Of a DNA stretch of 64,000 nucleotides, positions 1-64,000 are shown one piece after another. This stretch comes from Hamadaea flava. GTDB lineage: Bacteria; Actinomycetota; Actinomycetes; Mycobacteriales; Micromonosporaceae. The translations under genes and the position numbers were made by a program. The stretch is taken from contig NZ_JAMZDZ010000001.1 in the NCBI RefSeq assembly GCF_024172085.1, positions 8,680,001 through 8,744,000 on the forward strand. Direction: 5' to 3'. Under the pieces are notes generated by a model. It saw only the letters and a program-made list of their open reading frames with translations. It searched no databases and was not told the DNA's origin. Position 1 is the stretch's first letter; each line of letters begins with the position of its first letter.

Positions 1-8
1 GCGGTTCC

Positions 9-521
9 TCAGGCGTCGGAGTGGGTGAAGCCCAGTTCGGTGTCGTGCGAGCCGTCTTGGGCGTACCAGGCCATCGGCTCGTCCTTGAGCGCTGTCTCGA
101 CGCGCAGGCGTTCCCACGCCGGCATGTCGGGCAGGGCGTGCGGCGGGAACCAGCCGACTTCCAGGGATTCGTCGTCGTTCACCCGGGCCTCGCCACTGAC
201 GGCCAGGCACCGGAACCAGATGTTGAGGTACTGGCATCGGTCGCCGTTCGGGTACGTGACCGGGTGCATTGCGGCGCCCACGAGGCGCTCGACGACGACA
301 TGGACGCCCGTCTCCTCCTCGATCTCGCGGACGATGGCGTCGGCCGGCTGCTCGCCGGGGTCGATGGCGCCGGCGATCAGCGACCACTGGCCGGTGTCGC
401 TGCGCCGGCCGAGCAGGATGTGCCCGGCGTCGTTGACGACGACGGCGCTGACCCCCGGCAGCATGAGCAGCTCAGGGCCGACGAGACGGCGCAGTCCGGC
501 GACGTAGGGAGACATCGGCAT
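9..521 (-). CDS. NUDIX hydrolase
   Basis: A 170-residue NUDIX-family pyrophosphohydrolase that probably cleaves a nucleoside diphosphate linked to another moiety. The Nudix box is complete: GAIDPGEQ starts it and REIEEETGV carries the catalytic glutamates (about residues 51-73), matching GX5EX7REUXEEXGU. Length is usual for the family. The substrate cannot be read from sequence. It stands alone on the minus strand at the window edge and is divergent from the StrR-like regulator. The 210-base gap between them holds a perfect inverted repeat. Two ATGs lie close together at the start (521 and 515); I kept the longer one. Confidence 0.9.
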   Translation of the reverse strand: MPMSPYVAGLRRLVGPELLMLPGVSAVVVNDAGHILLGRRSDTGQWSLIAGAIDPGEQPADAIVREIEEETGVHVVVERLVGAAMHPVTYPNGDRCQYLNIWFRCLAVSGEARVNDDESLEVGWFPPHALPDMPAWERLRVETALKDEPMAWYAQDGSHDTELGFTHSDA

Positions 522-607
522 CGCGGCAGTCTAACGGCGATCGGCGGGGAACGGGAGGGGCGGATCAGCACGGACCGCAACGGTCCTGCACGGCAGAATA
601 CGGTTAT

Positions 608-632
608 TGCAAGATGTGGCATAGATCTTGCA
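608..632. promoter_or_regulatory. Inverted repeat in divergent promoter region
   Basis: TGCAAGAT at 608-615 and ATCTTGCA at 625-632 are perfect 8-bp inverted arms around a 9-base spacer. The site lies in an AT-richer patch between the NUDIX gene and the ParB/StrR-like gene. The geometry fits a dimeric repressor or activator operator. It does not match the published StrR-type site as I remember it. The binding protein is unknown. Confidence 0.5.
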
Positions 633-731
633 TCTGATTGACCGCCGCTGTAGTTTCCCAGTCATCGATACAACGGGGCCCGATCGATGCCCCATGGCAC
701 GCGCGTCACCACGGCTTACGGGGAGAGCAGC

Positions 732-1688
732 ATGGGGTTGGATCCTGAGCCGGCGGCCGCCACGCGACCCACGGGTGCGGCAATCCCGCGGCCCGTCGTC
801 TACTTGCCGCTCGACGCGCTGGCCGGTCCGGTCTGCCCCCGATTCGGCGGCGTCGACGAATCCCACGCCCGCCTGCTCGCCGAATCCATCGATGCGCTGC
901 CGCCGATCGTCGTGCAGGCGCGTACCTATCGGATCATCGACGGCATGCATCGGCTGCGGGCCGTCGTCCTCGCCGGACAGTTCGAGATCGCCGCGGTGCT
1001 CTCCGATGAGGACGACGATCAGGCGTACCTGAGCGCCGTCGCCGCCAACATCTCGCACGGGCTGCCGTTGAGCCTGGCCGACCGGCGAGCGGCGGCCGCC
1101 CGGGTCGTGGCCAGGTACCCCGAATGGTCTGATCGCCGCGTCGCCAAAGCAGTCGGGTTGTCCGGCAAGACCGTCGGGGCGCTGCGGCGTACCGCCGCGG
1201 GGACGGAAGCCGCGGTCCGGATCGGCAGCGACGGGCGCGTACGCCCGATCGACTCGGCCCGTGGCCGTGAGGTTGCCCGGGAACTCCTCAGCCGCCGCCC
1301 CGAGGCGTCGCTGCGCGAGGTCGCCAGTGCGGCCGGCATCTCACCGGCGACCGTCCGCGACGTCCGCGATCGCATGAACCGTGGCGACCTCGCCGACGAC
1401 GTCCGGCCGGTGCCCGACAACGTACGCGCGATCAAACCGCGTACGCCTGACGAGGTCGACTGCGGTCGGCTGCTGCGGAACCTGTCCCACGATCCGTCGC
1501 TGCGCTACACCGAAGTCGGGCGTACGCTGCTGCGCCGGCTGCTCAACCAGCCCGCGACCGTGACCGTGGTCGAGGAGCTGCCGCCGCACTGCCTGCCGAT
1601 CGTCGCCCGGCTGACCCGCGAGTACGCCTCCCGCTGGGCCGACTTCGCCGAGCAGGCCGAACGCCGGGCCCGGGTCGAGGCGGCCTGA
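732..1688 (+). CDS. ParB-fold StrR/NovG-like transcriptional activator
   Basis: A 318-residue protein with an N-terminal ParB/sulfiredoxin-like domain (motif IDGMHRLRAV near residue 75) followed by a helix-turn-helix region (WSDRRVAKAVGLSGKTVGALRR) and a second putative HTH (SLREVASAAGISPATVRDVR). This layout is that of the StrR/NovG/Bbr pathway-specific activators of antibiotic clusters. Known members switch on nearby biosynthetic genes, so the deoxysugar/NRPS-like locus starting 1.7 kb downstream is the natural target (inference). I chose ATG 732 because GGGAG precedes it; an in-frame ATG at 687 lacks a ribosome binding site. It is not a chromosome-partition ParB: there is no parA and the C-terminal domain differs. 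Confidence 0.78.
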   Translation: MGLDPEPAAATRPTGAAIPRPVVYLPLDALAGPVCPRFGGVDESHARLLAESIDALPPIVVQARTYRIIDGMHRLRAVVLAGQFEIAAVLSDEDDDQAYLSAVAANISHGLPLSLADRRAAAARVVARYPEWSDRRVAKAVGLSGKTVGALRRTAAGTEAAVRIGSDGRVRPIDSARGREVARELLSRRPEASLREVASAAGISPATVRDVRDRMNRGDLADDVRPVPDNVRAIKPRTPDEVDCGRLLRNLSHDPSLRYTEVGRTLLRRLLNQPATVTVVEELPPHCLPIVARLTREYASRWADFAEQAERRARVEAA

Positions 1689-1735
1689 CGCCTGCCGAAC
1701 CGACCGAAGCCGTCCCTCATCGCCGGAGGAAGTCC

Positions 1736-3340
1736 GTGTCCGACAACGCATCCGACTGGTGGCGCAATGCTGTCATCTACCAGGTGTACCCGCGCAGCTT
1801 CGCCGACGCCGACGGCGACGGGGTCGGCGATCTGAACGGCTTCCGGTCGCGGCTGCCGTACCTGCGCGATCTCGGGGTCGACGCCGTCTGGTTCAGCCCG
1901 TGGTACCGGTCGCCGATGGCCGACGGCGGCTACGACGTGGCCGACCACTGCGACATCGACCCCACCCTGGGTACGCTCGCCGACGCCGAGGCGCTGATCC
2001 AGGAGGCGCATGCGGTCGGCATCAAGGTGATCATCGACGTCGTGCCCAACCACGCGTCGACCGACCATCCGTGGTTCCGGACGGCGCTCGCGGCCGGGCC
2101 GGGCGCGCCGGAGCGGGACCTGTTCTACTTCCGCCCAGGACTGGGCGAGCACGGCGAGATCGCCCCGAACACGTGGGTGTCGCCGTTCGCCGGCACGACC
2201 TGGACCCGGGTGCCGGACGGCGAGTGGTACCTGCACCTGTTCGACGCTTCACAGCCGGACTACAACTGGCGCCATCCGCAGGTGATCGAGTACTTCGACG
2301 ACGTTCTCCGGTTCTGGTTCGACCGTGGGGTCGACGGCATCCGCATCGACTCGGCGCCGCTGGTCGACAAGGATCCGAACCTTCCCGAGGTGGCGGCTGT
2401 CGAGGAGCACCCGTACTCCGATCGCGACGACGCGCACATCGTGTACCGCCGGTGGCGGCGGGTCGCGGAGGAGTACGGCGGCGACCGGGCGCTCATCGGC
2501 GAGGTGTGGCTCTACGACCCGGTGCGTTTCGCCAATTACCTGCGCCCTGACGAGATGCACGGTGCGTTCAACTTCGAGTTCCTGTGCAGCGAGTGGGGTG
2601 CTGCACGGCTGCGTAAGGTGATCGACGAGACGCTGGCCGCCCATGCGGAGGTCGGCGCGGCGGCGAGCTGGGTGCTCAACAATCACGACGTGACCCGCGT
2701 GGTCAGCCGGTTCGGCCGGGCGGACACCGCGTTCAGCGTCGCCACCCGCCGTCATGACACTCCGGTCGACGTCGAGCTCGGCGCTCGCCGCGCGCGGGCG
2801 GCCATCATGCTCGCCTTGGCGCTGCCCGGGTCGGTCTACCTGTACCAGGGCGAGGAACTGGGCCTCACCGAGGTCGAGGACATCCCCTTCGAGCTGCGTA
2901 CGGACCCGATGTTCCACCGGTCCAACCAGGTCGACCCCGGCCGGGACGGCTGCCGCGTACCGCTGCCGTGGTCGGGCGACGCGCCGCCGTTCGGCTTCAG
3001 CGCCGCCGACGCGGCCCCGCCGTGGCTGCCGCAGCCGGCCGCGTGGAAGGCGTACTCGGTGCAGGCGCAGACCGGGGACCCGGAGTCGATGCTGGAGTTC
3101 TACCGGCGCATGCTCCGGCTGCGCTCAGCCTCGCCGAGCCTCGGCGACGGGCGGATGAGCTGGCTGCCGGCTGCGCCCGAGGTCCTGGCCTTCGCCCGTG
3201 GCGACGATGACTTCGCCTGTGTCGTCAACCTGGGCGGCGAGCCGGTGGAACTGCCGCCGCACCGCGAGGTGATCCTGGCCAGCGCGCCGCCGGCGGGTGG
3301 GCGGTTGCCGGTCGACACCACCGTCTGGCTCCGAACCTGA
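1736..3340 (+). CDS. GH13 alpha-glucosidase (oligo-1,6-glucosidase type)
   Basis: A 534-residue cytoplasmic glycoside hydrolase of family 13, with no signal peptide. The N-terminus (WWRNAVIYQVYPRSFADADG) is typical of oligo-1,6-glucosidase/maltase enzymes. Conserved regions are visible in order: DVVPNH (region I), GIRIDSAP carrying the nucleophile Asp (II), IGEVWLYD with the acid/base Glu (III) and LNNHDVTR with the stabilising Asp (IV). It hydrolyses terminal alpha-glucosidic bonds of short malto-oligosaccharides or sucrose-like substrates; the exact specificity is not readable. GTG at 1736 is preceded by GGAGGA. It lies 47 bases after the StrR-like gene in the same direction. A role in the neighbouring sugar-bearing metabolite (activation of a glucosylated precursor, or glucose supply) is possible but unproven. 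Confidence 0.9.
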   Translation: MSDNASDWWRNAVIYQVYPRSFADADGDGVGDLNGFRSRLPYLRDLGVDAVWFSPWYRSPMADGGYDVADHCDIDPTLGTLADAEALIQEAHAVGIKVIIDVVPNHASTDHPWFRTALAAGPGAPERDLFYFRPGLGEHGEIAPNTWVSPFAGTTWTRVPDGEWYLHLFDASQPDYNWRHPQVIEYFDDVLRFWFDRGVDGIRIDSAPLVDKDPNLPEVAAVEEHPYSDRDDAHIVYRRWRRVAEEYGGDRALIGEVWLYDPVRFANYLRPDEMHGAFNFEFLCSEWGAARLRKVIDETLAAHAEVGAAASWVLNNHDVTRVVSRFGRADTAFSVATRRHDTPVDVELGARRARAAIMLALALPGSVYLYQGEELGLTEVEDIPFELRTDPMFHRSNQVDPGRDGCRVPLPWSGDAPPFGFSAADAAPPWLPQPAAWKAYSVQAQTGDPESMLEFYRRMLRLRSASPSLGDGRMSWLPAAPEVLAFARGDDDFACVVNLGGEPVELPPHREVILASAPPAGGRLPVDTTVWLRT

Positions 3341-3345
3341 CCGTG

Positions 3346-3390
3346 CCCGTCCGGCAGCGGAGGGTGCGGTGACGCGCGGTGCCGGACGGG
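3346..3390. terminator. Bidirectional hairpin terminator
   Basis: CCCGTCCGGCA (3346-3356) and TGCCGGACGGG (3380-3390) form a perfect 11-bp stem with a 23-base loop. It lies exactly between the converging stop codons of the GH13 gene and the ketoreductase gene. There is no T-run, as is common in high-GC actinobacteria. Confidence 0.7.
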
Positions 3391-4371
3391 TCAGATGGGC
3401 ACGACGGTCGCGATCCGGGCGACCTGATCGATCAGCGTGGCCTGCTGGATGCTGCCGTCACGCCAGGGCGGCGGCGTCGAGCCTGCGGTGACGGCGGCGG
3501 CGAAGGCGGCCAGGACATTGGCGAACTGGTCGTCCGGAGGCAGCGTGACGGTTCGCGTGCCGTCGGCGGTTTCCAGGTGGACGACAGGAGCCAGGTCGGG
3601 CGGTGGCGTGAACGCCCGGTCGAGCCACAACCGGCCGGTGCTGCCCCGGAACTCGTAGCGGGACACGTAGGAGTGCTCCATGCCGAAGGTCAGCTGCGCG
3701 GCCATGCCGAGGTCGTTGCCGAGCAGGATCGAGCCACCGGTCACCACGGTCGTCTGCGTGCTCGTGCGCATGACGGCACCCCGGACGGCGAGCGGTCCGG
3801 GCAGGAAGTGGGCCGCGGCGCGGATCGGGTAGCCGCCGATGTCCAGCAGCGCTCCGTCGCCGGTACGTGGATCGTTGCGGATGTCGCCGGCCGGCCTCGG
3901 TGGGATCGTGAAAGCGCCGCAGAACTCGCGCACGGCACCGATCGCGCCCTGGGCCAGCAGGTCGCGTACGTGTGTATGCTGGGAGTGATGGAGGAACATG
4001 TAGTTCTCCAGCAGCACCAGGCGCTGTTCCTCGGCCAGTGCGAACAGCGCTGCGGCGTCCACGCGCGACGTGGTGAGCGGCTTCTCCGCGAGCACGTGCT
4101 TTCCCGCCCGCAGCGCCTTGTCCACCCAGTCCCGATGCAGCAAGGGTGGCAGTGGAATGTAGACGGCGTCGACGTCGTTCCGGGCGAGCAGCGCGTCATA
4201 GCCTGCCACCGGTCGGCCGCCGAACAGGGTGCAGAGCCGCTGGGCCTTGGCCGCGTCGCGGCTTGCGATCGCGGCGATCTCGATACCGGGGACGGTCGCG
4301 GCGGCGGGCAGCGTACGCCGTTCGGCGATGTCGGCGCAGCCGAGCACCCCGAGGCGGAGCGCGTGTCCCAT
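3391..4371 (-). CDS. NDP-4-keto-deoxyhexose 3-ketoreductase (Gfo/Idh/MocA family)
   Basis: A 326-residue NAD(P)-dependent oxidoreductase. The Rossmann motif GVLGCADIA is at residues 8-16, the family EKP motif with catalytic Lys97 at 96-98, and a GALLDIGGYPIRAA segment in the C-terminal domain is typical of KijD10/SpnN-like sugar 3-ketoreductases. These enzymes reduce the 3-keto group made by an NDP-hexose 2,3-dehydratase, giving an NDP-4-keto-2,6-dideoxyhexose. The 2,3-dehydratase is the immediate upstream gene and its stop overlaps this start by one base (TGATG), so the two are coupled. A longer frame runs upstream to 4707 but is only the shadow of that gene. Confidence 0.82.
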   Translation of the reverse strand: MGHALRLGVLGCADIAERRTLPAAATVPGIEIAAIASRDAAKAQRLCTLFGGRPVAGYDALLARNDVDAVYIPLPPLLHRDWVDKALRAGKHVLAEKPLTTSRVDAAALFALAEEQRLVLLENYMFLHHSQHTHVRDLLAQGAIGAVREFCGAFTIPPRPAGDIRNDPRTGDGALLDIGGYPIRAAAHFLPGPLAVRGAVMRTSTQTTVVTGGSILLGNDLGMAAQLTFGMEHSYVSRYEFRGSTGRLWLDRAFTPPPDLAPVVHLETADGTRTVTLPPDDQFANVLAAFAAAVTAGSTPPPWRDGSIQQATLIDQVARIATVVPI

Positions 4372-5720
4372 CAGCGGGCCCCGAAGGACTTCGAGCGGTC
4401 GCGGGGAGCGGGTTCGGACAGTCCGACCATGCAGCTGATCAGGCACCGGGCGTAGACGTTGACGAGGTTGCCGAAGCGGACGAACCGGCTCAGCTGCTCG
4501 ATCGTCAGCCAGCAGTAGTCGTCGGGCACGTCGAGGTCGAAGTCCTCGCCGACGTCGACCACCAGGTAGCGGTTCTCGGCGTGGTAGAACCGGCCGCCTT
4601 CCTCGGAATGCACGACGTCGACCAGGACATCGCCGTCGCCGAGCAGCACGTCGAGGAACACCGGCCGGCGAGAGTGGGACCCTCGGGCGTAGTTGGCCGG
4701 ATTGCACGCCACCGACGGTCCGATCTCGACGATGTCGCGGGTTCCCGCCTCGGTACGCGCGTGGGCCAGCACGTGGAACACGCCGTCGATGCTGCGCCCG
4801 AGGAAGCCGACCAGTCCCCGGTCGATGGGCGCCAGCATCGGCTGCGACCAGGCCGTCACCTCACGGCTGGCGGCCGTGACGTCGACCGCCATCACCGAGA
4901 AGAAGCGGCCCTCGCCGTGGACCAGCCGGCCGTCGGACCAGTGCCAGTGCGGGACCTCGGCGAGCGGGATCAGCTCCTGATACAGCCGGTAGCGGGTCTT
5001 GGCCTCGCACAGCCAGCTGAGGATGTGCTGGAAGCGGTGCACCGCCGGACCGGCGAAGCGGCTGCGCAACGAGATCGGGCCGGGCAGGGCGTAGGGGAGC
5101 CCGGACAGCACCGTACGCGAGTCCATGTTCACCAGGTTGGGCACCTTCAGCAGCTCGATCACGAGGTCGACGCTGAGCCAGCAGAAGCTGTCGCGGAGCG
5201 GGACCTCGCCGTCGATCTCGATGATGATGTTGCGGTTGCGCTTCTGGTAGAACCACGATCCCTGTTCGGACTGCAAGGCGTCGAAGACGGTACGCCCCGA
5301 GCGCGGCGCGACGAAGTGGTCCAGATACGGCACGGTGGCACCGCCGTGGACTCGGGTGTAGTTGCTCCGCGTCGCCTGCACGGTGGGGGAGAGCTGGACG
5401 ACGTTGATGTTCCCCGGCTCCATCTTGGCCTGCATGAGGCAGTAGACGGTCCGGTCGACGACCTTGACCAGCAGGCCGAGGATGCCGATCTCGTCCTGCA
5501 CGATGATCGGCTGCCGCCAGGCCGGCGTGTCCCGGTGATCGGTCTCGACGTGCAGGCCCTGGATCGAGAAGAACTTGCCGCTGTCGTGAACGATGTTGCC
5601 CGTGCCGGTCTCGGCCCGCCAGGCCGCCGCGTCCTCGACCGGGATCTGCTCGGTCCGGTAGGCCTCGCGGTCGTGTTGTTCGGCGAACCAGGCGTAGAAC
5701 TCGGCGAGGTCGTCGAACAT
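4371..5720 (-). CDS. NDP-hexose 2,3-dehydratase
   Basis: A 449-residue protein of the EvaA/TylCVI/UrdS family, which removes the C2 hydroxyl of dTDP-4-keto-6-deoxyglucose as the first committed step to 2,6-dideoxysugars. The family's internal duplication is visible. Repeat 1 holds IVHDSGKFFSIQGLHV, EPGNINVVQLSPTVQATRSNYTRVHGG and RNRNIIIEID. Repeat 2 holds LVHGEGRFFSVMAVDV, RDIVEIGPSVACNPANYARG and ENRYLVVDVG. Each repeat ends in a FCWLS/YCWLT motif. ATG 5720 lies 8 bases after the adenylation gene; a GTG at 5732 would overlap that stop as GTGA and is an alternative start. No rmlA/rmlB partner for making dTDP-4-keto-6-deoxyglucose is next to it, so that precursor probably comes from elsewhere in the genome. 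Confidence 0.92.
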   Translation of the reverse strand: MFDDLAEFYAWFAEQHDREAYRTEQIPVEDAAAWRAETGTGNIVHDSGKFFSIQGLHVETDHRDTPAWRQPIIVQDEIGILGLLVKVVDRTVYCLMQAKMEPGNINVVQLSPTVQATRSNYTRVHGGATVPYLDHFVAPRSGRTVFDALQSEQGSWFYQKRNRNIIIEIDGEVPLRDSFCWLSVDLVIELLKVPNLVNMDSRTVLSGLPYALPGPISLRSRFAGPAVHRFQHILSWLCEAKTRYRLYQELIPLAEVPHWHWSDGRLVHGEGRFFSVMAVDVTAASREVTAWSQPMLAPIDRGLVGFLGRSIDGVFHVLAHARTEAGTRDIVEIGPSVACNPANYARGSHSRRPVFLDVLLGDGDVLVDVVHSEEGGRFYHAENRYLVVDVGEDFDLDVPDDYCWLTIEQLSRFVRFGNLVNVYARCLISCMVGLSEPAPRDRSKSFGAR

Positions 5721-5728
5721 GGCCCGGG

Positions 5729-7234
5729 TCACGGTTCCGGGCTCAGCAGCGCTCGAATCCGGCCTCGGTCCGGTTTGCCGCTGGGCAGCTTCGGCAGCGT
5801 CTCGAGCACGTGATAGCTGCGCGGAGCCATGTACCGGGGCAACACCTGGGCGCAGTGCGCTTCGAGACGGCGTACGAGGTCCGCGCCGAGGCCGTCCAGA
5901 ACCGTGACGGCACAGGCCAGCTGGAGCCCGCCGACTCCGTCCGGCACGGCCTCCACGAACGCCTGCCCCACGCCGGGATGGCTCTCCAAACCCCGCTTGA
6001 CCTCGTTGAGGTTGATCCGGTTGCCGCGGATCTTCACCTCGTCGTCGCGCCGACCGTCGTAGTGGATCGCGCCGTCCGCGCTCCGGCTGCCGATGTCGCC
6101 GCTGCGATAGTGCAGCTCGCCGTGCGCCTCGACGAACGCCCGCCGCTCCTCGTCGGGCCGCTCGTGATAGCCGGCCATCAGCTGGTCGCCCGCGATGATC
6201 AGCTCGCCCGGCCCGTCCGGCGTGCTGACGCCGTCGGCGTCCAGGAAGCAGATGTGGCAACCGGGCAGTTCGGGCCCGATGGCGTACGCCCGCGTCCGGC
6301 CCGGCTCGCGGTCGGTGATCCGCTGCGCGGTGACGATGACGGTGGTCTCGGTCGGGCCGTAGCCGTTGAACACGGTCAGGTTCGGGGCCGCCGCCAGCCA
6401 CGTCTGCACCGAGCCGGGGTGGACGATCTCGGCGCCGGTGAGCACCATCCGCAGCGCGCTCAGGTCTCGGGCGGCCAGCTCGCCTCGCTGGGCGAGCAGC
6501 GTCAGCGTCGACCCGATCGCGGTCAAGTGCGTGATTTCTTGGCTCTCGATGATGTCCACGACCAGCGACGGGACCATCACCGCAGGACCGAGGGTCAACC
6601 GTGCCCCCACCGCCAGCGGCACGATCAGGTCCACGATGGAGCCGTCGAAATGCAGCGGCAGCGTGTTGAGACAGCGCGAATCCGCGGTGAAGCCGAGCGA
6701 CGGCACGACCCCGGCGACGAACGCGTCCAGCGCGCGATGCGGGATGCGTACGCCCTTCGGCCGCCCGGTGCTGCCCGAGGTGTAGATCATGTACGCGATG
6801 CACTCGGGATCGTCCGGCATCTCCGGGGCGGTCTCGCCGCGTCCCCGGGCGACGAGATCCTCGACCGCCAGCACGGACACCGGTACGCCCGCCCTTAGTG
6901 CGTCGGCGCGGGCGGCGGTGCACAGGATCGCCGGGGCCGCGCAGTCGTCAAGCAGTCCGACGCGGTGAGCCGGCGGCGCGGTCGGATCCAACGGCACATA
7001 GGCGGCGCCGGCGCGCATGACCCCGATCAGCCCGACGATGGAGGCGGCCGTCTTCTCCGCGTGCAGGGCCACGAAGTCGCCGGGGCGTACGCCCGCCGCC
7101 ACCAAGCCAGCCGCCGCAGCCGTGCTGTCACGATGAAGCTCGGCGTAGGTCAGGGTGGCATCGGGTCCGATCAGCGCGACCTGGTCCGGCCGATGGTCGG
7201 CGGACGCGGCCAGGGAACGCAGGAACGCACTCAT
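5729..7234 (-). CDS. Free-standing amino-acid adenylation enzyme
   Basis: A 501-residue stand-alone NRPS-type adenylation domain that should activate a carboxylic acid as its AMP ester and load the adjacent carrier protein. Visible cores: A3 YTSGSTGRPKGV (151-162), A4 with Asp197 in HFDGSIVD (the aspartate that grips an alpha-amino group), A5 NGYGPTET (290-297), A7 YRSGD, A8 RGNRINLNEVK and A10 LPSGKPDR. Aligning by eye to GrsA gives pocket residues D-G-V-T-L-G-G-V, which I cannot match to a known substrate. The aspartate argues for an amino acid rather than an aryl acid. Its ATG overlaps the carrier-protein stop (ATGA), so it is translated with it. Confidence 0.9.
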   Translation of the reverse strand: MSAFLRSLAASADHRPDQVALIGPDATLTYAELHRDSTAAAAGLVAAGVRPGDFVALHAEKTAASIVGLIGVMRAGAAYVPLDPTAPPAHRVGLLDDCAAPAILCTAARADALRAGVPVSVLAVEDLVARGRGETAPEMPDDPECIAYMIYTSGSTGRPKGVRIPHRALDAFVAGVVPSLGFTADSRCLNTLPLHFDGSIVDLIVPLAVGARLTLGPAVMVPSLVVDIIESQEITHLTAIGSTLTLLAQRGELAARDLSALRMVLTGAEIVHPGSVQTWLAAAPNLTVFNGYGPTETTVIVTAQRITDREPGRTRAYAIGPELPGCHICFLDADGVSTPDGPGELIIAGDQLMAGYHERPDEERRAFVEAHGELHYRSGDIGSRSADGAIHYDGRRDDEVKIRGNRINLNEVKRGLESHPGVGQAFVEAVPDGVGGLQLACAVTVLDGLGADLVRRLEAHCAQVLPRYMAPRSYHVLETLPKLPSGKPDRGRIRALLSPEP

Positions 7235-7494
7235 GCGGGCATCCGGCCCCGGACGAGTCCCGCCAGGCCGGGCAGGCTCTCCAGCGCCGCCAGGTCGGCC
7301 GGGTCCTTGCCGAACTCGACGCCGAAGTCCTTCTCCAGGCGTACCGAGAGCTCGACCGTGTCCAGCGAGTCGAGGTTGAGCGCCCGCAACGCGTTGTCGT
7401 CGTCGGCCAGGTCGGGTGCGACGTCGCGGCCCTTGATGTCGCAGAGGATCCGGATCAGCGTGCTGGTGATCTGGTCGGTGGTCGGTGTGGCCAT
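7231..7494 (-). CDS. Acyl/peptidyl carrier protein
   Basis: An 87-residue discrete carrier protein. The phosphopantetheine site is Ser43 in NLDSLDTVEL, closer to a type II ACP (DSL) than to the GGHS/GGDS motif of NRPS carriers. It should hold the residue activated by the overlapping adenylation enzyme and present it to the neighbouring P450 and condensation-domain protein. ATG 7494 follows AGGAG at a 9-base spacing. Upstream in the same frame is only the shadow of the P450 gene. Confidence 0.9.
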   Translation of the reverse strand: MATPTTDQITSTLIRILCDIKGRDVAPDLADDDNALRALNLDSLDTVELSVRLEKDFGVEFGKDPADLAALESLPGLAGLVRGRMPA

Positions 7495-7507
7495 GCCGGC
7501 GGCTCCT

Positions 7508-7558
7508 GGTCGCAGTGGGAATCGGGTCGCGGTGGGGAACGGGTCGCGGTGGGGGAAC
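7508..7558. repeat. Three tandem copies of a 16-18 bp unit
   Basis: Units begin at 7508, 7524 and 7541. The last two read GGGTCGCGGTGGGGAAC with one extra G in the final copy; the first is diverged. They fill most of the gap between the P450 stop and the carrier-protein start. They may be slippage products or a spacer that sets carrier-protein translation. Confidence 0.6.
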
Positions 7559-7571
7559 GGAATGGCAGGGG

Positions 7572-8738
7572 TCAACGCGTCGAGAAGGCGATCCGGAGGC
7601 CGGGCACGAGCCGGAACGTGCGGCCCTGGGGCACGGGCCGATCGGGTGCGGTGACGGTGAGGTCGCTCAACCGCCGGCCGAGCGAGGTCAGCATGGTCTC
7701 CAGTTCGGCCTGAGCGAGCCCGCTGCCGAGGCAGTGATGGCGGCTGTAGCCGAAGGTGAGCGGCAGCGGTCCGGCACGGCCCGGCTGCCACCGGTCCGGG
7801 TCGGCGTACGCGTCTGGGTCCCGGTTGGCGCTGGCGATGCAGGCCTGCACCGGCGCACCGCGGGGGATCGTGGTTCCGGCGATGGTGACGTCGTCGGTGG
7901 CGTACCGCAGGGTCACATGTAGGGGTGGCTCGTGCCGCAACGTCTCGACGACGGTGGCGGTGACCTGTGCGGGGGTGTCGTGCGGGCCGGGCAGGGTGCC
8001 GGGTGTCGTGCCGACCCGGGCCAGGAGGTTGACGATCGACGCGCCGGTGGTCTTCGTGGCCGCCGCCATCAGCAGCATCGAGTTGCTGATGATCTCGGCG
8101 GGGCCGAGGTCGGTCTCCTCGCGCAGCAGGGCGAGCAGGCCGCTCCCGGCACCAGCCGCCGCGATGCGCCGTTCCAGGTACGCCCGCAGCTCGTCACGGT
8201 GCGACATGACGTGCGACAGCGAGACCGGTGCGTGGTCCACGTAGTCGATCAGCGGATCCATGAGTCGATGGAGCAAGCCGGTGTCGGCCGCCGGGAGCCC
8301 GAGGACCCCGCAGATGACCCGCATCGGCAGTTCGCGGGCGAGCGTGGCCGGGATCAGCTCGGGGTCGTCCGCGAACACCTCGTCGAGCAGCTGCTCCACG
8401 ATCGGGGTGACCATCTGTTCCACGTGGGCCCGGATCGCCGGTGGCCGGAACGAGCCGGCCAGCGCGGACCGCAGCCGGTCGTGCTCGGCGCCCTCAGTGT
8501 CGAGAAGCGACACTCCGAAGGTCGGCCGGCTGCGCCGGAACGGGTGGTAGGTGCTGAACCCGGGCGACCCCAGCACGGTCCGCACGTTGGCGTAGCCGAA
8601 CACGAAGTAGACGCTCAGCTGGGGCGACCAGTGCACCGGCGAGTTACGGCGGTACCAGTCATACACCGGCCACGGTTCGGTCTGGAACGTGTGGTCGTCG
8701 AAGTCCAGCGGTGGCGACCCGTCCCCCATGGTGGTCAT
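7572..8738 (-). CDS. Cytochrome P450
   Basis: A 388-residue soluble bacterial class I P450. The heme ligand is Cys336 in FGYSRHHCLGSGLAQAE and the ExxR pair is Glu265/Arg268 (ETLR). By context it should hydroxylate the amino acid held on the neighbouring carrier protein, as NovI and NikQ do, or tailor the sugar/aglycone. Two oddities: the I-helix motif reads MAAATKTT, with Lys229 where the conserved Asp/Glu of the proton-relay acid-alcohol pair normally sits, and the heme loop has Ser for the usual Gly (FGYS). Redox partners are not encoded nearby. ATG 8738 is preceded by GGAG. The gene sits 16 bases after the condensation-domain gene. Confidence 0.93.
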   Translation of the reverse strand: MTTMGDGSPPLDFDDHTFQTEPWPVYDWYRRNSPVHWSPQLSVYFVFGYANVRTVLGSPGFSTYHPFRRSRPTFGVSLLDTEGAEHDRLRSALAGSFRPPAIRAHVEQMVTPIVEQLLDEVFADDPELIPATLARELPMRVICGVLGLPAADTGLLHRLMDPLIDYVDHAPVSLSHVMSHRDELRAYLERRIAAAGAGSGLLALLREETDLGPAEIISNSMLLMAAATKTTGASIVNLLARVGTTPGTLPGPHDTPAQVTATVVETLRHEPPLHVTLRYATDDVTIAGTTIPRGAPVQACIASANRDPDAYADPDRWQPGRAGPLPLTFGYSRHHCLGSGLAQAELETMLTSLGRRLSDLTVTAPDRPVPQGRTFRLVPGLRIAFSTR

Positions 8739-8754
8739 CGATGCTCCGTCCGGC

Positions 8755-10158
8755 TCAGCGGGCCCGGCCGAACGCCGGCGGCTCGCCGCCGAAGCCGTCG
8801 GCTGCCCAGCGAACGATGTCGTGCACGTGCCACAGCATCGCCTCGGCGAAGCCGTTCCAGCCGGTGTGCTCGTTCCAGCGCAGCATCAGCAGCGCCGAGC
8901 CGCCCGTCCGCTGGACCGACAGCATGTGCCGGGGGCCGCGCAGCCGGGGCTCGGCGAACGTCACCACGCCCTGCTGCTCCGGTTCCTGGTACGCCAGGCG
9001 TTCCCGGCTGAACGACCGCTGGTTGGCTGTCGTGCCCAGGACCGGATCGGTGACGTAGCTGAACATCGGGAACGCGGCGGCCGTGCCGTAGCGGTCGCCG
9101 AGGATCTCCTCGACGTCGCGCGCGGCGACGGCGGAGTCCACGTTGGCCGCCCGGTGGTTGTGGAAGATCTGCGTCGCGACGTCGTGCACGTCGGCCTCGG
9201 TCGGGCCGGCTGCGCGTACCGGCACGACGACCGGCGCGGGCATGGCCGAGAAGCGAACGGACGACTTCACGGGCAGCGACAGCCGGTTGGCGCTCACCGC
9301 GTAGACGCCGACCGCCGGCAGGTTCTCCACCGCCGCGATCGCATAGGCGTACGCCGTCAGCAGGATGGCCGGCGGCCCGATCCGGTGCCGCTCGGTCAAC
9401 GCCGTCAGCGCCGGTGCGAGGTCGTCGGTGGCGAGGAAACCGATGTGGTGCTTGGCTCCGGACTCGTCGCGCCGACCGAAGCGGGCCGCGGCGCCGTCGT
9501 CCCAGGTCCAGTCGCCCAGCGCCGCTCGAAGCCGACGCGCCTGCTGCCGCCAGATCTCCAGGCCCCGGCGGTTGTCCGCCACGCCGTCCGCCGTGTCCTG
9601 GGCCGCGGCGGTGTCGATCGGCTGCGCCGCCGCCGGTTCGCCGGCGAACGGATCCTCGAGTCCGTCGGCACGCCCGGCCACCGCCAGCGTGACGTCGTGC
9701 TGCAGGACCTGAAATCCCCACGCGTCGGTCGCCGAGTGGTCGACGACCAGGCCGATCTCGGAAACCGTTCCACCCCGGCGGAACAACACGAACCGAGCCG
9801 GAAAGTCCTCACCGATGACGAAGCTCAGGTTGGCCGCGGTCGAGTAGACACTGCCCTCGGGGTCCTCGTCGGTTGCGACGACGACGTCCGTCAGACCGTC
9901 CACCGCGAAAGCCCGCTGGACGTGGGCGTACGGCGTGGGGGCGCGGTCGATGAGCGTACGCAGGCCCTCGTGGCGGTGGAGCACGTCGCGTACGGCGGCC
10001 TCGGCGACGGCGACCGGCACGGGGCGTACGGGCAGCACGACGGTCAAGTTGTCCTCAAAGGACGCTGTCTCGTCGACCGGCACCCAACGGGTCCACAGCT
10101 GCTGCGCCCACGTGAGGCCGCCGCGGCGCACTTCCTTCGCCGAGCCTGATCCCGCCAA
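8755..10158 (-). CDS. Stand-alone NRPS condensation-domain protein
   Basis: A 467-residue single-domain protein of the condensation/acyltransferase superfamily. The active-site motif reads DHSATDA (140-146): the general-base His141 and structural Asp145 of HHxxxDG are kept, while the first His is Asp and the Gly is Ala. It probably transfers the carrier-bound aminoacyl group to a free acceptor amine or hydroxyl, perhaps on the sugar or glycoside (inference). The start is TTG 10158 behind GGGGAGG at a 7-base spacing, in the clean intergenic region facing the glycosyltransferase. It is the first gene of the operon C, P450, ACP, A, 2,3-dehydratase, 3-ketoreductase. Confidence 0.82.
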   Translation of the reverse strand: MAGSGSAKEVRRGGLTWAQQLWTRWVPVDETASFEDNLTVVLPVRPVPVAVAEAAVRDVLHRHEGLRTLIDRAPTPYAHVQRAFAVDGLTDVVVATDEDPEGSVYSTAANLSFVIGEDFPARFVLFRRGGTVSEIGLVVDHSATDAWGFQVLQHDVTLAVAGRADGLEDPFAGEPAAAQPIDTAAAQDTADGVADNRRGLEIWRQQARRLRAALGDWTWDDGAAARFGRRDESGAKHHIGFLATDDLAPALTALTERHRIGPPAILLTAYAYAIAAVENLPAVGVYAVSANRLSLPVKSSVRFSAMPAPVVVPVRAAGPTEADVHDVATQIFHNHRAANVDSAVAARDVEEILGDRYGTAAAFPMFSYVTDPVLGTTANQRSFSRERLAYQEPEQQGVVTFAEPRLRGPRHMLSVQRTGGSALLMLRWNEHTGWNGFAEAMLWHVHDIVRWAADGFGGEPPAFGRAR

Positions 10159-10328
10159 CAGTGAGCCTCCCCTCAGGACCGCATGCGCCGGAACGCTAAC
10201 CAGCCGGTCCGGGTGTGCGCAATCGTCGAAACCCTTGCTGCTGACCGTTCACGTGCTGGTATTGACGGTCCGCGACGCGGTCGGCAGGCTGCGATCTGGC
10301 CGGTGCGTCCCACCACGGAGGTTGTTGC
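10159..10328. promoter_or_regulatory. Divergent promoter region of the metabolite locus
   Basis: A 170-base gap between two outward-facing operons. It has ribosome binding sites at both ends (GGGGAGG for the minus gene, GGAGG at about 10317-10321 for the plus gene). A TTGACG at 10263-10268 is a possible -35 for the glycosyltransferase, but I see no convincing -10. GACCGT (10243-10248) and ACGGTC (10265-10270) form a short inverted repeat that could be an activator site. Confidence 0.45.
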
Positions 10329-11636
10329 ATGGGCGACCATCGTCTAGCTGTGCTCATCTTCACCAACGAAGGCTTCCGCCAGGTCGACGGCGGGGTCGCC
10401 CGCGTCGTACACGACGTGCTCGACCTGCGTTCCGAGGCGGTGCAGATCGCGCAGGCGCGGGGTGCGACGGTGCGCTGGCACATCGCCGAGCGAGCCTCGA
10501 ACTCCGGCTACGACCCCGTCCGATGGGCGTACGCCGAGCAGCGGTGGCTCCGCGACGGCGACGTCCGCTACCACCGGATGGCCGACCCCCGGGCGCACCC
10601 GTGGGAGATGGACCACTTCGAGCATTGCGTCGCCATGGGCGCGGCCGGCGGCCAGGTCATGCTGTCGGTCGCCGAGGACGCCGACTCGGTCCTGGTGATC
10701 TCCGGGATGAGCATGTTCGCCATGGCGGCCCGGTTCGTCATCCGGGCGGCCGACCAGTTCCAGATCCCGGCCACCTACGTCCACCTGACCCACAATCCGG
10801 TGCTGAACGCGGGCGGCGACGCCGAACTGCCCGAGACCTACGCCGACTCGGTCATGGGACACCTGGCCCGGCACGACGAACGCGTGACGATCGGCTGGGA
10901 GTCGGAGTGGATGCGGGACCAGTACCAGCAGGTCTACGGCATCCCGGACGGCAAGACGCTGTTCGCGTACAACGGGATCCGGCAGGACTCGCCGAAGTTC
11001 GACCGCATCCCGCCGGACGAGGTCGAGGCGATCCTGCGATCGCTGGGCGTACCGCTGGATCGCGACCTCATGATCAGCTGGGGCCGGGGCGTCCGGGAGA
11101 AAGGCTTCGAGCTGTTCCTCGACGCGGCGGCTCAGGAAAAAGGCGTGCTCCCGGTCGTGCTCAACCCTCGCCCTAACCCGGCCTTGGAGGAGTACAACCG
11201 GTCGCTGGGCTCGCCCGGGCTGCTGCTGTCCGGCCAGGACGATCGTGTGCTGGCGGCGTTCTGCCAATGGCCGCGTACCTTGGCCGCGGTCTTCCTGTCC
11301 GAACGCGAATCGGCGTCCATCACCGGCAACGAGGCGACGCTCATGAACGGCGGCACCGGGCTCGTCGTGGTCGGCGTACCGGCCGGGGTCTATCCGGAGT
11401 TGATCGACGACGGCGTGGACGGGGTGATGGCCAAGGAGCGCACCGTCGCCGGGGTCGCCGAGGCGCTGCGCTCGGTGGTCGAGATGCCACCGGCGGAGCG
11501 GGCCGCGATGAGCGTGGCCGCGTTGGAACGGACCCGCCGCACCCGCGACTACCGGACCAACTGGCTGCGTTCGTTCACCGAGATGGTCGACCGCCACTTC
11601 ACGGTGATCGGCCGGTCCGCCGAGCCGCGAGCGTAG
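10329..11636 (+). CDS. GT-B glycosyltransferase (GT4-like)
   Basis: A 435-residue glycosyltransferase. The C-terminal Rossmann domain shows the GT4-like nucleotide-sugar region ISWGRGVREKGFELFLDAA, followed by FLSERESASITGNEATLMNGGTGLVVV and AGVYPELIDDGVDGVM, which resembles the EPFGLxxLEAMA...GGxxEI region of GT4. The N-terminal half is acceptor-binding and diverged. In context it should attach the 2,6-dideoxysugar (or another NDP-sugar) to the metabolite. ATG 10329 follows GGAGG. The downstream SDR is in the same reading frame directly behind its TAG stop. Confidence 0.85.
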   Translation: MGDHRLAVLIFTNEGFRQVDGGVARVVHDVLDLRSEAVQIAQARGATVRWHIAERASNSGYDPVRWAYAEQRWLRDGDVRYHRMADPRAHPWEMDHFEHCVAMGAAGGQVMLSVAEDADSVLVISGMSMFAMAARFVIRAADQFQIPATYVHLTHNPVLNAGGDAELPETYADSVMGHLARHDERVTIGWESEWMRDQYQQVYGIPDGKTLFAYNGIRQDSPKFDRIPPDEVEAILRSLGVPLDRDLMISWGRGVREKGFELFLDAAAQEKGVLPVVLNPRPNPALEEYNRSLGSPGLLLSGQDDRVLAAFCQWPRTLAAVFLSERESASITGNEATLMNGGTGLVVVGVPAGVYPELIDDGVDGVMAKERTVAGVAEALRSVVEMPPAERAAMSVAALERTRRTRDYRTNWLRSFTEMVDRHFTVIGRSAEPRA

Positions 11637-11648
11637 GGGAGCGGCGCC

Positions 11649-12404
11649 ATCGAGATCATCGGCCACGGATTCCTCGCCCACAGCCTCCAGCCGATCGCGG
11701 ACCGCCACCCCGACGCCGTGGTCTTCGCGGCGGGCGTGTCGAGTGTCAGCGCGGTCGGCGAAGGCGAATTCGCCCGCGAGGCGGAGCTGCTCTACTCGGT
11801 CCTGCGCAGCTGCGTCGCCCACGGCCGCCGAATCGTCTACTTCTCCACGTCGTCGTCGAGCATGTACGGCGGGCAGGGCAGCACCGGCCGCGAGCGCGAC
11901 CCGGTCTACCCCACCAACCCGTACGGCCGGCACAAGCTCGCGCTGGAGGGCGTCGTCACCGCCAGCGGCGCGGACCACCTGCTGCTGCGCCTGTCCCACA
12001 CGATCGGCGTCGGCCAGCCGCCGCACCAGCTTCTGCCCGCATTGGTACGCCAGATCGCAGCGGGCCACATCCAGGTCTTTCGTGGGGCGCACCGGGATCT
12101 CATCGACGTCGCCGACGTGGTGACGATCGTGGACAGCCTGCTGAAGTCGTGTGTGGTCAACGAGGTGGTGAACGTCGCCACCGGCGTCGGCGTACCCGTG
12201 GAGGAGGTGCTGGACCACGTGGAGAGCCGGCTGCGGCCCGACCGGCCGGTGGTCCGCGAATATGTGGACCGCCCGAACCGGCATGAGGTGTCGATCGAGA
12301 AGCTGCGGCGGCTGGTGCCGGCCGTGGACGGCATGCGGTTCGGGCCGGACTACTTCCGGCCGGTCATCGATCGCTACCTGGAGTCGACGGTCGTGCAGTC
12401 GTAG
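11649..12404 (+). CDS. NAD-dependent epimerase/dehydratase (extended SDR), probable ATC start
   Basis: About 251 residues of an extended short-chain dehydrogenase, the likely 4-ketoreductase or epimerase finishing the deoxysugar. The catalytic pair is Tyr92/Lys96 in YGRHK, with STSSSSMYG supplying the catalytic Ser/Thr strand. The N-terminal dinucleotide loop EIIGHGFLAHSL is encoded only if translation begins at ATC 11649. No ATG, GTG, TTG or CTG lies in frame between the preceding TAG (11634-11636) and that codon, and GGGGAG (11636-11641) sits 7 bases before it. The first standard start, GTG 11718, would delete the Rossmann loop. A rare ATC start, a recent ATG-to-ATC change, a sequencing error or TAG readthrough from the same-frame glycosyltransferase are the options. 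Confidence 0.75.
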   Translation: MEIIGHGFLAHSLQPIADRHPDAVVFAAGVSSVSAVGEGEFAREAELLYSVLRSCVAHGRRIVYFSTSSSSMYGGQGSTGRERDPVYPTNPYGRHKLALEGVVTASGADHLLLRLSHTIGVGQPPHQLLPALVRQIAAGHIQVFRGAHRDLIDVADVVTIVDSLLKSCVVNEVVNVATGVGVPVEEVLDHVESRLRPDRPVVREYVDRPNRHEVSIEKLRRLVPAVDGMRFGPDYFRPVIDRYLESTVVQS

Positions 12405-12415
12405 GTGCCGCGTGC

Positions 12416-13204
12416 CTACGGGCGCAGCTGGCCGCGCAGGCGGCCGACCGCCAGGGAGAGGGCGACCACGCCGAGCCCGCCGAGGTACGCGACGGCGACG
12501 AGCAGGCCCGGGCTGAAGCTGCCGAGCGCCACCCCACGGACCAGCTCGATGGCCTGGTAGAGCGGCAGCACCGCGATGACCGGCCGCAGTCCGGCGGGGT
12601 AGACCGACAGCGGGTAGAACGTGGTGGCGAACATGAACATCGGCAGCATGACGAGCTGGATGTACTGGAAGTCCTGCCAATTGCGAAGGTAGGTCGTCGC
12701 GTAGAGGCCGGCGCTGCCGAACGCGAAGCCGATCAGCGCCGCGGCCGGTACGGCGAGCACCGCCCACGGCGAACGCAGCAGGCCGAGAACGGCGCTGGCG
12801 GCCAGGAACCCGGTGGCGGCGACGACGGCACGCAGCATCGCCCAGACGACCTCCCCGATCGCCACGTCGGCGACGCTCAGCGGGGTGACCAGGATCGAGT
12901 CGTAGAACCGTTCGTGGCGGATGCGAAGGAACACCCGGAACGTGGTCTCGCCGAACGCGCCGTTCATCGCGGCCGCGGCGAGCAGCCCGGGTGCCACGTA
13001 CGCCGCGTAGGGCACCCCGGAACCGGCCACGGAGCCGATGACGGTGCCCAGCCCGAAGCCGATCGCGAGCAGGTAGAGCAGCGGCTCGAACAGCTCGAAC
13101 GCGAGGTTCACCCAGGTCCGGGTGTTCACCAGGAGGTGGCGTTCGAGCAGCAGCGGTGCGCGGGCGCCGGGCCGGCGCCGTCCTGGGATCGCTGTCGTCG
13201 TCAC
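12416..13204 (-). CDS. ABC-2 type transporter permease
   Basis: A 262-residue integral membrane protein of the DrrB/NodJ family with about six transmembrane segments and the C-terminal region MFMFATTFYPLSVYPAGLRPVIAVLPLYQAIELVR typical of ABC-2 exporters. With the second permease and the ATPase just upstream it forms an export pump, probably for the glycosylated product of this locus and so possibly self-resistance. GTG 13204 follows AGGAGG. It converges on the SDR gene; a small 6-bp stem lies between the two stops (about 12400-12420). Confidence 0.88.
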   Translation of the reverse strand: MTTTAIPGRRRPGARAPLLLERHLLVNTRTWVNLAFELFEPLLYLLAIGFGLGTVIGSVAGSGVPYAAYVAPGLLAAAAMNGAFGETTFRVFLRIRHERFYDSILVTPLSVADVAIGEVVWAMLRAVVAATGFLAASAVLGLLRSPWAVLAVPAAALIGFAFGSAGLYATTYLRNWQDFQYIQLVMLPMFMFATTFYPLSVYPAGLRPVIAVLPLYQAIELVRGVALGSFSPGLLVAVAYLGGLGVVALSLAVGRLRGQLRP

Positions 13205-13216
13205 GGCTCAGTCCTC

Positions 13217-14005
13217 CTATGGGTGCAGGACCCGGCGGTAGGCGATCCGGCCGCCGATCAGTCCGGCCGCGGCCATCACCACCAGGTACGCCACATGGCC
13301 GGCCGAGCCGAGCAGGGTGGCGGTGCCCTCGTTCAGGGCCCGGCACAAGGTGACGGCGTGCCACAGCGGCAGGAGCTGGGCGAGCGGGCGGACCGCCGCG
13401 GGCAGCGTCTCGACCGGGAAGAAGGTGCCCGAGAACAGGTAGAGCGGCAGCATCACGAACCGGTAGATCTGCGAGATGTTCTCCGGATTCGGCACGATGA
13501 TCGAGAACGCCGCCATCGGGGCCGCGAACGCCACCCCGGTGAGTACGCCCACCGGCACCATCGCCAGCGCCCATGGGGAACCGGTGATCTCCAGCACGGC
13601 CATCACGGCGACGAAGAACGAGGCGTTGAGCGCGCTCAGTACGCCGACGTACAGCAGGTGGCCGACGAAGATCTCAGCCGGCCGCAGCGGGCTGTTCATG
13701 GCGGCCTTGTACGCGCCGCCGGTCATCGCGGCGAGGCGCACGACGCCGCCGGAGTCGATGAGCGCCGTCTGCATCGCCGAGGCGGCCAGCAGTCCGGGGG
13801 CGAAGAAGTCCAGATATGGCTGCCCGCTGGGCAGTCCGCCGGTGGTGTCGACGATGTGCCCGAGACCCACACCGATGGCGAGCAGGAAGATCAGCGGGTT
13901 GAACACCGCCATGACCAGCGCACCCCGCCAGGTCCGCCGGTAGCGGTACAGCCAGTACCCCAGCCCGCGCAGCGTACGCGCGGCCGCGGTGGTCGTCGCA
14001 GTCAT
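13217..14005 (-). CDS. ABC-2 type transporter permease
   Basis: A 262-residue membrane protein of the same length and family as the next gene (ABC-2/NodJ-like), with about six hydrophobic segments and the motif FLFSGTFFPVETLPAAVRPLAQLLPLWHAVTLCR written here in parts: a LYLFSGTFFPVE turn followed by LLPLWHAV. The two permeases are probably the two halves of a heterodimeric channel. Its ATG is one base after the ATPase stop (TGACATG), implying translational coupling. Confidence 0.88.
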   Translation of the reverse strand: MTATTTAAARTLRGLGYWLYRYRRTWRGALVMAVFNPLIFLLAIGVGLGHIVDTTGGLPSGQPYLDFFAPGLLAASAMQTALIDSGGVVRLAAMTGGAYKAAMNSPLRPAEIFVGHLLYVGVLSALNASFFVAVMAVLEITGSPWALAMVPVGVLTGVAFAAPMAAFSIIVPNPENISQIYRFVMLPLYLFSGTFFPVETLPAAVRPLAQLLPLWHAVTLCRALNEGTATLLGSAGHVAYLVVMAAAGLIGGRIAYRRVLHP

Positions 14006-14006
14006 G

Positions 14007-14963
14007 TCAGTCGACCAGGGTGCGGCCGGTCAGGGTGAGGAAGACGTCCTCCAGTGTGGACCGGCGGACGAGCGCAGACGTCGGTTCCAGTCCCTGGGCG
14101 TGCACGTCACGCAAGGCGGCCTCGCCGTCGGCGGCGTAGACGAGCAACCGGTCGGGCAGCTTCTCCAGGCGGTCCGCCCGAAGCTTCTCGGCTGCGGCCG
14201 ACAGCTCCGACCGGGGGAATCGCAGCTCCACCACCTCCCGGGTGACGTGTGCCTCGATCAGTTCCCGGGGCGATCCGGCGGCGACGATCCGACCGGCGTC
14301 CATCACGACCAGCCGGTCGCACAACTGCTCGGCCTCGTCCATGTAGTGCGTCGTCAGCAGCAGCGTGACACCGCGCTCCTTGAGCAGGAAGACGCGGTCC
14401 CACAACAGATGCCGGGCCTGCGGGTCGAGGCCGGTCGTCGGCTCGTCGAGCATCACCAGATCGGGCTCGTTGACCAGCGCCCGGGCGATGGTCAGCCGGC
14501 GGCGCATCCCGCCGGACAGCTCACCGACCTTGGCGTCGGCCTTCTCGGTCAGCTGCACGAAGGCCAGCAGTTCGGCGGCCCGCTCGCCGAGGACCGTCTT
14601 GGGGATGCCGAAGTAGCGGCCGAACACGACGATGTTCTCGCGGACACTGAGTTCCTGATCCAGACAGTCGTCCTGCGGCACGACACCCAGCCGTGAGCGG
14701 ATCCAGGCGTCGTCCACGGCCGGATCGGCGCCGAGGACGCGCAGCAGGCCCGAGCTGACCGGCGAGGTGCAGCCGATCATCCGCATGGTGCTGGACTTGC
14801 CGGCGCCGTTCGGCCCGAGGATGCCGAACACTTCGCCGCGGCGCACTTCCAGATCGATGCCGTCGACCGCGGGCACCGCCGCCGTGCCCTTGCTCTGATG
14901 GGTCTTGCGCAGGCCGCGCGCCAACACCATGGGCTCGCCGTGGGCGACCGTGTTCACTGCCAC
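14007..14963 (-). CDS. ABC transporter ATP-binding protein (DrrA/NodI-like)
   Basis: A 318-residue ATPase of the drug-resistance/NodI family that powers the two permeases downstream. Walker A is GPNGAGKSS, the signature is LSGGMRRRL, Walker B is LVMLDEPTTGLDP and the switch His is in LLTTHYMDEAEQLC. The C-terminal extension of about 80 residues ends TLEDVFLTLTGRTL, the usual DrrA-type tail. I chose GTG 14963 because GAGGAG lies 9 bases upstream; the frame is open to 15041 without a better site. Order ATPase-permease-permease. Confidence 0.92.
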   Translation of the reverse strand: MAVNTVAHGEPMVLARGLRKTHQSKGTAAVPAVDGIDLEVRRGEVFGILGPNGAGKSSTMRMIGCTSPVSSGLLRVLGADPAVDDAWIRSRLGVVPQDDCLDQELSVRENIVVFGRYFGIPKTVLGERAAELLAFVQLTEKADAKVGELSGGMRRRLTIARALVNEPDLVMLDEPTTGLDPQARHLLWDRVFLLKERGVTLLLTTHYMDEAEQLCDRLVVMDAGRIVAAGSPRELIEAHVTREVVELRFPRSELSAAAEKLRADRLEKLPDRLLVYAADGEAALRDVHAQGLEPTSALVRRSTLEDVFLTLTGRTLVD

Positions 14964-15059
14964 TCCGTGGTGCTCCTCGGCCGGGCTGCGCTGGACCGTC
15001 ACGGGCCTGCTTGCCGCACAGTGCTCCGCGCAGCGCGACACTATCGAGACCGAAGGCGT

Positions 15060-16139
15060 TCAGTCGAGGCGTTCGGCGAACCTGACCGCACCGTCGGCGA
15101 GCACCGCGTCCTGCCAGACCCGCAGGCCCTGTCGCAGTTCGTTGCCGGCTCCGACGCTGGCGTTGTCGCCGACCACGACACCGTCGAGGACACAGTTCGC
15201 GCCGATGCTCGCCCCGACGCCGACGATGCTGTCGCGGATCTGCGTACCCGAACCGACGTGCGCACCGGCGCGGACGATGCTCGCCTCGACGGAGGCCCCC
15301 GGTTCGACCCGGGCGTCCTCGCCGATGACGGTGCCACCGGACAGCCGTACGCCGGCCGCGACTGCGCCGGGCATCAGCCGGAACTGTCCGGCTACGCCAC
15401 TGACCGGTGATCGCATCACCCCGAGGACGGTGTCGGCCGACGCGCGTACCAGCGACTCCGGGCGACCGAGATCCGACCAGTACTCGGTGCAGACATGCCC
15501 GCGGAGATGCGCGCCCCTGGCCAGCAACCGCGGAAAGACCTCGCGCTCCGTCGACACCGGACGGTCGCCGGGGATCGCCGCGACTAGGTCGCGCCGGAAG
15601 GCGTACATGGCGCCGTTGACGTATTTGCCGCCGTAATCCTCGTCGGCGGGCTTCTCGACGAACGCCTGCACACGTCCGGTGTCGTCGACCGACACACAGC
15701 CGAACTGCTTGGGATCGGGCACCTCGATCAGCTGCAGCGACACGTCCGCCCCGGCGGCGCTGTGCGCGTCCGCGAAGCCGCGCAGATCGAGGGCGGTCAG
15801 GATGTCGCCGTTGACGACCAGGAGCGACTCGCCGTCACCAGGCAGGGCCGCGGCCGCGTGCCGTACCGCGCCGGCCGTGCCGAGCGGCTCCGGCTCGAAC
15901 CGGTGATCCACCCGCATGCCGTCCCAGTCGCCCAGATAGGCCCCGAAGACCTCGGCCCGGTACGCCGTGGCCAGCACGACGTGCTCGATCCCGGCGGCCC
16001 GCGCCTGCGCGAGCTGATGGGCCAGGATCGGCACCCCGCCGACCGGCAGCAGCGGCTTGGGAGTGCTCAACGTCAACGGCCGCAGCCGCGTGCCCGCCCC
16101 GCCGACCAGGATGACCGCCTCGGTGACGCGGTCTGCCAT
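15060..16139 (-). CDS. Sugar-1-phosphate nucleotidyltransferase (mannose-1-phosphate guanylyltransferase-like)
   Basis: A 359-residue enzyme joining a nucleotide to a sugar 1-phosphate. The N-terminal nucleotidyltransferase signature is AVILVGGAGTRLRPLT, with LVVNGDILTALD for metal binding and FVEKP for sugar-phosphate binding. The C-terminal third is a left-handed beta helix (repeats around VIGEDARVEPGASV). Length and layout match the actinobacterial GDP-mannose-forming enzyme of the Rv3264c type, so it may be a housekeeping gene at the border of the metabolite locus rather than part of it; RmlA-like specificity is less likely given the length. ATG 16139 follows GGGGAGG. Confidence 0.85.
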   Translation of the reverse strand: MADRVTEAVILVGGAGTRLRPLTLSTPKPLLPVGGVPILAHQLAQARAAGIEHVVLATAYRAEVFGAYLGDWDGMRVDHRFEPEPLGTAGAVRHAAAALPGDGESLLVVNGDILTALDLRGFADAHSAAGADVSLQLIEVPDPKQFGCVSVDDTGRVQAFVEKPADEDYGGKYVNGAMYAFRRDLVAAIPGDRPVSTEREVFPRLLARGAHLRGHVCTEYWSDLGRPESLVRASADTVLGVMRSPVSGVAGQFRLMPGAVAAGVRLSGGTVIGEDARVEPGASVEASIVRAGAHVGSGTQIRDSIVGVGASIGANCVLDGVVVGDNASVGAGNELRQGLRVWQDAVLADGAVRFAERLD

Positions 16140-16313
16140 GCCTGCCTCCCCGATGTGTGCGTGTCATCGTCGAAAGGTCCGCACGCACCGTAGAGCAGCC
16201 GTGGCCAACTGAGGATGTTCCGCAGTTGCGCGGCGACGCCTTGCCGATACCGGTCTTGTCCGGGAGAGTACGGCTGGGTCCTTATGACCGTTGCGACTCG
16301 CCGCGCCCACTCT

Positions 16314-17774
16314 TCAGCGAGAGCGGATCGCCACGGCGAGCACCAGGGCGCTTGCGACCAGCTGCGCGCCGACCCACGGCACGGTCAGCTGCCCGGTCGC
16401 GAGCGCCAGGAGCACCGGGAGGGTGCCGCCCACTGCGACGTCGAGGCCCTTGACCGTCCACAGGAGCCATCCGGTGGGCAGCTGTGATCCCGTCATCGGC
16501 ATGACGACCAGCGTCGAGGTGTGATCGATCGGGCCTCGCCGGGCCAGTCGCCGGGCGGCGACCGCGACGGCCGGAGCCGCCAGCGGCCCGAAGACCCACC
16601 ACGGCCCGGGCGGAAGGACTCCCAATACGCTGCCGCAGATCAGGGCGGCGGTCAGCCATCCACCGCCGAGCAGTCCCGGAAGAACGAGCCGGGCGGCGTC
16701 CACCGCCGTGGGATCGATGCCGAGCATCTGGCGCAGCGCGGGATCGGCGATGTCGCGCCGCAGCGCGGCCAAACCTGCCGCGGCGGCCGTCAGCGTGCCC
16801 GCGCCGAGGAGCAGGATCACCGCGATATGCCGGCCGGAGATCATGACCGCCAGCAGGGCGGGCCACGCGACGGCCGCGGCGAGGACGGCCAGCCTTCCCG
16901 GTCGCCGGGCCAGCAACCGGGCATCGGCGAGCGCCACCGCCCACGGCGGGCGCAGCCGGGGCCAGCCCCGTGAACGCAGCCTCCGGGCGACCCAGTATCG
17001 ATCCTCGGCGACCAGTGAGAGGTGGAACGGCTCGAGGCCGATCGTCGCGTCGGCTGCGGACCCGAGACGCTGCGACGCGTCCACCACCGCGGCGGCGGGG
17101 AATCCGCGCAGACGGCGCCAGGCGTACCAGCTGAGACTTGTGGCCAGGCTGAGCAGCACGAGGGTGGCGAGGACGACGATGCCCGTGCTGGGCGAAGGTG
17201 GACTTGTGCGCAGGCCGAGCGCCCACGCGATGGCGGACCCCTCGCCTACGGCGAAGGCCGCGCCGAGCGCGATGCGCGGCCACGCGGCACGGGTGGCCTG
17301 CCAGGAGACGGTGGCGACGGCGAGGATGAGGACCGTCGAGGCTCCGGTGACTGCGGCGGCCCCGGTGGTCAGCGTGTTCGGCGTGCCGACCACGGCGAGG
17401 GCCGTCAGCCCGACGGCGCTGCCTACCACCGTGGCGCTCGCCGCCAGCGACACCGCGATTCGCGTGAGAACCGCGCGGCGTGGCAGCGGGCTCAGCAGGA
17501 GCCAATGCGCATCGGACGGCGGCAGGACGAGCGGTCCGACGACGCGAGCGAGCTGCGTCAGGCCGGTGACGGCGAGCAGCACCACCGAGGCGGCCAGGAC
17601 CGTCCGCTCGGGATGAGCCTGACCGGAACTCAGCCCCCGGACGACCGCCAGCAACGGGGCGGCGATCAGTCCGAACGCGACCGTGACGCCGAACAGGATC
17701 GTGTAGCGGTCGACAAGGGTGCCGGCCGAACGGTGCGCGCGGGTCAGCCGCCGCGCCTGGGTGAAGGCCGTCAT
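16314..17774 (-). CDS. Polytopic membrane partner of an ABC transporter
   Basis: A 486-residue hydrophobic protein with roughly ten or more predicted membrane segments and no recognisable enzymatic motif. Its ATG overlaps the stop of the ATPase gene by 4 bases (ATGA), so it is presumably that ATPase's membrane subunit. The sequence is low-complexity Ala/Leu/Val-rich, with an Arg-rich stretch (VARRLRSRGWPRLRPPW) mid-protein. The family is not identified from sequence alone; the role rests on the gene pair. The frame remains open upstream, but that is a shadow of the ATPase. Confidence 0.75.
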   Translation of the reverse strand: MTAFTQARRLTRAHRSAGTLVDRYTILFGVTVAFGLIAAPLLAVVRGLSSGQAHPERTVLAASVVLLAVTGLTQLARVVGPLVLPPSDAHWLLLSPLPRRAVLTRIAVSLAASATVVGSAVGLTALAVVGTPNTLTTGAAAVTGASTVLILAVATVSWQATRAAWPRIALGAAFAVGEGSAIAWALGLRTSPPSPSTGIVVLATLVLLSLATSLSWYAWRRLRGFPAAAVVDASQRLGSAADATIGLEPFHLSLVAEDRYWVARRLRSRGWPRLRPPWAVALADARLLARRPGRLAVLAAAVAWPALLAVMISGRHIAVILLLGAGTLTAAAAGLAALRRDIADPALRQMLGIDPTAVDAARLVLPGLLGGGWLTAALICGSVLGVLPPGPWWVFGPLAAPAVAVAARRLARRGPIDHTSTLVVMPMTGSQLPTGWLLWTVKGLDVAVGGTLPVLLALATGQLTVPWVGAQLVASALVLAVAIRSR

Positions 17775-18397
17775 TCCGCGGTGAGGGCGTGATCGGCGAT
17801 GGTCAGGCGTCGCGCACCACAAGCCGCGACGAACTCCAGGTCGTGGGCGGCCATCAGCACGGTGCCTCCGCCTTGGGTGTACGCGCGGAGCCGGCGTGCC
17901 AGCACTGCCCGGAATCCACTGTCGAGCGCCTGTTCGGGTTCGTCGAGCAGAAGCAGACGGCTGGGGCGCAGCAGTGCGGCAGCGAGCATGACCCGCCGCC
18001 GTTGTCCGGACGAGAGAGACAACGGCGTTGCGTCGGCCCGGTCGGCGAGCCCGAAGGCTACGACGGTGGCGTCGAGATCGGCAGCCGAGGCATGCGTGAT
18101 CCGCACGAGGTCGAGGTGTTCGCGGACGGTCAGACCCGGATACCAGGACGGCTCGTCCGCGACGTAGGCGACGTCTCGCCAGTATTCGGGGTCGGCCGCG
18201 GGCGGCTTGCCGAGGACTTCGATCTCGCCTGCGGTGGGGGACAGCAGGCCGGTGAGGCAGCGCAAGATCGTCGACTTGCCCGCGCCGTTCACGCCCAGCA
18301 GTGCGACGACTTCGCCGGGCGCGACGCCGAAGCTGACGTCCTTCACGACGAGATTGCCGCCGCGCTCGACGTCGAGTCCCCGTACCGCAACGATCAC
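17771..18397 (-). CDS. ABC transporter ATP-binding protein
   Basis: A 208-residue ABC ATPase. Walker A is GVNGAGKST, the signature is degenerate LSSGQRRRV, Walker B is LLLLDEPEQALD (Gln where many have Thr-Gly) and the switch is AAHD. It is short and single-domain, as in ABC-2 type exporters, and coupled to the downstream membrane gene. GTG 18397 starts the conserved VIVAVRGLDV beta strand. No ribosome binding site precedes it, but TATTCT lies 6 bases upstream, the spacing expected of a -10 box for a leaderless transcript. A longer GTG start at 18436 adds a low-quality extension. Confidence 0.88.
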   Translation of the reverse strand: MIVAVRGLDVERGGNLVVKDVSFGVAPGEVVALLGVNGAGKSTILRCLTGLLSPTAGEIEVLGKPPAADPEYWRDVAYVADEPSWYPGLTVREHLDLVRITHASAADLDATVVAFGLADRADATPLSLSSGQRRRVMLAAALLRPSRLLLLDEPEQALDSGFRAVLARRLRAYTQGGGTVLMAAHDLEFVAACGARRLTIADHALTAE

Positions 18398-18446
18398 AGC
18401 TGAAGAATACCGGCGACCACATCCGCAGGTCGTCACGTAAGTCGGT

Positions 18447-18458
18447 TACTTCCAAGTA
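18447..18458. promoter_or_regulatory. Palindromic operator upstream of DoxX gene
   Basis: TACTT and AAGTA face each other around CC (18447-18458). A further half-like TAAGT occurs just upstream (about 18438-18442). Sites of this TACTT...AAGTA form are common for HxlR/MarR-type redox or quinone regulators, which often control DoxX genes. No such regulator is in the window. Confidence 0.4.
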
Positions 18459-18535
18459 TGTCAATATGACGATGCTCACGGAATTAGCTGCTTTCGGGCG
18501 GAACCCGCGGCGGGGCCGGACTGCTCCAATCGGTC

Positions 18536-18973
18536 ATGAACTCATGGCAATCGATGGAACGGGTCCGGCCCTACGGCATCGGCCTGTTCCGCGTCGTGGT
18601 CAGCCTGCTGTTCGCGATGCACGGCGCGGCGTCCTTGTTCGGCGTCCTGGGTGGGGCACGTGGCAACGCCGCCACGATCCCGTTCGCGCAGTGGCCCGGG
18701 TGGTGGGCGGCAGCGATCCAGCTGGCCGGCGGAGTGCTCGTGCTCCTCGGGCTCGGTACGCGATGGGCCGCCCTGCTCTGCTCCGGCTCGATGGCGTACG
18801 CGTACTTCGTCGTGCATCAGCCGGCCGCGCTCGTGCCGCTCAAGAACGGCGGGGAACTCGCGGCGATGTTCTGCTGGTCGTTCTTCCTCGTGGCCATCGT
18901 CGGCCCCGGCGCGTTCGCCCTCGACACGCTCCTCCCGGCCGCCCGTCGCGAGAGCCGGCCGCTGAAGGCGTAA
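18536..18973 (+). CDS. DoxX family membrane protein
   Basis: A 145-residue, four-helix membrane protein of the DoxX/quinol-oxidase-subunit-like family. Typical features are RVVVSLLFAMHGAASLFG in helix 1, QLAGGVLVLLGLGTRWAALL in helix 2-3, and the HQPAALVPLKNGGELAAMFC segment before the last helix. Family members are linked to redox stress and thiosulfate or quinone chemistry, but the activity here is unknown. It stands alone, followed by a strong hairpin. Confidence 0.88.
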   Translation: MNSWQSMERVRPYGIGLFRVVVSLLFAMHGAASLFGVLGGARGNAATIPFAQWPGWWAAAIQLAGGVLVLLGLGTRWAALLCSGSMAYAYFVVHQPAALVPLKNGGELAAMFCWSFFLVAIVGPGAFALDTLLPAARRESRPLKA

Positions 18974-18987
18974 CCGGGAATCTCCAG

Positions 18988-19029
18988 CCGGCTGGGTGCG
19001 GTGGCAACGATGCCGCCGCGCCCAGCCGG
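18988..19029 (+). terminator. Long hairpin terminator after DoxX
   Basis: CCGGCTGGG (18988-18996) pairs with CCCAGCCGG (19021-19029). Inside, GCGGTGGCA pairs with TGCCGCCGC with one G-T, leaving a 4-base loop. The stem is about 19 bp in all. It separates DoxX from the SARP-box promoter 15 bases downstream. Confidence 0.75.
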
Positions 19030-19043
19030 GCCGCAATAAATGC

Positions 19044-19061
19044 TTTCAGCGCCGATTCAGG
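19044..19061 (+). promoter_or_regulatory. Putative SARP box 1
   Basis: TTTCAGC and ATTCAGG are direct heptamer repeats 4 bases apart (11-bp period), the spacing known for SARP/AfsR operators. It lies 67 bases before the first exported-protein gene. Two near-identical copies precede the other two exported-protein units around the AfsR/SARP gene. PHO boxes share this geometry, so PhoP is an alternative binder. Confidence 0.65.
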
Positions 19062-19128
19062 CCCGCGCCATCGCCTTCCCGCACGCTTCCGGCGTCAACC
19101 AGGAAGCCCGCAAGGGAGGGAGCACCGG

Positions 19129-19854
19129 ATGAGACCTTTGGCGTACCGCTTGGCGGTACTTGGGGCGATCGGCGGGATGGCGCTGGCTACCACGGCCGCA
19201 GCCACACCCGCAATGGCCGGGGACGCTACGCCGATCAAGGGCGAGTGCGTGATCGAGCACGTGGACGAGCGAGGTCAGGTCATCGACACCGCGAGCGCGC
19301 GGGAAGGAGACGAGTACGGCCCGTTCCGTTGCGCTGACGCGCAATGGAAGCTGGTCCGGAATCCGTTCGACCGGGATGACGCCGTCACGAGTCTGGAGAT
19401 CCAGATCGATCCCGCCGGCAAGGTTTTCCCGGGTCGGCTGGTGGGTTCGGCTCTCGGCGCAGGCATGACGCTGCGCGACCTGGCGCGCCTCGTTCAGGCT
19501 CTCACCGGCGAGGAGGTGGTCGTCGATCGCGCGATCGTGGCGGTAGACGACGGCAAGCAGCGGACACCCGAACAGGTGCGGGCCCTCCTGGCGGGCAAGG
19601 ACACCACCGGCGTCCGGGTGCTGGGCGAGTTCGACCGGCTCGACCAGACGATGACCGTCAAGGACGTCGTCGACGGCGCCGAGGGCGCGGATCCGGAGAC
19701 GACCGTCGTCTATTTCAGCATCTGGGGGGCGATTAAGGACGCGTTCAACTGGGTGGTGAAGAAGCTTCGCGCCGTCGGCGACTGGCTCGACGAGCACTGC
19801 CATCTGGAACCGTCCGCGACCGGTGACGGCGCCGACCTGGTCTGCGAGTTCTGA
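19129..19854 (+). CDS. Exported protein of a local paralogous family (member 1)
   Basis: A 241-residue secreted protein with no known function. A Sec signal peptide occupies about residues 1-30 (LAVLGAIGGMALATTAAATP then AMAGDA). An N-terminal module CVIEHVDERGQVI...FRC...WKLVRNPF is shared with the protein at 24276. A central module (RAIVAVDDGKQRTPEQVRALL, then GVRVLGEFD) is shared with those at 19856 and 24276. The C-terminus has an amphipathic or membrane-active stretch, FNWVVKKLRAVGDWLDE, and a Cys pair (HCHLEP to VCEF). The start ATG has GGGAGGGAG upstream. It is the first gene of a two-gene operon behind SARP box 1. Confidence 0.82.
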   Translation: MRPLAYRLAVLGAIGGMALATTAAATPAMAGDATPIKGECVIEHVDERGQVIDTASAREGDEYGPFRCADAQWKLVRNPFDRDDAVTSLEIQIDPAGKVFPGRLVGSALGAGMTLRDLARLVQALTGEEVVVDRAIVAVDDGKQRTPEQVRALLAGKDTTGVRVLGEFDRLDQTMTVKDVVDGAEGADPETTVVYFSIWGAIKDAFNWVVKKLRAVGDWLDEHCHLEPSATGDGADLVCEF

Positions 19855-19855
19855 C

Positions 19856-20737
19856 ATGAACCAATTCGCTAAGCGCGTCGCAGTCGTCGTCGCCCTGACA
19901 GTTGCCAGTCTCACGGTCGCGGCCGTCCCCTCGAGCGCCGTCGGGGATGGCACGAGGCTGACGATCGAGGATCGGCCCGGTGCCCCCGGGCAGGTGCTGC
20001 GGGAGATCGAGCGGTTGGCCGGGCAGCCACTGGGCGACCTGGACCAGGTCATCGCGGTGGACACCGGTGGCCGGCTGCTCACCGTCGACCAGCTGGAGGC
20101 GGTCGTCGCGGGGAAGGAGGTCGAGGGCGTACAGGTGCGGGGCACCATGCCCGGCCGCCCGGAGATGCTCGACACCACGCTGGCCGACCTCGCCGACGGC
20201 GAGTTCGACGGCCGCGAGAGTGGCGACGGTGCATCCACCGTGCTGTTCGCGACCTCCGTCCCGGAGGGCCGCGACTGGTGCCTGACCATGTGCATCGCCA
20301 GGGGCCATTCCGTGCGCGAGTGCATGCTGGCTCGGTTGGGCGGTGACGGCTGGCTGACCCTGACGATGGCCGGCACCACCACGTTGGGGGGCGTGAAGGC
20401 GGGCCTCGAGAAGGCGGGCCAGATGTCCTCGCTCACCTTGGCGCGAGTGGACACCTATGTCGGCGACGAGGAGCCATCGGAGCAGGACCTCCAGGACCTC
20501 GCGGCGGGGCGGGATGTCGGCTCGCTGCGCCGGGCCGCCACCGTCGAAGCACCCAGCCCTGACTGGGCGCTCGACGAAGTGGCCGGGAAATCCGGCGTCG
20601 CGTACGCGAAGACGACGGTGATCGTGATCGAGTCCGACTGGCCCTTGCTCGGCCACATCCTGATCGCCTGTCACTCCACGGACGGCGGGAAGCACTACCG
20701 GTGCCTCGTGCGGGCGTTCGGCGGGAACCAGGGCTAG
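19856..20737 (+). CDS. Exported protein of a local paralogous family (member 2)
   Basis: A 293-residue secreted protein of unknown function; signal peptide about residues 1-28 (VAVVVALTVASLTVAAVPSS then AVG). It keeps the shared central module (VIAVDTGGRLLTVDQLEAVV, GVQVRGTMPGRP, LDTTLADLADG). It lacks the N-terminal CVIE module and adds a Cys-containing helical insert (DWCLTMCIARGHSVRECM). The C-terminal Cys pair IACHSTDGGKHYRCLV parallels the INCKKLPNGNQSCVI end of the protein at 24276. Its ATG is one base after the previous stop (TGACATG). A hairpin terminator follows. Confidence 0.82.
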   Translation: MNQFAKRVAVVVALTVASLTVAAVPSSAVGDGTRLTIEDRPGAPGQVLREIERLAGQPLGDLDQVIAVDTGGRLLTVDQLEAVVAGKEVEGVQVRGTMPGRPEMLDTTLADLADGEFDGRESGDGASTVLFATSVPEGRDWCLTMCIARGHSVRECMLARLGGDGWLTLTMAGTTTLGGVKAGLEKAGQMSSLTLARVDTYVGDEEPSEQDLQDLAAGRDVGSLRRAATVEAPSPDWALDEVAGKSGVAYAKTTVIVIESDWPLLGHILIACHSTDGGKHYRCLVRAFGGNQG

Positions 20738-20746
20738 CCGTCCAGG

Positions 20747-20776
20747 TGGAGGGCTCTCCAGTCGGGGAGCCCTCCA
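20747..20776 (+). terminator. Hairpin terminator after exported-protein operon
   Basis: TGGAGGGCTC (20747-20756) and GAGCCCTCCA (20767-20776) form a perfect 10-bp stem with a 10-base loop. It starts 10 bases after the stop of the second exported-protein gene and ends 4 bases before SARP box 2, insulating two separately controlled units. Confidence 0.8.
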
Positions 20777-20780
20777 GCGG

Positions 20781-20798
20781 TTTCAGCGCCGATTCAGC
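20781..20798 (+). promoter_or_regulatory. Putative SARP box 2
   Basis: TTTCAGC-GCCG-ATTCAGC: two heptamers in direct repeat with 4 bases between. Its first 17 bases are identical to box 1. It precedes the cysteine-rich exported protein gene by 54 bases. Confidence 0.65.
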
Positions 20799-20852
20799 GC
20801 GGGGTGCCAAGGTGTGCCCGACGAACCGGACCTGATGAAGGAGGAGTCCACG

Positions 20853-21371
20853 GTGAAACTGACCAGGGTGCTGGCCGTGCTGGCGATGGTGTTCGCCGGG
20901 CTGGCGGGCCCCGCGACGGCGCAGGCGACCGAACCTGCGCCCGGCGGGACACCGGACCCCGCGACCTTGAGGTACATCTGCGCCTTGTTCGCGGGCGAGT
21001 ATCACGAGACAGATCCGCTCACGTATGCCTGCCAGATCGGCGACGAGGAGATCCTCTGCGCGGTGGCACGCGAGGAAGCGGGCAAGGACCCGGGCGGTAG
21101 GGACGCCGAGGAACCGCCGGCGGTGCGCTGCGGGTACGAGGTGAGCGCGCGCATGTGGCCGTCGCCGCTGAGAGACCGCTGCGACATGGCGGGCGGCACG
21201 TGGAACCAGGACCCCAGGGCCATCGTCGGTGCCTGCGAGTTCAAGGACATCCGAGTTTTCGTGCTATGCCCGGACGAACCGTGGCCCTCGGATTCGACCG
21301 TCTGCTCTATCGGCTCCGATCAGCCGATGTCCGTAGTCGAGCCCGAACCTTCGCGGAGTCCGGATGTCTGA
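20853..21371 (+). CDS. Cysteine-rich small exported protein
   Basis: A 172-residue secreted protein with no family I can name. The signal peptide ends near residue 24 (VLAVLAMVFAGLAGPATAQA). The mature part has eight cysteines (ICAL, ACQI, LCAV, RCGY, RCDM, ACEF, LCPD, VCSI), an even number suited to four disulfides. It does not show the central module of its neighbours, but has the same promoter element and size class. I chose GTG 20853 because AAGGAGGAG sits 6 bases upstream; the frame opens earlier at 20814. Its last 65 bases overlap the 3' end of the convergent AfsR/SARP gene. Confidence 0.78.
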   Translation: MKLTRVLAVLAMVFAGLAGPATAQATEPAPGGTPDPATLRYICALFAGEYHETDPLTYACQIGDEEILCAVAREEAGKDPGGRDAEEPPAVRCGYEVSARMWPSPLRDRCDMAGGTWNQDPRAIVGACEFKDIRVFVLCPDEPWPSDSTVCSIGSDQPMSVVEPEPSRSPDV

Positions 21372-24075
21372 GTAGTTCGAGGATCTCCAAAGCCTGTTTC
21401 CAGGCCACCTGGGCGGCGCCGTCATCGCCAGTGGCGTGATAGGTGTCGCCCAGGTGCTTGAGCGTGTCGGCTTCGTAGTACCGGTCGTCCAGCTCGCGGA
21501 ACAGCTCCAGCGCCCGCTGGAAGTGCTCGATGGCAAGATCGTGATCGCCGAGGTGGTGGTAGATGTAGCCGAGGCTGTCCGACGTCCCGGCTTGAAACGT
21601 GAGGTCGCCCAGTTCGCGCATGCGGGTCAAGGCCAGCTCGCACCTGGGGCGGGCGCGGGCGAAGTCGCCTCCCAATGCGTACGCCCAGCCTAGGGAATTG
21701 AGCGCCCGCGCGGCCATCATCGATTGCCCGGCGAGGCGATACAGCCGCAGCGCCTGCCGCGCGTGGCCGACCGCCTGCTGGTGCTCGCCCTGGCGGTTGG
21801 ACAGCCACCCCATCTGGTACTGGACCTTCGCCTGGTCGCCGAGGTCGCCGAGGGACGCGTACAGGTCGAACGCCTGCGCCAGTTGGGTTTGGGCCGCGTC
21901 ATAGCGCGCCATCCGGGCGTACGCGGTCGCCAGGTAGAAGTGGGCGTTGGCCTGTGCGGCCCGCGCTCCGAGGCACTTCGCGCTCTCGATCGCCGCCTGC
22001 TGATTGGCCACCTGGTCGCCCCAGTGACCGCCGCGGTCGAGGTGGTCCAGGGTCGCCCAGGCAAGCCGCCACACGTACTCGTGGTATTCGAGCGCGGCGG
22101 CGCGTTTGATCAGGCCCAATAGGACGGCGCGTTCGGCGGTGAGCCACGAAGCGGCCTCTTCCCGGCTGCTCAAGCGTTCCGGCGTCGCATCCGGGCCCGG
22201 CGGCGGCACGACCGGCGGTTCACGCTGCGGGTTGAGCAGCAGAGCGGCCGACATCGCGGTGTGCAGGTAGTGATCGAGCAGGCGAGGGAAGCCGTCCTCG
22301 TCGCGCCCGAGATCGGCGGCGTAGGTCCACAGCAGATCGTGCAGTCCATAGCGCTCGGGGCTGGATTCGGTCAGCAGATTCGCCCGGACCAGCTCGGCCA
22401 GCTTCTGCTGGACGTCGGCCGCCGGCAGGGCGGTCAGGCTGGCGGCGGCCGCTACGGTGAAGTCGGGGCCGGGATGCTGCCCCAAGAGGCGGAAAACCCT
22501 TGCGGCAGCAGGGCTCAGCGCATGATAGGACCACGAGAAGATGGACCGGATGTCGGTGCCGGAGTCCAGGTTCCGCAGCGCGTCGAGGGTGCCGAACGAC
22601 TTCCGCAGCTCCGCTGCGACGCCGCGTACCGGCAGGTGTGGCCGGGTGACACAGCTCGCGGCGGCCAGCGCCAGAGCCAGCGGCAGCCGGGCGCAACACG
22701 TGATGATCTCCTGGATCGCCGCCTCCTCCGCGGCCACGCGATCCTTGCCGATCCGGCGCGTCAACAAGTCACGTGCCTCGTCGTCGGTGAGGGGCTCCAG
22801 GATGACCGGCTGCGCGCCCTCCACCGTGACGAGGGCGGTGAGCTGGTAGCGGCTGGTCACCGCGACCGCGCAGCCGGGCGTTCCCGGCAGCAGCGGCCGC
22901 ACCTGTTCGGCGTCGCGCGCGTTGTCGAGAACCACCAGAATCCGTTTGTCGGCAAGGACGCTGCGATAGAGGGCGGCCAGCGCATCGATCTCCGCCGGGA
23001 TCTTCTCCAGCGGTACGCCGAAAGCGTCCAGGAACGCCCGAAGAACCGTCGCGGGCTCGGTGACCGAACCGCTCCGGTCGAAGCCGCGCAGATCCGCGTA
23101 CAGCTGGCCGTCCGGGAATCCGTGGCGCGCGGAGTGCGCCCAGTGCACCGCGAGGGTCGTCTTGCCGACGCCCGCCGTGCCCGAGACGATCGCGATGCAC
23201 ACGTTCTCCGTACGCCGTGCCATCACCTCGTCGAGCCGTTTCAGCTCGTCGCGCCGAGCCGCGAAGGCCGCGGTCGCCAACGGCAACTGCGCCGGTACGC
23301 GAACCGTGGGCGCGACGATCAACGGCTGGCTCGGCGCGTCCAGCGCGCTGTCCTGACGCAGGATCGAGGCTTCCAGGTCGCGCAGGCCCTGCCCCGGATC
23401 GATGCCCAGCTCGTCGGCGAGGGTCCGCTTCAACCGCTGGTATCGCGCGAGCGACTCGGCCTGTCGGCCGGCGCGGTAGAGCGCGAGCATCAGCTGCCGA
23501 TGCAGGTCTTCGTCGAACGGGCGCGCGGCCACCAACTGCTCCAGCTCCGGGACGAGCTGGGCGTGCTCGCCCAGGGCAAGCCGAGCGTCGACGAGTGTGC
23601 GGATCGCCTCGAACTGGGTCTGGCCCAGCCGCTGGGCCTGCTCGCCCAGCCACCGCAGCTCGGCTACGTCGGCCAACGCCGGCCCCCGCCACAGTGCGAG
23701 CGCGGCGTCCAGATGGGTGACCGCCTCCTGCGGACTGGCTGCCTGCCGGCCTTGGCAGATCAGCCTTTCCGCCTCCTCGACGTCGGTGGACAGGTCCGCG
23801 GTACGCAGGAGATAGCCGGGCGGCTTGGCGACGATGGCGTTTTTGGAGCCGAGCAGGTCTCGCAGGTAGGAGATGTTGCGCTGCAACGTGTTCGTCGCCG
23901 TGGCCGGCGGTTCGGCGTCCCAGACGACGTCGATGAGCTGGTCGATGCTGACGGTCCGGCCGGGGTTGAGGCCGAGGACGGCGAGCACGGCGCGGCGGCG
24001 CAGCCCGGGCACCGCCGTGACCGTGCCGTCGGCGGAAGCAACCTCGATCGGGCCGAGAAGCCTCACCTGCGTCAT
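21307..24075 (-). CDS. AfsR/SARP-family transcriptional regulator (SARP-NB-ARC-TPR)
   Basis: A 922-residue regulator. Residues 1-100 form the OmpR-like winged-helix domain (RLLGPIEV, RRRAVLAVLGLNPGRTVS, TLQRNISYLRDLL). Residues 100-240 form the BTAD (ending DELGIDPGQGLRDLEASIL). Residues 270-560 form an NB-ARC ATPase with P-loop GTAGVGKTT (299-307) and Walker B ILVVLDNA. The C-terminal part carries TPR repeats (for example FAGT-like LGDLGDQAKVQYQMGWL and GDHDLAIEHFQRALELF). AfsR-type proteins integrate signals and bind 11-bp-period direct repeats. Such repeats lie upstream of the three exported-protein units that flank this gene, so they are the likely regulon. ATG 24075 begins the conserved MTQVRLLGP; the frame extends to 24165 and no start has a clear ribosome binding site. 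Confidence 0.92.
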   Translation of the reverse strand: MTQVRLLGPIEVASADGTVTAVPGLRRRAVLAVLGLNPGRTVSIDQLIDVVWDAEPPATATNTLQRNISYLRDLLGSKNAIVAKPPGYLLRTADLSTDVEEAERLICQGRQAASPQEAVTHLDAALALWRGPALADVAELRWLGEQAQRLGQTQFEAIRTLVDARLALGEHAQLVPELEQLVAARPFDEDLHRQLMLALYRAGRQAESLARYQRLKRTLADELGIDPGQGLRDLEASILRQDSALDAPSQPLIVAPTVRVPAQLPLATAAFAARRDELKRLDEVMARRTENVCIAIVSGTAGVGKTTLAVHWAHSARHGFPDGQLYADLRGFDRSGSVTEPATVLRAFLDAFGVPLEKIPAEIDALAALYRSVLADKRILVVLDNARDAEQVRPLLPGTPGCAVAVTSRYQLTALVTVEGAQPVILEPLTDDEARDLLTRRIGKDRVAAEEAAIQEIITCCARLPLALALAAASCVTRPHLPVRGVAAELRKSFGTLDALRNLDSGTDIRSIFSWSYHALSPAAARVFRLLGQHPGPDFTVAAAASLTALPAADVQQKLAELVRANLLTESSPERYGLHDLLWTYAADLGRDEDGFPRLLDHYLHTAMSAALLLNPQREPPVVPPPGPDATPERLSSREEAASWLTAERAVLLGLIKRAAALEYHEYVWRLAWATLDHLDRGGHWGDQVANQQAAIESAKCLGARAAQANAHFYLATAYARMARYDAAQTQLAQAFDLYASLGDLGDQAKVQYQMGWLSNRQGEHQQAVGHARQALRLYRLAGQSMMAARALNSLGWAYALGGDFARARPRCELALTRMRELGDLTFQAGTSDSLGYIYHHLGDHDLAIEHFQRALELFRELDDRYYEADTLKHLGDTYHATGDDGAAQVAWKQALEILELLRHPDSAKVRARLRTSADRSR

Positions 24076-24191
24076 GGTCACAGTCTGCCCATCTCCACCA
24101 CGCGTCACCTCATGCGTGGTCGAAATCGGACAGTTCGGTTTTTGAGCAAGCATGTTGTGACGCACGGTGAACGGCGGCCTGGAGGAGGCGG

Positions 24192-24209
24192 TTTCAGCGC
24201 CGCTTCAGC
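24192..24209 (+). promoter_or_regulatory. Putative SARP box 3
   Basis: TTTCAGC-GCCG-CTTCAGC, differing from box 2 by one base. It lies 66 bases before the exported-protein gene at 24276, and 117 bases upstream of the divergent AfsR/SARP start, so it could serve autoregulation as well. Confidence 0.65.
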
Positions 24210-24275
24210 CCAGCGCCAACCTCGGCTGCCACAGTCCTCAGCGCCAACGCATTGGACATCTCCATGGGAGGAAGC

Positions 24276-24992
24276 ATGGCGCAACGGATGCTCAGCAGGG
24301 CCCTGGCCGTGGGCGTGATCGCGAGCGCGATCCTGTCGGCCGCCGGTTCGGCGTACGCACAGGACGACAAGCCGTCCGACCCGAAGAAGGGCTGCGTGAT
24401 CGAGTACGTCGACGACAACGGCAAGACGATCGGCAAGAAGACCGTGCCGCACGGCACCAAGCTCGGCGGCGGAGTGTTCACCTGCAACAACGGGGAGTGG
24501 GAATTCTTCTGGATCCCCTTCGAGACGGTGGTCTCCGGGACCGCCGACACCGTCGTCGTCGACGTGAAGGAGCAGGTCAAGGACGTCCTGGGGGTCCAGG
24601 TGGACACCCGCGAGGGCCAGCTCCAGGTGCGGGAGATGCTCAGCGCCGTCGAATACCTGTACGGGGAGCGGGCCGACGAGCCTGGCGGTGCGCTCGTGCT
24701 GGACACCGCCGGTCGCGAGGACGACCTCACCGCCGACGACCTCACGGCGCTGTTCGACGGCGGTGAGGTGACCGGAGTCCGTGTCCTCGCCGCCGCGAAG
24801 CCCGGCCTCGAGACCACGCTCGGTGAGCTGGGTGAGCTCGGTGGTGGCGACGACGGCACCGGCGTGATGGCGCGCAAGGTCGCCATCCAGCTCTATGGCT
24901 CCAGGTACTGGTTCGTCGGCACCATCAACTGCAAGAAGCTGCCCAACGGCAATCAGAGCTGCGTGATCGACGGCAGTATCGTCAAGCGCTGA
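24276..24992 (+). CDS. Exported protein of a local paralogous family (member 3)
   Basis: A 238-residue secreted protein of unknown function. The signal peptide ends about residue 27 (VGVIASAILSAAGSAYA). The N-terminal module GCVIEYVDDNGKTIGKKT...FTC...WEFFWIPFE matches the one in the protein at 19129. The central module (ALVLDTAGREDDLTADDLTALF, GVRVLAAAKPGLETTLGEL) matches both paralogues, and the C-terminal Cys pair INCKKLPNGNQSCVI resembles IACHSTDGGKHYRCLV at 19856. I chose ATG 24276 because GGGAGGAA precedes it; the frame opens at 24252. A strong hairpin ends the unit. Confidence 0.82.
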   Translation: MAQRMLSRALAVGVIASAILSAAGSAYAQDDKPSDPKKGCVIEYVDDNGKTIGKKTVPHGTKLGGGVFTCNNGEWEFFWIPFETVVSGTADTVVVDVKEQVKDVLGVQVDTREGQLQVREMLSAVEYLYGERADEPGGALVLDTAGREDDLTADDLTALFDGGEVTGVRVLAAAKPGLETTLGELGELGGGDDGTGVMARKVAIQLYGSRYWFVGTINCKKLPNGNQSCVIDGSIVKR

Positions 24993-25007
24993 CGCGGATG
25001 CGGCTGT

Positions 25008-25037
25008 TCGCGGTGACACTCGCCCGTGTCACCGCGA
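25008..25037 (+). terminator. Hairpin terminator
   Basis: TCGCGGTGACAC (25008-25019) and GTGTCACCGCGA (25026-25037) form a perfect 12-bp stem with a 6-base loop. It is 15 bases after the stop of the exported-protein gene and may also stop the convergent SnoaL-like gene. Confidence 0.82.
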
Positions 25038-25075
25038 GCAGCGGCCTCAGGCGGCCGCCGACGTCTGGTGAGGCG

Positions 25076-25474
25076 TCACGAGCCGTCGAGGGCGCGGGTC
25101 AGTTGGCGAGACCGGGTCATCCGGCCGTCGGGCGTGAAGCTGGCGAACATGAACACCTCGGTGTCGATACGCCGGCCTTTGCCGCTGACGACGCGCAGGG
25201 TGAAGCGGGTGGCGACGGTGTCACCAGATGCGACCGCCTCGTGGACCTCGACGCTGAACCGGCCCCCGGTCAGCGTCTTGCGCGCTGGTCTCATGTGGGC
25301 CAGCAGCTTGTCCCAGTCGAGGTGGATGCCGTCGCTGATCTGGACGATGTCGGGGGCGAAGAACCGGGCCATCGCCTCGGCCGTGTCGGTGTCCGCTAGA
25401 ACGACCTGCTCGGTGAGGCCGGTGAAGAAGTCGGCGACGAACCGTTCCGGGCTGTCGGTGACATGTGCAGTCAT
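25076..25474 (-). CDS. SnoaL-like/NTF2-fold nuclear-transport-factor-2 family protein
   Basis: A 132-residue single-domain protein of the SnoaL/DUF4440-type alpha+beta barrel. Supporting segments are MARFFAPDIVQISDGI at the first half-barrel and VATRFTLRVVSGKGRRID plus EVFMFASFTPDGRMTRSRQL in the sheet. Family members range from polyketide cyclases and isomerases to ligand-binding proteins; the substrate here is unknown. ATG 25474 has GAGGAG upstream. It is transcribed divergently from the TetR gene and its promoter is overlapped by an inverted repeat, so it is the likely target of that repressor. Confidence 0.8.
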   Translation of the reverse strand: MTAHVTDSPERFVADFFTGLTEQVVLADTDTAEAMARFFAPDIVQISDGIHLDWDKLLAHMRPARKTLTGGRFSVEVHEAVASGDTVATRFTLRVVSGKGRRIDTEVFMFASFTPDGRMTRSRQLTRALDGS

Positions 25475-25509
25475 GGCGTGCTCCTCACATTCGGCCATTT
25501 CCTTGACAT

Positions 25510-25546
25510 GGTTGTAAGATATGTGAGGAGGATAGATCTGACAACC
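25510..25546. promoter_or_regulatory. TetR operator over divergent promoter
   Basis: GGTTGTAAGAT (25510-25520) and ATCTGACAACC (25536-25546) are inverted repeats matching at 10 of 11 positions, with a 15-base spacer. On the minus strand TTGTCA (25539-25544) and TATCTT (25516-25521), 17 bases apart, make a good -35/-10 pair for the SnoaL-like gene and lie inside the two arms. A bound TetR would block this promoter. Confidence 0.7.
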
Positions 25547-25564
25547 GTGTAAAGGATGTGGCTG

Positions 25565-26146
25565 ATGTCTCCGGCTCCTGCTGGCGGGCGACGTCGCGCT
25601 GACGCTGAACGCAGTCGCACCGCGATCCTCGACGCGGCCATCCACCTGCTCGCCCGCCAGCCCGACGCCGGCATGGCCGCGATCGCCACGGCCGCCGGCG
25701 TGACCCGGCAGACCGTCTACGCGCACTTCGCGTCGCGGGACCTGCTGCTCATCGCCGTCGTCGACCGGATCAGCGAACAGGCCACCGTCGCGATGGACGC
25801 CGCCGATCTCGATCACGGCCCGGCGATCGCCGCGCTGCTGCGGCTCCAGGACATCTCCTGGCAGCTGTACCGGGCACACCCCGTGCTGGCCGACGCCGCC
25901 CGGCCGGCCGTGTCGGGCGAACACGACCGACGGCGTCACCACGACGTCCAGCACCGGTTGACCCAGCTCATCCAGCGCGGACAGGCGTCCGGCGAAATCG
26001 ACCCGAATCAGCCCGCCGAGTGGCTGGTGAACGCCCTCATCGCACTCGGTCACGCCGCCGGTGACCAGGTGGCAGTCGAACACATGAGCATCCGCCAGGC
26101 TGCCCAGCTGCTGCGAACGGCGACCCTGCGGCTGCTCGCCCCGTAA
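25565..26146 (+). CDS. TetR family transcriptional regulator
   Basis: A 193-residue repressor. The N-terminal HTH is clear: RSRTAILDAAIHLLARQPDAGM, then IATAAGVTRQTVYAHFASRDLLLIAVVD. The C-terminal ligand-binding domain is unassigned. It is divergent from the SnoaL-like gene with the operator between them, so it probably controls both. I chose ATG 25565, which has AAGG about 10 bases upstream, over ATG 25556, where the AAGG would abut the start. Confidence 0.92.
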   Translation: MSPAPAGGRRRADAERSRTAILDAAIHLLARQPDAGMAAIATAAGVTRQTVYAHFASRDLLLIAVVDRISEQATVAMDAADLDHGPAIAALLRLQDISWQLYRAHPVLADAARPAVSGEHDRRRHHDVQHRLTQLIQRGQASGEIDPNQPAEWLVNALIALGHAAGDQVAVEHMSIRQAAQLLRTATLRLLAP

Positions 26147-26261
26147 GAGGCCCCGCAAACCGGGTTCAAGCTGAGAACGAGTCGGTATGATGCCAGGTTC
26201 CAGCTACCGTCGGAATCACGCACGACCGTTTGTCCGATGGGGAGCCGAGCCGGCTCGGCCG

Positions 26262-26789
26262 TCAGGCGACGAGCGCGACCACGATCGCTCCCACGCCCAG
26301 CGGCACGTCGAGCAGCACGCAGAACTCGGCCAATGACCGCGGCACGACCTGGTTGCGCCGATAGTGGACGACATCCCAGGCGGCGTGAGCGGCCAGGGCG
26401 ATGCCGCCGAGCATCAGGCCGAGGCGAGGCGCCAGCAGCAGCGCGGTCACCGCGACACCGCCGTAGCCGACCAGGGCGACGGCCTGCCAGGTCAGCGCCG
26501 GTCGCGGAACACCCGCGACCAAGCCCACCCCCACCAGCACGAGCGCCACGGCGCCGACACCGGCCCACCAGGGGAATCCGGCCGCTTCGGTCACGACGAC
26601 CACCGCGCTGCCGCCCGCGATCCCGGCCCAGGCCACCCACGGCCGTGCCAAGGCCGCCGCGCCCAGATAGCAGAGCGCCGCGACAGTCAGGGTGATCGCG
26701 ACGGTCTCCGGCTGCACGCCCGTCGCGAGCTGAAACCCCGCGGCGGCCAGGCCGGCCACGCTCGGCCAGCGATGTCCGATGATCTTCAT
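26262..26789 (-). CDS. Small polytopic membrane protein, unknown function
   Basis: A 175-residue protein with about five to six hydrophobic helices (for example AGIAGGSAVVVVTEAAGF, GVGAVALVLVGVGLVAG, LMLGGIALAAHAAWDVVHY). The HAAWDVVHYRR loop, with His and Asp in a helix, is the only distinctive feature. ATG 26789 is used; upstream sequence is the shadow of the next gene. It is divergent from nothing and ends convergent to the TetR gene. I cannot name a family. Confidence 0.65.
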   Translation of the reverse strand: MKIIGHRWPSVAGLAAAGFQLATGVQPETVAITLTVAALCYLGAAALARPWVAWAGIAGGSAVVVVTEAAGFPWWAGVGAVALVLVGVGLVAGVPRPALTWQAVALVGYGGVAVTALLLAPRLGLMLGGIALAAHAAWDVVHYRRNQVVPRSLAEFCVLLDVPLGVGAIVVALVA

Positions 26790-26884
26790 GGCCGCCACGG
26801 TGGCACCGGTCCGTGGGGCACGTCGAGCCGCGCGCCACGAGATGTCCGGAATATTGGTACGCGTGGCGGCGTACCCGTCGTCGG

Positions 26885-27850
26885 TCAGCCAGTGGTGGTC
26901 TGCGTCGCCCGGAACGCCGCCGGGGTGGTGCCGTAGCGCTGGGCGAACGCCAGCCGCAGCGTTTCGGCCGACCCGAAGCCACATCGGCGGGCGACGGCGG
27001 CCAACGGCAACTCGGTCGACGTGAGCAGGTTGGCGGCTGCCTCGATGCGGACCTGTCGCACATAACGGCCGGGGGTCTGTCCAAGGTGCTCGACGAACAG
27101 GCGCGCCAGATGACGTTCGCTGACGCCCGCGTACGCCGCCAGCGTGGCGCTGGACAGGTCGCCGTCCAGGCCGCTCGCCACATGATCGGCCAACCGGCGT
27201 ACCACATCGTGACCGGGCGGCGGCGCGGCGGTGAAGATGCTCATCTGGGCCTGATTGCCCGGACGCTGCAAGTACGTGACCAGATGGCGCGACACGGTCC
27301 GCGCCACGTCGGGGCCGTGGTCCTCCTCGATGAACGCCAGCGTCAGGTCGAGCGCGCTGGTCACTCCGGCGGCGGTGCACACGTCCCCGTCGCGGATGTA
27401 GATCGGATCAGGGTCGACCGTGACCGTCGGAAAGCGTGCGGCGAGCTGTGCGGCGAAACCCCAATGGGTCGTGGCTTTCCGCCCGTCGAGCAGCCCGGCG
27501 GCGGCCAGCACGTGAGCGCCGGTGCACACCGACGCCACCCGCTTGCTCAGCTTGGCCAGTCGGCGTACATGCCCGACCAGCCGAGTGTCGGCGGCCGCGC
27601 GCTCATGCCCGAGGCCACCGCTGACGATCAGCGTGTGCACCGGCCCGACCAGCCGCTCCAGCGGTTGCTGCCCGGTCAGGGCGAGGCCCGAGTGCAACTC
27701 GATGGGCCGCCCGGCCGGCGTGGCGATCAGCTGCCGATACGGGATGCGAGCGCCCAGCTGGTTGGCCATGCCGAGGGTGGTGGTCACACACGCGATGTCG
27801 AGCAGTTCCGCGTGGTCGTACGCGACCGTGACGACGACGCGTTCCTTCAC
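26885..27850 (-). CDS. GlxA-type AraC family regulator (DJ-1/PfpI-AraC)
   Basis: A 321-residue regulator. The N-terminal 200 residues form a class I glutamine-amidotransferase/DJ-1-like domain (SVCTGAHVLAAAGLLDGRKATTHW, with Cys in the nucleophile elbow). The C-terminal 100 residues hold two AraC helix-turn-helix motifs (SSATLAAYAGVSERHLARLF and LAAVARRCGFGSAETLRLAF). Members respond to amine, peptide or amide signals and often repress their neighbours. GTG 27850 begins the first beta strand (VVVTVAYDHAELLD). The targets are unknown; the adjacent membrane gene is a candidate. Confidence 0.9.
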   Translation of the reverse strand: MKERVVVTVAYDHAELLDIACVTTTLGMANQLGARIPYRQLIATPAGRPIELHSGLALTGQQPLERLVGPVHTLIVSGGLGHERAAADTRLVGHVRRLAKLSKRVASVCTGAHVLAAAGLLDGRKATTHWGFAAQLAARFPTVTVDPDPIYIRDGDVCTAAGVTSALDLTLAFIEEDHGPDVARTVSRHLVTYLQRPGNQAQMSIFTAAPPPGHDVVRRLADHVASGLDGDLSSATLAAYAGVSERHLARLFVEHLGQTPGRYVRQVRIEAAANLLTSTELPLAAVARRCGFGSAETLRLAFAQRYGTTPAAFRATQTTTG

Positions 27851-27898
27851 GAGCCCGATGGTACGCAGCGCGCACCTCAGCACCCGATGGCACGGGCG

Positions 27899-28552
27899 CT
27901 ACTTGGCCAACCCCGACTGGTACGCGAAGACGACGAGTTGTGCCCGGTCGCGGGCGCCGAGCTTGACCATCGCCCGGCTGACGTGGGTGCGTGCGGTCGC
28001 GGGGCTGATCACGAGCCGTTCGGCGATCTCGTCGTTGCTCAGACCTTCGGCCACCAGACTGACCGTCTCGCGTTCCCGGTTGGTGAGGTTGTCCAGAGCC
28101 GGATGCGGGATGCCGGTACGGGGCACGGCGGTCACGAACTCGCGTACGAGTCTGCGGGTGACGGAGGGCGACAGGAGAGCGTCACCCTGGGCGACAGATC
28201 GGATGGCGTTGAGCAGGTCGGCGGGTTTCGTGTCCTTGAGGAGAAAGCCGCTGGCCCCGTGGCGCAGGGCGTCGAAGATGTACTGGTCGTGTTCGAACGT
28301 CGTGAGGACGATGACTTTGGTGGCCGCCAGCGCCGGATCCGAGGTGATCCGCTGGGTCGCGACGAGTCCGTCGACGCCGGGCATGCGGATGTCCATCAGG
28401 ATGACGTCGGGCCGTTCCCGGCGAGCGGCGGCGACGGCGGCCAGACCGTCCACGGCCTCACCGGCGCACACCATGCCGTCCTCGCTGTCGATCAGCGTAC
28501 GCAAGCCGAGGCGGACGAGATCCTGATCGTCGGCGAGGAGAATCCTGATCAA
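27899..28552 (-). CDS. NarL/FixJ family response regulator
   Basis: A 217-residue two-component response regulator. The receiver domain has the acidic pocket DDQD, phospho-acceptor Asp in VILMDIRMPG, Thr in VLTTFE and Lys in LLKDTKP. The C-terminal LuxR HTH is TNRERETVSLVAEGLSNDEI, then ERLVISPATARTHVS. The start is TTG 28552, overlapping the kinase stop as TTGA. It is the output partner of the upstream kinase; its targets are unknown. Confidence 0.94.
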   Translation of the reverse strand: MIRILLADDQDLVRLGLRTLIDSEDGMVCAGEAVDGLAAVAAARRERPDVILMDIRMPGVDGLVATQRITSDPALAATKVIVLTTFEHDQYIFDALRHGASGFLLKDTKPADLLNAIRSVAQGDALLSPSVTRRLVREFVTAVPRTGIPHPALDNLTNRERETVSLVAEGLSNDEIAERLVISPATARTHVSRAMVKLGARDRAQLVVFAYQSGLAK

Positions 28553-29649
28553 GTTCGGTCTCCGGTGGGAAGGTGGGCCCGGACCTCGAAGCAGCCGTGC
28601 GGTTGATGCCCCGCGGTGAATTGTCCGCCCAGCGCCTGGACGCGGGCGCGCATGCCCGCCGTGCCGAGCCCGCCTTGGGTCGGAGCGGTTTCGGTGACCG
28701 GGTTGGCGATGGTGATGAGCACCCCGTCGGTCTCGTGTCGAATGTCGACGCTGGCATGCCGGGCTCCGCTGTGGCGCAGCACGTTGGTCAACGACTCCTG
28801 CACGATTCGGTAGCCTGCCAGGTCGACGTCGATGGGCAGCGCGGCCGGTGCTTGCCCGACGATCCGCAGGCGTACGTGCACGCCGGCGTCGGCCATGCGC
28901 TTGAGCAGGTCGTCAAGACGGGCGAGGCTGGCCACCGGTGTGCGTGGCGCGTCAGCGCCGGTCAGGCGGACCGGCGCCAGCGTCGCCCGTAGCTCATCCA
29001 GGGCCTCGCCGCTGGTGCGGCTGATGGCAAGCAGGGCCGGCTCCGCCTGTCCTGGCTGTTTGGCGAGTACATGCAGGGCGATGTCGGCCTGCATCTTGAT
29101 CGCGGCGAGCCCATGGCCCACGATGTCGTGGACCTCCTGGGCGACCCGCAGGCGCTCGTCGTCGACGCTCTGGCGGATCGCCTCCGTTCTGGCCCGGAGC
29201 GCCGCCTCGTGCCGCAGCCGGAGGGTGAAACCCAGCGCGAAGGGTACGACGACCCACGTGGACACAGGGATGAGTCCGAGCATGCCGAGCGCGGTGTCGC
29301 GGATGAACAAGTGGACGAGCAGGAGCAGCAGTGCGGCCAGACAGACCGGCGCCGACCGGACCGGGGGAGCGTGGCGTGCCGCGGTGTACGCGGCGATCAT
29401 GAAGGTGATCAATATCGGCCCGTAGGCATAGCCGATGATCAGATAGGCGCACGTGCAGATCGACACGGCAGCGAGCACCTGCAGCGGCCATCGGCGACGC
29501 AGGGCGAGCATTGCGGCAGCCGTCGCCACGAGCGCGTAGGCCCGCCCGTCGGTGGTCTCGCCTTCGGCGTACGCCGTGCCGAAGAGCCCGAAGACGACGA
29601 GCACGGCAGCCAGGACGCCGTCCCCCAGCTGGGAATTGGTGATCTTCAT
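28549..29649 (-). CDS. HisKA_3-type sensor histidine kinase
   Basis: A 366-residue membrane sensor kinase. The N-terminal half has about five to six membrane helices. The dimerisation/phosphoacceptor box is RLRVAQEVHDIVGHGLAAIK with the conserved His after QEV. The HATPase domain has IVQESLTNVLRHSGA (N box) and GGLGTAGMRARVQALGG (G boxes). It pairs with the overlapping response regulator. I chose ATG 29649 (GGGAGG 10 bases upstream) over ATG 29676. The signal is unknown. Confidence 0.93.
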   Translation of the reverse strand: MKITNSQLGDGVLAAVLVVFGLFGTAYAEGETTDGRAYALVATAAAMLALRRRWPLQVLAAVSICTCAYLIIGYAYGPILITFMIAAYTAARHAPPVRSAPVCLAALLLLLVHLFIRDTALGMLGLIPVSTWVVVPFALGFTLRLRHEAALRARTEAIRQSVDDERLRVAQEVHDIVGHGLAAIKMQADIALHVLAKQPGQAEPALLAISRTSGEALDELRATLAPVRLTGADAPRTPVASLARLDDLLKRMADAGVHVRLRIVGQAPAALPIDVDLAGYRIVQESLTNVLRHSGARHASVDIRHETDGVLITIANPVTETAPTQGGLGTAGMRARVQALGGQFTAGHQPHGCFEVRAHLPTGDRT

Positions 29650-29781
29650 GGATGTCGGGCCTCCCACCGTGCTCATACTCGCACGCTCGCCGGCCTTCGC
29701 CGACGCCGTCTGGCGGGCCTTGATCCTCCGTGGTCGGCGGCGCGGGTGCCTGCCTGCCACCAGGTGCCGGTCGTACGCCGC

Positions 29782-30171
29782 TCAGCGGATCCCGGCGTGC
29801 TCTCGGTACGCGGCTGCGGTCGCGGCCACCCCGGCGAGGAAGGCGGTGATCACGCCGACCAGCTGGACGGCCTGGCCGACGGCGATGGGCACCCCGGCGT
29901 CACCGGACAGGTTGCTGAGCCCGCTGGGGCTGATCAAGAAACCGACCGTGACGAACAGCCCCAGCCCGGCGCCCAGGCCCGGAGCCCAGCGCCACCGGGC
30001 CAGTGACACGAATATGGCACCCGCCAACAGGATGATCATTCCCGGTGGGACGGCGAACGGGAACGTGACCCCCGCTGCCCAGAGAGTCGCGATCCCGGCG
30101 GCGCCGACGACCAGACCGCCGACCGTCGCCACCCGGGTAGGCGTCCACGCTGCTGTGCTCATTCGTCGCAT
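29782..30171 (-). CDS. Small membrane protein, unknown function
   Basis: A 129-residue protein with four hydrophobic helices (VATVGGLVVGAAGIATLWAA, AVPPGMIILLAGAIFVSLAR, GLGAGLGLFVTVGFLI, QLVGVITAFLAGVAATAAAY). It has no catalytic motif and no family I recognise. ATGs at 30171 and 30162 are both possible starts. It is upstream of, and in the same direction as, the two-component genes, with a 132-base gap. Confidence 0.6.
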   Translation of the reverse strand: MRRMSTAAWTPTRVATVGGLVVGAAGIATLWAAGVTFPFAVPPGMIILLAGAIFVSLARWRWAPGLGAGLGLFVTVGFLISPSGLSNLSGDAGVPIAVGQAVQLVGVITAFLAGVAATAAAYREHAGIR

Positions 30172-30393
30172 GCCGCCAGAATCGCCGAGAACGGCCGTAT
30201 CGACATCCTGCGAGCAGCGGCCGCAGAACTACGTAATCGGTCGTATCAGACTGGGCGCACTACGCTCCGCGGCGTACTCGGATGCTGGCTCGAAGGCGGG
30301 GGAGCGGGATTACAATTGAGTAACTAAGGCCAATATGTCTGATTATGCTGTTTGGGCAATGGTGTCCGAGTTCCGTGACGTTCGGCGACATCG

Positions 30394-32457
30394 ATGGTCT
30401 GGATTTCCAAGACGCTTGGGGTACGAAGGTCGTCCGGTGCGCCCGGTGATCAGCGCCAGCGTGGGCGAGTGCAGCAGATTGGGCCGACCGTATTCATGCT
30501 GCTGTTGGCGGGGTCGGCTGGGCTGCTCATGGCGTGGGCGGTCCCTGCGACGCTAAGGCTGCTGCCGGACGCTCCCGCCGGCTTCTGGTCGCTGAGCCTG
30601 CTGGCCGTCCTGGTCGACGTTCCGGTGGGTGCGCTGGCTCGACGGGCTCGCGTCGCTCCGCACGCGACTCTGTCCGCCTGCTTCACACTCGTGATCTTCG
30701 TGCTGTGGGGCGCCGCGCCGGCCATCGTCGTCCAAGCGGTCGCCGGCACCGTGTCGGCGCTGAGCCGACGGCTGCCGCTCGGTCGCGCGGTCTTCCTGAC
30801 AGCCCGGCTCGTCGTCGCGCTCGCGGTGGCGGAACTGGCGATCGCCTTGCTGGGCGGTCGGCCGATATCGCATCCGGGCGTCGACGTGACCGGGCGCGAC
30901 GTGCTGGGCCTGGTGCCGGCGATAGCGGTATGGGCGACGATCACGTTGGGGCTCATATTGGTGGGTCGGCGGATATCCACCATCGATGTATCCCGTTTCA
31001 CGCCGTCGAGTCTGCGCGGTGATCTGCTGGGGGCCGTCGCCGCGATGGTGCTCGTCTCGCCGTTACTGACCGTCGTGCCGGGATGGTGGAGCCTCGCGGT
31101 GGCGCTGCCGTTGCTCGCCCTCAATCAGATCTGGCGTGATCAAGCCCGATCGAGGCAACGGTTTCAGCGAGAGCCGGTCACTGGTCTGCTCGACCGGAGT
31201 GGCCTCCAGGTCGGCTTGGCGTCACTGACCGAGAGTGACGTGATCAGGGCGCACCCACGACCTTTGGCGATCGTGTTCATCAATATCGAGGCCGTCCTGG
31301 AGGTGAGCCGCAGTCTCGGCCGCAGCATGTACGAGCAGGTCGTCGCGGTGGCCGCGCGGCGCCTGCGGCACGTCTTCGGCGATGACCGGGTCGGCCGGCT
31401 CGCGGGTGAAGGGTTCGTCATCCTCCTGCCCGACGCGTCCAGGCAGCGAGCGCGGGAGATCGCCGCGAATGCGGTGCGGCTCCTCGACGACCCCGTCGAA
31501 CTCGACGGCATACCGTTCGACCTCCACCCGGTCGCAGGCATCGCCATGTCCCCCGAGCACGGTCGCGATCTGGCGACTCTGGTGGAGAACGCCGAGCTGG
31601 CAATGGTCGATGCGCGTAACACCGGCAGACCCACGGAGATGTATCGGGCCACGGCGTCCGACGTCACCCAGCACCGGCTGGACATCTTGACCGCCATGGG
31701 TGACGCGCTTCGCCGGCCGGCGGGGCACAGCGAGGTCGTCATGGTGTACCAGCCTCAGGTGGACCTCGCCACGCGACGGCCTGTGGGGGTCGAGGCGCTG
31801 GTCCGGTGGACCCACCCCGAATGGGGACCCGTACCCGCCGACGAACTCATCGCCGCTATCGAGTCCAGCCACATCATGCACATGCTGACCAGCCACGTCG
31901 TGCACCACGTGGCCGGTCAGCTCGCGGCATGGAACGACATCGGCGTCGTGACCCGCGCGTCGGTCAACGTCAGTGTCAACGACCTGCGCGATGACGGCCT
32001 ACTGCGCGCGCTCCAAACGGCAGTGGCCGCCACCGGCATCCATCCGCGCCAGTTGATGGTGGAGATCACCGAAGGCGCTCTGGCAACGGACCTGTCGAGG
32101 ATCACCCAAGCCGCTCGCGCCATCACGGACGCGGGATTCGCCCTGTCGCTCGACGATTTCGGCACCGGCTACGCATCGGTCCAGCAACTACGCCGTCTTC
32201 CCCTCAGCGAGATCAAGATCGATCGGTCCTTCGTCAGTGATTTCCTGTCCAATCGCGCCAGTCAGGCGATCGTCCACAGCGTTCACGGGATCGGTCGGAC
32301 GATGGGGATCGTCGTCGTGGCTGAAGGCATCGAGGACGACGCGACCACGCAGGCTTTGTCACAGCTGCCGGGCATCATCGGGCAAGGCTGGTACTTGGGC
32401 GAGCCGATGCTCCCGGCGGACTTCGTTGAATGGTGGCGCAAGCATGTCCGCGATTAA
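30394..32457 (+). CDS. Membrane GGDEF-EAL protein, probable c-di-GMP phosphodiesterase
   Basis: A 687-residue protein. Residues 30-245 form a membrane sensor with six to eight helices and residues 255-430 a GGDEF-like domain. Residues 435-685 form an EAL domain with EAL at 467-469, VNVSVNDL, EITEGAL, DDFGTGYAS, KIDRSF and AEGIED all in place. The GGDEF signature reads AGEGF (337-341), so cyclase activity should be lost while the EAL site looks intact. It probably lowers c-di-GMP, with the degenerate GGDEF as a regulatory GTP site. The start is uncertain: ATG 30394 lacks a clear ribosome binding site and internal starts before the first helix exist. Confidence 0.9.
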   Translation: MVWISKTLGVRRSSGAPGDQRQRGRVQQIGPTVFMLLLAGSAGLLMAWAVPATLRLLPDAPAGFWSLSLLAVLVDVPVGALARRARVAPHATLSACFTLVIFVLWGAAPAIVVQAVAGTVSALSRRLPLGRAVFLTARLVVALAVAELAIALLGGRPISHPGVDVTGRDVLGLVPAIAVWATITLGLILVGRRISTIDVSRFTPSSLRGDLLGAVAAMVLVSPLLTVVPGWWSLAVALPLLALNQIWRDQARSRQRFQREPVTGLLDRSGLQVGLASLTESDVIRAHPRPLAIVFINIEAVLEVSRSLGRSMYEQVVAVAARRLRHVFGDDRVGRLAGEGFVILLPDASRQRAREIAANAVRLLDDPVELDGIPFDLHPVAGIAMSPEHGRDLATLVENAELAMVDARNTGRPTEMYRATASDVTQHRLDILTAMGDALRRPAGHSEVVMVYQPQVDLATRRPVGVEALVRWTHPEWGPVPADELIAAIESSHIMHMLTSHVVHHVAGQLAAWNDIGVVTRASVNVSVNDLRDDGLLRALQTAVAATGIHPRQLMVEITEGALATDLSRITQAARAITDAGFALSLDDFGTGYASVQQLRRLPLSEIKIDRSFVSDFLSNRASQAIVHSVHGIGRTMGIVVVAEGIEDDATTQALSQLPGIIGQGWYLGEPMLPADFVEWWRKHVRD

Positions 32458-32528
32458 CGCCTAGGCAACACCGGACTCGATCTACTTCGGACGTACGCCG
32501 GTCGGCGTGCCGGACCGAAGGAGAACGG

Positions 32529-33947
32529 ATGAAGGTCAGGTTCTCGGCGCTCGCCGCCGGGTTGGTCGTCGCACTCGGATACAGCCTGCTCGGCGGAAGC
32601 GGACCGCTTGGAGCGACGGCGGCGAGCGCAGGCTCTCCGGCACCATGCGGGCCCGCCTCCGACGGACCGGCCCCGCCGGCCACGGCCACCACGCTCACGA
32701 CGCTGCGGCAGGCATACGAGTGCATCTTCGCCCGGTACTACGCCGGTTCGATCTTGGACGATCGCACGCTGCTGACCGCCGCGTTCGCGGCGTTCACCCA
32801 GGAGTTGCAGAGCCGAGGTCTCGACCGGGCGGCGGCCACTCTGCCCCGGCTGAGCGGACATCGTGACCGGGATTGGAACGCCTTCGCCACGGTGTACGCG
32901 AGGGTGCTGGCGACGTTGCCCGACGATGCCGGCCTGCGACAGGCCCTCGCGGCCGCCACGATGCAGGGCATGATCACCGCCCTGAACGACAACCACAACG
33001 CGTGGATCGTCCAGCAGACGCCGCCGAGCGTACGCCTGGGTCTGGGGATCGCCGTCACCACCGAAGGCCGGGCGACGCCCAACATCCGCGACGCGAGCGG
33101 CCCCATCTACCTGCGGGCCGTCCAGCCCGGATCGGCCGCCGACAAGGCCGGACTGCGACCCGGTGACATCATCGAGGCCGTCAACGGCGTGCCCCTGTTC
33201 GTCGCCGGCATGCTTTCCCCGGGCGTCCTTGGCCTGCTCCAGCCGCAGTCCGCGGACGAGACGATCCGGATCACGATCCGCCGGCCGGCCACGGACACCA
33301 CCATGACGGTCGCCCTCCACGAAGAAGTTCTGCCGATCGCGCAACCGCCGGCGGTGTCGGCCCGGGTCCTGCCCGGCGGGATCGTGTACGCCGTCCTGCC
33401 GACGTTCAGCCCAGGCGTGGCAGCCAAGGTGCTCGGCAAGATCGCCGAGCTGCGGCAGGACGATCGGATCCGCGGGGTCGTCCTCGATCTGCGTGGCAAC
33501 GGCGGTGGACGCGACGAGGAGGTCGCCAAGCTGCTCAGCGCGCTCGTGCACGGCAAGATCTACAGCTGGGACTGCGACGTCCGCGACCACTGCACACCGC
33601 ACCGCACCGACGACTCGACGCCCCTGCTGAAGATGCCGGTGACGCTGCTCACCGACGGATGGTGCGCATCGGCGTGCGACGCCTTCAGCGGCGCCGTTCG
33701 GGATCTCCAGCTCGGCAAGCTGGTGGGCGCCCGCACCGCCGGCATGGTCTCGGGCATGCCGAGCGCGTACGCCTTGGACGACAACAGCGTGCTGCTCCTG
33801 ACGCCACTGCACCACCGGTCGGCCAACGGCGAGATCATCAACGGCATCGGCGTGGCGGTCGACTACCCGGCCCCGATGACGGCAGCCGACCTGTCGGCCG
33901 GCCGCGATCCCGCACTGGACAAGGCTTTGGCCTTGATGACGATCTGA
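32529..33947 (+). CDS. Secreted S41 family peptidase with PDZ domain
   Basis: A 472-residue exported serine protease of the C-terminal-processing/tricorn-core family; signal peptide about residues 1-34. A PDZ domain lies near 165-265 (IYLRAVQPGSAADKAGLRPGDIIEAVNG). The catalytic core has the family LDLRGNGGG (319-327) and Ser381 in GWCASACDAF. The lysine that follows in CtpA-type enzymes (GKG) is absent (GMVSGMP), so catalysis is more like the S41B type or is impaired. Cys379 and Cys383 flank the serine. ATG 32529 follows AAGGAG. It is a monocistronic unit ending in a hairpin. Confidence 0.85.
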   Translation: MKVRFSALAAGLVVALGYSLLGGSGPLGATAASAGSPAPCGPASDGPAPPATATTLTTLRQAYECIFARYYAGSILDDRTLLTAAFAAFTQELQSRGLDRAAATLPRLSGHRDRDWNAFATVYARVLATLPDDAGLRQALAAATMQGMITALNDNHNAWIVQQTPPSVRLGLGIAVTTEGRATPNIRDASGPIYLRAVQPGSAADKAGLRPGDIIEAVNGVPLFVAGMLSPGVLGLLQPQSADETIRITIRRPATDTTMTVALHEEVLPIAQPPAVSARVLPGGIVYAVLPTFSPGVAAKVLGKIAELRQDDRIRGVVLDLRGNGGGRDEEVAKLLSALVHGKIYSWDCDVRDHCTPHRTDDSTPLLKMPVTLLTDGWCASACDAFSGAVRDLQLGKLVGARTAGMVSGMPSAYALDDNSVLLLTPLHHRSANGEIINGIGVAVDYPAPMTAADLSAGRDPALDKALALMTI

Positions 33948-33991
33948 TCGAGGCATTCGGCACTCAGAAGCCGCCGCCGCGCGCGGCCACG

Positions 33992-34018
33992 GCACGGTCA
34001 CGACGACGCTGACCGTGC
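33992..34018 (+). terminator. Hairpin terminator
   Basis: GCACGGTCA (33992-34000) and TGACCGTGC (34010-34018) form a perfect 9-bp stem with a 9-base loop, 45 bases after the S41 peptidase stop. Confidence 0.7.
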
Positions 34019-34158
34019 TGTGACCGTTCCTCCCGTAGAACAGACCCGGCGTCCGCGAGTGGTTGATGGGAGGGGTGCCGAACCCGCGTGCGGTGCTGCC
34101 ATCGCAGCCCGGTCGCCCGGGCGTACGCATCATGAGCGACGGCGTTCCGGCGCAGACG

Positions 34159-34881
34159 TTACGTCGGGACTTCGTCGGACGCGTCGTTCCTGAGCGAAAT
34201 GAGCCCGTCGAGACCGGCGAGCGTGGTGGTCAGGTCATCGATGGAGCGGCTTCCCGCGAGGGACATCGACACGGATACGGTGTCATCGGCTTCGCCTGCC
34301 CGGCCGTGTTGTTCGATCGTCATTTCGTGCACGGAGAAGCCACGTGCCGTGCAGGCGGCCAGAGCGTTGCGGAGGACGCCGTGACCATCGTGATAGGACA
34401 GGCTGAGCCGGATGGGGGCGTATTTCGATCGGGGGAGCCGGGCAGCCAGCGGTGTGTAGGCGATCGTCACCAGAAAGTGGCCGGCGGTCACGAGGACCGC
34501 GATGGGCCACAACCCCGCTCCGGCCGCCATCCCGATCGCGGCGGTGAGCCAGATCGTCGCCGCAGTGGTCAGGCCGCGTACTGCGTCACCGCGGATGAAG
34601 ATCAGGCCGCCGCCGATGAAACCGATGCCGGAGACGATCTGGGCCGCGATCCGGGAAGGGTCGAGAGCGACATGATCGCCGAAGACGTCCCCGAAGCCGA
34701 ATTTGGACACCAGCATGATGAGCGCCGAGGCGATTCCGACGAGGGTGTGGGTTCGCAGCCCCGCGCTTTTCTGACGGATCTCGCGTTCGAGCCCGATGGC
34801 GGTCGACAGGACCAGCGCAACGGCCAGGTCTGCGGTCTGCGTCCAGCTGTGGCCGCCCAGGGCGGCGATCGTCTGCGTCAT
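34159..34881 (-). CDS. MgtC/SapB family membrane protein
   Basis: A 240-residue protein. The N-terminal 150 residues have about five helices and the family hallmark LSTAIGLEREIRQKSAGLRTHTLVGIASALIMLVS, here as IGLERE and GLRTHTLVG, plus GIGFIGGGLIF. The C-terminal cytoplasmic part (about 155-235) resembles an ACT-like domain. MgtC proteins modulate magnesium homeostasis and the F-type ATPase in pathogens; the role in soil actinomycetes is less clear. It is monocistronic and converges on the S41 peptidase gene. Confidence 0.9.
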   Translation of the reverse strand: MTQTIAALGGHSWTQTADLAVALVLSTAIGLEREIRQKSAGLRTHTLVGIASALIMLVSKFGFGDVFGDHVALDPSRIAAQIVSGIGFIGGGLIFIRGDAVRGLTTAATIWLTAAIGMAAGAGLWPIAVLVTAGHFLVTIAYTPLAARLPRSKYAPIRLSLSYHDGHGVLRNALAACTARGFSVHEMTIEQHGRAGEADDTVSVSMSLAGSRSIDDLTTTLAGLDGLISLRNDASDEVPT

Positions 34882-34957
34882 CGCAGCCCACGGATGGTGT
34901 CGGCGGTCGGTCGTCGGGTGGTGCCGACGCGGTGCGAGGGGCGGGGGTGGTCAGCGT

Positions 34958-35332
34958 TCACGGGCGCGACGCCAGCCACGTGACGAAGGCGTCTGCTGCC
35001 AGCCCGGCCGCTCGTTCGGCGGTCTGGACGGTCGCGCCGGCCAGATGCGGCGTGACAACGATGTTGGGTGCCGCGCGCAGTGGCGAGTAGGCCGGCAGCG
35101 GCTCGGTGTCGAAGACGTCGAAGGCGGCAGCACGCAGGTGCCCGGCGGTGAGCTCGTCCTCGATGTCGGAGGCTTCGTCGACTTCGGCCACGGGACCGAA
35201 CGGCGTGTGCGGCCAGGGTCCGGTGTGGGTGCGCACGTCGAGTTCGCCGAGCCGGTCGCGGCGGGCGTCGAGGGCGGCGGTGACGAGGTCGGGGGTGACG
35301 AAATGATCGCCGGCGACGAGTACGCGGGTCAT
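34958..35332 (-). pseudogene. Internally deleted D-2-hydroxyacid dehydrogenase remnant
   Basis: A 124-residue open frame made of two separate ends of a D-isomer-specific 2-hydroxyacid dehydrogenase. Residues 1-61 (MTRVLVAGDHFVTPD to DEASDIEDEL) match the N-terminal catalytic half-domain start. Residues 62-124 (AAAFDVFDTEPLP, NIVVTPHLAGATVQTAE with the usual catalytic His) match the C-terminal end. The roughly 190-200 residues between, including the whole NAD-binding domain, are missing without loss of frame. It cannot be an active dehydrogenase. It sits in line with the DeoR and FGGY genes, as intact relatives do in sugar-acid operons, so this operon has lost one enzyme. Confidence 0.75.
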
Positions 35333-35396
35333 GCGGAGCTCCTGCAGGTGGTGCGAGCGTGGTCGAGGGTGGCCGACCACGTGGGGGATCGGTGGG

Positions 35397-36179
35397 CTAG
35401 GCGATCTCATATCGCACGCCGTTCTCCCGCATCTCCACGAGGGATTCGGGGGAGGCCTGGGTGTCGGTGATGATCAGATCGATGTCGGACAGGGGAGCGA
35501 GACGGTGCAGGGCGACGCGGCCCATCTTGGTGTGATCGGCCATCAGCACGGTGCGCTGTGCCGCACGGATCATCGCTCGTTTGACCAGGACGATCTCCTG
35601 CTCCTGGTGATACGTGTAGCTGCCGGAGATCGCCGAGGTGGAGGCGAACAGCATGTCGACGCGCAGCGCTTCGATGGCGTCGACGCACGGTACGCCGAGG
35701 AACGAGTCGTGGGTCGGGAAGTAGTCGCCGCCGAGCGCGAGCAGCCGGATGCCGCGGATCGTGCTGAGCAGCTTGATGGTCTCCAGGAAGTTGGTCATCA
35801 CGGTGAGGGGGGCCGCGTCCTCCAGCAGCCGGGCCAGCTCCAGCGTCGTGGTGGAGTCGTCGAGCATGATCGCCATGCCGGGCTCGATCAGCTGGCGGGC
35901 CTTGTGCGCGATGGCGATCTTCTCGGCCCGGGCCGCACGTAGCCGATAGGAGACGTTGCTTTCGAAGACGCTGGACGGCTGCGCGCTGACGCCGCCGCGG
36001 TGTTTTCTGACCACGCCCTGCCGTTCCAGCTCGTCCAGGTCACGGTGGATGGTCATCAGGCTGACGTGGAACAGGTCGGCCAGATCGGTGGCGGAGACGG
36101 AGCCGTGCTGCATCACATGTTCGAAGATCTCCGCCTGACGCTGGGCTGGGCGGCTGCGGTCGGTCGGTTCGCTCGTCAT
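35397..36179 (-). CDS. DeoR/GlpR family transcriptional repressor
   Basis: A 260-residue sugar-responsive repressor. The HTH is at residues 15-65 (RQAEIFEHVMQHGSVSATDL, VSLMTIHRDLDELERQGVVRKHRGG), followed by a DeoR sensor domain (MLDDSTTTLELARLL with DSTTT, and MADHTKMGR near the end). Such proteins sense a phosphorylated sugar made by the neighbouring kinase. ATG 36179 has GGAAG at a 9-base spacing; ATG 36188 has it too close. It likely controls the FGGY kinase operon and perhaps the palindromes at 37845-37873. Confidence 0.93.
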   Translation of the reverse strand: MTSEPTDRSRPAQRQAEIFEHVMQHGSVSATDLADLFHVSLMTIHRDLDELERQGVVRKHRGGVSAQPSSVFESNVSYRLRAARAEKIAIAHKARQLIEPGMAIMLDDSTTTLELARLLEDAAPLTVMTNFLETIKLLSTIRGIRLLALGGDYFPTHDSFLGVPCVDAIEALRVDMLFASTSAISGSYTYHQEQEIVLVKRAMIRAAQRTVLMADHTKMGRVALHRLAPLSDIDLIITDTQASPESLVEMRENGVRYEIA

Positions 36180-36318
36180 GACTGCCATCTTCCTATTCGT
36201 ACCCTTCATGACCAGCCGTTGCAGGCCGGCAGACAGGACGGCGTGCCGTCGTCGGCCAGACCCAGGACGACCGTGCCGGTGGGGGCCAACGTGCAGTGCC
36301 GGGCGAGGACGACAGTCT

Positions 36319-37818
36319 TCACGCGCTCTCCAGCGCGTGCCGGGCCAGATCTTCGTCGATCCAGCCCCGGGCGGTCAGCGCGTCGACGAATGCCGCGTAC
36401 GCGGAGAGGAACCGATCGCCGGCGGTCGGGCGAGGCGGTATCGGGGTGCCCCGCCGGATCATGCGGTGGGCGGTGTCGCTGAGCAGTCCGTCGCCGGCGG
36501 CGGCGAGCACGGCCATGCCGAAGGCCGGTTCGGTGGTGGCGGGCAGTTCGAGGGTGACGCCGAGGATGTCGGCGCGGAGCTGATTCCAGTAGCGGCTACG
36601 GGTCGCTCCGCCGGTGATGTAGTGCCGCCCGCCCACGGTCGCCCCGAGCCTGCTCAGGTGGGCATAGATCAGCTTCTCGACGTAGGCGACGGCCTGCAGG
36701 GTGGCGGCGTACCGATCGTCGTCGTCGGTGAAGCGTCCAGACTCGAAGGCCGTCGCGTCGGGGCGCAGGAACGGGAACCGTTCGCCGTGTCCTGCCAGGG
36801 GATACAGGACACCGCCGGCGGGCTCGAATCGGGCTGCTGCGGCATCGCGTACGTCGTGGTCGGCACCGGGGAACCAGCGTTCGAGCACGCCCGCGCCGAC
36901 GCTGGAGGCGCCGCCCGGCAGCCAGCCGTGGTCGGGATGGCGATGGTTGTACACGACCCCCGCCGGGTCGTCGACCGGCTGGTCGGTGACGCCCTTGACG
37001 ACCAGCGTCGTGCCGAGGACCGAGTTCCACGAGCCGGACGCGAGGGCGCCTGCGGCGATCTGGGCCGCGCAGCCGTCGGTCATCCCGGCGCGGATCGGGG
37101 TTCCGGCGGCGAATCCGGTGTGCTCGGCGCCGTACGCGCTGACCCGGGCGATGGTGCTGCCGGGCCGCACGACCTCGGGCAGCGCCCGGTCGGGCAGGCC
37201 GAGGTATTCCATCGGCGCGACCAGCCAGGCTTGCTTGCCCGCGTCGTAGCCGGTCTTCAGAGCGTGGCTCCAGTCGGTGTCGACCCGGTGTCCGGCCAGA
37301 CGTTCGGCGAGGTGATCGCCGCAGTGCCGGAGCCCCAGCCGCCCGCTGGCCAGTCCCTGACGCAGTTCTGGCGGCCCGTGCTGGATCAGCCAGGCGAGGC
37401 GGGGGAGCGGCCAGGTCGGCTGGGCCGGATGGTCCAGGGCGCGCCAGCGGTCGGCGTCGAAGCCGGCAGCGGCTCGTGCGTCGTCATACATCAGCCCCGG
37501 CGTCTGTGCGTGTCCGGTGTCGTCGGCGAGCAGGAAGGTGCCGGAGGTGGCGCAGATGGCGATGGCACGCACCCGCCGGTCCGGCTGCGTTCCAGTCGAT
37601 TCCGCGTCGCGCAGCGCTTGGCGGCTTGCCACACCTAGCACCCGCCACCACTGCTCGGGGTCTTGTTCATGCCGGTCGCCGACTCGGACGCTGCTCAGCG
37701 GTCCTGCTCCTCGACCGACGACGGTGCCGTGCTCGTCGGACAGCACGACGCGAAGGCTCTGTGTCCCGACGTCGACGCCGGCCCAGAGATCGGTGCCGGT
37801 CGGATGCTCTGTTCCCAT
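36319..37818 (-). CDS. FGGY family carbohydrate kinase
   Basis: A 499-residue sugar kinase. The N-terminal ATPase fold begins WAGVDVGTQSLRVVLSDEHG. A catalytic-Asp region occurs in RAGMTDGCAAQIAAGAL, and the C-terminal fold has YITGGATRSRYWNQLRADIL, the FGGY adenosine-binding region. The sugar is not readable; neighbours suggest a pentitol, tetronate or similar polyol/sugar acid. ATG 37818 is used, and GTG 37854 is an in-frame alternative. It is the first gene of the kinase, DeoR, dehydrogenase-remnant series, divergent from the PiT permease. Confidence 0.9.
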   Translation of the reverse strand: MGTEHPTGTDLWAGVDVGTQSLRVVLSDEHGTVVGRGAGPLSSVRVGDRHEQDPEQWWRVLGVASRQALRDAESTGTQPDRRVRAIAICATSGTFLLADDTGHAQTPGLMYDDARAAAGFDADRWRALDHPAQPTWPLPRLAWLIQHGPPELRQGLASGRLGLRHCGDHLAERLAGHRVDTDWSHALKTGYDAGKQAWLVAPMEYLGLPDRALPEVVRPGSTIARVSAYGAEHTGFAAGTPIRAGMTDGCAAQIAAGALASGSWNSVLGTTLVVKGVTDQPVDDPAGVVYNHRHPDHGWLPGGASSVGAGVLERWFPGADHDVRDAAAARFEPAGGVLYPLAGHGERFPFLRPDATAFESGRFTDDDDRYAATLQAVAYVEKLIYAHLSRLGATVGGRHYITGGATRSRYWNQLRADILGVTLELPATTEPAFGMAVLAAAGDGLLSDTAHRMIRRGTPIPPRPTAGDRFLSAYAAFVDALTARGWIDEDLARHALESA

Positions 37819-37844
37819 GCGCGCCGCAGCTTCCCGTTCCTGTG

Positions 37845-37873
37845 AAGTGAACACTTGCGGGCGTTATGATAAC
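37845..37873. promoter_or_regulatory. Two palindromes in kinase/PiT divergent promoter
   Basis: AAGTGAACACTT (37845-37856; 5-bp arms, 2-base centre) and GTTATGATAAC (37863-37873; 5-bp arms around one G) stand in an AT-rich patch between the FGGY kinase and the phosphate permease. DeoR-type repressors bind such elements. The first partly resembles the GTGAAC half of a PHO box. Both assignments are tentative. Confidence 0.45.
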
Positions 37874-38019
37874 ATCGACTTAACGTTCGTGCTAGCCGAG
37901 CGGTTCTCGATTCCCCTCTCTTACTGGGGTTATGTGGCCGCTCGGCGGTCGGCTGCCAGTGCACGACATTCCCTCGAATGCCACATATGTCGATGAAATC
38001 TTCACATCTCGGAGGTCTC

Positions 38020-39024
38020 GTGTCGCTTGCTTCCGCGGCCGTCCTTGGCATCGCCGCGCTGTTCGCGACCTTCACCGGCTTCAACGACGCGGGTGTCGTG
38101 GTAGGCGTCGGTGTCGGTATCCGAGGACTGCGTCCCTCGGCCGCGTTGATGCTGCTCACCGTGGCCGTGATCGCGACACCGGTCCTCGTCGGAACGGCGG
38201 TCGCCAGCACACTGGACAGCCGGCTCGTCCCGTCCGGCGCCGCCGGCGGTTCAGCCCGTGCCCAGGTCCTGTGCGGCATCGTCGCGGCGGTCGCCGTGAC
38301 GGTGTCGCTCGCGGCCCGCCGCCTGCCCACCAGCCTGACGCTCGCGCTCATCGGCGGTATCACCGGAGCCGGCCTGGGCGGGCGGCTGATGGGAAGCGCG
38401 GCGGCCGCCGTCGACTGGGCCGTGGTGGCCCGGGTGCTCGGCGCAGCGGCAGTGGCGCCGCTGGTAGGGGCAGCCGTAGCGCTGATCGCCGGACGTCTGC
38501 TGGCGGCCCTGCCGCCGACCGCGCGCGACCGAGGCGGTGCCGGGCGCCGCCTGCGATGGCTGCACCTGGGCGGATTCGGGGCGATCTGCCTGGCATACGG
38601 CGCGAACGACGGGCAGAAGATGATCGCGGTGTTCGCGGTGCTGCTCGGTGGCGGACCGGACCGGTACGCGCGTTCGCCACTGGTCGCGGCCGTGATCGCA
38701 GCGTGCTTCCTGATCGGTGGCGCGCTTGGCCTCCGTCGATTGGGGCCGCTGGGTGGCGGGCTGGCGGTGGCCCGTCAGGACGGTGTCGTGCTGACCGAAT
38801 TGTCCAGCGCCAGCGTCGTTCTGGGCACCGCGGCCGTCGGCGCTCCGGTGAGCATGACGCAGTCGATGTCCGGCGCCCTGGTGGGAGCCGGGCTCTCCCG
38901 AGGTGCGAGGAGAGTTCGATGGTTGAAGGTCCTGGGTCTGGGCCGGGCGTGGATGCTGACGCTGCCCGTGGCCTTCCTGGCCGGTGGTGTGGGCGCGGCG
39001 CTCGTGGCGTCGGCGGTGTCCTGA
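38020..39024 (+). CDS. PiT-family inorganic phosphate permease
   Basis: A 334-residue membrane protein of the PHO-4/PiT family, importing phosphate (or metal phosphate) with H+ or Na+. The duplicated signature is present: TGFNDAGVVVGVGVG in the N half and CLAYGANDGQKMIAVFAV in the C half, plus the GAPVSMTQSMSGALVGAGL re-entrant motif. About ten helices are expected. I chose GTG 38020 because GGAGG sits 4 bases upstream. It is followed at once by a broken DUF47/PhoU-like gene, the usual partner of PiT permeases. Confidence 0.88.
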   Translation: MSLASAAVLGIAALFATFTGFNDAGVVVGVGVGIRGLRPSAALMLLTVAVIATPVLVGTAVASTLDSRLVPSGAAGGSARAQVLCGIVAAVAVTVSLAARRLPTSLTLALIGGITGAGLGGRLMGSAAAAVDWAVVARVLGAAAVAPLVGAAVALIAGRLLAALPPTARDRGGAGRRLRWLHLGGFGAICLAYGANDGQKMIAVFAVLLGGGPDRYARSPLVAAVIAACFLIGGALGLRRLGPLGGGLAVARQDGVVLTELSSASVVLGTAAVGAPVSMTQSMSGALVGAGLSRGARRVRWLKVLGLGRAWMLTLPVAFLAGGVGAALVASAVS

Positions 39025-39029
39025 GCCGG

Positions 39030-39626
39030 GTGCCGGGGCTGGTCAGGGAACTGTCCTCAGGCAACGACCGGTCGTTGTCGACCACGTGAGTGCGCAGATC
39101 AGCTGTGCCGCCCGTGGGGTCGTGCTGGCCCGCCGGCTCGTCGACGGCCAGCTGCCGCCGGCCGTGGCCCGGCAGCTCGTCGCAGAGATCGAGCATGAGG
39201 GCGACGGCCCGCCGTGGGGACCTGATCGGACGGCTGCGCCGCAGCGCGACCTCGCCAGTGGACCGTGAGGATCTGTTCCGGCTTTCCCGCAGCGTCGACG
39301 ACGTGCTCGACGCGGTACGCGACTTCGTGCGCGAGTTCGACCTGTTCGGCGAACTGCCACAGCCCGTGTACGGGCCGGTGCTAGATCGGCTCGCCGACGC
39401 GCTGAGCCGGCTGGACGTGGCGGTGGGACTGTTGGCGACCGGGCCGCGGGACGCGGCGCTCGCGGCGGTGGCCGCCAAGAAGCCGGGCGTGCGGGCGGCC
39501 TACCAGCTGGCTGTCTCGGACTTGCCGGCCGAGCCTGTCCCAGGGCGCGACCTCGTGACGATCCTGCTGTTGGGCCGCCTCGACCTGGCCGGCCGGCGTC
39601 TGGCGACGCATTGGCCGATGGCGTGA
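39030..39626 (+). pseudogene. Frameshifted DUF47/PhoU-like partner of PiT
   Basis: A coding signal switches frame twice. The first part runs in frame 3 (GTG 39030 to TGA 39089, VRELSSGNDRSLSTT). The middle runs in frame 2 (about 39086-39215, QISCAARGVVLARRLVDG, then QLVAEIEHEGD). The rest returns to frame 3 (about 39215-39626, RRGDLIGRLRRSATSPVDRED, SVDDVLDAVRDFVREF). The EHEGD, PVDRED and DDVLDA motifs are those of the DUF47 family that accompanies PiT permeases. Two compensating one-base changes explain it: about one base lost near 39086 and one gained near 39215. This is a true pseudogene or a pair of sequence errors. A GTG at 39086 could start the middle frame with a single shift. Confidence 0.6.
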
Positions 39627-39627
39627 T

Positions 39628-39637
39628 GAAGCGCTTC
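39628..39637. promoter_or_regulatory. LacI-type palindrome GAAGCGCTTC
   Basis: A perfect 10-bp palindrome with the AAGCGCTT core typical of LacI/GalR operators, located just after the DUF47-like gene and 231 bases before the solute-binding protein start. No LacI-family gene is in the window. A 10-bp palindrome can also occur by chance. Confidence 0.35.
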
Positions 39638-39667
39638 CAGTGATGTGAAATTCGCGCAATCTATGTG

Positions 39668-39689
39668 CACTCTTCGCTGTCGAAGAGTG
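39668..39689 (+). terminator. Hairpin between PiT/DUF47 and the uptake operon
   Basis: CACTCTTCG (39668-39676) and CGAAGAGTG (39681-39689) form a perfect 9-bp stem with the tetraloop CTGT. It lies 42 bases after the DUF47-like stop, fitting a terminator of the phosphate permease unit. It is less GC-rich than other hairpins here. Confidence 0.6.
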
Positions 39690-39763
39690 ATCTTGCCTAG
39701 CGTGAAACGGCCCGATAACGTCGCTTCACCTCGGCTTTCTGTTTCGACCATGGTCCGCGATGA

Positions 39764-39801
39764 TGAAACTCTTGTGAAAACAACGTCCTGGATGTTAAAT
39801 C
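39764..39801 (+). promoter_or_regulatory. Promoter of the phosphodiester uptake operon with 11-bp repeat
   Basis: TTGTGA (39772-39777) and TTAAAT (39795-39800) at 17-base spacing make a plausible sigma-70 promoter in the most AT-rich stretch of the region. TGAAA occurs at 39764 and 39775, an 11-bp direct repeat which, read on the other strand (TTTCACA-N4-TTTCATC), resembles a degenerate PHO box. PhoP control would fit the operon's content; the match is weak. Confidence 0.4.
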
Positions 39802-39867
39802 TCACATGTGCCGCTCATGTCGGCCGCAACCCCTCACCGCGGCCCAGTGGCTTATCTGGAGGAATCA

Positions 39868-41208
39868 ATGTTGAGTAGACGCCACCTCGCCGCAGCACTG
39901 GCCGCGGTGACCGTGTTCGGCCTGAGCGCGTGCGGCGACGGCGACGGCGCCGCCGCCGACGGGCAGCAGACCGTGACCTTCTGGCACTCCATGGCCGGCG
40001 CCAACGGCGAGGCCGTCGCCTACCTGGTCGACCAGTTCAACCAGCAGCACACCGGCAAGATCAAGGTCGAGGCGACGTATCAGGGCAAGTACAACGACTC
40101 ACTCACCAAGCTCAAGGCGTCGGTGCAGTCGCGGCAGACGCCGAACCTGGTGCAGGTCTTCGAGATCGGCACTCAGCTCATGGTGGACACCAAGGCCACC
40201 GTGCCGTTCGCCGAGATGGCTTCCCAGGCCGGCATCGCCACCGACACGATCGAGCCGGGCATCGCCAAGTACTACACGATCGGCGGCAAGCTGCAGTCGC
40301 TGCCGTTCAACGCCTCGGCACCCATGCTGTTCTACAACAAGACCGCGTTCAAGAACGCCGGCCTGGACCCCGCCAAGCCGCCGACCACCATGAGCGAGCT
40401 GGCCGAGGCGGCCAAGAAGCTGACCGTGAGCTCCGGTGGCAAGGTCACGCAGTACGGCGTGGTGGCCTCCATCGACGGCTGGCTGGTGGAGCAGATGCTC
40501 GCCGCCGGCGGCGTGCAGTACTGCGACCAGGACAACGGCCGGTCCGGCCGGTCGACCTCGGTGAGCTGGAACAACGATCAGCTCCGCAGCGTGGTCACCA
40601 CTTGGGCGGGGCTGGTCAAGGACAGCAACCTGCTCAACGTCGGGCGTAACAACACCGACGCGTCGGCGGCGTTCCAGGCCGGCCGCGCCGCGATGCTGCC
40701 GTTCACCTCCGCCAACCTGCGCGACATCATCAAGGGCGCCAAGTTCGAGGTCGGTGTCGCCAACTACATCCGGCCCGACGGCACCCAGCCCAGCGGCGTG
40801 TTCAACGGCGGCGCGTCGATCTGGACGATGGCCGGGCACCCGAAGGCGCAGCAGTCCGCAGCCGGCGAGTTCCTCAAGTACCTCGCCTCGCCCGAAGCGC
40901 AGGGCTACTGGGCCGCGCACACCGGATACATCCCGGTGGTGACGACGGCCGCGCAGACCAAGGAATTCACCGACGTCCTGGCCACCTATCCGGACTTCGC
41001 CAAGCCCGGAGCCGAACTGCGTGACGCCGCCGCCACCCCGCCCAGCAGCGGCTGCCTCATGGGCGTCATGCCGCAGGCGCGGGACAAGATGAACGACGTC
41101 ATCGAGTCCGTGATTCTCGGCAAGTCCACCGCCGACAAGGCGATCACCGACGCCCAGAGCTCCATGTCCGATGTGATCGCGGCGTACAACAAGTCCGTCG
41201 GCAGCTGA
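39868..41208 (+). CDS. ABC sugar/glycerol-3-phosphate-type solute-binding lipoprotein (UgpB-like)
   Basis: A 446-residue extracellular solute-binding protein of family 1. The N-terminal signal ends in lipobox LSAC with Cys22. The mature start VTFWHSMAGANGEAVAYLVDQFNQ is very like UgpB (FWHSM), as are SLPFNASAPMLFYNKTAF and FNGGASIWTMAGH. It should capture glycerol 3-phosphate or a glycerophosphodiester outside the membrane for the permeases at 42721 and 43665. ATG 39868 follows GGAGGAAT. It is the first gene of a seven-gene operon whose other members are phosphodiester and phosphatase enzymes, which supports a phosphorylated ligand. Confidence 0.9.
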   Translation: MLSRRHLAAALAAVTVFGLSACGDGDGAAADGQQTVTFWHSMAGANGEAVAYLVDQFNQQHTGKIKVEATYQGKYNDSLTKLKASVQSRQTPNLVQVFEIGTQLMVDTKATVPFAEMASQAGIATDTIEPGIAKYYTIGGKLQSLPFNASAPMLFYNKTAFKNAGLDPAKPPTTMSELAEAAKKLTVSSGGKVTQYGVVASIDGWLVEQMLAAGGVQYCDQDNGRSGRSTSVSWNNDQLRSVVTTWAGLVKDSNLLNVGRNNTDASAAFQAGRAAMLPFTSANLRDIIKGAKFEVGVANYIRPDGTQPSGVFNGGASIWTMAGHPKAQQSAAGEFLKYLASPEAQGYWAAHTGYIPVVTTAAQTKEFTDVLATYPDFAKPGAELRDAAATPPSSGCLMGVMPQARDKMNDVIESVILGKSTADKAITDAQSSMSDVIAAYNKSVGS

Positions 41209-41222
41209 AGGAGCACCTCACC

Positions 41223-41912
41223 GTGACGACACTCGTCGGACACCGGGGCGCTCCCACGCTCCGGACGGAAAACACCCTCCCCTCCCTGCGGCTGGCGAGC
41301 GATCTCGGCGCCGACGCCGTGGAGTTCGACGTCCGCTCCAGCAGCGACGGCACGCCGATCCTGCTGCACGACCGGACCCTCGAACGCTTCTGGGGCGTGC
41401 CCCGTACGCCCGGCGAGCTGACCCTCGACGAGCTGCAGCGCCTGCGTACCGGTGATCCCGACGAGCGCATCCCCACGCTCGCCGAGGTCGCCGAGACCGT
41501 GCCGATCCGGCTGGTCGTCGACAACAAGGAGCCGGCGCTGGTACCTGCCGTCGCCGCCACGCTGTGGGCGGTGGGCGCACTGGACAGGTCGGTCTTCATC
41601 GGCGAATGGCAGGTGCTCACGGTTGTCCGCGAGCGCCTGCCCGAGGCGGAGATCGTGCTGTCCTGGGTCGGCCCGGACCTGCCGCCCGACGATCTGTTGC
41701 AGTCGGTTAGGCCGCAGGCGCTCAACCTGCGTTTCGACAGCCTCACCGAACAGTCCGTCCACCACGCCGCCGACCTCGGGTATCGCATGTGGACCTATTG
41801 CGTGGACGACCCGGCCGCCACCAAGCGGGCGCTGGCCTGGGACGTCGAAGGTCTCATCAGCAATGACCTGGCCGCGGTGCGGCCGACCCTGACGAATGCG
41901 AACCGATCATGA
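41223..41912 (+). CDS. Glycerophosphodiester phosphodiesterase
   Basis: A 229-residue cytoplasmic GDPD that hydrolyses glycerophosphodiesters to glycerol 3-phosphate and an alcohol. The TIM-barrel motifs are clear: GHRGAPTLRTENTLPSL with catalytic His, VEFDVRSSSDGTPILLHDRTLER with the metal-binding Glu/Asp and second His, and C-terminal MWTYCVDDPAATKRAL. GTG 41223 lies 14 bases after the binding-protein stop. It would process the imported ligand. Confidence 0.92.
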   Translation: MTTLVGHRGAPTLRTENTLPSLRLASDLGADAVEFDVRSSSDGTPILLHDRTLERFWGVPRTPGELTLDELQRLRTGDPDERIPTLAEVAETVPIRLVVDNKEPALVPAVAATLWAVGALDRSVFIGEWQVLTVVRERLPEAEIVLSWVGPDLPPDDLLQSVRPQALNLRFDSLTEQSVHHAADLGYRMWTYCVDDPAATKRALAWDVEGLISNDLAAVRPTLTNANRS

Positions 41913-42724
41913 GCAATCTCCAGGAACTGCACGACTTCGCCGTGGACCTGGCCCGAACGGCGATGGCGACGATGGCCGCCAGCAAGCCGCAGCCGGACGA
42001 CGCCGCGACCAAGAAGGACCCCGCGGACTGGGTGACACCCTTCGACCAGGCGATCGAGCGCCACACCCGGAGTGAGATCGCCCGCCGCTACCCGCAGCAT
42101 CGCGTGATCGGCGAGGAGTACGGCGCCGCCGACAGCCCTTCGACGGGAACCTTCACGTGGTACGTCGACCCGATCGACGGCACCACCAACTTCGTCCACG
42201 GCCTGCCATGGGCATCGTTCAGCCTGGCCGGCTACGACGAGCACGGCGTAGCCGTCGGCGTCGTCGCGGACGCCGCCCGCGCCGAGGTTCTCAGCGCCGT
42301 GCGAGGCGGCGGCGCGTGGATCAACGGCGAGCCGGCCCGATGCGGATCAGCCACCGGCCTGGCGGGCGGCATCCTGCTCACCGAGTGGTCGGGCAATCAG
42401 CCGTGGCCGGGCATGTTCGACGTGCTGACACAGGTCGCGGCCCGCTTCGGGGCGACCCGCATCATGGGCTCCTGCGCCCTGGCCCTGGCCAGCGTCGGCG
42501 TCGGCCGGGCGGCCGGGGCGCTGCTGCCGGGCCGGTACAACTTGTGGGACGTCGCTGCCGGAGCGCTGATCGCCCGCGAAGGCGGAGCCCACGTCTCCGC
42601 CAAGGACGGCGTGGACGAAGGCGTACCGGCCGACGGCGTACTGGCCGCTGTTCCCGGTGCCGCTGACGAGATCCTCGGGCTGTGGCGCGCCGCAGCCCCA
42701 GCGGCGGCAGTCGGTGCGTCATGA
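41909..42724 (+). CDS. Inositol monophosphatase family protein
   Basis: A 271-residue Li+-sensitive-type phosphatase fold. Metal site residues are visible: IGEEYG (Glu), WYVDPIDGTTNFVHG (DPIDGT signature) and NLWDVAAGALIAREGG (second Asp). Substrates of this family include inositol phosphates, histidinol phosphate, PAP and fructose bisphosphate. In this operon, hydrolysis of inositol phosphate from glycerophosphoinositol is an attractive guess. ATGA overlap with the GDPD gene before it and with the permease gene after it shows tight coupling. Confidence 0.88.
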   Translation: MSNLQELHDFAVDLARTAMATMAASKPQPDDAATKKDPADWVTPFDQAIERHTRSEIARRYPQHRVIGEEYGAADSPSTGTFTWYVDPIDGTTNFVHGLPWASFSLAGYDEHGVAVGVVADAARAEVLSAVRGGGAWINGEPARCGSATGLAGGILLTEWSGNQPWPGMFDVLTQVAARFGATRIMGSCALALASVGVGRAAGALLPGRYNLWDVAAGALIAREGGAHVSAKDGVDEGVPADGVLAAVPGAADEILGLWRAAAPAAAVGAS

Positions 42725-43668
42725 CCACGGTGGTGGAAAGAACGGCACCGGCGATCGCCGGAGCGCTGCCCGGACGGCGGCGACCGCGGTACCGGCCGGC
42801 TGAGATCGCGATCGCCGCGGCGTTCCTCGTGCCGTCCACGATCGTCTTCGCGTTGTTCGTCTTCTACCCGCTGGGTCGCACGATCTGGCTGAGCGTGCAC
42901 GGCAGCGACATCTTCGGCAACGCCACGAACTTCGTCGGCTTCGAGCGGTACGCCGATTTCCTGAGCGATCCGAAGCTGCGCGGCGTGCTGCCGGTCACGG
43001 TGCTGTTCGCGGTCTGCACGGTGGTGCCGACCGTGGTCATCGGGCTCGCGCTGGCGGTGGCGTTGCAGGCCAAGGTCAAAGGGGTCGGCTTCTTCCGCAC
43101 TCTGATGGCCACGCCGTTCGCGTTCTCGGCGGCGTCGGCCGCCGTGGTCTTCGACGCCTTCTACAGCCCGAGCCTGGGCGTGTTCAACGGCATCCTCAGC
43201 CATCTCGGCCTGTCCGGAGTGGACTGGCTGACCAACCCCGCGACCGCCCTGCCGAGCGTCGCCGCGGTGTCGGTGTGGCGGGACCTCGGCTACGCCGTGC
43301 TGGTGTTCTCCGCCGGACTTCAGGCCATCCCGGAGGAGTTGCTGGAGGCCGCCCGGCTGGACGGCGCCGGCCGATGGCGCATCCTGCGCGGCATCATCCT
43401 GCCGCTGCTCACGCCGACCATCTTCTTCATGCTCGTCGTCTCGACGATCGGCTCACTGCAGACCTTCGGCGAGATCAACATCATGACGGGCGGTGGACCC
43501 GACGGTGCGACCACCACGCTGGTCTACGGCCTGTACAAGTCGGCCTTCGCCTTCGGCGCCTCCGACTTCGGCCTGGCCTCCGTGCAAGGCGTCGTGCTCC
43601 TGCTCCTGGTCATGTCCATCACCGCCATCCAGTTCCGCGTGCTGCAACGGAAGGTGTTCTACTCGTGA
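42721..43668 (+). CDS. ABC transporter permease, UgpA/MalF type
   Basis: A 315-residue inner-membrane permease with six helices. The EAA loop is EAARLDGAGRWRILRGIILP, where the ATPase docks. The N-terminal FLVPSTIVFALFVFYPLGRTIWLS is typical of sugar and glycerol-3-phosphate permeases. It works with the next gene and the binding protein. No ATPase gene is in the operon; actinobacteria commonly use a shared MsiK-type ATPase. Confidence 0.92.
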   Translation: MTTVVERTAPAIAGALPGRRRPRYRPAEIAIAAAFLVPSTIVFALFVFYPLGRTIWLSVHGSDIFGNATNFVGFERYADFLSDPKLRGVLPVTVLFAVCTVVPTVVIGLALAVALQAKVKGVGFFRTLMATPFAFSAASAAVVFDAFYSPSLGVFNGILSHLGLSGVDWLTNPATALPSVAAVSVWRDLGYAVLVFSAGLQAIPEELLEAARLDGAGRWRILRGIILPLLTPTIFFMLVVSTIGSLQTFGEINIMTGGGPDGATTTLVYGLYKSAFAFGASDFGLASVQGVVLLLLVMSITAIQFRVLQRKVFYS

Positions 43669-44480
43669 TCCGGCTGCGCCGCGCCGGTACCGTCGCCGGC
43701 CTCGTCGTCCTCGTCGCCATGGTGGTCTTCCCGCTGTACTACGCGGTGGCCGGCTCGGTGATGAGCCGCGACGACCTCACACGGTTCCCGCCCGCTCTGT
43801 TCCCGACCAGCCTGCACGCGAGCAGCTTCGCCGACGTGCTGCACGCGATCCCGCTGGGACGCCAGTACGCCAACAGCATCCTGGTGTCGCTGGCGATCGT
43901 GGCCGGCGTACTGGTCACCTCGGTGCTGTCGGGCTATGTCTTCGCCTTCCTGAACTTCCCGCTCAAGAAGCTCGCGTTCGGCATGTTCCTGGCGACCATG
44001 GCGGTACCCGCCGAGTCCATGATCATTCCGAACTATCTGACGATGGCCGACTGGGGCCTGATGAACACCTTCCCGGCGCTGTTCCTGCCCTTCCTCGCGG
44101 CCGGCTTCGGCACCTTCCTCATGCGACAGTTCTTCCTGAGCTTCCCCCGCGAGGTGTGGGAGGCGGCCAAAGTCGAAGGCTGCGGGCACCTGCGGTTCCT
44201 GTGGAAGATCCTCGTGCCGTTGTCCCGTCCGGCCCTGGGCACGCTGGCGATCCACGCGTTCATCAGCAGCTACAACCACTACTTCTGGCCGCTGCTGGTG
44301 ACCAGCACCCCGAAGATGCAGACCCTGCAGATCGGCCTGGCGCAGCTCAACTCCGTGGAGGAGCGGGCACCCGATGTCATCTTCGCGGGCGTCGTGCTCG
44401 CCATCATCCCGATGCTGATCATGATCTATCTGTTCCAGCGCCATATCGTGCGCGGGCTGACCGCAGGAGCGGTGCGATGA
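43665..44480 (+). CDS. ABC transporter permease, UgpE/MalG type
   Basis: A 271-residue permease with six helices. The EAA loop is EAAKVEGCGHLRFLWKILVP, and the preceding MIIPNYLTMADWGLMNTFPALFLP resembles the UgpE/MalG region LYxxMxxLGLxNT. The start is GTG 43665, overlapping the previous stop (GTGA). A longer open frame upstream (to 43275) is only a shadow of the first permease. Confidence 0.92.
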   Translation: MIRLRRAGTVAGLVVLVAMVVFPLYYAVAGSVMSRDDLTRFPPALFPTSLHASSFADVLHAIPLGRQYANSILVSLAIVAGVLVTSVLSGYVFAFLNFPLKKLAFGMFLATMAVPAESMIIPNYLTMADWGLMNTFPALFLPFLAAGFGTFLMRQFFLSFPREVWEAAKVEGCGHLRFLWKILVPLSRPALGTLAIHAFISSYNHYFWPLLVTSTPKMQTLQIGLAQLNSVEERAPDVIFAGVVLAIIPMLIMIYLFQRHIVRGLTAGAVR

Positions 44481-46018
44481 CCGTCGAACGTACACTGGCC
44501 GTCGGCGACGTCGCCGGCAACGGCACGGCCGCGCCCTACCATCGGCTGCGATCCGCCCCCGGTGAGGTCCACTCCACGCGGACCGACTTCGTGCCCGGAC
44601 CGGCGCCGAGCGGCGGCAGTACCGTCATCGCCACTCTCGGCCACTTGACCGACCTGCACATCGTCGACCCAGGCACGCCCGCGCGGCTGGACTTCGCGAT
44701 GCGTACGGGTGCCGGCGCGGACGGCTGGGGCGGCCTGGTGGACTGGGTGTTCCGGCCTCACGAGGCGCTTGCCCCGCACGCGGCCGCGGCGATGATCCAG
44801 ACGCTGGCCGGCCTCGACCTCGACGTCTGCGTCGTCACCGGCGACAACATCGACAACGCCCAGACCAACGAACTGTCGGCGTATCTCGCGCTGCTCGACG
44901 GCGGCCGGGTCGAGCTGAGCCCGCACGGCTACCACGGGCCGCAACGCCTGGACTGGGCCGACCCCTGGTATTGGCAGCCAGACCCCGGCGACGACCGGTA
45001 CAAGCAGTTGTGGGGCTATCCCACCCATCCGGGTCTGCTGGAGGCTGCCACCACCGCGTTCACCGTACCGGGTCTGGGCCATCCGTGGCTGGCCTGCCTG
45101 GGCAACCACGATCTGCTCGTCGGCGGCTCCGCCGCGACCGGACCAGGGCGAGCCACGCTCGCCGCACTGGCGACCGGCGACGGCAAACCGATCGCGTTGC
45201 CCGATCCCGAGACACGGCAGGCCCTGCAACAGTTCCTCGCCGATCCGATGACGCTGCTGTCCGGTCCCACCCGGACGGTGCCGGCCGTGCCCGGCCGCGC
45301 GTTCGCCTCGGCGGCCGATTTCGTGCTCGCTCACCGGCATCCCGACGCAAGGCCGACCGGGCACGGCTTCACCGCCGCCAACGAACGCGACGGCACCGCC
45401 TACTACAGCTACGACCCCGTGCCGGGGCTGCGGATCGTCGTGCTCAACACCGACAATCCGCACGGGCACTGGGACGGCAGCATCGACAAGCCGCAACTGG
45501 ACTGGCTCGCCGACCAGCTCCGAGCCCAAGGCCCGGACGATCCGCTGATCGTGCTCGCCTCGCATCACGCCACCAGCTCGCTGCGCAACGGCTACGGGGT
45601 CTGCCCGGACCATCCCGGCGAGCGCGCGTACGCCGATGAGCTGCTGCGGCTGGCGGTGGGCTGCCGCAACGTGATCCTGTGGCTCAACGGCCACCACCAC
45701 GCCAACCGGATCGTCGCCCACCATCGCGGCGACGGCGGCGGCTTCTACGAGGTGACGACCGCGGCGATCGCCGACTGGCCGGTGCAGGCCCGGACCCTGC
45801 AGATCGCCCGGGAACGCGACGGCGGCGTCTGCATCACCAGCACCCTGATCGACCACGTGGCGCCCGCCGTCCCCGGCGCGGACCGCTACACGTCGAATTG
45901 GCTGGCCTCGCTGCACCGCGAGCTGGCCTACAACGACGCCGTCCGCGCCGGGCGTACCGGTGCGGTCGGTGGCGCCCTGGACCGCAACGTCCGGCTGCGC
46001 CTTCCCGCACGTTCCTGA
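44477..46018 (+). CDS. Calcineurin-like metallophosphoesterase
   Basis: A 513-residue metallophosphoesterase. The metal-binding motifs are in order: LGHLTDLHIVD (DxH), VVTGDNIDNAQ (GDxxD), LGNHDLLV (GNHD), LASHHATSS and LWLNGHHHANRI (GHxH). There is no signal peptide. It probably cleaves a phosphoester or phosphodiester inside the cell. Its length matches a group of actinobacterial metallophosphoesterases of about 500 residues. ATG 44477 overlaps the permease stop (ATGA), placing it in the uptake operon. Confidence 0.9.
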   Translation: MTVERTLAVGDVAGNGTAAPYHRLRSAPGEVHSTRTDFVPGPAPSGGSTVIATLGHLTDLHIVDPGTPARLDFAMRTGAGADGWGGLVDWVFRPHEALAPHAAAAMIQTLAGLDLDVCVVTGDNIDNAQTNELSAYLALLDGGRVELSPHGYHGPQRLDWADPWYWQPDPGDDRYKQLWGYPTHPGLLEAATTAFTVPGLGHPWLACLGNHDLLVGGSAATGPGRATLAALATGDGKPIALPDPETRQALQQFLADPMTLLSGPTRTVPAVPGRAFASAADFVLAHRHPDARPTGHGFTAANERDGTAYYSYDPVPGLRIVVLNTDNPHGHWDGSIDKPQLDWLADQLRAQGPDDPLIVLASHHATSSLRNGYGVCPDHPGERAYADELLRLAVGCRNVILWLNGHHHANRIVAHHRGDGGGFYEVTTAAIADWPVQARTLQIARERDGGVCITSTLIDHVAPAVPGADRYTSNWLASLHRELAYNDAVRAGRTGAVGGALDRNVRLRLPARS

Positions 46019-46045
46019 GGCACGTCACCCACCGAAGGGAGCACA

Positions 46046-48685
46046 ATGCGCCGCCCCCTCCTGGCACTGGCTCTGGTGGTCCTGACCGCGACCGGTTCCG
46101 GGGTACTGACCCCGGGCCTCGCCGCGGCCAGCACCGTCACCGTCACCAGCGGTTCCACCAAAGTCCTGTTCCTGCGGCCCAACCTCGACCCGGTGCCCGA
46201 CTCGGCGTACGCCACGCCCGACCCCTACAAGACCGGGTCGCAGTTCACCCCGTACCAGACGACCGGGCTGCGCGACGAGATCGACTCGCTCGTCCAGGCG
46301 TCGTCCGCCGGCTCCACCCTGTACGCCTCCCTGTACACGTTCACCGACCAGGCGATCACCGACCATCTCCTGGCCGCGCACGGTCGTGGCGTCAAGGTCC
46401 GGCTGCTCATCGAGGCGTGCACCGACGGCGACCCGGCGGTCTGCGACCAGTCGGTGCAGGTCGACTCGCTCGTCGCTGGACTGCCCGCGTATTCCACGAG
46501 CGCGACCGGGTCCTGGGTGAAGCAGTGCTACGCCTCTTGCGCCGGCGGCGGCGTCGGGATCGACCACAACAAGTTCTGGGTGTTCAGCGCGTTGTCGGAC
46601 GGACGCACCGACGTGACCGTGGTCGCCTCGAACAACCCGACCAACCCGCAGCAGCAGATGTTCCAGAACATGGTGGAGGTCTCCGGCAACGCCGCGCTGG
46701 CCACCGCGTACCGCGACTATGCCGCCCGGAAGGTGGCCGTCACCGGCACCACCAAGGTGTACGAGACCGGGCATGTGGATGCCGGAGCGTTCCGGATCTG
46801 GTTCTCCCCACGCAACTCTCCGAGCACCGCCGAGGACACCGAGATCACCTCGTCCTTCAACCCCGGGAGCACCCGCCACGACGTGTTCGCCGCAGCCATC
46901 GACGACGTGCAATGCTCGACGACCGCCACCGACGACATCATCAGGATGGTCATGTGGAGCTTCCGGGCCGCCCGACCGGAGGTCATCGACGCCCTGGGCG
47001 ACAAGGCCGACGCCGGCTGCACGGTCGAGGTGGCCACCGGCGAGCATCAGGACGCGATCGCCGGCCTGGCCGCGCGGGGCATCCGGGTGTACTCGATGGA
47101 CCCCGGCGGCTGCCGGCAGTCGTTCTTCGCGGTGGGCTCCGGCGTCAACAGCGAGTGCTCCGACGGCAGCGCGCACTCGAAGTACCTGCTCACCCAAGGC
47201 GTATCCCGCAAAGACGGCTCGACCCACGCCTACGTTTACACCGGTTCGCACAACCTGACCAACGGCGCACTGAAGAAGAACGACGAAACCCTGATCCGGG
47301 TGGACGACGCCATCGTCTACAACGGATTCGTCGCCGACTACGACGCGATCAAGACCGCCGTCATCGACATCGCCCCGTCTCGCTACCCCAACGCCGTCTT
47401 CTCGACGGCCAACGCCAGCGCGACCGGCGACCAGTTCGAACCCGCCGTGGCCTCCTATCGCGGCACCGACGGGCACACCACGAGCGTGGTCGCCTTCAGC
47501 TCCGGTCTGCTCACCGGCACCGGCAACGAGATCCGGCTGGGCCGGTTCGTCGACGGCGTACGCCAGTCCGAGGTCGTGGTCCGCACCGGCGGCAGCACCG
47601 GCTGGAACTACAAGACGCCCGACGTCGGACTGGCGTCCAACGGCGACGCCGTCGTGGTGTGGGCCGACGACAGCAACGGCAACGGCGGATACGAGATCCG
47701 ATCCCGCCGGGTACACCCCGACGGCACCATGACCTCGATCGTCAACGTCAACAGCCAGGCTGACGGGGACCAGAGCCAGCCGTCGGTCGCGGTGGTGCCG
47801 GACGGCCGGTTCGCGGTCGCCTGGGAAGACCTGTCCACCGCGGGCGCAAGCTCGATCCGCTACGCCTCCTTCTCGGCCGCCGACGCCCGGCTCTCCACAG
47901 TGTCCAGTGGCTATGACGTGCCGGTCCAAGCGGTCGCCGGCGGCACGTATCACAAGCCGGACGTCGCGGTGAACTCGTCCGGTACCACCGTGCTGGCCTG
48001 GGAGGACGACGAGGACGGCAACGGCGGCTACAGCATCCGCGGCATCACCGGCACCCTCGCCGGCGTCTTCGGCTCCATCGTCGCCGTGCACACCGGCGAC
48101 CTGTCCGACGGCCAGCAATGGGAACCCGCCGTGGCGATCGGATCCGGCGGGACCTGGTACACCACGTGGACCGACGACTACACCGGCCGAACCGGCTCCG
48201 ACGGCAACCCGCAACAACAGATCTACGTGCGCGGGTTCACCGGCACGACGGCCGCCTTCGCGGCGCGTACCGTCAGCGGCCCCATCTACACCTGGTCGGT
48301 GGACACCACCGGCGCGTACGCGGTGACGACGCAGACGGCGTACCAGTCAGATCGGGTGGGACGTCAGGCCCACTCGGACGTCGCGGTCGACGGGGCCGGC
48401 AACGCCGTGGTGACCTGGCACGAGACGGGACAGGCCACCGGGCTCACCAGCGCGAGCAGCGGGTCGGAGGTCTGGGCCCGCGGCGTCGGGCCGACCGGAG
48501 CGACGACGAACCTGTTCCCCGAGAGCCGGCTGAGCGTCTTCACCGCCAACCGGCAGGACGACCCCGCCATCGGCGTCGACCAGAACGGCACCCTGACGGT
48601 CGTCTACGTCGACGACTGGGACGGCAACGGCGGCACCCAGCTCTACCTCCGCTACGGCCTGCGCAACTGCGCACAGACCTGCTGA
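46046..48685 (+). CDS. Secreted phospholipase D-like protein with C-terminal repeat domain
   Basis: An 879-residue exported protein; signal peptide about residues 1-29. Residues 35-440 carry two PLD-type half-sites: DHNKFWVF (His174, Lys176) and AHSKYLLTQG (His377, Lys379), each followed by an Asn/Ser segment (ASNNPTNPQ; TGSHNLTNGAL). This is the HxK(x)nN form of HKD enzymes. Residues 450-870 are a beta-propeller-like series of repeats (VVWADDSNGNGGYEI; VLAWEDDEDGNGGYSI; VVYVDDWDGNGGTQL). It should release head groups or phosphatidate from phospholipids or polymers outside the cell. The GAAGGGA ribosome binding site 27 bases after the metallophosphoesterase gene places it as the last gene of the scavenging operon. 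Confidence 0.88.
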   Translation: MRRPLLALALVVLTATGSGVLTPGLAAASTVTVTSGSTKVLFLRPNLDPVPDSAYATPDPYKTGSQFTPYQTTGLRDEIDSLVQASSAGSTLYASLYTFTDQAITDHLLAAHGRGVKVRLLIEACTDGDPAVCDQSVQVDSLVAGLPAYSTSATGSWVKQCYASCAGGGVGIDHNKFWVFSALSDGRTDVTVVASNNPTNPQQQMFQNMVEVSGNAALATAYRDYAARKVAVTGTTKVYETGHVDAGAFRIWFSPRNSPSTAEDTEITSSFNPGSTRHDVFAAAIDDVQCSTTATDDIIRMVMWSFRAARPEVIDALGDKADAGCTVEVATGEHQDAIAGLAARGIRVYSMDPGGCRQSFFAVGSGVNSECSDGSAHSKYLLTQGVSRKDGSTHAYVYTGSHNLTNGALKKNDETLIRVDDAIVYNGFVADYDAIKTAVIDIAPSRYPNAVFSTANASATGDQFEPAVASYRGTDGHTTSVVAFSSGLLTGTGNEIRLGRFVDGVRQSEVVVRTGGSTGWNYKTPDVGLASNGDAVVVWADDSNGNGGYEIRSRRVHPDGTMTSIVNVNSQADGDQSQPSVAVVPDGRFAVAWEDLSTAGASSIRYASFSAADARLSTVSSGYDVPVQAVAGGTYHKPDVAVNSSGTTVLAWEDDEDGNGGYSIRGITGTLAGVFGSIVAVHTGDLSDGQQWEPAVAIGSGGTWYTTWTDDYTGRTGSDGNPQQQIYVRGFTGTTAAFAARTVSGPIYTWSVDTTGAYAVTTQTAYQSDRVGRQAHSDVAVDGAGNAVVTWHETGQATGLTSASSGSEVWARGVGPTGATTNLFPESRLSVFTANRQDDPAIGVDQNGTLTVVYVDDWDGNGGTQLYLRYGLRNCAQTC

Positions 48686-48758
48686 CCGCAACGAATGAAG
48701 CCACGAGCCGGGCGGTTCCTGCCGACCGCCCGGCTCAACGGCGAGATAACCTTCGCCG

Positions 48759-49784
48759 GTGTCCAGCCCGCCTTCCCCGGCTCCAACGGCTTCGACGGCT
48801 CCGCCGCCGATCGGCAGCGTCGCTTGGGATCATGAGCTTGTCGCGCTAGGGATCGACCGGGTGACCGTGGACCGAGAGCTCGATGAGGCGCTCACAGACG
48901 CCAGGGAGAGCGGATCGGCCGAACCCGACGGGCACGACGTCTACCTCAACGACGCGTCGCCGGAGACCGCAGCTGTCCTGGTTCTGTTCCATCAGACCAA
49001 TCCCTCGTATTCCGCGCTGATGTACCTGCGTTTCGTCTGGAACGGCGCCGGCCAGATCCTGCGGGACTGGATAGTGCGCCAGTTCGCCACGATGCTCGTC
49101 CACGGTCCGGAACCGGTCGCGGAGTCGGCCCGGCTCGCCCTCAACGTCGACTATTTCGAGGATCACCGCATCGTCGACGAGGTGTTCGACCGGCTACTGG
49201 CGCAGGTGCCCTTGGTGCAGTCACAGTGGCTGCTGCGCGCGGGAGGCCCGGTGCCGTGGCCGCGCAAACGTTCGCTCTTCCTCGCGGCGGCAGAGGTTCC
49301 CGGGTTGCACGCATCGCTGGCGGAAGGGATCGCCGCATCTTTCTACCGCGTGTACGGCGACGTCGACGCGCCGGAGGCGGCAGAGCTGGTCCAGCGCATC
49401 GACATCGCAGACGACGAGATCAGATCAGCGCTGATCGAAGCCACGACCGGGCCGATGCTGATGCGGACCGGGTCGGCGATCGTGGTGACTGACGCGCGGT
49501 GGGCGTACCCGGACTCCTTCCTGCTGGAGATGGCCGTCGCTGGAAGCAGGACGCGCTGGTCGGCGCGACCCGAACTGGTCGTCGACGGGCAGTTGCGCGG
49601 TCGGCTGATGCATTGGTCGTATCCGTTTCAGCGCGAACTCGAACACGACGTGCTACGCGGCCCCGCCATGGAGAAGGCCGGCTGGAACCGGATTGAGGCG
49701 CATCCGGCCGACGCCGCGGACTGGATCGACCGGGAGGTCGAAGTGTGGCCCCGGAAGCTGCGGGAGTACCTGTCCCGGAGATGA
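48759..49784 (+). CDS. Hypothetical protein, unrecognised
   Basis: A 341-residue soluble protein with no family I recognise. The N-terminal 20 residues are Pro/Ser/Ala-rich and probably disordered. The rest is mixed alpha-beta, with TRAD-like features absent and notable segments VYLNDASPETAAVLVLFHQ, PVPWPRKRSLFLAAAEVPG and HWSYPFQRELEHDVLRGPAM. There is no signal peptide, membrane helix or obvious catalytic motif. GTG 48759 is the start. It ends convergent, 31 bases from the BPL-N-like gene. Confidence 0.65.
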   Translation: MSSPPSPAPTASTAPPPIGSVAWDHELVALGIDRVTVDRELDEALTDARESGSAEPDGHDVYLNDASPETAAVLVLFHQTNPSYSALMYLRFVWNGAGQILRDWIVRQFATMLVHGPEPVAESARLALNVDYFEDHRIVDEVFDRLLAQVPLVQSQWLLRAGGPVPWPRKRSLFLAAAEVPGLHASLAEGIAASFYRVYGDVDAPEAAELVQRIDIADDEIRSALIEATTGPMLMRTGSAIVVTDARWAYPDSFLLEMAVAGSRTRWSARPELVVDGQLRGRLMHWSYPFQRELEHDVLRGPAMEKAGWNRIEAHPADAADWIDREVEVWPRKLREYLSRR

Positions 49785-49815
49785 TCCGTCGGATGCGTCG
49801 CGGGGCATCGGTCAG

Positions 49816-50595
49816 TCATTTGGTAGGCAGCTGCCCGTACACGGCGGTCTCGACGAAGTCATAACCGAGGTCGAAGCGGATGCCGTCCGGGTTGGTCAGG
49901 CGTGCATCGCGATACCAGCCCTGGTCGGCTTCCGGGTGTGGCCCGACGACGCCGACGCGCCCGGAGCCGTAGCCGGCGACGACGGCGGCCGGAGCGCCCG
50001 TGTTATAGGTGGCGAGCACGGTCGCCGGGGCGCCGTCGTTGAGCCGGAACAGTGGTCCGTCCTGAAAGTACATGTGGCGTTGCTGGCCGCGCCAGGTGAT
50101 CGGGACGACGGTGTCGTCGTCGCTGTCGGTGCTGGCGCCGGGAGTGTCGATGTATTGGCCGACGTCTCCCGGCAGCAGCCCGAATCCGGGATTGCCGGCG
50201 GCGAGGTAGGCGCCGAGGCAGAACCCGAGATACGTGCCGCCGTTGTTCACGAAGTCGCGGACGTAGGAGCTGTAGTCACGCAGCTGACGCCAGGTACGGC
50301 TGACCTGGCCTCCGCCGGGCTGGACGTAGACGGTGGCTTCGGCCAGTTCGTCCGGTGAGATCTGGCGATCCTCGTCGGGGCCGCAGTACGCGGTGCGGAA
50401 CTTCGTGGGGCCGGAGCGCAGGAGCGCGGCCACGGATTCCGAGCATCCGGAGCAGGACGCGCCGCCGCGATAGATCAGGGCCAGTGGATTCGACTCCGCC
50501 GGAGGTCGGTTGGCCTCTCTGAACCATGCCATGCCCGACGCCGCGGCCACGACGCCGACGGCGGTCCCGCCAAGGAGTAGTTGTCGCCGATTCAC
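49816..50595 (-). CDS. BPL-N/glutamine-amidotransferase-fold exported protein (copy 1)
   Basis: A 259-residue protein with a Tat- or Sec-like N-terminal segment (NRRQLLLGGTAVGVVAAASG). The rest is a class I amidotransferase-like fold of the biotin-ligase N-terminal (BPL_N) type. It shows YVQPGGGQV, YLGFCLGAYLAAG with nucleophile-elbow Cys, YFQDGPLF and VVGPHPEADQGWY. The function of such proteins is poorly known. It is a paralogue of the gene at 51941. GTG 50595 overlaps the acyltransferase stop (GTGA), with GGAGG upstream. It is the last gene of the Pls/PosA-like operon. The GASCSGCSESV stretch with two extra Cys is specific to this copy. Confidence 0.78.
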   Translation of the reverse strand: MNRRQLLLGGTAVGVVAAASGMAWFREANRPPAESNPLALIYRGGASCSGCSESVAALLRSGPTKFRTAYCGPDEDRQISPDELAEATVYVQPGGGQVSRTWRQLRDYSSYVRDFVNNGGTYLGFCLGAYLAAGNPGFGLLPGDVGQYIDTPGASTDSDDDTVVPITWRGQQRHMYFQDGPLFRLNDGAPATVLATYNTGAPAAVVAGYGSGRVGVVGPHPEADQGWYRDARLTNPDGIRFDLGYDFVETAVYGQLPTK

Positions 50596-51944
50596 CGTGA
50601 TGCCTCCGAGCTGACGGGGATCGTGGCGGGTTCGCCACCTGGTTGGCCGGCGACGGGCGCGTTCGCCGAGGTTCTGTGGGGTTGGGCTCGTGGTGGGCGG
50701 CGCGAGGGCGGTGTCGCCCAGCGGCGGCCTGCTCGGGTCAACGCGGTGACGAGGGCTTCGAGCGGACCCTTGCCGATCGTCGCGCGTACGCAGAGCCCGA
50801 GGAACAGCACCCCGCCAAGCTGCACGAGGAACCCGGTGGTCGGCGTGTAGGTGTCGTAGCTCGAACTCATGAACACCGTGTGCAGGGTGTACAGGGTAAG
50901 CGTGATGCTGCCCGCCGCGCCCAGCGGCGTCTGCACGGCGGCCACCAGCCAGCGCAGCGCGGTGGGACGGGCGATCCGGGCGACGAGCAGCATGATCCCG
51001 AGGAGGGCGACCGCGGTGCCGGTGGTGCCGAGCAGGTCGAGCGGGGTGCCCGTGTGCGGGGAGTCGATCGCGAGCCACCACCACGTGGAGGTGGGCGCGG
51101 TGCCGTCGCCGCCGAGGTTGAGCATGTCGAGCGTCTCGTACTCGTCCAGCGTGCTGGCGTACTGGGCCGGCCAGATGTGTTCCAGCGCGAGCTGCGACAG
51201 TCGCGACGCGGTCACCGCGGCCGCCACGGCGAACACCGTCCCGGTGGCGAGCAGGGCGATGGCCGTACGCAGCCTGGCCAGGTTCAGCCGGCCGATGACG
51301 ATGCCCGCGCACAGGTACGCCATCCAGGTCAGCGCCGGGTACATGCCGGTGATCGACAGTTGGGTGAGCGACTCGAGTGGATGCGTGAACAACCACCCGA
51401 ACGTGAGGTTCGGCTGGGTCGGCCCCGTCAGGCGGGGGAGCCAGAGGTGGGTCAGCACCGGCATCCCGCCGGTCACCGCGATCCCGGTGAACGCGACCAG
51501 CCAGGTCGGCAGGAAGACCAGCGGGATCGTGAGCAGGAGCATGACCGCGTAGTAGGGCAGGATCACAGTGGCGGTCGCGGCGTTCGTGTAGCCCAGGGCG
51601 AACCCGATCGCTGCGATTGCCAGCGCCCGGATGAGCAGCGCGGTCATCGTGGGCAGCGCGGCCGATGCGCGTACGCGTCGGCGGCCGGTCAGAAACGCGA
51701 TGGTGACGCCGGTGAGGACCGCGAACGCCGCCGCGGCCCGTCCGGAGAAGATCGTCGTCGACCAGGTCGGCTGGCCGAGCGCGTCGGTGTCGTTGAGCGA
51801 GTGGACGGCGATCATGCCGAGGAGGGCCGCGCCCCGGGTGGCGTCGACCGCGAGAATCCGTCGCCGGTCGCCGGTCGTTATGGGTGCGGTCGGTGGTGGT
51901 GCGGCCGCCTCGCCGGCACGCGGTTTCAGGGCTTGATCGGTCAT
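50592..51944 (-). CDS. Polytopic DUF418/heparan-alpha-glucosaminide N-acetyltransferase-like membrane protein
   Basis: A 450-residue protein with about ten helices. The first helix reads RRILAVDATRGAALLGMIAVHSLND, the D-x-x-RG-x-x-x-x-G-x-x-x-xH pattern of membrane acyltransferases that carry an acyl group across the membrane. Further helices include ITGMYPALTWMAYLCAGIVI and LGAAGSITLTLYTLHTVFM, typical of DUF418/HGSNAT-like proteins. It could acylate the product of the neighbouring synthetase. The start overlaps the stop of the upstream BPL-N gene and its end overlaps the next, both by 4 bases. Confidence 0.8.
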   Translation of the reverse strand: MTDQALKPRAGEAAAPPPTAPITTGDRRRILAVDATRGAALLGMIAVHSLNDTDALGQPTWSTTIFSGRAAAAFAVLTGVTIAFLTGRRRVRASAALPTMTALLIRALAIAAIGFALGYTNAATATVILPYYAVMLLLTIPLVFLPTWLVAFTGIAVTGGMPVLTHLWLPRLTGPTQPNLTFGWLFTHPLESLTQLSITGMYPALTWMAYLCAGIVIGRLNLARLRTAIALLATGTVFAVAAAVTASRLSQLALEHIWPAQYASTLDEYETLDMLNLGGDGTAPTSTWWWLAIDSPHTGTPLDLLGTTGTAVALLGIMLLVARIARPTALRWLVAAVQTPLGAAGSITLTLYTLHTVFMSSSYDTYTPTTGFLVQLGGVLFLGLCVRATIGKGPLEALVTALTRAGRRWATPPSRRPPRAQPHRTSANAPVAGQPGGEPATIPVSSEASR

Positions 51945-52657
51945 GGCGTCAGAACCTCGTCCACCAGGTCGAGCCCGAGGTCGGTGCCGAGGACGCCGCC
52001 GGAGTCCAGCTTCGCGTCGGCGTACCAGCCTTCGTCGGCCTCGGGATGCGGACCGACCACGGCGACCCGGCCCGCGCCGAACCCGGCCACCATGGCTGCG
52101 ATGGCGCCGTTGGGATAGGTGGCGATGACTGTCACGTCCGCGTCGCGGCGGGTCCGGAAGTACGGTCCGTCCTGGAAGAACAGCGTCCGTTCCCGGCCCC
52201 GCCACGAGACGCGGACGAGGGTGTCGTCCTCGGAGTCGACGGTGGCTCCGCGAGAGGCGATGTACTGGTCGGTGTCGCCGGGCAGCAGGGAGAACCCCGG
52301 CGTCGCGCCGGCGAGGTAGCCGCCGAGGCAGATTCCCAGGTACCGGCCACCGCCGCGGACGAATCTGCGGATGTCCTTGCGGTGGCGGCGCATGTGCCGG
52401 TACGCATCGGCGAGCGTGTCCCCGCCGGGTTGCACGTAGAGCGACGCCCCGGCCAGTGTCTTCGCGGACAGCGGGAAGTCCTCGTAGGGGCCGGCGTAGC
52501 GTACGTCGAAACCCCGTGGGCTGGTCTTCAGCAGTCGCGCCGCCGCCTCAGGGCAGCCGGGCAGGGACGCGGGCCCCCGGTAGACCAGTGCGATCGGCGC
52601 GTCCCGGAGCGACGCCTGCCCGGATAGCCGCCGGGTGTCGGGCATCGCCGGCTTCAT
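51941..52657 (-). CDS. BPL-N/glutamine-amidotransferase-fold protein (copy 2)
   Basis: A 238-residue paralogue of the gene at 49816. It shares LVYRGPASLPGCPEAAARLL, YVQPGGDTL, YLGICLGGYLAGATPGFSLL, FFQDGPYF and VVGPHPEADEGWY, with Cys in the nucleophile elbow. Unlike copy 1 it has no export signal, so the pair may act on the two sides of the membrane. ATG 52657 overlaps the amidinotransferase stop (ATGA). The chemistry of this group is not established; candidates are amide or glutamine-dependent amination, or peptide cleavage. Confidence 0.78.
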   Translation of the reverse strand: MKPAMPDTRRLSGQASLRDAPIALVYRGPASLPGCPEAAARLLKTSPRGFDVRYAGPYEDFPLSAKTLAGASLYVQPGGDTLADAYRHMRRHRKDIRRFVRGGGRYLGICLGGYLAGATPGFSLLPGDTDQYIASRGATVDSEDDTLVRVSWRGRERTLFFQDGPYFRTRRDADVTVIATYPNGAIAAMVAGFGAGRVAVVGPHPEADEGWYADAKLDSGGVLGTDLGLDLVDEVLTP

Positions 52658-53463
52658 GACGGTTCTCGCGGGGACGGGTTGTCCAGGGTCAACGCGGTGC
52701 AGCGGACGCCGCCGCCGCCCTTGGCCAGCTCGGTGGTGTCGAGTTCGAGCACGCGCAGGCCGCGTCCCCGCAGCACGGCGGCGAGCCGGGGTGCGTGGCG
52801 GGTCATCGTCACGGTGGTGCCGTCGCTGATCAGGTTGAGCGCGAACTGTGCCGCTTCGTCGAGGCCGACTTCGATCAGGTCCAGGCCGAGCCGTTGCAGA
52901 CGCCCGCAGCTCGGCAGGTCGAGGGCCTGCGGGCAGTACGCGAGCGTCCCCGTGTCGATGACCGCGACGGCCAGATCGAGGTCGTACCAGCGCGGGCTGA
53001 CCGTACGCAGCGGCACGACCTCGTAGCGCAGTTCCTTGGCCAGTACGGCGTGCATGCCGCGATCGGTACGCTGCCCGTACCCCGCGAGCAGCAGGTCGCC
53101 ACAGGCCAGCGCGTCGCCCTGACCGCTGAACGGGAAAGGCGCGTCGAGGACGTCGAACCCCCGCCGGGTCAGCCACTCGTGGAAGTACGGGATCTCCGCC
53201 TTGCGTTCGGGCGGCGGGTAACCCAGGACCGCCCGGTTGCCGCGGACGACGGCGGCATTGGCGGTGAACACCATGTCGGGGCACTGCGGCGCGGAGGGCA
53301 CGTACTCGACCCGGCGGCCTGACAGGCGGTGCGCGGCGACGATCTCATCGAGCTCGGCGGCGGCGGCGGCCGGGTCGGGTTGGACCTCGGTGTGCATGTA
53401 CGGATTGATCTCGTAATCGATGCGGAAGTGGGCGGCGTCGGATACCAGCAGTTCGGTGTTCAT
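52654..53463 (-). CDS. Amidinotransferase/dimethylargininase (DDAH)-like enzyme
   Basis: A 269-residue guanidino-modifying enzyme fold. The family landmarks are CPDMVFTANAAVV, FSGQGDALACGDLLLAG (substrate Asp/Glu region, here GQGD rather than EGGD) and the C-terminal nucleophile Cys in GGGGVRCTALTLDNP. The conserved His is likely in NLISDGTTVTMTRHAP. Members hydrolyse arginine or methylarginine to citrulline, or transfer the amidino group. In this operon it may supply ornithine or citrulline, or modify the product of the synthetase upstream. ATG 53463 follows GGAGAG. It starts 47 bases after the synthetase stop. Confidence 0.82.
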   Translation of the reverse strand: MNTELLVSDAAHFRIDYEINPYMHTEVQPDPAAAAAELDEIVAAHRLSGRRVEYVPSAPQCPDMVFTANAAVVRGNRAVLGYPPPERKAEIPYFHEWLTRRGFDVLDAPFPFSGQGDALACGDLLLAGYGQRTDRGMHAVLAKELRYEVVPLRTVSPRWYDLDLAVAVIDTGTLAYCPQALDLPSCGRLQRLGLDLIEVGLDEAAQFALNLISDGTTVTMTRHAPRLAAVLRGRGLRVLELDTTELAKGGGGVRCTALTLDNPSPREPS

Positions 53464-53510
53464 AGGTCTCTCCAGTGATGTCGGTTTCGGTTGTGGAGCG
53501 TGGAAGTCTC

Positions 53511-56500
53511 CTAGGGCACGCCCTCGGCGGGGATGCCTCGCCATCGCGTACCGGGGGTGAGGTGCTCGCCCTTCATCAGCAGGGAGAGCGGGCCCAGGCT
53601 GACGTCGTCGCCGACGACCGTGTCGTAGAGCACGATCGATCGCGTGCCGATGCTGGCGCCGGGGCTGATCGTGACGAACGACATCTTCATCACCCGGTCC
53701 TCGAACAGATGCGTCTGCAGCGACACCTCGATGCCGACCGTGGCGTCGTCGCCGATCTCGACCAGGTCGTGCTCGGTGAGATAAGTGGTGCCGATCCACG
53801 TACGCCGTCCGATGCGGGCCCCGAACCAGCGCAGCACGGGCGGCAGGAACGGCGTACCGACGAGCAGCCCGACACCGGCGGGCACCGCGGCCGCCTCGTA
53901 GAGCCCGGTGACGAATTCCGAGCGCCGCACGAACGGACTCCACAGCGGTTCCACTCGCGGACGGTAGGTGCCGATGATGTTGCGCTTGGTCGCCGCGCAG
54001 AACGCGATCACGGCGACACTGGTGGCGATGGCGACCAGCGGGGACACCAGTGCGGGCACAAGCAGATCACGGCCGTTGGCGAGCCACGACAGCACGAACA
54101 GGTAGAGGTAGATACCCGCACCCAGCATCGACGCGGGCAGCGTCGCCCGGAAGAACTCGATCGCCAGCCGCTGGGCCAGCACCCGGCGCGACGGGCGGTA
54201 GGTCTGCGCCTCCGAGAAGGAGCCGCTGTCCTGGCGCACCGGCAGGTACATCGCGGGCGAACCGAGCCAGGACGTGCCCGCCGGGACGCCCGCCGGCGGT
54301 GGCAGCGTGCCGACGCCGATCAGCGAGCCGTCGCCGAGTCTGGTGCCGGACGGCACGAACGCCGCGTTGCCGACGAACGCCCGGCTGCCCACGGCGGTCG
54401 GCAGGAACGCCAGGCGGCCGTTGGCGAACGTGGCCGCCCCCACGCTGGCCATGTCGGCGACGAAGCTCTCCGGTCCCAGCGTGAGCAGGTCCGGGTCCAG
54501 ATGTGCGGCGGTGGAGACCTCGGACCACGCCCCGACCCGCGCGCCGAGCATCCGCAGCCACGGCACGGTGTAGAGGGTTGCGTACAGGGAGTTGGTGAAC
54601 ATGAGGCTGAACTCGAGCAGCTTGTCGGCCACCCATTTGCGTACGCCGAGCCACGACCGCGCGGGGTGCATGCCGATCCGTGCCCGGGGCAGCACCAGCC
54701 GTTTGCCGATGGCGACCACCGCGCAGACGGTGAGGACGTAGACCGGTCCGGCGGGCACCGTGGCCAGCAGCCCGGCCAGGGTGCCCCAGTTCAGCAGCGC
54801 CCACCAGACCATGCCGACACTCGGCAGGATCATGACGATCGCACCGACCTCCAGCCCGATGAGGCCCAGCACGGCGGCGAGGATGTGGTGCGGCCACCAG
54901 CCACGGCGCGGGGCTTCCATGGCGAGCATGGCCTCCACGACACGGTTGATCTCCTGCACCGGCGTTGCCGGGGACCCCGACCAGCGGGCCCCCTCGGGGA
55001 CGGATTCGCCGCGGCTGAGCACCGACTGCTCGCCGAGACCCGCGTTCGCGCCCACGGCGGTGCCCGGCTCCAGAACCGTGTTGGCTCCGACGAACGCCTG
55101 CCGGTCCACGGTGATCGGGGCGACGATCAGCCACCCGTCCTCGACATGCCACGGGCGCAGCGCGACGCCGTATCCGATGGAAGCGTCGGCCCGGATGTCG
55201 ATCAAGGTGGGCAGGCTGATCGCGCTGGTCGCGATGGTGGTCCGCGGGCCGATCCGGGCCCCGAGCAGTCGCAGGTAAACACCCATCAGCGGGGAGCCGC
55301 TCAGCACCGGCAGCGGCCCGATCGCGAGGAGCATGTTCAGCGCCCAGAGCCGGACGTAGGTCGGTCCCCACAGCGGATACCGTCCCGGCCGGATACCAGC
55401 GGCCAGCGGCCTCGCGAGCAGCGCTGGGACGAGCCAGCGTACGCCGAGGTAGCTGACGAGGGTCGCGGTCATCAGCTGGATGAGCACGCCCACCGACACC
55501 TCGCCGTTGTTGCGGGTGTAGACGAAGGAGACCGGCAGCGTGATGAGCAGCGACAGCAGGTAGATCGCGGTCGCCTGGCCGGCGCCCGCGCCCGCGATCC
55601 GGCTGCTGCGGTGCCGCAACGGTGCGGTGCGGGGCAGCGCGGTCGCGGCGGCGGGCCGCGCGGTGGCGCCGAGGTGCGTGGCCAGGCCGCTGATGGTCGG
55701 GTGGTCGTAGAGGTCACGCACCGCCGGGCTGGCGCCGACCTTGCGCGTACGCAGCAGCGACACCACCCGCGCCGCCAGCAGCGAATGCCCGCCCAGGTCG
55801 GTGAAGAAGTCGGCGGTCACCGACAGCGCTTGCGGTTCGACGCCGAACGCCTCGGCCCACACGGCGCGTACGTGTAGCTCGAGATCGTTCTGGGCGGCCA
55901 CGACGGGACCGTCGGTGCTCATGAGCCGTCGGCCGATCGGGGCGGGCAGCTTGGAGCGGTCCACCTTGCCGCTCGGCATGGTCGGCAGGGTGGCGGTGAT
56001 GTCGATGTAGGCGGGCACCATGTAGCCGGGCAGCCGCTCCTGCAGCGTGCGGTGCAGGCGCTGGACCATCGCCTCGTCGCCCTCGCTGGGCTCATCGGGC
56101 GAGGCGAGGACGATGTAGCCGGAAAGCTCTCGCGGCGCGTCCGGGTCGTCGCCGAGGGCCATGAGCGCCACCACCGCCTCCGACACGCCCGCGTCCTCCA
56201 TGAGCACGCTCTCGATTTCGCCGAGATCGACACGGTGGCCGCGGATCTTGACCTCCGCGTCGGCCCGTCCCAGGTACTCGATCTCGCCGTCGGCGGTGAG
56301 CCGGCCCAGGTCGCCGGTGCGGTACAGCCTGCTGCCGGGCGGCGCCGACGGGTGCTCGATGAACCGATCCGCGGTCAAGTCGGGGCGGCCGACGTAGCCT
56401 CGGGCCACTCCCGGCCCGCCGATGCAGATCTCGCCGACCTCGCCGTCGGCGACCGGGCGGCGCTCCTCGTCGAGCAGGACGGCTGAGTAGGTGGGCAGTG

Positions 56501-57587
56501 GTATTCCGATCGTCACCGTCCGTCCCGGGCGCAGCTCGCTCCAGATGGCCGTCACCGTCGTCTCGGTCGGGCCGTACGTGTTGAGGATCCGCCGATCGGG
56601 ACGGCCCCACCGCTCGACCAACTGCCCAGGACACGCCTCTCCGCCCACCATCAGGTTGCGGATGCGGGGCAGGTCTCGCGGAATGGTCGCCAGCAGCGTC
56701 GGTACGCAGTAGAGCACGGTGATGGCGGCGTCATCGAGGAAGTCGGCCAGCTCCGCACCCAGCCGGCGGGAGTCCGTCGGGCCGGCCACCAGCGTCGCCC
56801 CCACCGACCAGGTCGGCCAGATCTCCTCGATGGAGAAATCGAAGGCGATTGTCATCCCTTGATAGACCCGATCGCTGGGCCGCACGTCGTACACGCCGGG
56901 CACCACGTCGAGGAAGTTGCAGATGCTCGACTGCGCCACCGCGACGCCCTTGGGCCGGCCACTGGAGCCGGAGGTGTAGATGATGTAGGCGAGCGGGTCC
57001 TCGTCGTCCTCGCCGAGCTTCGGCCGCCCGGCGGGCGCCTGTCGCAGCTCGGCCTCGCACCGGTCGAGCGCCAGGACGGGCCGATCCAGGCCGGTCGTAC
57101 GCTCCAGCAGGTCCGAGGCGGTCAGCAGAAGATCCACGTCAGAGTCGTTCGCGATGTAGGCGACCCGGTCGGCTGGTGAATCCGGGTCGATCGGCACGAA
57201 CGCCCCGCCTGCCTTGCCCACCGCCAGCAATGCGACGTAAGTGGCCACTGAGCGGTTGAGCAGGATCGCAACCCGGGCGCCGTCGCCCACCTGGAGGCTG
57301 CGGAGATGGTGCGCCAGGCGATTCGCGCGCTCGTCAAGTTCCCGGTAGGTCAGCCGCTCGCCGTCGCATTCCAGCGCGACTGCGGTGGGGCAGGCGTCGC
57401 ATGCGACGTCGAACACGTGATGCAGACGCCGCACGTCTGGCGTCGCGTCGCCGGGGTCTTCGATCTCCACGGCCGGCGGAGCGGCTGAGCGCAGGACGAT
57501 CGTGCGACCGCCGATCCGGACACTGTGGACGCCACGAACCGGCGGCGTCGTCGCGCCGGTTGTCGGCTGGCTCACGGATAATGTCAT
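53511..57587 (-). CDS. Pls/PosA-type membrane-bound nonribosomal peptide synthetase
   Basis: A 1358-residue protein with the layout of epsilon-poly-L-lysine synthetase-like enzymes. The adenylation domain (about 55-550) has A3 YTSGSSGRPKGV (204-215), Asp250 in AFDFSIEEIW, NTYGPTETT and LPTMPSGKVDR with Lys541. A carrier domain follows with Ser602 in DLGGHSLL. Then come six or so membrane helices alternating with three left-handed beta-helix acyltransferase-like segments (RADASIGYGV; VGSRAFVGNAAFVPSG; IGDDATVGIEV). Aligning to GrsA by eye gives pocket residues D-F-E-Y-M-G-T-V; an acidic residue at position 239 would suit a basic amino acid (inference). Related enzymes polymerise or couple one amino acid while embedded in the membrane. 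GGGGAG precedes ATG 57587. It heads the five-gene operon down to 49816. Confidence 0.88.
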   Translation of the reverse strand: MTLSVSQPTTGATTPPVRGVHSVRIGGRTIVLRSAAPPAVEIEDPGDATPDVRRLHHVFDVACDACPTAVALECDGERLTYRELDERANRLAHHLRSLQVGDGARVAILLNRSVATYVALLAVGKAGGAFVPIDPDSPADRVAYIANDSDVDLLLTASDLLERTTGLDRPVLALDRCEAELRQAPAGRPKLGEDDEDPLAYIIYTSGSSGRPKGVAVAQSSICNFLDVVPGVYDVRPSDRVYQGMTIAFDFSIEEIWPTWSVGATLVAGPTDSRRLGAELADFLDDAAITVLYCVPTLLATIPRDLPRIRNLMVGGEACPGQLVERWGRPDRRILNTYGPTETTVTAIWSELRPGRTVTIGIPLPTYSAVLLDEERRPVADGEVGEICIGGPGVARGYVGRPDLTADRFIEHPSAPPGSRLYRTGDLGRLTADGEIEYLGRADAEVKIRGHRVDLGEIESVLMEDAGVSEAVVALMALGDDPDAPRELSGYIVLASPDEPSEGDEAMVQRLHRTLQERLPGYMVPAYIDITATLPTMPSGKVDRSKLPAPIGRRLMSTDGPVVAAQNDLELHVRAVWAEAFGVEPQALSVTADFFTDLGGHSLLAARVVSLLRTRKVGASPAVRDLYDHPTISGLATHLGATARPAAATALPRTAPLRHRSSRIAGAGAGQATAIYLLSLLITLPVSFVYTRNNGEVSVGVLIQLMTATLVSYLGVRWLVPALLARPLAAGIRPGRYPLWGPTYVRLWALNMLLAIGPLPVLSGSPLMGVYLRLLGARIGPRTTIATSAISLPTLIDIRADASIGYGVALRPWHVEDGWLIVAPITVDRQAFVGANTVLEPGTAVGANAGLGEQSVLSRGESVPEGARWSGSPATPVQEINRVVEAMLAMEAPRRGWWPHHILAAVLGLIGLEVGAIVMILPSVGMVWWALLNWGTLAGLLATVPAGPVYVLTVCAVVAIGKRLVLPRARIGMHPARSWLGVRKWVADKLLEFSLMFTNSLYATLYTVPWLRMLGARVGAWSEVSTAAHLDPDLLTLGPESFVADMASVGAATFANGRLAFLPTAVGSRAFVGNAAFVPSGTRLGDGSLIGVGTLPPPAGVPAGTSWLGSPAMYLPVRQDSGSFSEAQTYRPSRRVLAQRLAIEFFRATLPASMLGAGIYLYLFVLSWLANGRDLLVPALVSPLVAIATSVAVIAFCAATKRNIIGTYRPRVEPLWSPFVRRSEFVTGLYEAAAVPAGVGLLVGTPFLPPVLRWFGARIGRRTWIGTTYLTEHDLVEIGDDATVGIEVSLQTHLFEDRVMKMSFVTISPGASIGTRSIVLYDTVVGDDVSLGPLSLLMKGEHLTPGTRWRGIPAEGVP

Positions 57588-58339
57588 TGCTCCCCACCAT
57601 GCGTGTCGTCAGCGAATCGCTCCTGGTGCAGTCCTTGTGCCACAGGCGTCCGAGGGTGCAGGCCGCCAAGGGCAGTCATGGCCGGAGCATGCTGCTGATG
57701 GTTTGTCGCGTGATCGCCGTCGAGCAGTCCGCGACGGACATCCTCAGGCGGAGACTCTGAAGATCGTCACGGGGCAGATGTCACACAGCGGCGTCAAAGG
57801 CTGATGGTGGCGCAGCGTCACCTCAGGGTGGCGGCGCTACGAGCAGCGCCATCAGCATCTTGCCTATGTGGACGACGGCGGATTGGCATCCCGGCGCGCC
57901 ACCGAGGTGGCAGCGGCGCGACTCAGGGCGTCGCAGGCTCCTGCCTGCTGATTATGCCGATTAGGCCGATTATGTCGATTGTGGAGCGGTACTGGGGCGG
58001 ATCATTCATGTGGCGCGGGGCTTCCCCACATTTGCGCTTAGACCACATGAAATAGGACATCACGGGGGGAACGCTAGCACAGCTGACCAGCCGCGGAGCC
58101 AATGTTCAGAAGGTCGCGAAAATACCTGTACAGACCATTGTGGATCGCCGGCATCACCGCTTGGAATGCCGGAGTCGCGCGATCGGAAGGGGACGCTGGT
58201 TCCGTTGCGTCCCTTGCATTCCATGCTTCAGCAGTAGCTCGTTTCACCGCCGTCCCCGCGCCTCGGCCAGTAGCCGCAGTGGCTGACGAGGCGGCCAAAC
58301 GGCCATCCTGCCGGTGGGGGCGGTCGTAGAGTCGTGGTC
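57588..58339. other. 752-base non-coding divergent region
   Basis: I see no convincing gene here: short frames on both strands have poor codon use. It must hold the promoter of the Pls/PosA-like operon and that of the pterin dehydratase gene. It contains a four-copy 9-bp tandem repeat (57949-57984), an 8-bp inverted repeat TCATGTGG/CCACATGA (58006-58013 and 58043-58050), and more AT-rich stretches around 57950-58160. It is the longest unexplained gap in the window and could also hold an sRNA or decayed gene. Confidence 0.6.
57949..57984. repeat. 9-bp tandem repeat, four copies
   Basis: Four consecutive 9-bp units, TGATTATGC, CGATTAGGC, CGATTATGT and CGATTGTGG, sharing GATTA/GATTG. They lie about 360 bases upstream of the synthetase start. 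Iterated sites may be a regulator-binding array; simple slippage is the alternative. Confidence 0.6.
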
Positions 58340-58639
58340 ATGGCCCACAACCGCACGCCGCTCGACGATGCCATGATCCAGACCGGTTTGGGTGACCTGC
58401 CGAATTGGCAGGGCGACCGGTCAGGCATCACGCGCACCGTCGAACTGCCGTCGTTCCCGGCCGCGATCGCGGTCGTCGACGCGGTGGCCCAGGTGGCCGA
58501 AGAGATGGATCACCATCCGGATATCGACATCCGATGGCGCACCCTCACGTTCCACAACGTCACGTATTCCGAGAACGCTGTGACCGCGCTGGATTTCCAA
58601 CTGGCCCACCGGATCGACGACGTGGTCGCCCGCTACTGA
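58340..58639 (+). CDS. 4a-hydroxytetrahydrobiopterin dehydratase (PCD/DCoH family)
   Basis: A 99-residue pterin-4a-carbinolamine dehydratase, recycling the pterin cofactor of aromatic amino-acid hydroxylases or acting in molybdopterin-related chemistry. The active-site signature EEMDHHPDIDIRWRTLTFHNVT with the paired His is intact. No hydroxylase gene is nearby. ATG 58340 has no ribosome binding site; TAGAGT a few bases upstream may be a -10 of a leaderless message. GTG 58334 is an alternative start. Confidence 0.9.
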   Translation: MAHNRTPLDDAMIQTGLGDLPNWQGDRSGITRTVELPSFPAAIAVVDAVAQVAEEMDHHPDIDIRWRTLTFHNVTYSENAVTALDFQLAHRIDDVVARY

Positions 58640-58674
58640 TCCACCCAGCGCCCCGCGCCGGCGTCAGCAGTCGA

Positions 58675-60066
58675 TCAGGGCGCAGGCATGCTGGAGATCG
58701 TGACCGCGAGCTGATCCAGTCTGCCTTCGATCGCAGCATGCCCCGTGGGCGAGATCTTGCCGCCGGCCAGCAGGTCGTCGTTCTTCTTCCGGATCGCGGC
58801 CAGTTTGTCCTGAGCTTCCGCCCGTTTGCCCTCGGCGACGAGGCGGCTGAGATCGTCGAGCAGGTGGTCCAGCGCGTCGCCGTTCTTGGGCTGCAACAGC
58901 CAGGTCGGATCCGGTTGGCTTATCAGCGTCCTGAGGTCCAAGATCTGGTCCGAAGCTGCCTTCGGCGACGGCGAGGGCGACGGTTTCGGCGATGATTGCT
59001 GAGAAGGCGTGGTCGTCGCCGACTGCCACGCGATCTGAGTAGGACCCACGCTCGGTGTCGGCGAAGCCGACTCCGGGGCCGTCGTGCTGGGGGAGGGCGA
59101 GACGGCGGCGGCCGGCGGCTGGACGAGCTCTTGATCCGGCCAGGCAAGCACGAGCGCGGCCGGAACGACGATCGCTGCCATCGTGGCGACTCCGAGCCGG
59201 ACCAGAGGCCGGCGGCGCCGCGGTGGTTCCACTGGGTCGGCGGCCGTCGCGGGGTCGGACCACGGGATGAGTTCGGCCTGCACTTCCGCGGCGGACGCCG
59301 GGCGTAGCGCGGGATCCTTGGCCAGCAGCCGATCGACCAGGCGGTCCAGATCTCTCGGAAGGTCCGGTCGTCGCGCCCGAATCGTCGGCGGCTCGTCGCA
59401 GAGCTGTTCGCAGGCGATGTCGAAGGCGTCTTCACCGGCGAACGGCGTGGTCCCGGTGAGCATCCTGAACAGCACACAGCCAACGGAGTAGAGGTCCGCC
59501 CGCCCGTCGAGCGGCAGCCCGGCGACCTGCTCCGGCGACATGTAGCTGATCGTGCCCGGCGCGACGTAGTAGGCGGTGAGCGCAGCGGTGTCCAGGAGCC
59601 GGCTGATGCCGAAGTCGGTCAACTTCACCGTCTGGTCACCCGTGAGCAGGATGTTGCCCGGCTTGATGCCGCCATGCACGACGCCTGCCGCGTGCGCCGC
59701 TGCGAGCGCATCGCATACCTGGCCCATCACGGCGGCCGCTTCGGCGACGGACATCGCACCGTCGGCCAGCCGCCCCACGACGCTGGGGCCGTCGACCAGC
59801 TCCATGACGACGTATGCGACGCCGTTCTCGGAGCCGCTGTCCCAAAGGCCGACGATGTTCGGATGCGACAGACCAGCCAAGGTACGCGCCTCGTCATGGA
59901 ACCGCGCCCGCTGCTCGGCATCGCGGCCCAGCTCTGAGCCGTCCAGTATCTTCACCGCGACAGCCCGGTCATACCGGCGATCCCAGGCACGCCAGACCGT
60001 GGCGGTGGTGCCGCTGCCGACCGTCTCATCCAGCCGGTAGCGTCCATTCAGTACCCGCGACGACAC
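58675..60066 (-). CDS. Membrane Ser/Thr protein kinase homologue lacking the HRD aspartate
   Basis: A 463-residue PASTA-less kinase. The kinase domain is residues 9-265, the transmembrane helix about 290-309, then a Pro/Ser/Thr-rich linker and an extracellular helical domain (residues about 385-463). Kept features are the Gly loop VGSGTTATVW, Lys39 in AVAVK, Glu59, DFG 151-153 and SPEQ. The catalytic loop reads HGGIKPGN (131-138) instead of HRDLKPxN, so the catalytic base Asp is Gly133. Phosphotransfer should be crippled, which marks it as a probable pseudokinase sensor. The C-terminal domain (RKKNDDLLAGGKISPTGHAA) resembles the helical extension of other actinobacterial kinases. GTG 60066 is the start. 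Confidence 0.9.
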   Translation of the reverse strand: MSSRVLNGRYRLDETVGSGTTATVWRAWDRRYDRAVAVKILDGSELGRDAEQRARFHDEARTLAGLSHPNIVGLWDSGSENGVAYVVMELVDGPSVVGRLADGAMSVAEAAAVMGQVCDALAAAHAAGVVHGGIKPGNILLTGDQTVKLTDFGISRLLDTAALTAYYVAPGTISYMSPEQVAGLPLDGRADLYSVGCVLFRMLTGTTPFAGEDAFDIACEQLCDEPPTIRARRPDLPRDLDRLVDRLLAKDPALRPASAAEVQAELIPWSDPATAADPVEPPRRRRPLVRLGVATMAAIVVPAALVLAWPDQELVQPPAAAVSPSPSTTAPESASPTPSVGPTQIAWQSATTTPSQQSSPKPSPSPSPKAASDQILDLRTLISQPDPTWLLQPKNGDALDHLLDDLSRLVAEGKRAEAQDKLAAIRKKNDDLLAGGKISPTGHAAIEGRLDQLAVTISSMPAP

Positions 60067-60333
60067 GAGCTATCCCCGCTCAGGCATGAGCCGGGCGCGG
60101 TGAACCGCGACGATGGAAACCACGTCAGCCACCCTCCATCGGCATCCATGCGGCCGTTGCGTCCACTCCCCTGGAAGCCGTCGATATGCCAAACGTATGG
60201 GCGCGTGACTCGGTGGCGATGATCAGCCAAGTGAGAACGATCGAGCTCGCAGTCCCGGCGGTGGCCACGCGAAGCGGCGACTGACTTCTGGGAGTGCGAC
60301 GGCGTGCCCCCACCGGACACCTGCATATCGGGA

Positions 60334-61731
60334 CTAACCGCCGGATTCGGCGAGGAGCAACTCCCATTCCCTGGCCAGGGCTCGATCGATGCGATGGTCG
60401 CGTGCGATGGCTTCCTTGAACCAGGCGATGGTGGCGGGTGCCAAGGCGAGGATCTGGTTGTAGTTGAGGGCGGCCGGGTTCATGCCGAACAGCAGTCCGG
60501 TCTTTAGCAGCGTTCCTGAGGTCGCAATGGCATGGCCGAGGAGCAGCATCGAGGTCAGCTTGGCGTGCTCCAGCCGCCGCTGCGCTGCGGTCCCACCGGT
60601 GGCGTAGCTGTTGAGCAGCCAGTACCCGCGGATGACCGCGGACACGACACCTGGCGTGATGCCCATCGTGAAGAAATGGCGAAGGTCGTATCCCTGCGTG
60701 TACATGTAGCGGGCTACGTCGGTCCAGGGCACCTTGCCGCCGGAGGGGCTCAGCGCGAACGGGGAATCGAGGTTACCCAGCTGCAGCAGGCTGAAGAACG
60801 GGGGCGGCAGGCCGGCCGGTGTGTAGACGTCCGAGAGTAGATGGCGCACCTGAGTCAGCAGCGCGCTGATCAGATCGAGCGGAACGGCGTCGGTTGTGAC
60901 CTGGATGAGTTGCCCTGCTTTGTCAATGTAGGTGCCGGTGGCGTGCATGAGGTCCGCCAAGCCGACAAAGAAACCCAAGACCGGATCGTGGCCCAGGCTC
61001 TGCAGCCGATGAGTGGCCGGCCGCATGCCGCTGACCAGACCCCCGGTGGCCTTCGTGGTGGGGGCGTCGAAGGGTACTTTCGCCAGCTTCTCGAGCCGTT
61101 TGAAGAAGCGGTCATGGATGCCTTTCGCGCGATCGCCGTCCTGGAGCCATTTGGTCAGGGGCGATCCGGTGTACTTCGCACCCAGGAAGGTCGCGTCCCG
61201 GGGGATGCGAACAAGGACGACGTCAAGGAGGGTCGCCAGTGCACCGGCCACTAGGACGACCGCCCAGTCGGTTTTATCCCAGCTGATGTCGCCGTGTTCC
61301 TCGGTATAGGCGGTCAGGCTGCGCGTGATCACGCCGGAAGGCAGAACCTGCTGGAGCGGATCACGGGTCAGATCAATTCCCCATCGATCCAACCTGGCTT
61401 CGGCAAGCCTGTGGAGCTGGTTGAAGTCGCCGCCGGGAATCACGTCGGGTACGGCGTACCGGGGGCCCTCCGGTGGCTCGGCGCGCACCGGAGAGGCTGT
61501 GCTCGACGCTGCTTCAAGGGCCGGCACAGCGATGCCCAGCGCCTGCAGGCTAACGCGCACCGCGTCGAACTCGGACTCGACCGAGTCCAGCGTGTCGCTG
61601 ATGTGATGTTCGCGTTCGAGGACGTCCTTGAGGTCGAATTCCACCTGGTCGAAAAGGCCCCGCAATTCGGTCAGAGTGATGGCCTGGTTGGCGACGACGG
61701 CGGAAGCCGCCGACAGCTTGTCACCCGACAC
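60334..61731 (-). CDS. Hypothetical protein with N-terminal coiled coil and membrane-associated core
   Basis: A 465-residue protein of no family I can name. Residues 15-75 are a predicted coiled coil (LRGLFDQVEFDLKDVLEREH). A hydrophobic segment is at about 155-178 (WAVVLVAGALATLLDVVLVRIP), and several apolar helices follow in the C-terminal half (LGFFVGLADLMHATG, MLLLGHAIATSGTLLK). GTG 61731 is inside the upstream gene (11-base overlap), with GGGAG at about 9 bases, so the two are co-translated. The pair resembles phage-, toxin- or polymorphic-system-like membrane proteins only in general layout. Confidence 0.65.
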   Translation of the reverse strand: MSGDKLSAASAVVANQAITLTELRGLFDQVEFDLKDVLEREHHISDTLDSVESEFDAVRVSLQALGIAVPALEAASSTASPVRAEPPEGPRYAVPDVIPGGDFNQLHRLAEARLDRWGIDLTRDPLQQVLPSGVITRSLTAYTEEHGDISWDKTDWAVVLVAGALATLLDVVLVRIPRDATFLGAKYTGSPLTKWLQDGDRAKGIHDRFFKRLEKLAKVPFDAPTTKATGGLVSGMRPATHRLQSLGHDPVLGFFVGLADLMHATGTYIDKAGQLIQVTTDAVPLDLISALLTQVRHLLSDVYTPAGLPPPFFSLLQLGNLDSPFALSPSGGKVPWTDVARYMYTQGYDLRHFFTMGITPGVVSAVIRGYWLLNSYATGGTAAQRRLEHAKLTSMLLLGHAIATSGTLLKTGLLFGMNPAALNYNQILALAPATIAWFKEAIARDHRIDRALAREWELLLAESGG

Positions 61732-62902
61732 GGAGCGGCTCCCGCCGTTCGAAAGCCTCCTGACTGGTCTGCAGGTTCACCAGCGCCGTCTGGAACGCGG
61801 CCAACTCAGCCCTGAGCGTCGCGAGTCGTCGCTCGTTGCTCGCGGTCTGGGTGAGGTACGCCTCCATCCTGTGCCCGAGCCCTGCGATGTCGTCGGCGAG
61901 TTCGGCCATGGCCTGCTGATGATGGCGGATGACTTGCTGGATGAGGTGCTCGCGTCGCTTCTCCCGTTCACGCTCGTTGACGGCCAGAACGTAGCGGGTG
62001 CCCTGATGAACGGCGACACCGAGGATCACCACGGTGCCGATCCCGGTGGCCATCGCGCTCAGGCCCAGCAGCCCGCCGAATCCAAGGGCCGCAAGGCCTG
62101 AGGTGATCCCCGCTCCGCTGAGACCGGCGACGCTTCCGGCTAGGCTGACCGCGGTGATCGGAACGCCGATCGCAGCCGCCTTGGCGGCGATGTCCTTGGT
62201 GGTGGTCTCCAGCTGACTGGTCGTGATCTTGCCCGAAGCGAACTCTTCTTCGGTCGTCACCAGCCGTTCGGTTTCCTGTACGACCTTTTCAGCCGTCTCG
62301 GCGAACACGAGCTCCGCGACGAGCATGATTCGCTCACGCTCGACGTCGGCGGCGTGCCTGTCGGCACGAGAGATTCTCACCAGATCGCGCACCAGCACCG
62401 CGAACACAGGCTCGCGCTGATCCTCGTCAAGGAGGTTGCGCAATTGGCCAGCCAGTTCGACGATGGCGCCGCGGACCTCTGCCGTGTTCTCCGCATCGCG
62501 CTGTCCTCTGGTGATTTCGCCGCGCAACTCCGACCGCGTTTCGTCATCGAGCCCAATCGTCGATGCGAACAGGTAGAGATTCGCGATCTCACGAGGATCG
62601 AGAAGAGCGTCGACCAGCGCCAGGCTCACCAATATTCGGCAATAGAGCAGCTTCGCGTCGACACTGAGCGCGGACAAGTCAGCGGAAGCACCGCGATCGC
62701 GGGACGAGCGCACCGCAAGGCTGTCCTTGACGTCTGCGACCTTCGCTTTCACCTGCTCAGCCGACTGCTTCGCCATTTCTTGGGTGTCGCCGGCGACCTC
62801 AGTGAGACGCTGCCTCGCGGCACTCGTGCTGTCGGCGAGCATCCGCGCCGCGTTCCCCGCGACGTCCTTCAGCCGACCAAGCCCGATCTGACCGGATTCC
62901 AT
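61721..62902 (-). CDS. Hypothetical protein with TerB-like helical domain and Gly-rich membrane hairpin
   Basis: A 393-residue protein. Residues 1-65 are amphipathic and coiled-coil-like (DVAGNAARMLADSTSAARQR, QEMAKQSAEQVKAKVADVKD). Residues 75-215 are all-helical and TerB-like (LYCRILVSLALVDALLDPRE). Residues 245-310 form a Gly-rich membrane hairpin (AVSLAGSVAGLSGAGITSGL, FGGLLGLSAMATGIGTVVIL). Residues 320-393 are a coiled coil. Function unknown. I chose ATG 62902 because GAGGGGG sits 6 bases upstream; ATG 62908 overlaps it. It is coupled to the next gene. Confidence 0.65.
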   Translation of the reverse strand: MESGQIGLGRLKDVAGNAARMLADSTSAARQRLTEVAGDTQEMAKQSAEQVKAKVADVKDSLAVRSSRDRGASADLSALSVDAKLLYCRILVSLALVDALLDPREIANLYLFASTIGLDDETRSELRGEITRGQRDAENTAEVRGAIVELAGQLRNLLDEDQREPVFAVLVRDLVRISRADRHAADVERERIMLVAELVFAETAEKVVQETERLVTTEEEFASGKITTSQLETTTKDIAAKAAAIGVPITAVSLAGSVAGLSGAGITSGLAALGFGGLLGLSAMATGIGTVVILGVAVHQGTRYVLAVNEREREKRREHLIQQVIRHHQQAMAELADDIAGLGHRMEAYLTQTASNERRLATLRAELAAFQTALVNLQTSQEAFERREPLRVG

Positions 62903-63039
62903 CGCCATCCCCCTCGCGCCGGCCCTCCGCCGTGGGACAACGATACGAAGAATCGAGGCTCCGATGTGGCCGCCGGGGATCCATAAGTCGCCAGCCGAAT
63001 GGGCCGGCGGCACACGACGATTCGATGGCTGAGTGGGAG

Positions 63040-63993
63040 CTATGACCGTTCGCGGTCAGCGGAAAGGTCCGGCCATCCGCCGGTTCCGACGAACGGCTCG
63101 GGCGGCGACCAGGCCGGGCCGCGTCGAAGCTCCGCGATCGTCGATTCGATGCGGTCGGCGGACACCTCGATCGGTGGTGCCGATGGATCGAGTGGGCTCT
63201 CCTTCGCCGAAATGATCGACAGAGCTCTCGACACCAGGTCGTCGAGGTCGCAATCGTCGGCGTACGCCGCGGCGAAGACCTCCTCGTCGAGGACGATGGC
63301 GGCCTGTTCCCAGGGCTGCTCGGGCCCTGTCAGGTCGGTGCGGCCGTCCTCGCGAAGGGTTGCGTTGAGGCGGGCGGTGTGGGCCAGTCCGATCGCGGTG
63401 ATCGCACAGAACGGTCTGGCGTACGGATCGAATGTCTTCGGCACCGCGGGCGGTATGTCGGTGAAGCCGAGGGCACGGATCAGTTCGAAGATCTGGTCGC
63501 CGGCGAACATATGTGTCACCTCATCGCCCTCATCCGCCGCGACATCGTCCCTATACGCCACGACGGCGTCCAGCCGTGGACGCGCGACCGTCAGACCTGC
63601 GGCGTACGCCCAACCGGCGATGTCGTCGGCCACTTCGGCCGGAGCGCGGGAGGCTGTGAAATCCGGACGGTGCAGGAAGCCGCAGTCGGGCAGCTGCTGA
63701 GGTCGAGGCAGGTGCACCGAGCTGACGGGCCGGGTTGGCGTCGCCCAATGCGCCTGGGCGCACCAGTCGTCACTGACATACGCGGCAAGGACAGGTTCGT
63801 TCCACAGCTGGGAAAGGTGGGCCACCGCGTCCTCTAGCTCCGGTGGATCGTCGACGCCCTGCGTCTCGAGAACCTGCCAGCCTCCACCTAGTTCGCGTAG
63901 CCGCACATGCCGATAGCCGATGCGCTCGATCGACGGCAGAGCGGTCAGGCGTGTCGACGATCGCGTCAGCACGATGGAGACGAAGTAGCCCAC
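63040..63993 (-). CDS. Hypothetical protein, unrecognised
   Basis: A 317-residue soluble protein without a family I recognise. There is no signal peptide and no membrane helix. It is acidic, with a Trp/Tyr-rich first half (GGWQVLETQGVDDPPELED, YVSDDWCAQAHWATPTRPV) and GDEVTHMFAGDQIFELIRAL in the middle. It starts at GTG 63993, 7 bases from the window edge, so its upstream context is not visible. It runs in the same direction as the two membrane/coiled-coil genes, 137 bases away. Confidence 0.6.
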   Translation of the reverse strand: MGYFVSIVLTRSSTRLTALPSIERIGYRHVRLRELGGGWQVLETQGVDDPPELEDAVAHLSQLWNEPVLAAYVSDDWCAQAHWATPTRPVSSVHLPRPQQLPDCGFLHRPDFTASRAPAEVADDIAGWAYAAGLTVARPRLDAVVAYRDDVAADEGDEVTHMFAGDQIFELIRALGFTDIPPAVPKTFDPYARPFCAITAIGLAHTARLNATLREDGRTDLTGPEQPWEQAAIVLDEEVFAAAYADDCDLDDLVSRALSIISAKESPLDPSAPPIEVSADRIESTIAELRRGPAWSPPEPFVGTGGWPDLSADRERS

Positions 63994-64000
63994 CGGCGAA

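What the first reader, a model, noticed from the sequence alone, without database searches (positions are those of the whole stretch)
19044..24992. SARP-controlled set of small secreted paralogues
Three transcription units for exported proteins surround one AfsR/SARP regulator. Each has a nearly identical direct repeat upstream (19044, 20781, 24192: TTTCAGC-GCCG-[A/C]TTCAG), with the 11-bp period of known SARP sites. Three of the four proteins share a central module (VDxxGxxxTxxQLxALL-GVxVxG) and two share an N-terminal CVIExVD module with a Cys pair. The fourth has eight Cys. SARPs normally control antibiotic clusters; a dedicated secreted-protein regulon is unusual and I know of no description.
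Basis: partly seen in the sequence, partly recalled or inferred. Interest (0 to 1): 0.82.

Follow-up and report, generated by a model that had tools for sequence, protein, structure and literature searches.

The report
Antibiotic-type switch for secreted proteins
A regulator of the kind that normally turns on antibiotic production appears here, and in many related bacteria, to be wired by a conserved DNA signature to a small set of secreted, cysteine-bonded proteins of no known family, which suggests a previously unnoticed job for this class of regulators.

Summary
The three 11-bp direct repeats (19044, 20781, 24192) are the best matches to this site in the whole 8.86 Mb genome. Three of the four exported proteins share one module. 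The unit, an AfsR-type SARP beside Sec-exported proteins, occurs in 42 of 354 genomes of the bacterial family, with the SARP adjacent in 40 of 42. Samples across the phylum gave only doubtful further hits. In 41 of 42 loci a 2-3x TTTCAGCnnnn repeat begins 57-96 bp before the first secreted gene. In most sites a CAnnGT follows at fixed distance, the published SARP/afsS promoter layout. Second genes of operons (32 of 32) lack it. Unlinked gene copies in two genomes carry it. The linked SARPs form one clade with its own recognition helix. The secreted proteins found no convincing relative in Pfam, NCBIfam or the PDB. What they do outside the cell is unknown. I slightly favour interaction with or antagonism of other cells over an envelope role. 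Binding and regulation are inferred, not shown.

The parts
19044..19061 (+). SARP-type direct repeat TTTCAGC-GCCG-ATTCAGG, beginning 85 bp before gene A
19129..19854 (+). gene A: type I secreted protein (241 aa): signal-peptide-like start, Cys-pair N-terminal module, central module, amphipathic helix, C-terminal Cys pair; 4 Cys
19856..20737 (+). gene B: type II secreted protein (293 aa), central module apparently twice, each followed by a Cys-containing stretch; second gene of the A-B unit, no clear site of its own
   Evidence: the type I profile hits the type II gene at two places in 7 relatives
20781..20798 (+). SARP-type direct repeat TTTCAGC-GCCG-ATTCAGC, beginning 72 bp before gene C
20808..20813 (+). 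-10-like hexamer CAAGGT, 9 nt after the second TTTCAGC-type heptamer (8 nt if the heptamer is read as TTCAGCG)
   Evidence: A at +11 in 18 of 21 and T at +15 in 19 of 21 non-redundant sites
20853..21371 (+). gene C: type III secreted protein (172 aa) with 8 Cys
21307..24075 (-). AfsR-type large SARP regulator (922 aa): winged helix, BTAD, NB-ARC, TPR
24192..24209 (+). SARP-type direct repeat TTTCAGC-GCCG-CTTCAGC, beginning 84 bp before gene D
24276..24992 (+). gene D: type I secreted protein (238 aa), second copy without the amphipathic-helix stretch, C-terminal Cys pair

Best explanation
A dedicated AfsR-type SARP binds the 2-3x TTTCAGCnnnn repeats that take the place of the -35 element. Side-by-side protomers recruit RNA polymerase to a weak CAnnGT -10 element, as AfsR does at afsS. 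In response to a signal read by its NB-ARC/TPR part, it switches on a small set of Sec-exported, disulfide-containing proteins (types I, II, III) instead of a small-molecule cluster. Shown by sequence: the conserved unit, the conserved promoter layout, the one SARP clade, exported Cys-rich proteins, and no other gene family kept inside the unit. Inferred: disulfides, binding, activation and the signal. Function of the proteins, my commitment: they act outside the cell by binding other cells or their surfaces (antagonism, or interaction with neighbours), the shared central module serving as scaffold and the exchangeable Cys-closed tail as contact surface. I give the regulatory part about 0.85 and this functional reading about 0.35.
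For: The only sites with 0-1 mismatch in the genome lie here. The unit is in 42 of 354 family genomes, the SARP adjacent in 40 of 42. Of 32 family genes from 15 representative loci, 23 have a site score of 10 or more (of 14) within 150 bp upstream, against 6 of 245 other gene starts from those and two further loci (Fisher p 4.8e-21); the 9 without are all second genes. 39 strict sites in the window and 41 other loci all precede a family gene, counting one whose gene start I had misplaced. The -10 position is fixed in most sites, matching the published SARP rule and afsS (TTCAGC, CACTGT; PMC10936776 passages). Linked SARPs form one clade, 40 of 40 (support 0.70); 38 of 40 share the recognition-helix segment LQxxxSYLR, 0 of 31 others (26 alignable there). 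Two loci found later by the type III profile also have SARP and site (L202, L204). Unlinked type II-like genes in G218 and G044, whose SARP lies on another contig, carry sites (L203, L207). Signal-peptide-like starts in 82 of 83; 4 Cys in 39 of 39 type I. Omega 0.26-0.99 by 25-codon window for I and II against 0.21-0.25 for the SARP.
Against: No binding or expression data exist. One genome (G314, L120) keeps gene and site but only a C-terminal remnant of the SARP. In G226 (L127) a fusion of type III-like and central module has no convincing site and no SARP nearby. In the window, sites A and D have a poor or shifted -10 hexamer; only C is canonical. Most loci come from one genus-like group (30 of 42 genomes) and are not independent. 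For the functional reading: no immunity, processing or transport gene is kept with the unit, the tails evolve under purifying selection, and no fold match is convincing.
Confidence: 0.72

Rival explanations
1. Same SARP switch, but the secreted proteins are structural or surface proteins of the producer itself (hyphal or spore envelope, surface-active coat), switched on during development.
For: AfsR homologues affect development in some Streptomyces (PMC10972967 passages). In each of 9 type I proteins measured, the strongest helical hydrophobic moment lies in the C-terminal part. No enzyme family and no immunity gene kept with the unit.
Against: Patchy distribution: the three other species of the same genus held lack it, unlike a core developmental part. 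The proteins evolve faster than their regulator.
Confidence: 0.33
2. The repeats are bound by another regulator that uses 11-bp direct repeats, such as PhoP, and the SARP next door is not responsible.
For: AfsR and PhoP recognise overlapping repeats at afsS (PMC10972967 passage).
Against: A PhoP regulon would be expected to have many sites (recalled); the own genome has only three good ones, all beside this SARP. The repeat-to--10 spacing is that of SARPs. SARP and sites are kept together across 40 genomes.
Confidence: 0.06
3. The secreted proteins are inhibitors of extracellular enzymes (proteases, glycosidases) of competitors or of the producer.
For: Small, exported, Cys-rich, no catalytic family.
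Against: No convincing match to an inhibitor family in Pfam or the PDB; modest evidence either way.
Confidence: 0.15

Closest known systems
AfsR (Streptomyces coelicolor) and the afsS promoter
   Same: Same domain order (winged helix, BTAD, NB-ARC, TPR); P0002 residues 6-896 align with PDB 8k60 AfsR, E 1.4e-117. Promoter of two 11-bp repeats over a poor -35 (TTCAGC) and a weak -10 (CACTGT) (PMC10936776 passages).
   Different: Not AfsR itself: 543.7 bits against NCBIfam's cut-off of 1430. Base-contacting AfsR residues T88 and R92 align with R and Y here (counted by me). The apparent targets are secreted proteins, not afsS.
Cluster-situated SARPs with three-repeat sites (DnrI, ActII-ORF4)
   Same: Direct heptamer repeats, two or three units (PMC10972967 passages; here at 11-bp steps).
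   Different: Those switch on antibiotic biosynthetic genes; here no biosynthetic gene is kept with the unit.
EmbR (Mycobacterium tuberculosis)
   Same: Shares the SARP domain (residues 5-269, E 9.3e-39) and, recalled, serves a cell-envelope and not an antibiotic function.
   Different: EmbR has an FHA domain (PMC10936776 passage) and, recalled, no NB-ARC/TPR; recalled targets are enzymes.
Small secreted protein Cgt of Actinoplanes
   Same: Small exported protein of an actinomycete (PMC7275007, search listing and start of abstract only).
   Different: Cgt is a single carbohydrate-binding module; types I-III gave no such match.

Membership tests
AfsR/SARP regulators (large SARPs) | N-terminal winged helix plus BTAD | tested here: met
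   PF00486 34.5 bits (cut-off 26.2) and PF03704 147.1 bits (cut-off 22.1)
AfsR/SARP regulators (large SARPs) | NB-ARC and TPR parts | tested here: met
   PF00931 48.2 bits (cut-off 23.5), TPR_12 84.1 bits (cut-off 30.1)
AfsR/SARP regulators (large SARPs) | 11-bp direct repeats at targets, 3' repeat 8 bp from -10 | tested here: met
   Repeat layout, and CAnnGT at fixed position in most of 21 non-redundant sites; weak at window sites A and D
AfsR/SARP regulators (large SARPs) | Binds the repeats and activates transcription | not testable with these tools
   Needs purified protein or a mutant
AfsR equivalog (NF053617) | Score above curated cut-off | tested here: not met
   543.7 of 1430 bits
SARP-controlled antibiotic or RiPP cluster | Biosynthetic or modification genes conserved beside the SARP | tested here: not met
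   In 16 loci (18-20 kb each, window 64 kb) the groups shared by 3 or more loci at E 1e-15 were SARP, type I, type II, an ABC ATPase (4 loci, about 4-6 kb from the unit) and one other protein (3 loci, about 2-5 kb away)
Known secreted-protein families (Pfam, NCBIfam, PDB) | Profile match above cut-off | tested here: not met
   Window proteins A-D: none above a cut-off in Pfam or NCBIfam. Pfam on 8 type I, 12 type II and 7 type III members: every listed family matched a single member, best E 3.9e-4 (Amidohydro_2, one type II member), next 0.0024; cut-offs are not shown in those tables. PDB profiles E 0.32 or worse
Mog1/PsbP/SciW-like fold (type II C-terminal part) | Clear structural match | tested here: inconclusive
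   Best Z 5.7, rmsd 3.2, 83 aligned, to SciW (6xrr); Foldseek best E 0.039 to an unrelated clamp protein

The most novel reading that the evidence does not exclude
A SARP-controlled arsenal of secreted proteins: a conserved carrier module is fused to exchangeable Cys-closed tails (Trp-rich amphipathic helix, cationic or hydrophobic beta-hairpin, WCLTMC-type Cys peptide) that bind or disturb the surface or membrane of other cells, so that the antibiotic-type switch here launches ribosomally made protein weapons directly, without enzymes, transporter or immunity gene.
Probability: 0.2. Interest if true: 0.82.

Novelty: new variant of a known kind. Interest (0 to 1): 0.66.

Why it matters
SARPs are used as beacons for antibiotic gene clusters; this would be a clade of large SARPs whose conserved targets are exported proteins, so cluster-mining rules would misread it. 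It gives a compact test bed (one regulator, three near-identical sites, four target genes) for how the NB-ARC/TPR part of AfsR-type proteins is switched. It also adds three orphan families of Cys-rich secreted proteins whose domain shuffling suggests exchangeable contact surfaces.

Tried and rejected
Chance origin of the repeats: rejected. PhoP-type reading: judged unlikely, see rivals. Mobile element: D and B have no match in plasmids, D none in phages; the type II alignment found no relative in viral contigs. Wider spread: type I profile in a phylum sample of 396 gave own plus one doubtful hit (G678, first 70 positions, no SARP in L128); type II profile in 346 gave own plus two partial hits at E 5e-4 and 8e-4, not looked at further. 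Type III was searched in the family only. Weak early hits L027-L029 (G031, G055, G061) match none of the type I-III profiles and I count them as chance; L020, the one hit (a Desulfosoma record), was not examined. L205 and L206 (weak type III hits, E 4e-6 and 5e-5) have no strict site; L206 has a similar Cys stretch by eye. Pro-peptide with a conserved dibasic cut: an idea only, looked at by eye, no consistent site. Structures: AlphaFold2 with only the window's own proteins gave mean pLDDT 52.6 (A with D) and 53.0 (B with A and D); only B residues 171-290 are fairly confident (block means 64-91); fold searches gave nothing convincing. Sites elsewhere: HTTCAGCNNCGNNTCAG in 28 genomes gave 33 places against 14 for the control; by my count 17 of 33 stand before family genes or the DUF3103 gene of G034, the other 16 are at control level. 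Of these 16 I fetched G226:C37 (two overlapping places, one site), G034:C1:6175571, G034:C2:472541, G372, G216:C1:3465513 and the G327/G339 pair: none precedes a family gene; the rest were not fetched. Papers: seven searches; I saw listings and starts of abstracts, and passages of PMC10936776 and PMC10972967; most subscription papers are not in the library.
Full report
WHAT IS THERE. The family is probably Micromonosporaceae; that is my inference from sequence look, genome sizes and kinship, no tool named it. Around an AfsR-type regulator (21307-24075, minus) lie three transcription units of exported proteins: A-B (19129-20737), C (20853-21371) and D (24276-24992), all on the plus strand. Each unit is preceded, beginning 72-85 bp before its start codon, by TTTCAGC-GCCG-[A/C]TTCAG. 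B follows A directly and has no clear site (best score 9 of 14). The division into units is read from this layout, not measured; a simple scan found neither sigma-70-type promoters nor terminators on the plus strand.

HOW RARE THE SITE IS. TTCAGCGNNNNTTCAG occurs four times in the genome, three of them here; the reversed control occurs zero times. The fourth (955995) is far from the only family genes that the profiles find in this genome. With up to three mismatches 45 places match against 68 for the control, and only these three have 0 or 1 mismatch. With the looser HTTCAGCNNCGNNTCAG the genome gives these three and the control also three. So no further regulon is visible in this genome, although a weaker site would be missed.

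THE PROTEINS. D retrieves A (31% identity, E 2.8e-9) and B (34%, E 4e-4) from the genome. A and D (type I) have an N-terminal Cys-pair module, a central module and a C-terminal Cys pair. B (type II) carries the central module apparently twice: the type I profile hits the type II gene at two separate places in 7 relatives. Three relatives have a short type II with the first part only, and the g17 group has a still shorter form. C (type III) has eight Cys; seven are invariant in the seven type III sequences aligned. In L127 one protein joins a type III-like Cys stretch to a central module. Over the loci (L127 and L128 left out), signal-peptide-like starts were seen in 39 of 39 type I, 36 of 36 type II and 7 of 8 type III (the miss is a start that I placed wrongly). 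Cys counts in the mature part are 4 in 39 of 39 type I; 5, 3 or 2 in 29, 3 and 4 of 36 type II; 8 or 9 in 7 and 1 of 8 type III. The signal-peptide rule is mine, not a published program. By that rule none begins its mature part with Cys, as a lipoprotein would. In nine type I proteins measured the 18-residue stretch with the strongest helical hydrophobic moment lies in the last 75 residues. Family searches: none above a cut-off for A-D in Pfam and NCBIfam; Pfam on 27 members gave only single-member hits, best E 3.9e-4; PDB: E 0.12 for D alone and 0.32 or worse for the profiles.

THE CONSERVED UNIT. The type I profile hits 42 of 354 genomes of the family, 38 with a near full-length protein and 4 with the central module only. 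The type II profile hits 38 and the type III profile 13 of the same 354. In the phylum samples only the own genome gave a convincing hit (396 genomes for type I, 346 for type II; these samples include the own genome and at least one other of its family). The three other species of the same genus that are held lack it (one of them is 87% complete). I took the loci of all 42 genomes (window, L021-L026, L093-L127). A SARP stands beside the secreted genes in 40 of 42 (in L113 its reading frame is cut). The exceptions are L120, where only a C-terminal remnant is left, and L127. Two further loci found by the type III profile, L202 and L204, also have the SARP. No other gene family is kept with the unit: in 16 varied loci the only groups shared by three or more loci were the SARP, type I, type II, an ABC ATPase (4 loci, about 4-6 kb off) and one other protein (3 loci, about 2-5 kb off).

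THE PROMOTERS. In 150 bp upstream of the start, all 39 type I and all 8 type III genes have a best repeat score of 10 or more out of 14, a level reached by 309 of 17200 random 150-mers from the same loci, which themselves include true sites. Of 36 type II genes, the 32 that follow a type I gene score 9 or less. Of the four that start their own unit three score 12; the fourth (L125) was scored from a wrong start and has its site as well. In 15 representative loci 23 of 32 family genes reach 10 against 6 of 245 other gene starts in these and two more loci (p 4.8e-21). The controls include, by oversight, the family genes of L202 and L204; related loci make the p value optimistic. A strict scan of both strands of the window and 41 other loci finds 39 sites, each upstream of a family gene; weaker sites, such as those of L021, L023 and L120-L123, fall below its threshold and are seen. 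None of the 39 stands before a SARP gene, so there is no sign of autoregulation by the same site. Many relatives have three repeats (for example TTTCAGCGCCGTTTCCGGGCCGCTTCAGC). After the last heptamer a hexamer CAnnGT begins 10 nt on: A in 18 and T in 19 of 21 non-redundant sites; one of the 21, from L127, is probably not a real site. Published SARP promoters have their 3' repeat 8 bp from the -10 (heptamer read one base later), and afsS has TTCAGC at -35 and CACTGT at -10 (PMC10936776, passages read). In the window only site C has the canonical hexamer (CAAGGT, 20808-20813); at A and D it is shifted or poor. Two unlinked type II-like genes, in G218 (L203) and G044 (L207), carry sites although no SARP of this kind lies in the stretch taken, and both genomes have that SARP on another contig (L202, L026). 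In G034 (L204) a second site stands before a divergent 385-aa exported protein of family DUF3103.

THE REGULATOR. P0002 has all parts of a large SARP and aligns with AfsR over nearly its whole length, but it is far below the AfsR cut-off. The own genome has 37 places that match it at E 1e-20, itself included; the best other one has 44% identity. In a tree of 71 SARPs the 40 linked ones form one clade without any of the 31 others (support 0.70); 29 of the others are from the own genome, so the test is limited. The recognition-helix segment reads LQxxxSYLR in 38 of 40 linked SARPs and in none of the others (26 alignable there). By my count on the alignment, AfsR's base-contacting T88 and R92 correspond to R and Y.

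SELECTION. In 25 loci (24 of one genus-like group and one relative), omega in 25-codon windows is 0.26-0.99 for type I and 0.27-0.82 for type II, highest in and near the signal peptide; for the SARP it is 0.21-0.25 by region (simple counting method). The proteins are thus real and constrained, but looser than their switch.

MECHANISM AND FUNCTION. The regulatory chain (SARP, repeats, polymerase recruitment, secreted proteins) follows from the conserved layout and the AfsR structures; binding and activation are inferred. The signal is unknown. For function I weigh three readings: action on other cells (0.35), envelope or surface of the producer (0.33), enzyme inhibition (0.15). Patchy presence, looser evolution and exchangeable tails favour the first; the lack of any immunity or processing gene and the purifying selection on the tails speak against a classical bacteriocin. 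The structural models are too weak to decide.

NOVELTY. The regulator type and promoter type are known. What I found no description of, in the listings of seven full-text searches of open-access papers (two listings cut), is a SARP clade whose conserved targets are exported proteins, and the three protein families. I file it as a new variant of a known kind.

Noticed in passing
L238:9690-9720 (G226:C37:79689): Three TTTCAGC-type repeats at 11-bp steps begin 76 bp before an 875-aa class IV lanthionine synthetase LanL (947.7 bits, cut-off 650). The genome carries the type III/central-module fusion elsewhere (L127).
   Followed up: partly
L131:4293-5716, L158:3301-3726 (own genome, beside SARP paralogues); similar-looking ORFs by eye in L133, L153, L154: Several SARP paralogues of the own genome sit next to an S26-type signal peptidase (tested for L131 and L158) and, in L131, an ABC transporter ATPase, a second possible link between SARPs and exported peptides.
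   Followed up: partly
L137:4307-5141 (own genome, near C1:1412302): Beside another SARP paralogue lies a 62-aa Cys-rich ORF without family match, followed by a 198-aa protein with a weak Redoxin match (20.7 bits, cut-off 26.6).
   Followed up: partly
L204:12490-13744 (G034): Divergent from the SARP, a 385-aa exported DUF3103 protein (84 bits, cut-off 25) has its own repeat site.
   Followed up: partly
L021:8832-9275 (G069): A 147-aa exported-looking protein without family match, between SARP and type I gene, has a run of roughly 11-bp TCAG repeats upstream, seen by eye.
   Followed up: partly
L120:8329-8562 (G314): Only a 78-residue C-terminal remnant of the SARP is left beside a type I gene with its site: a natural loss to study.
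   Followed up: no
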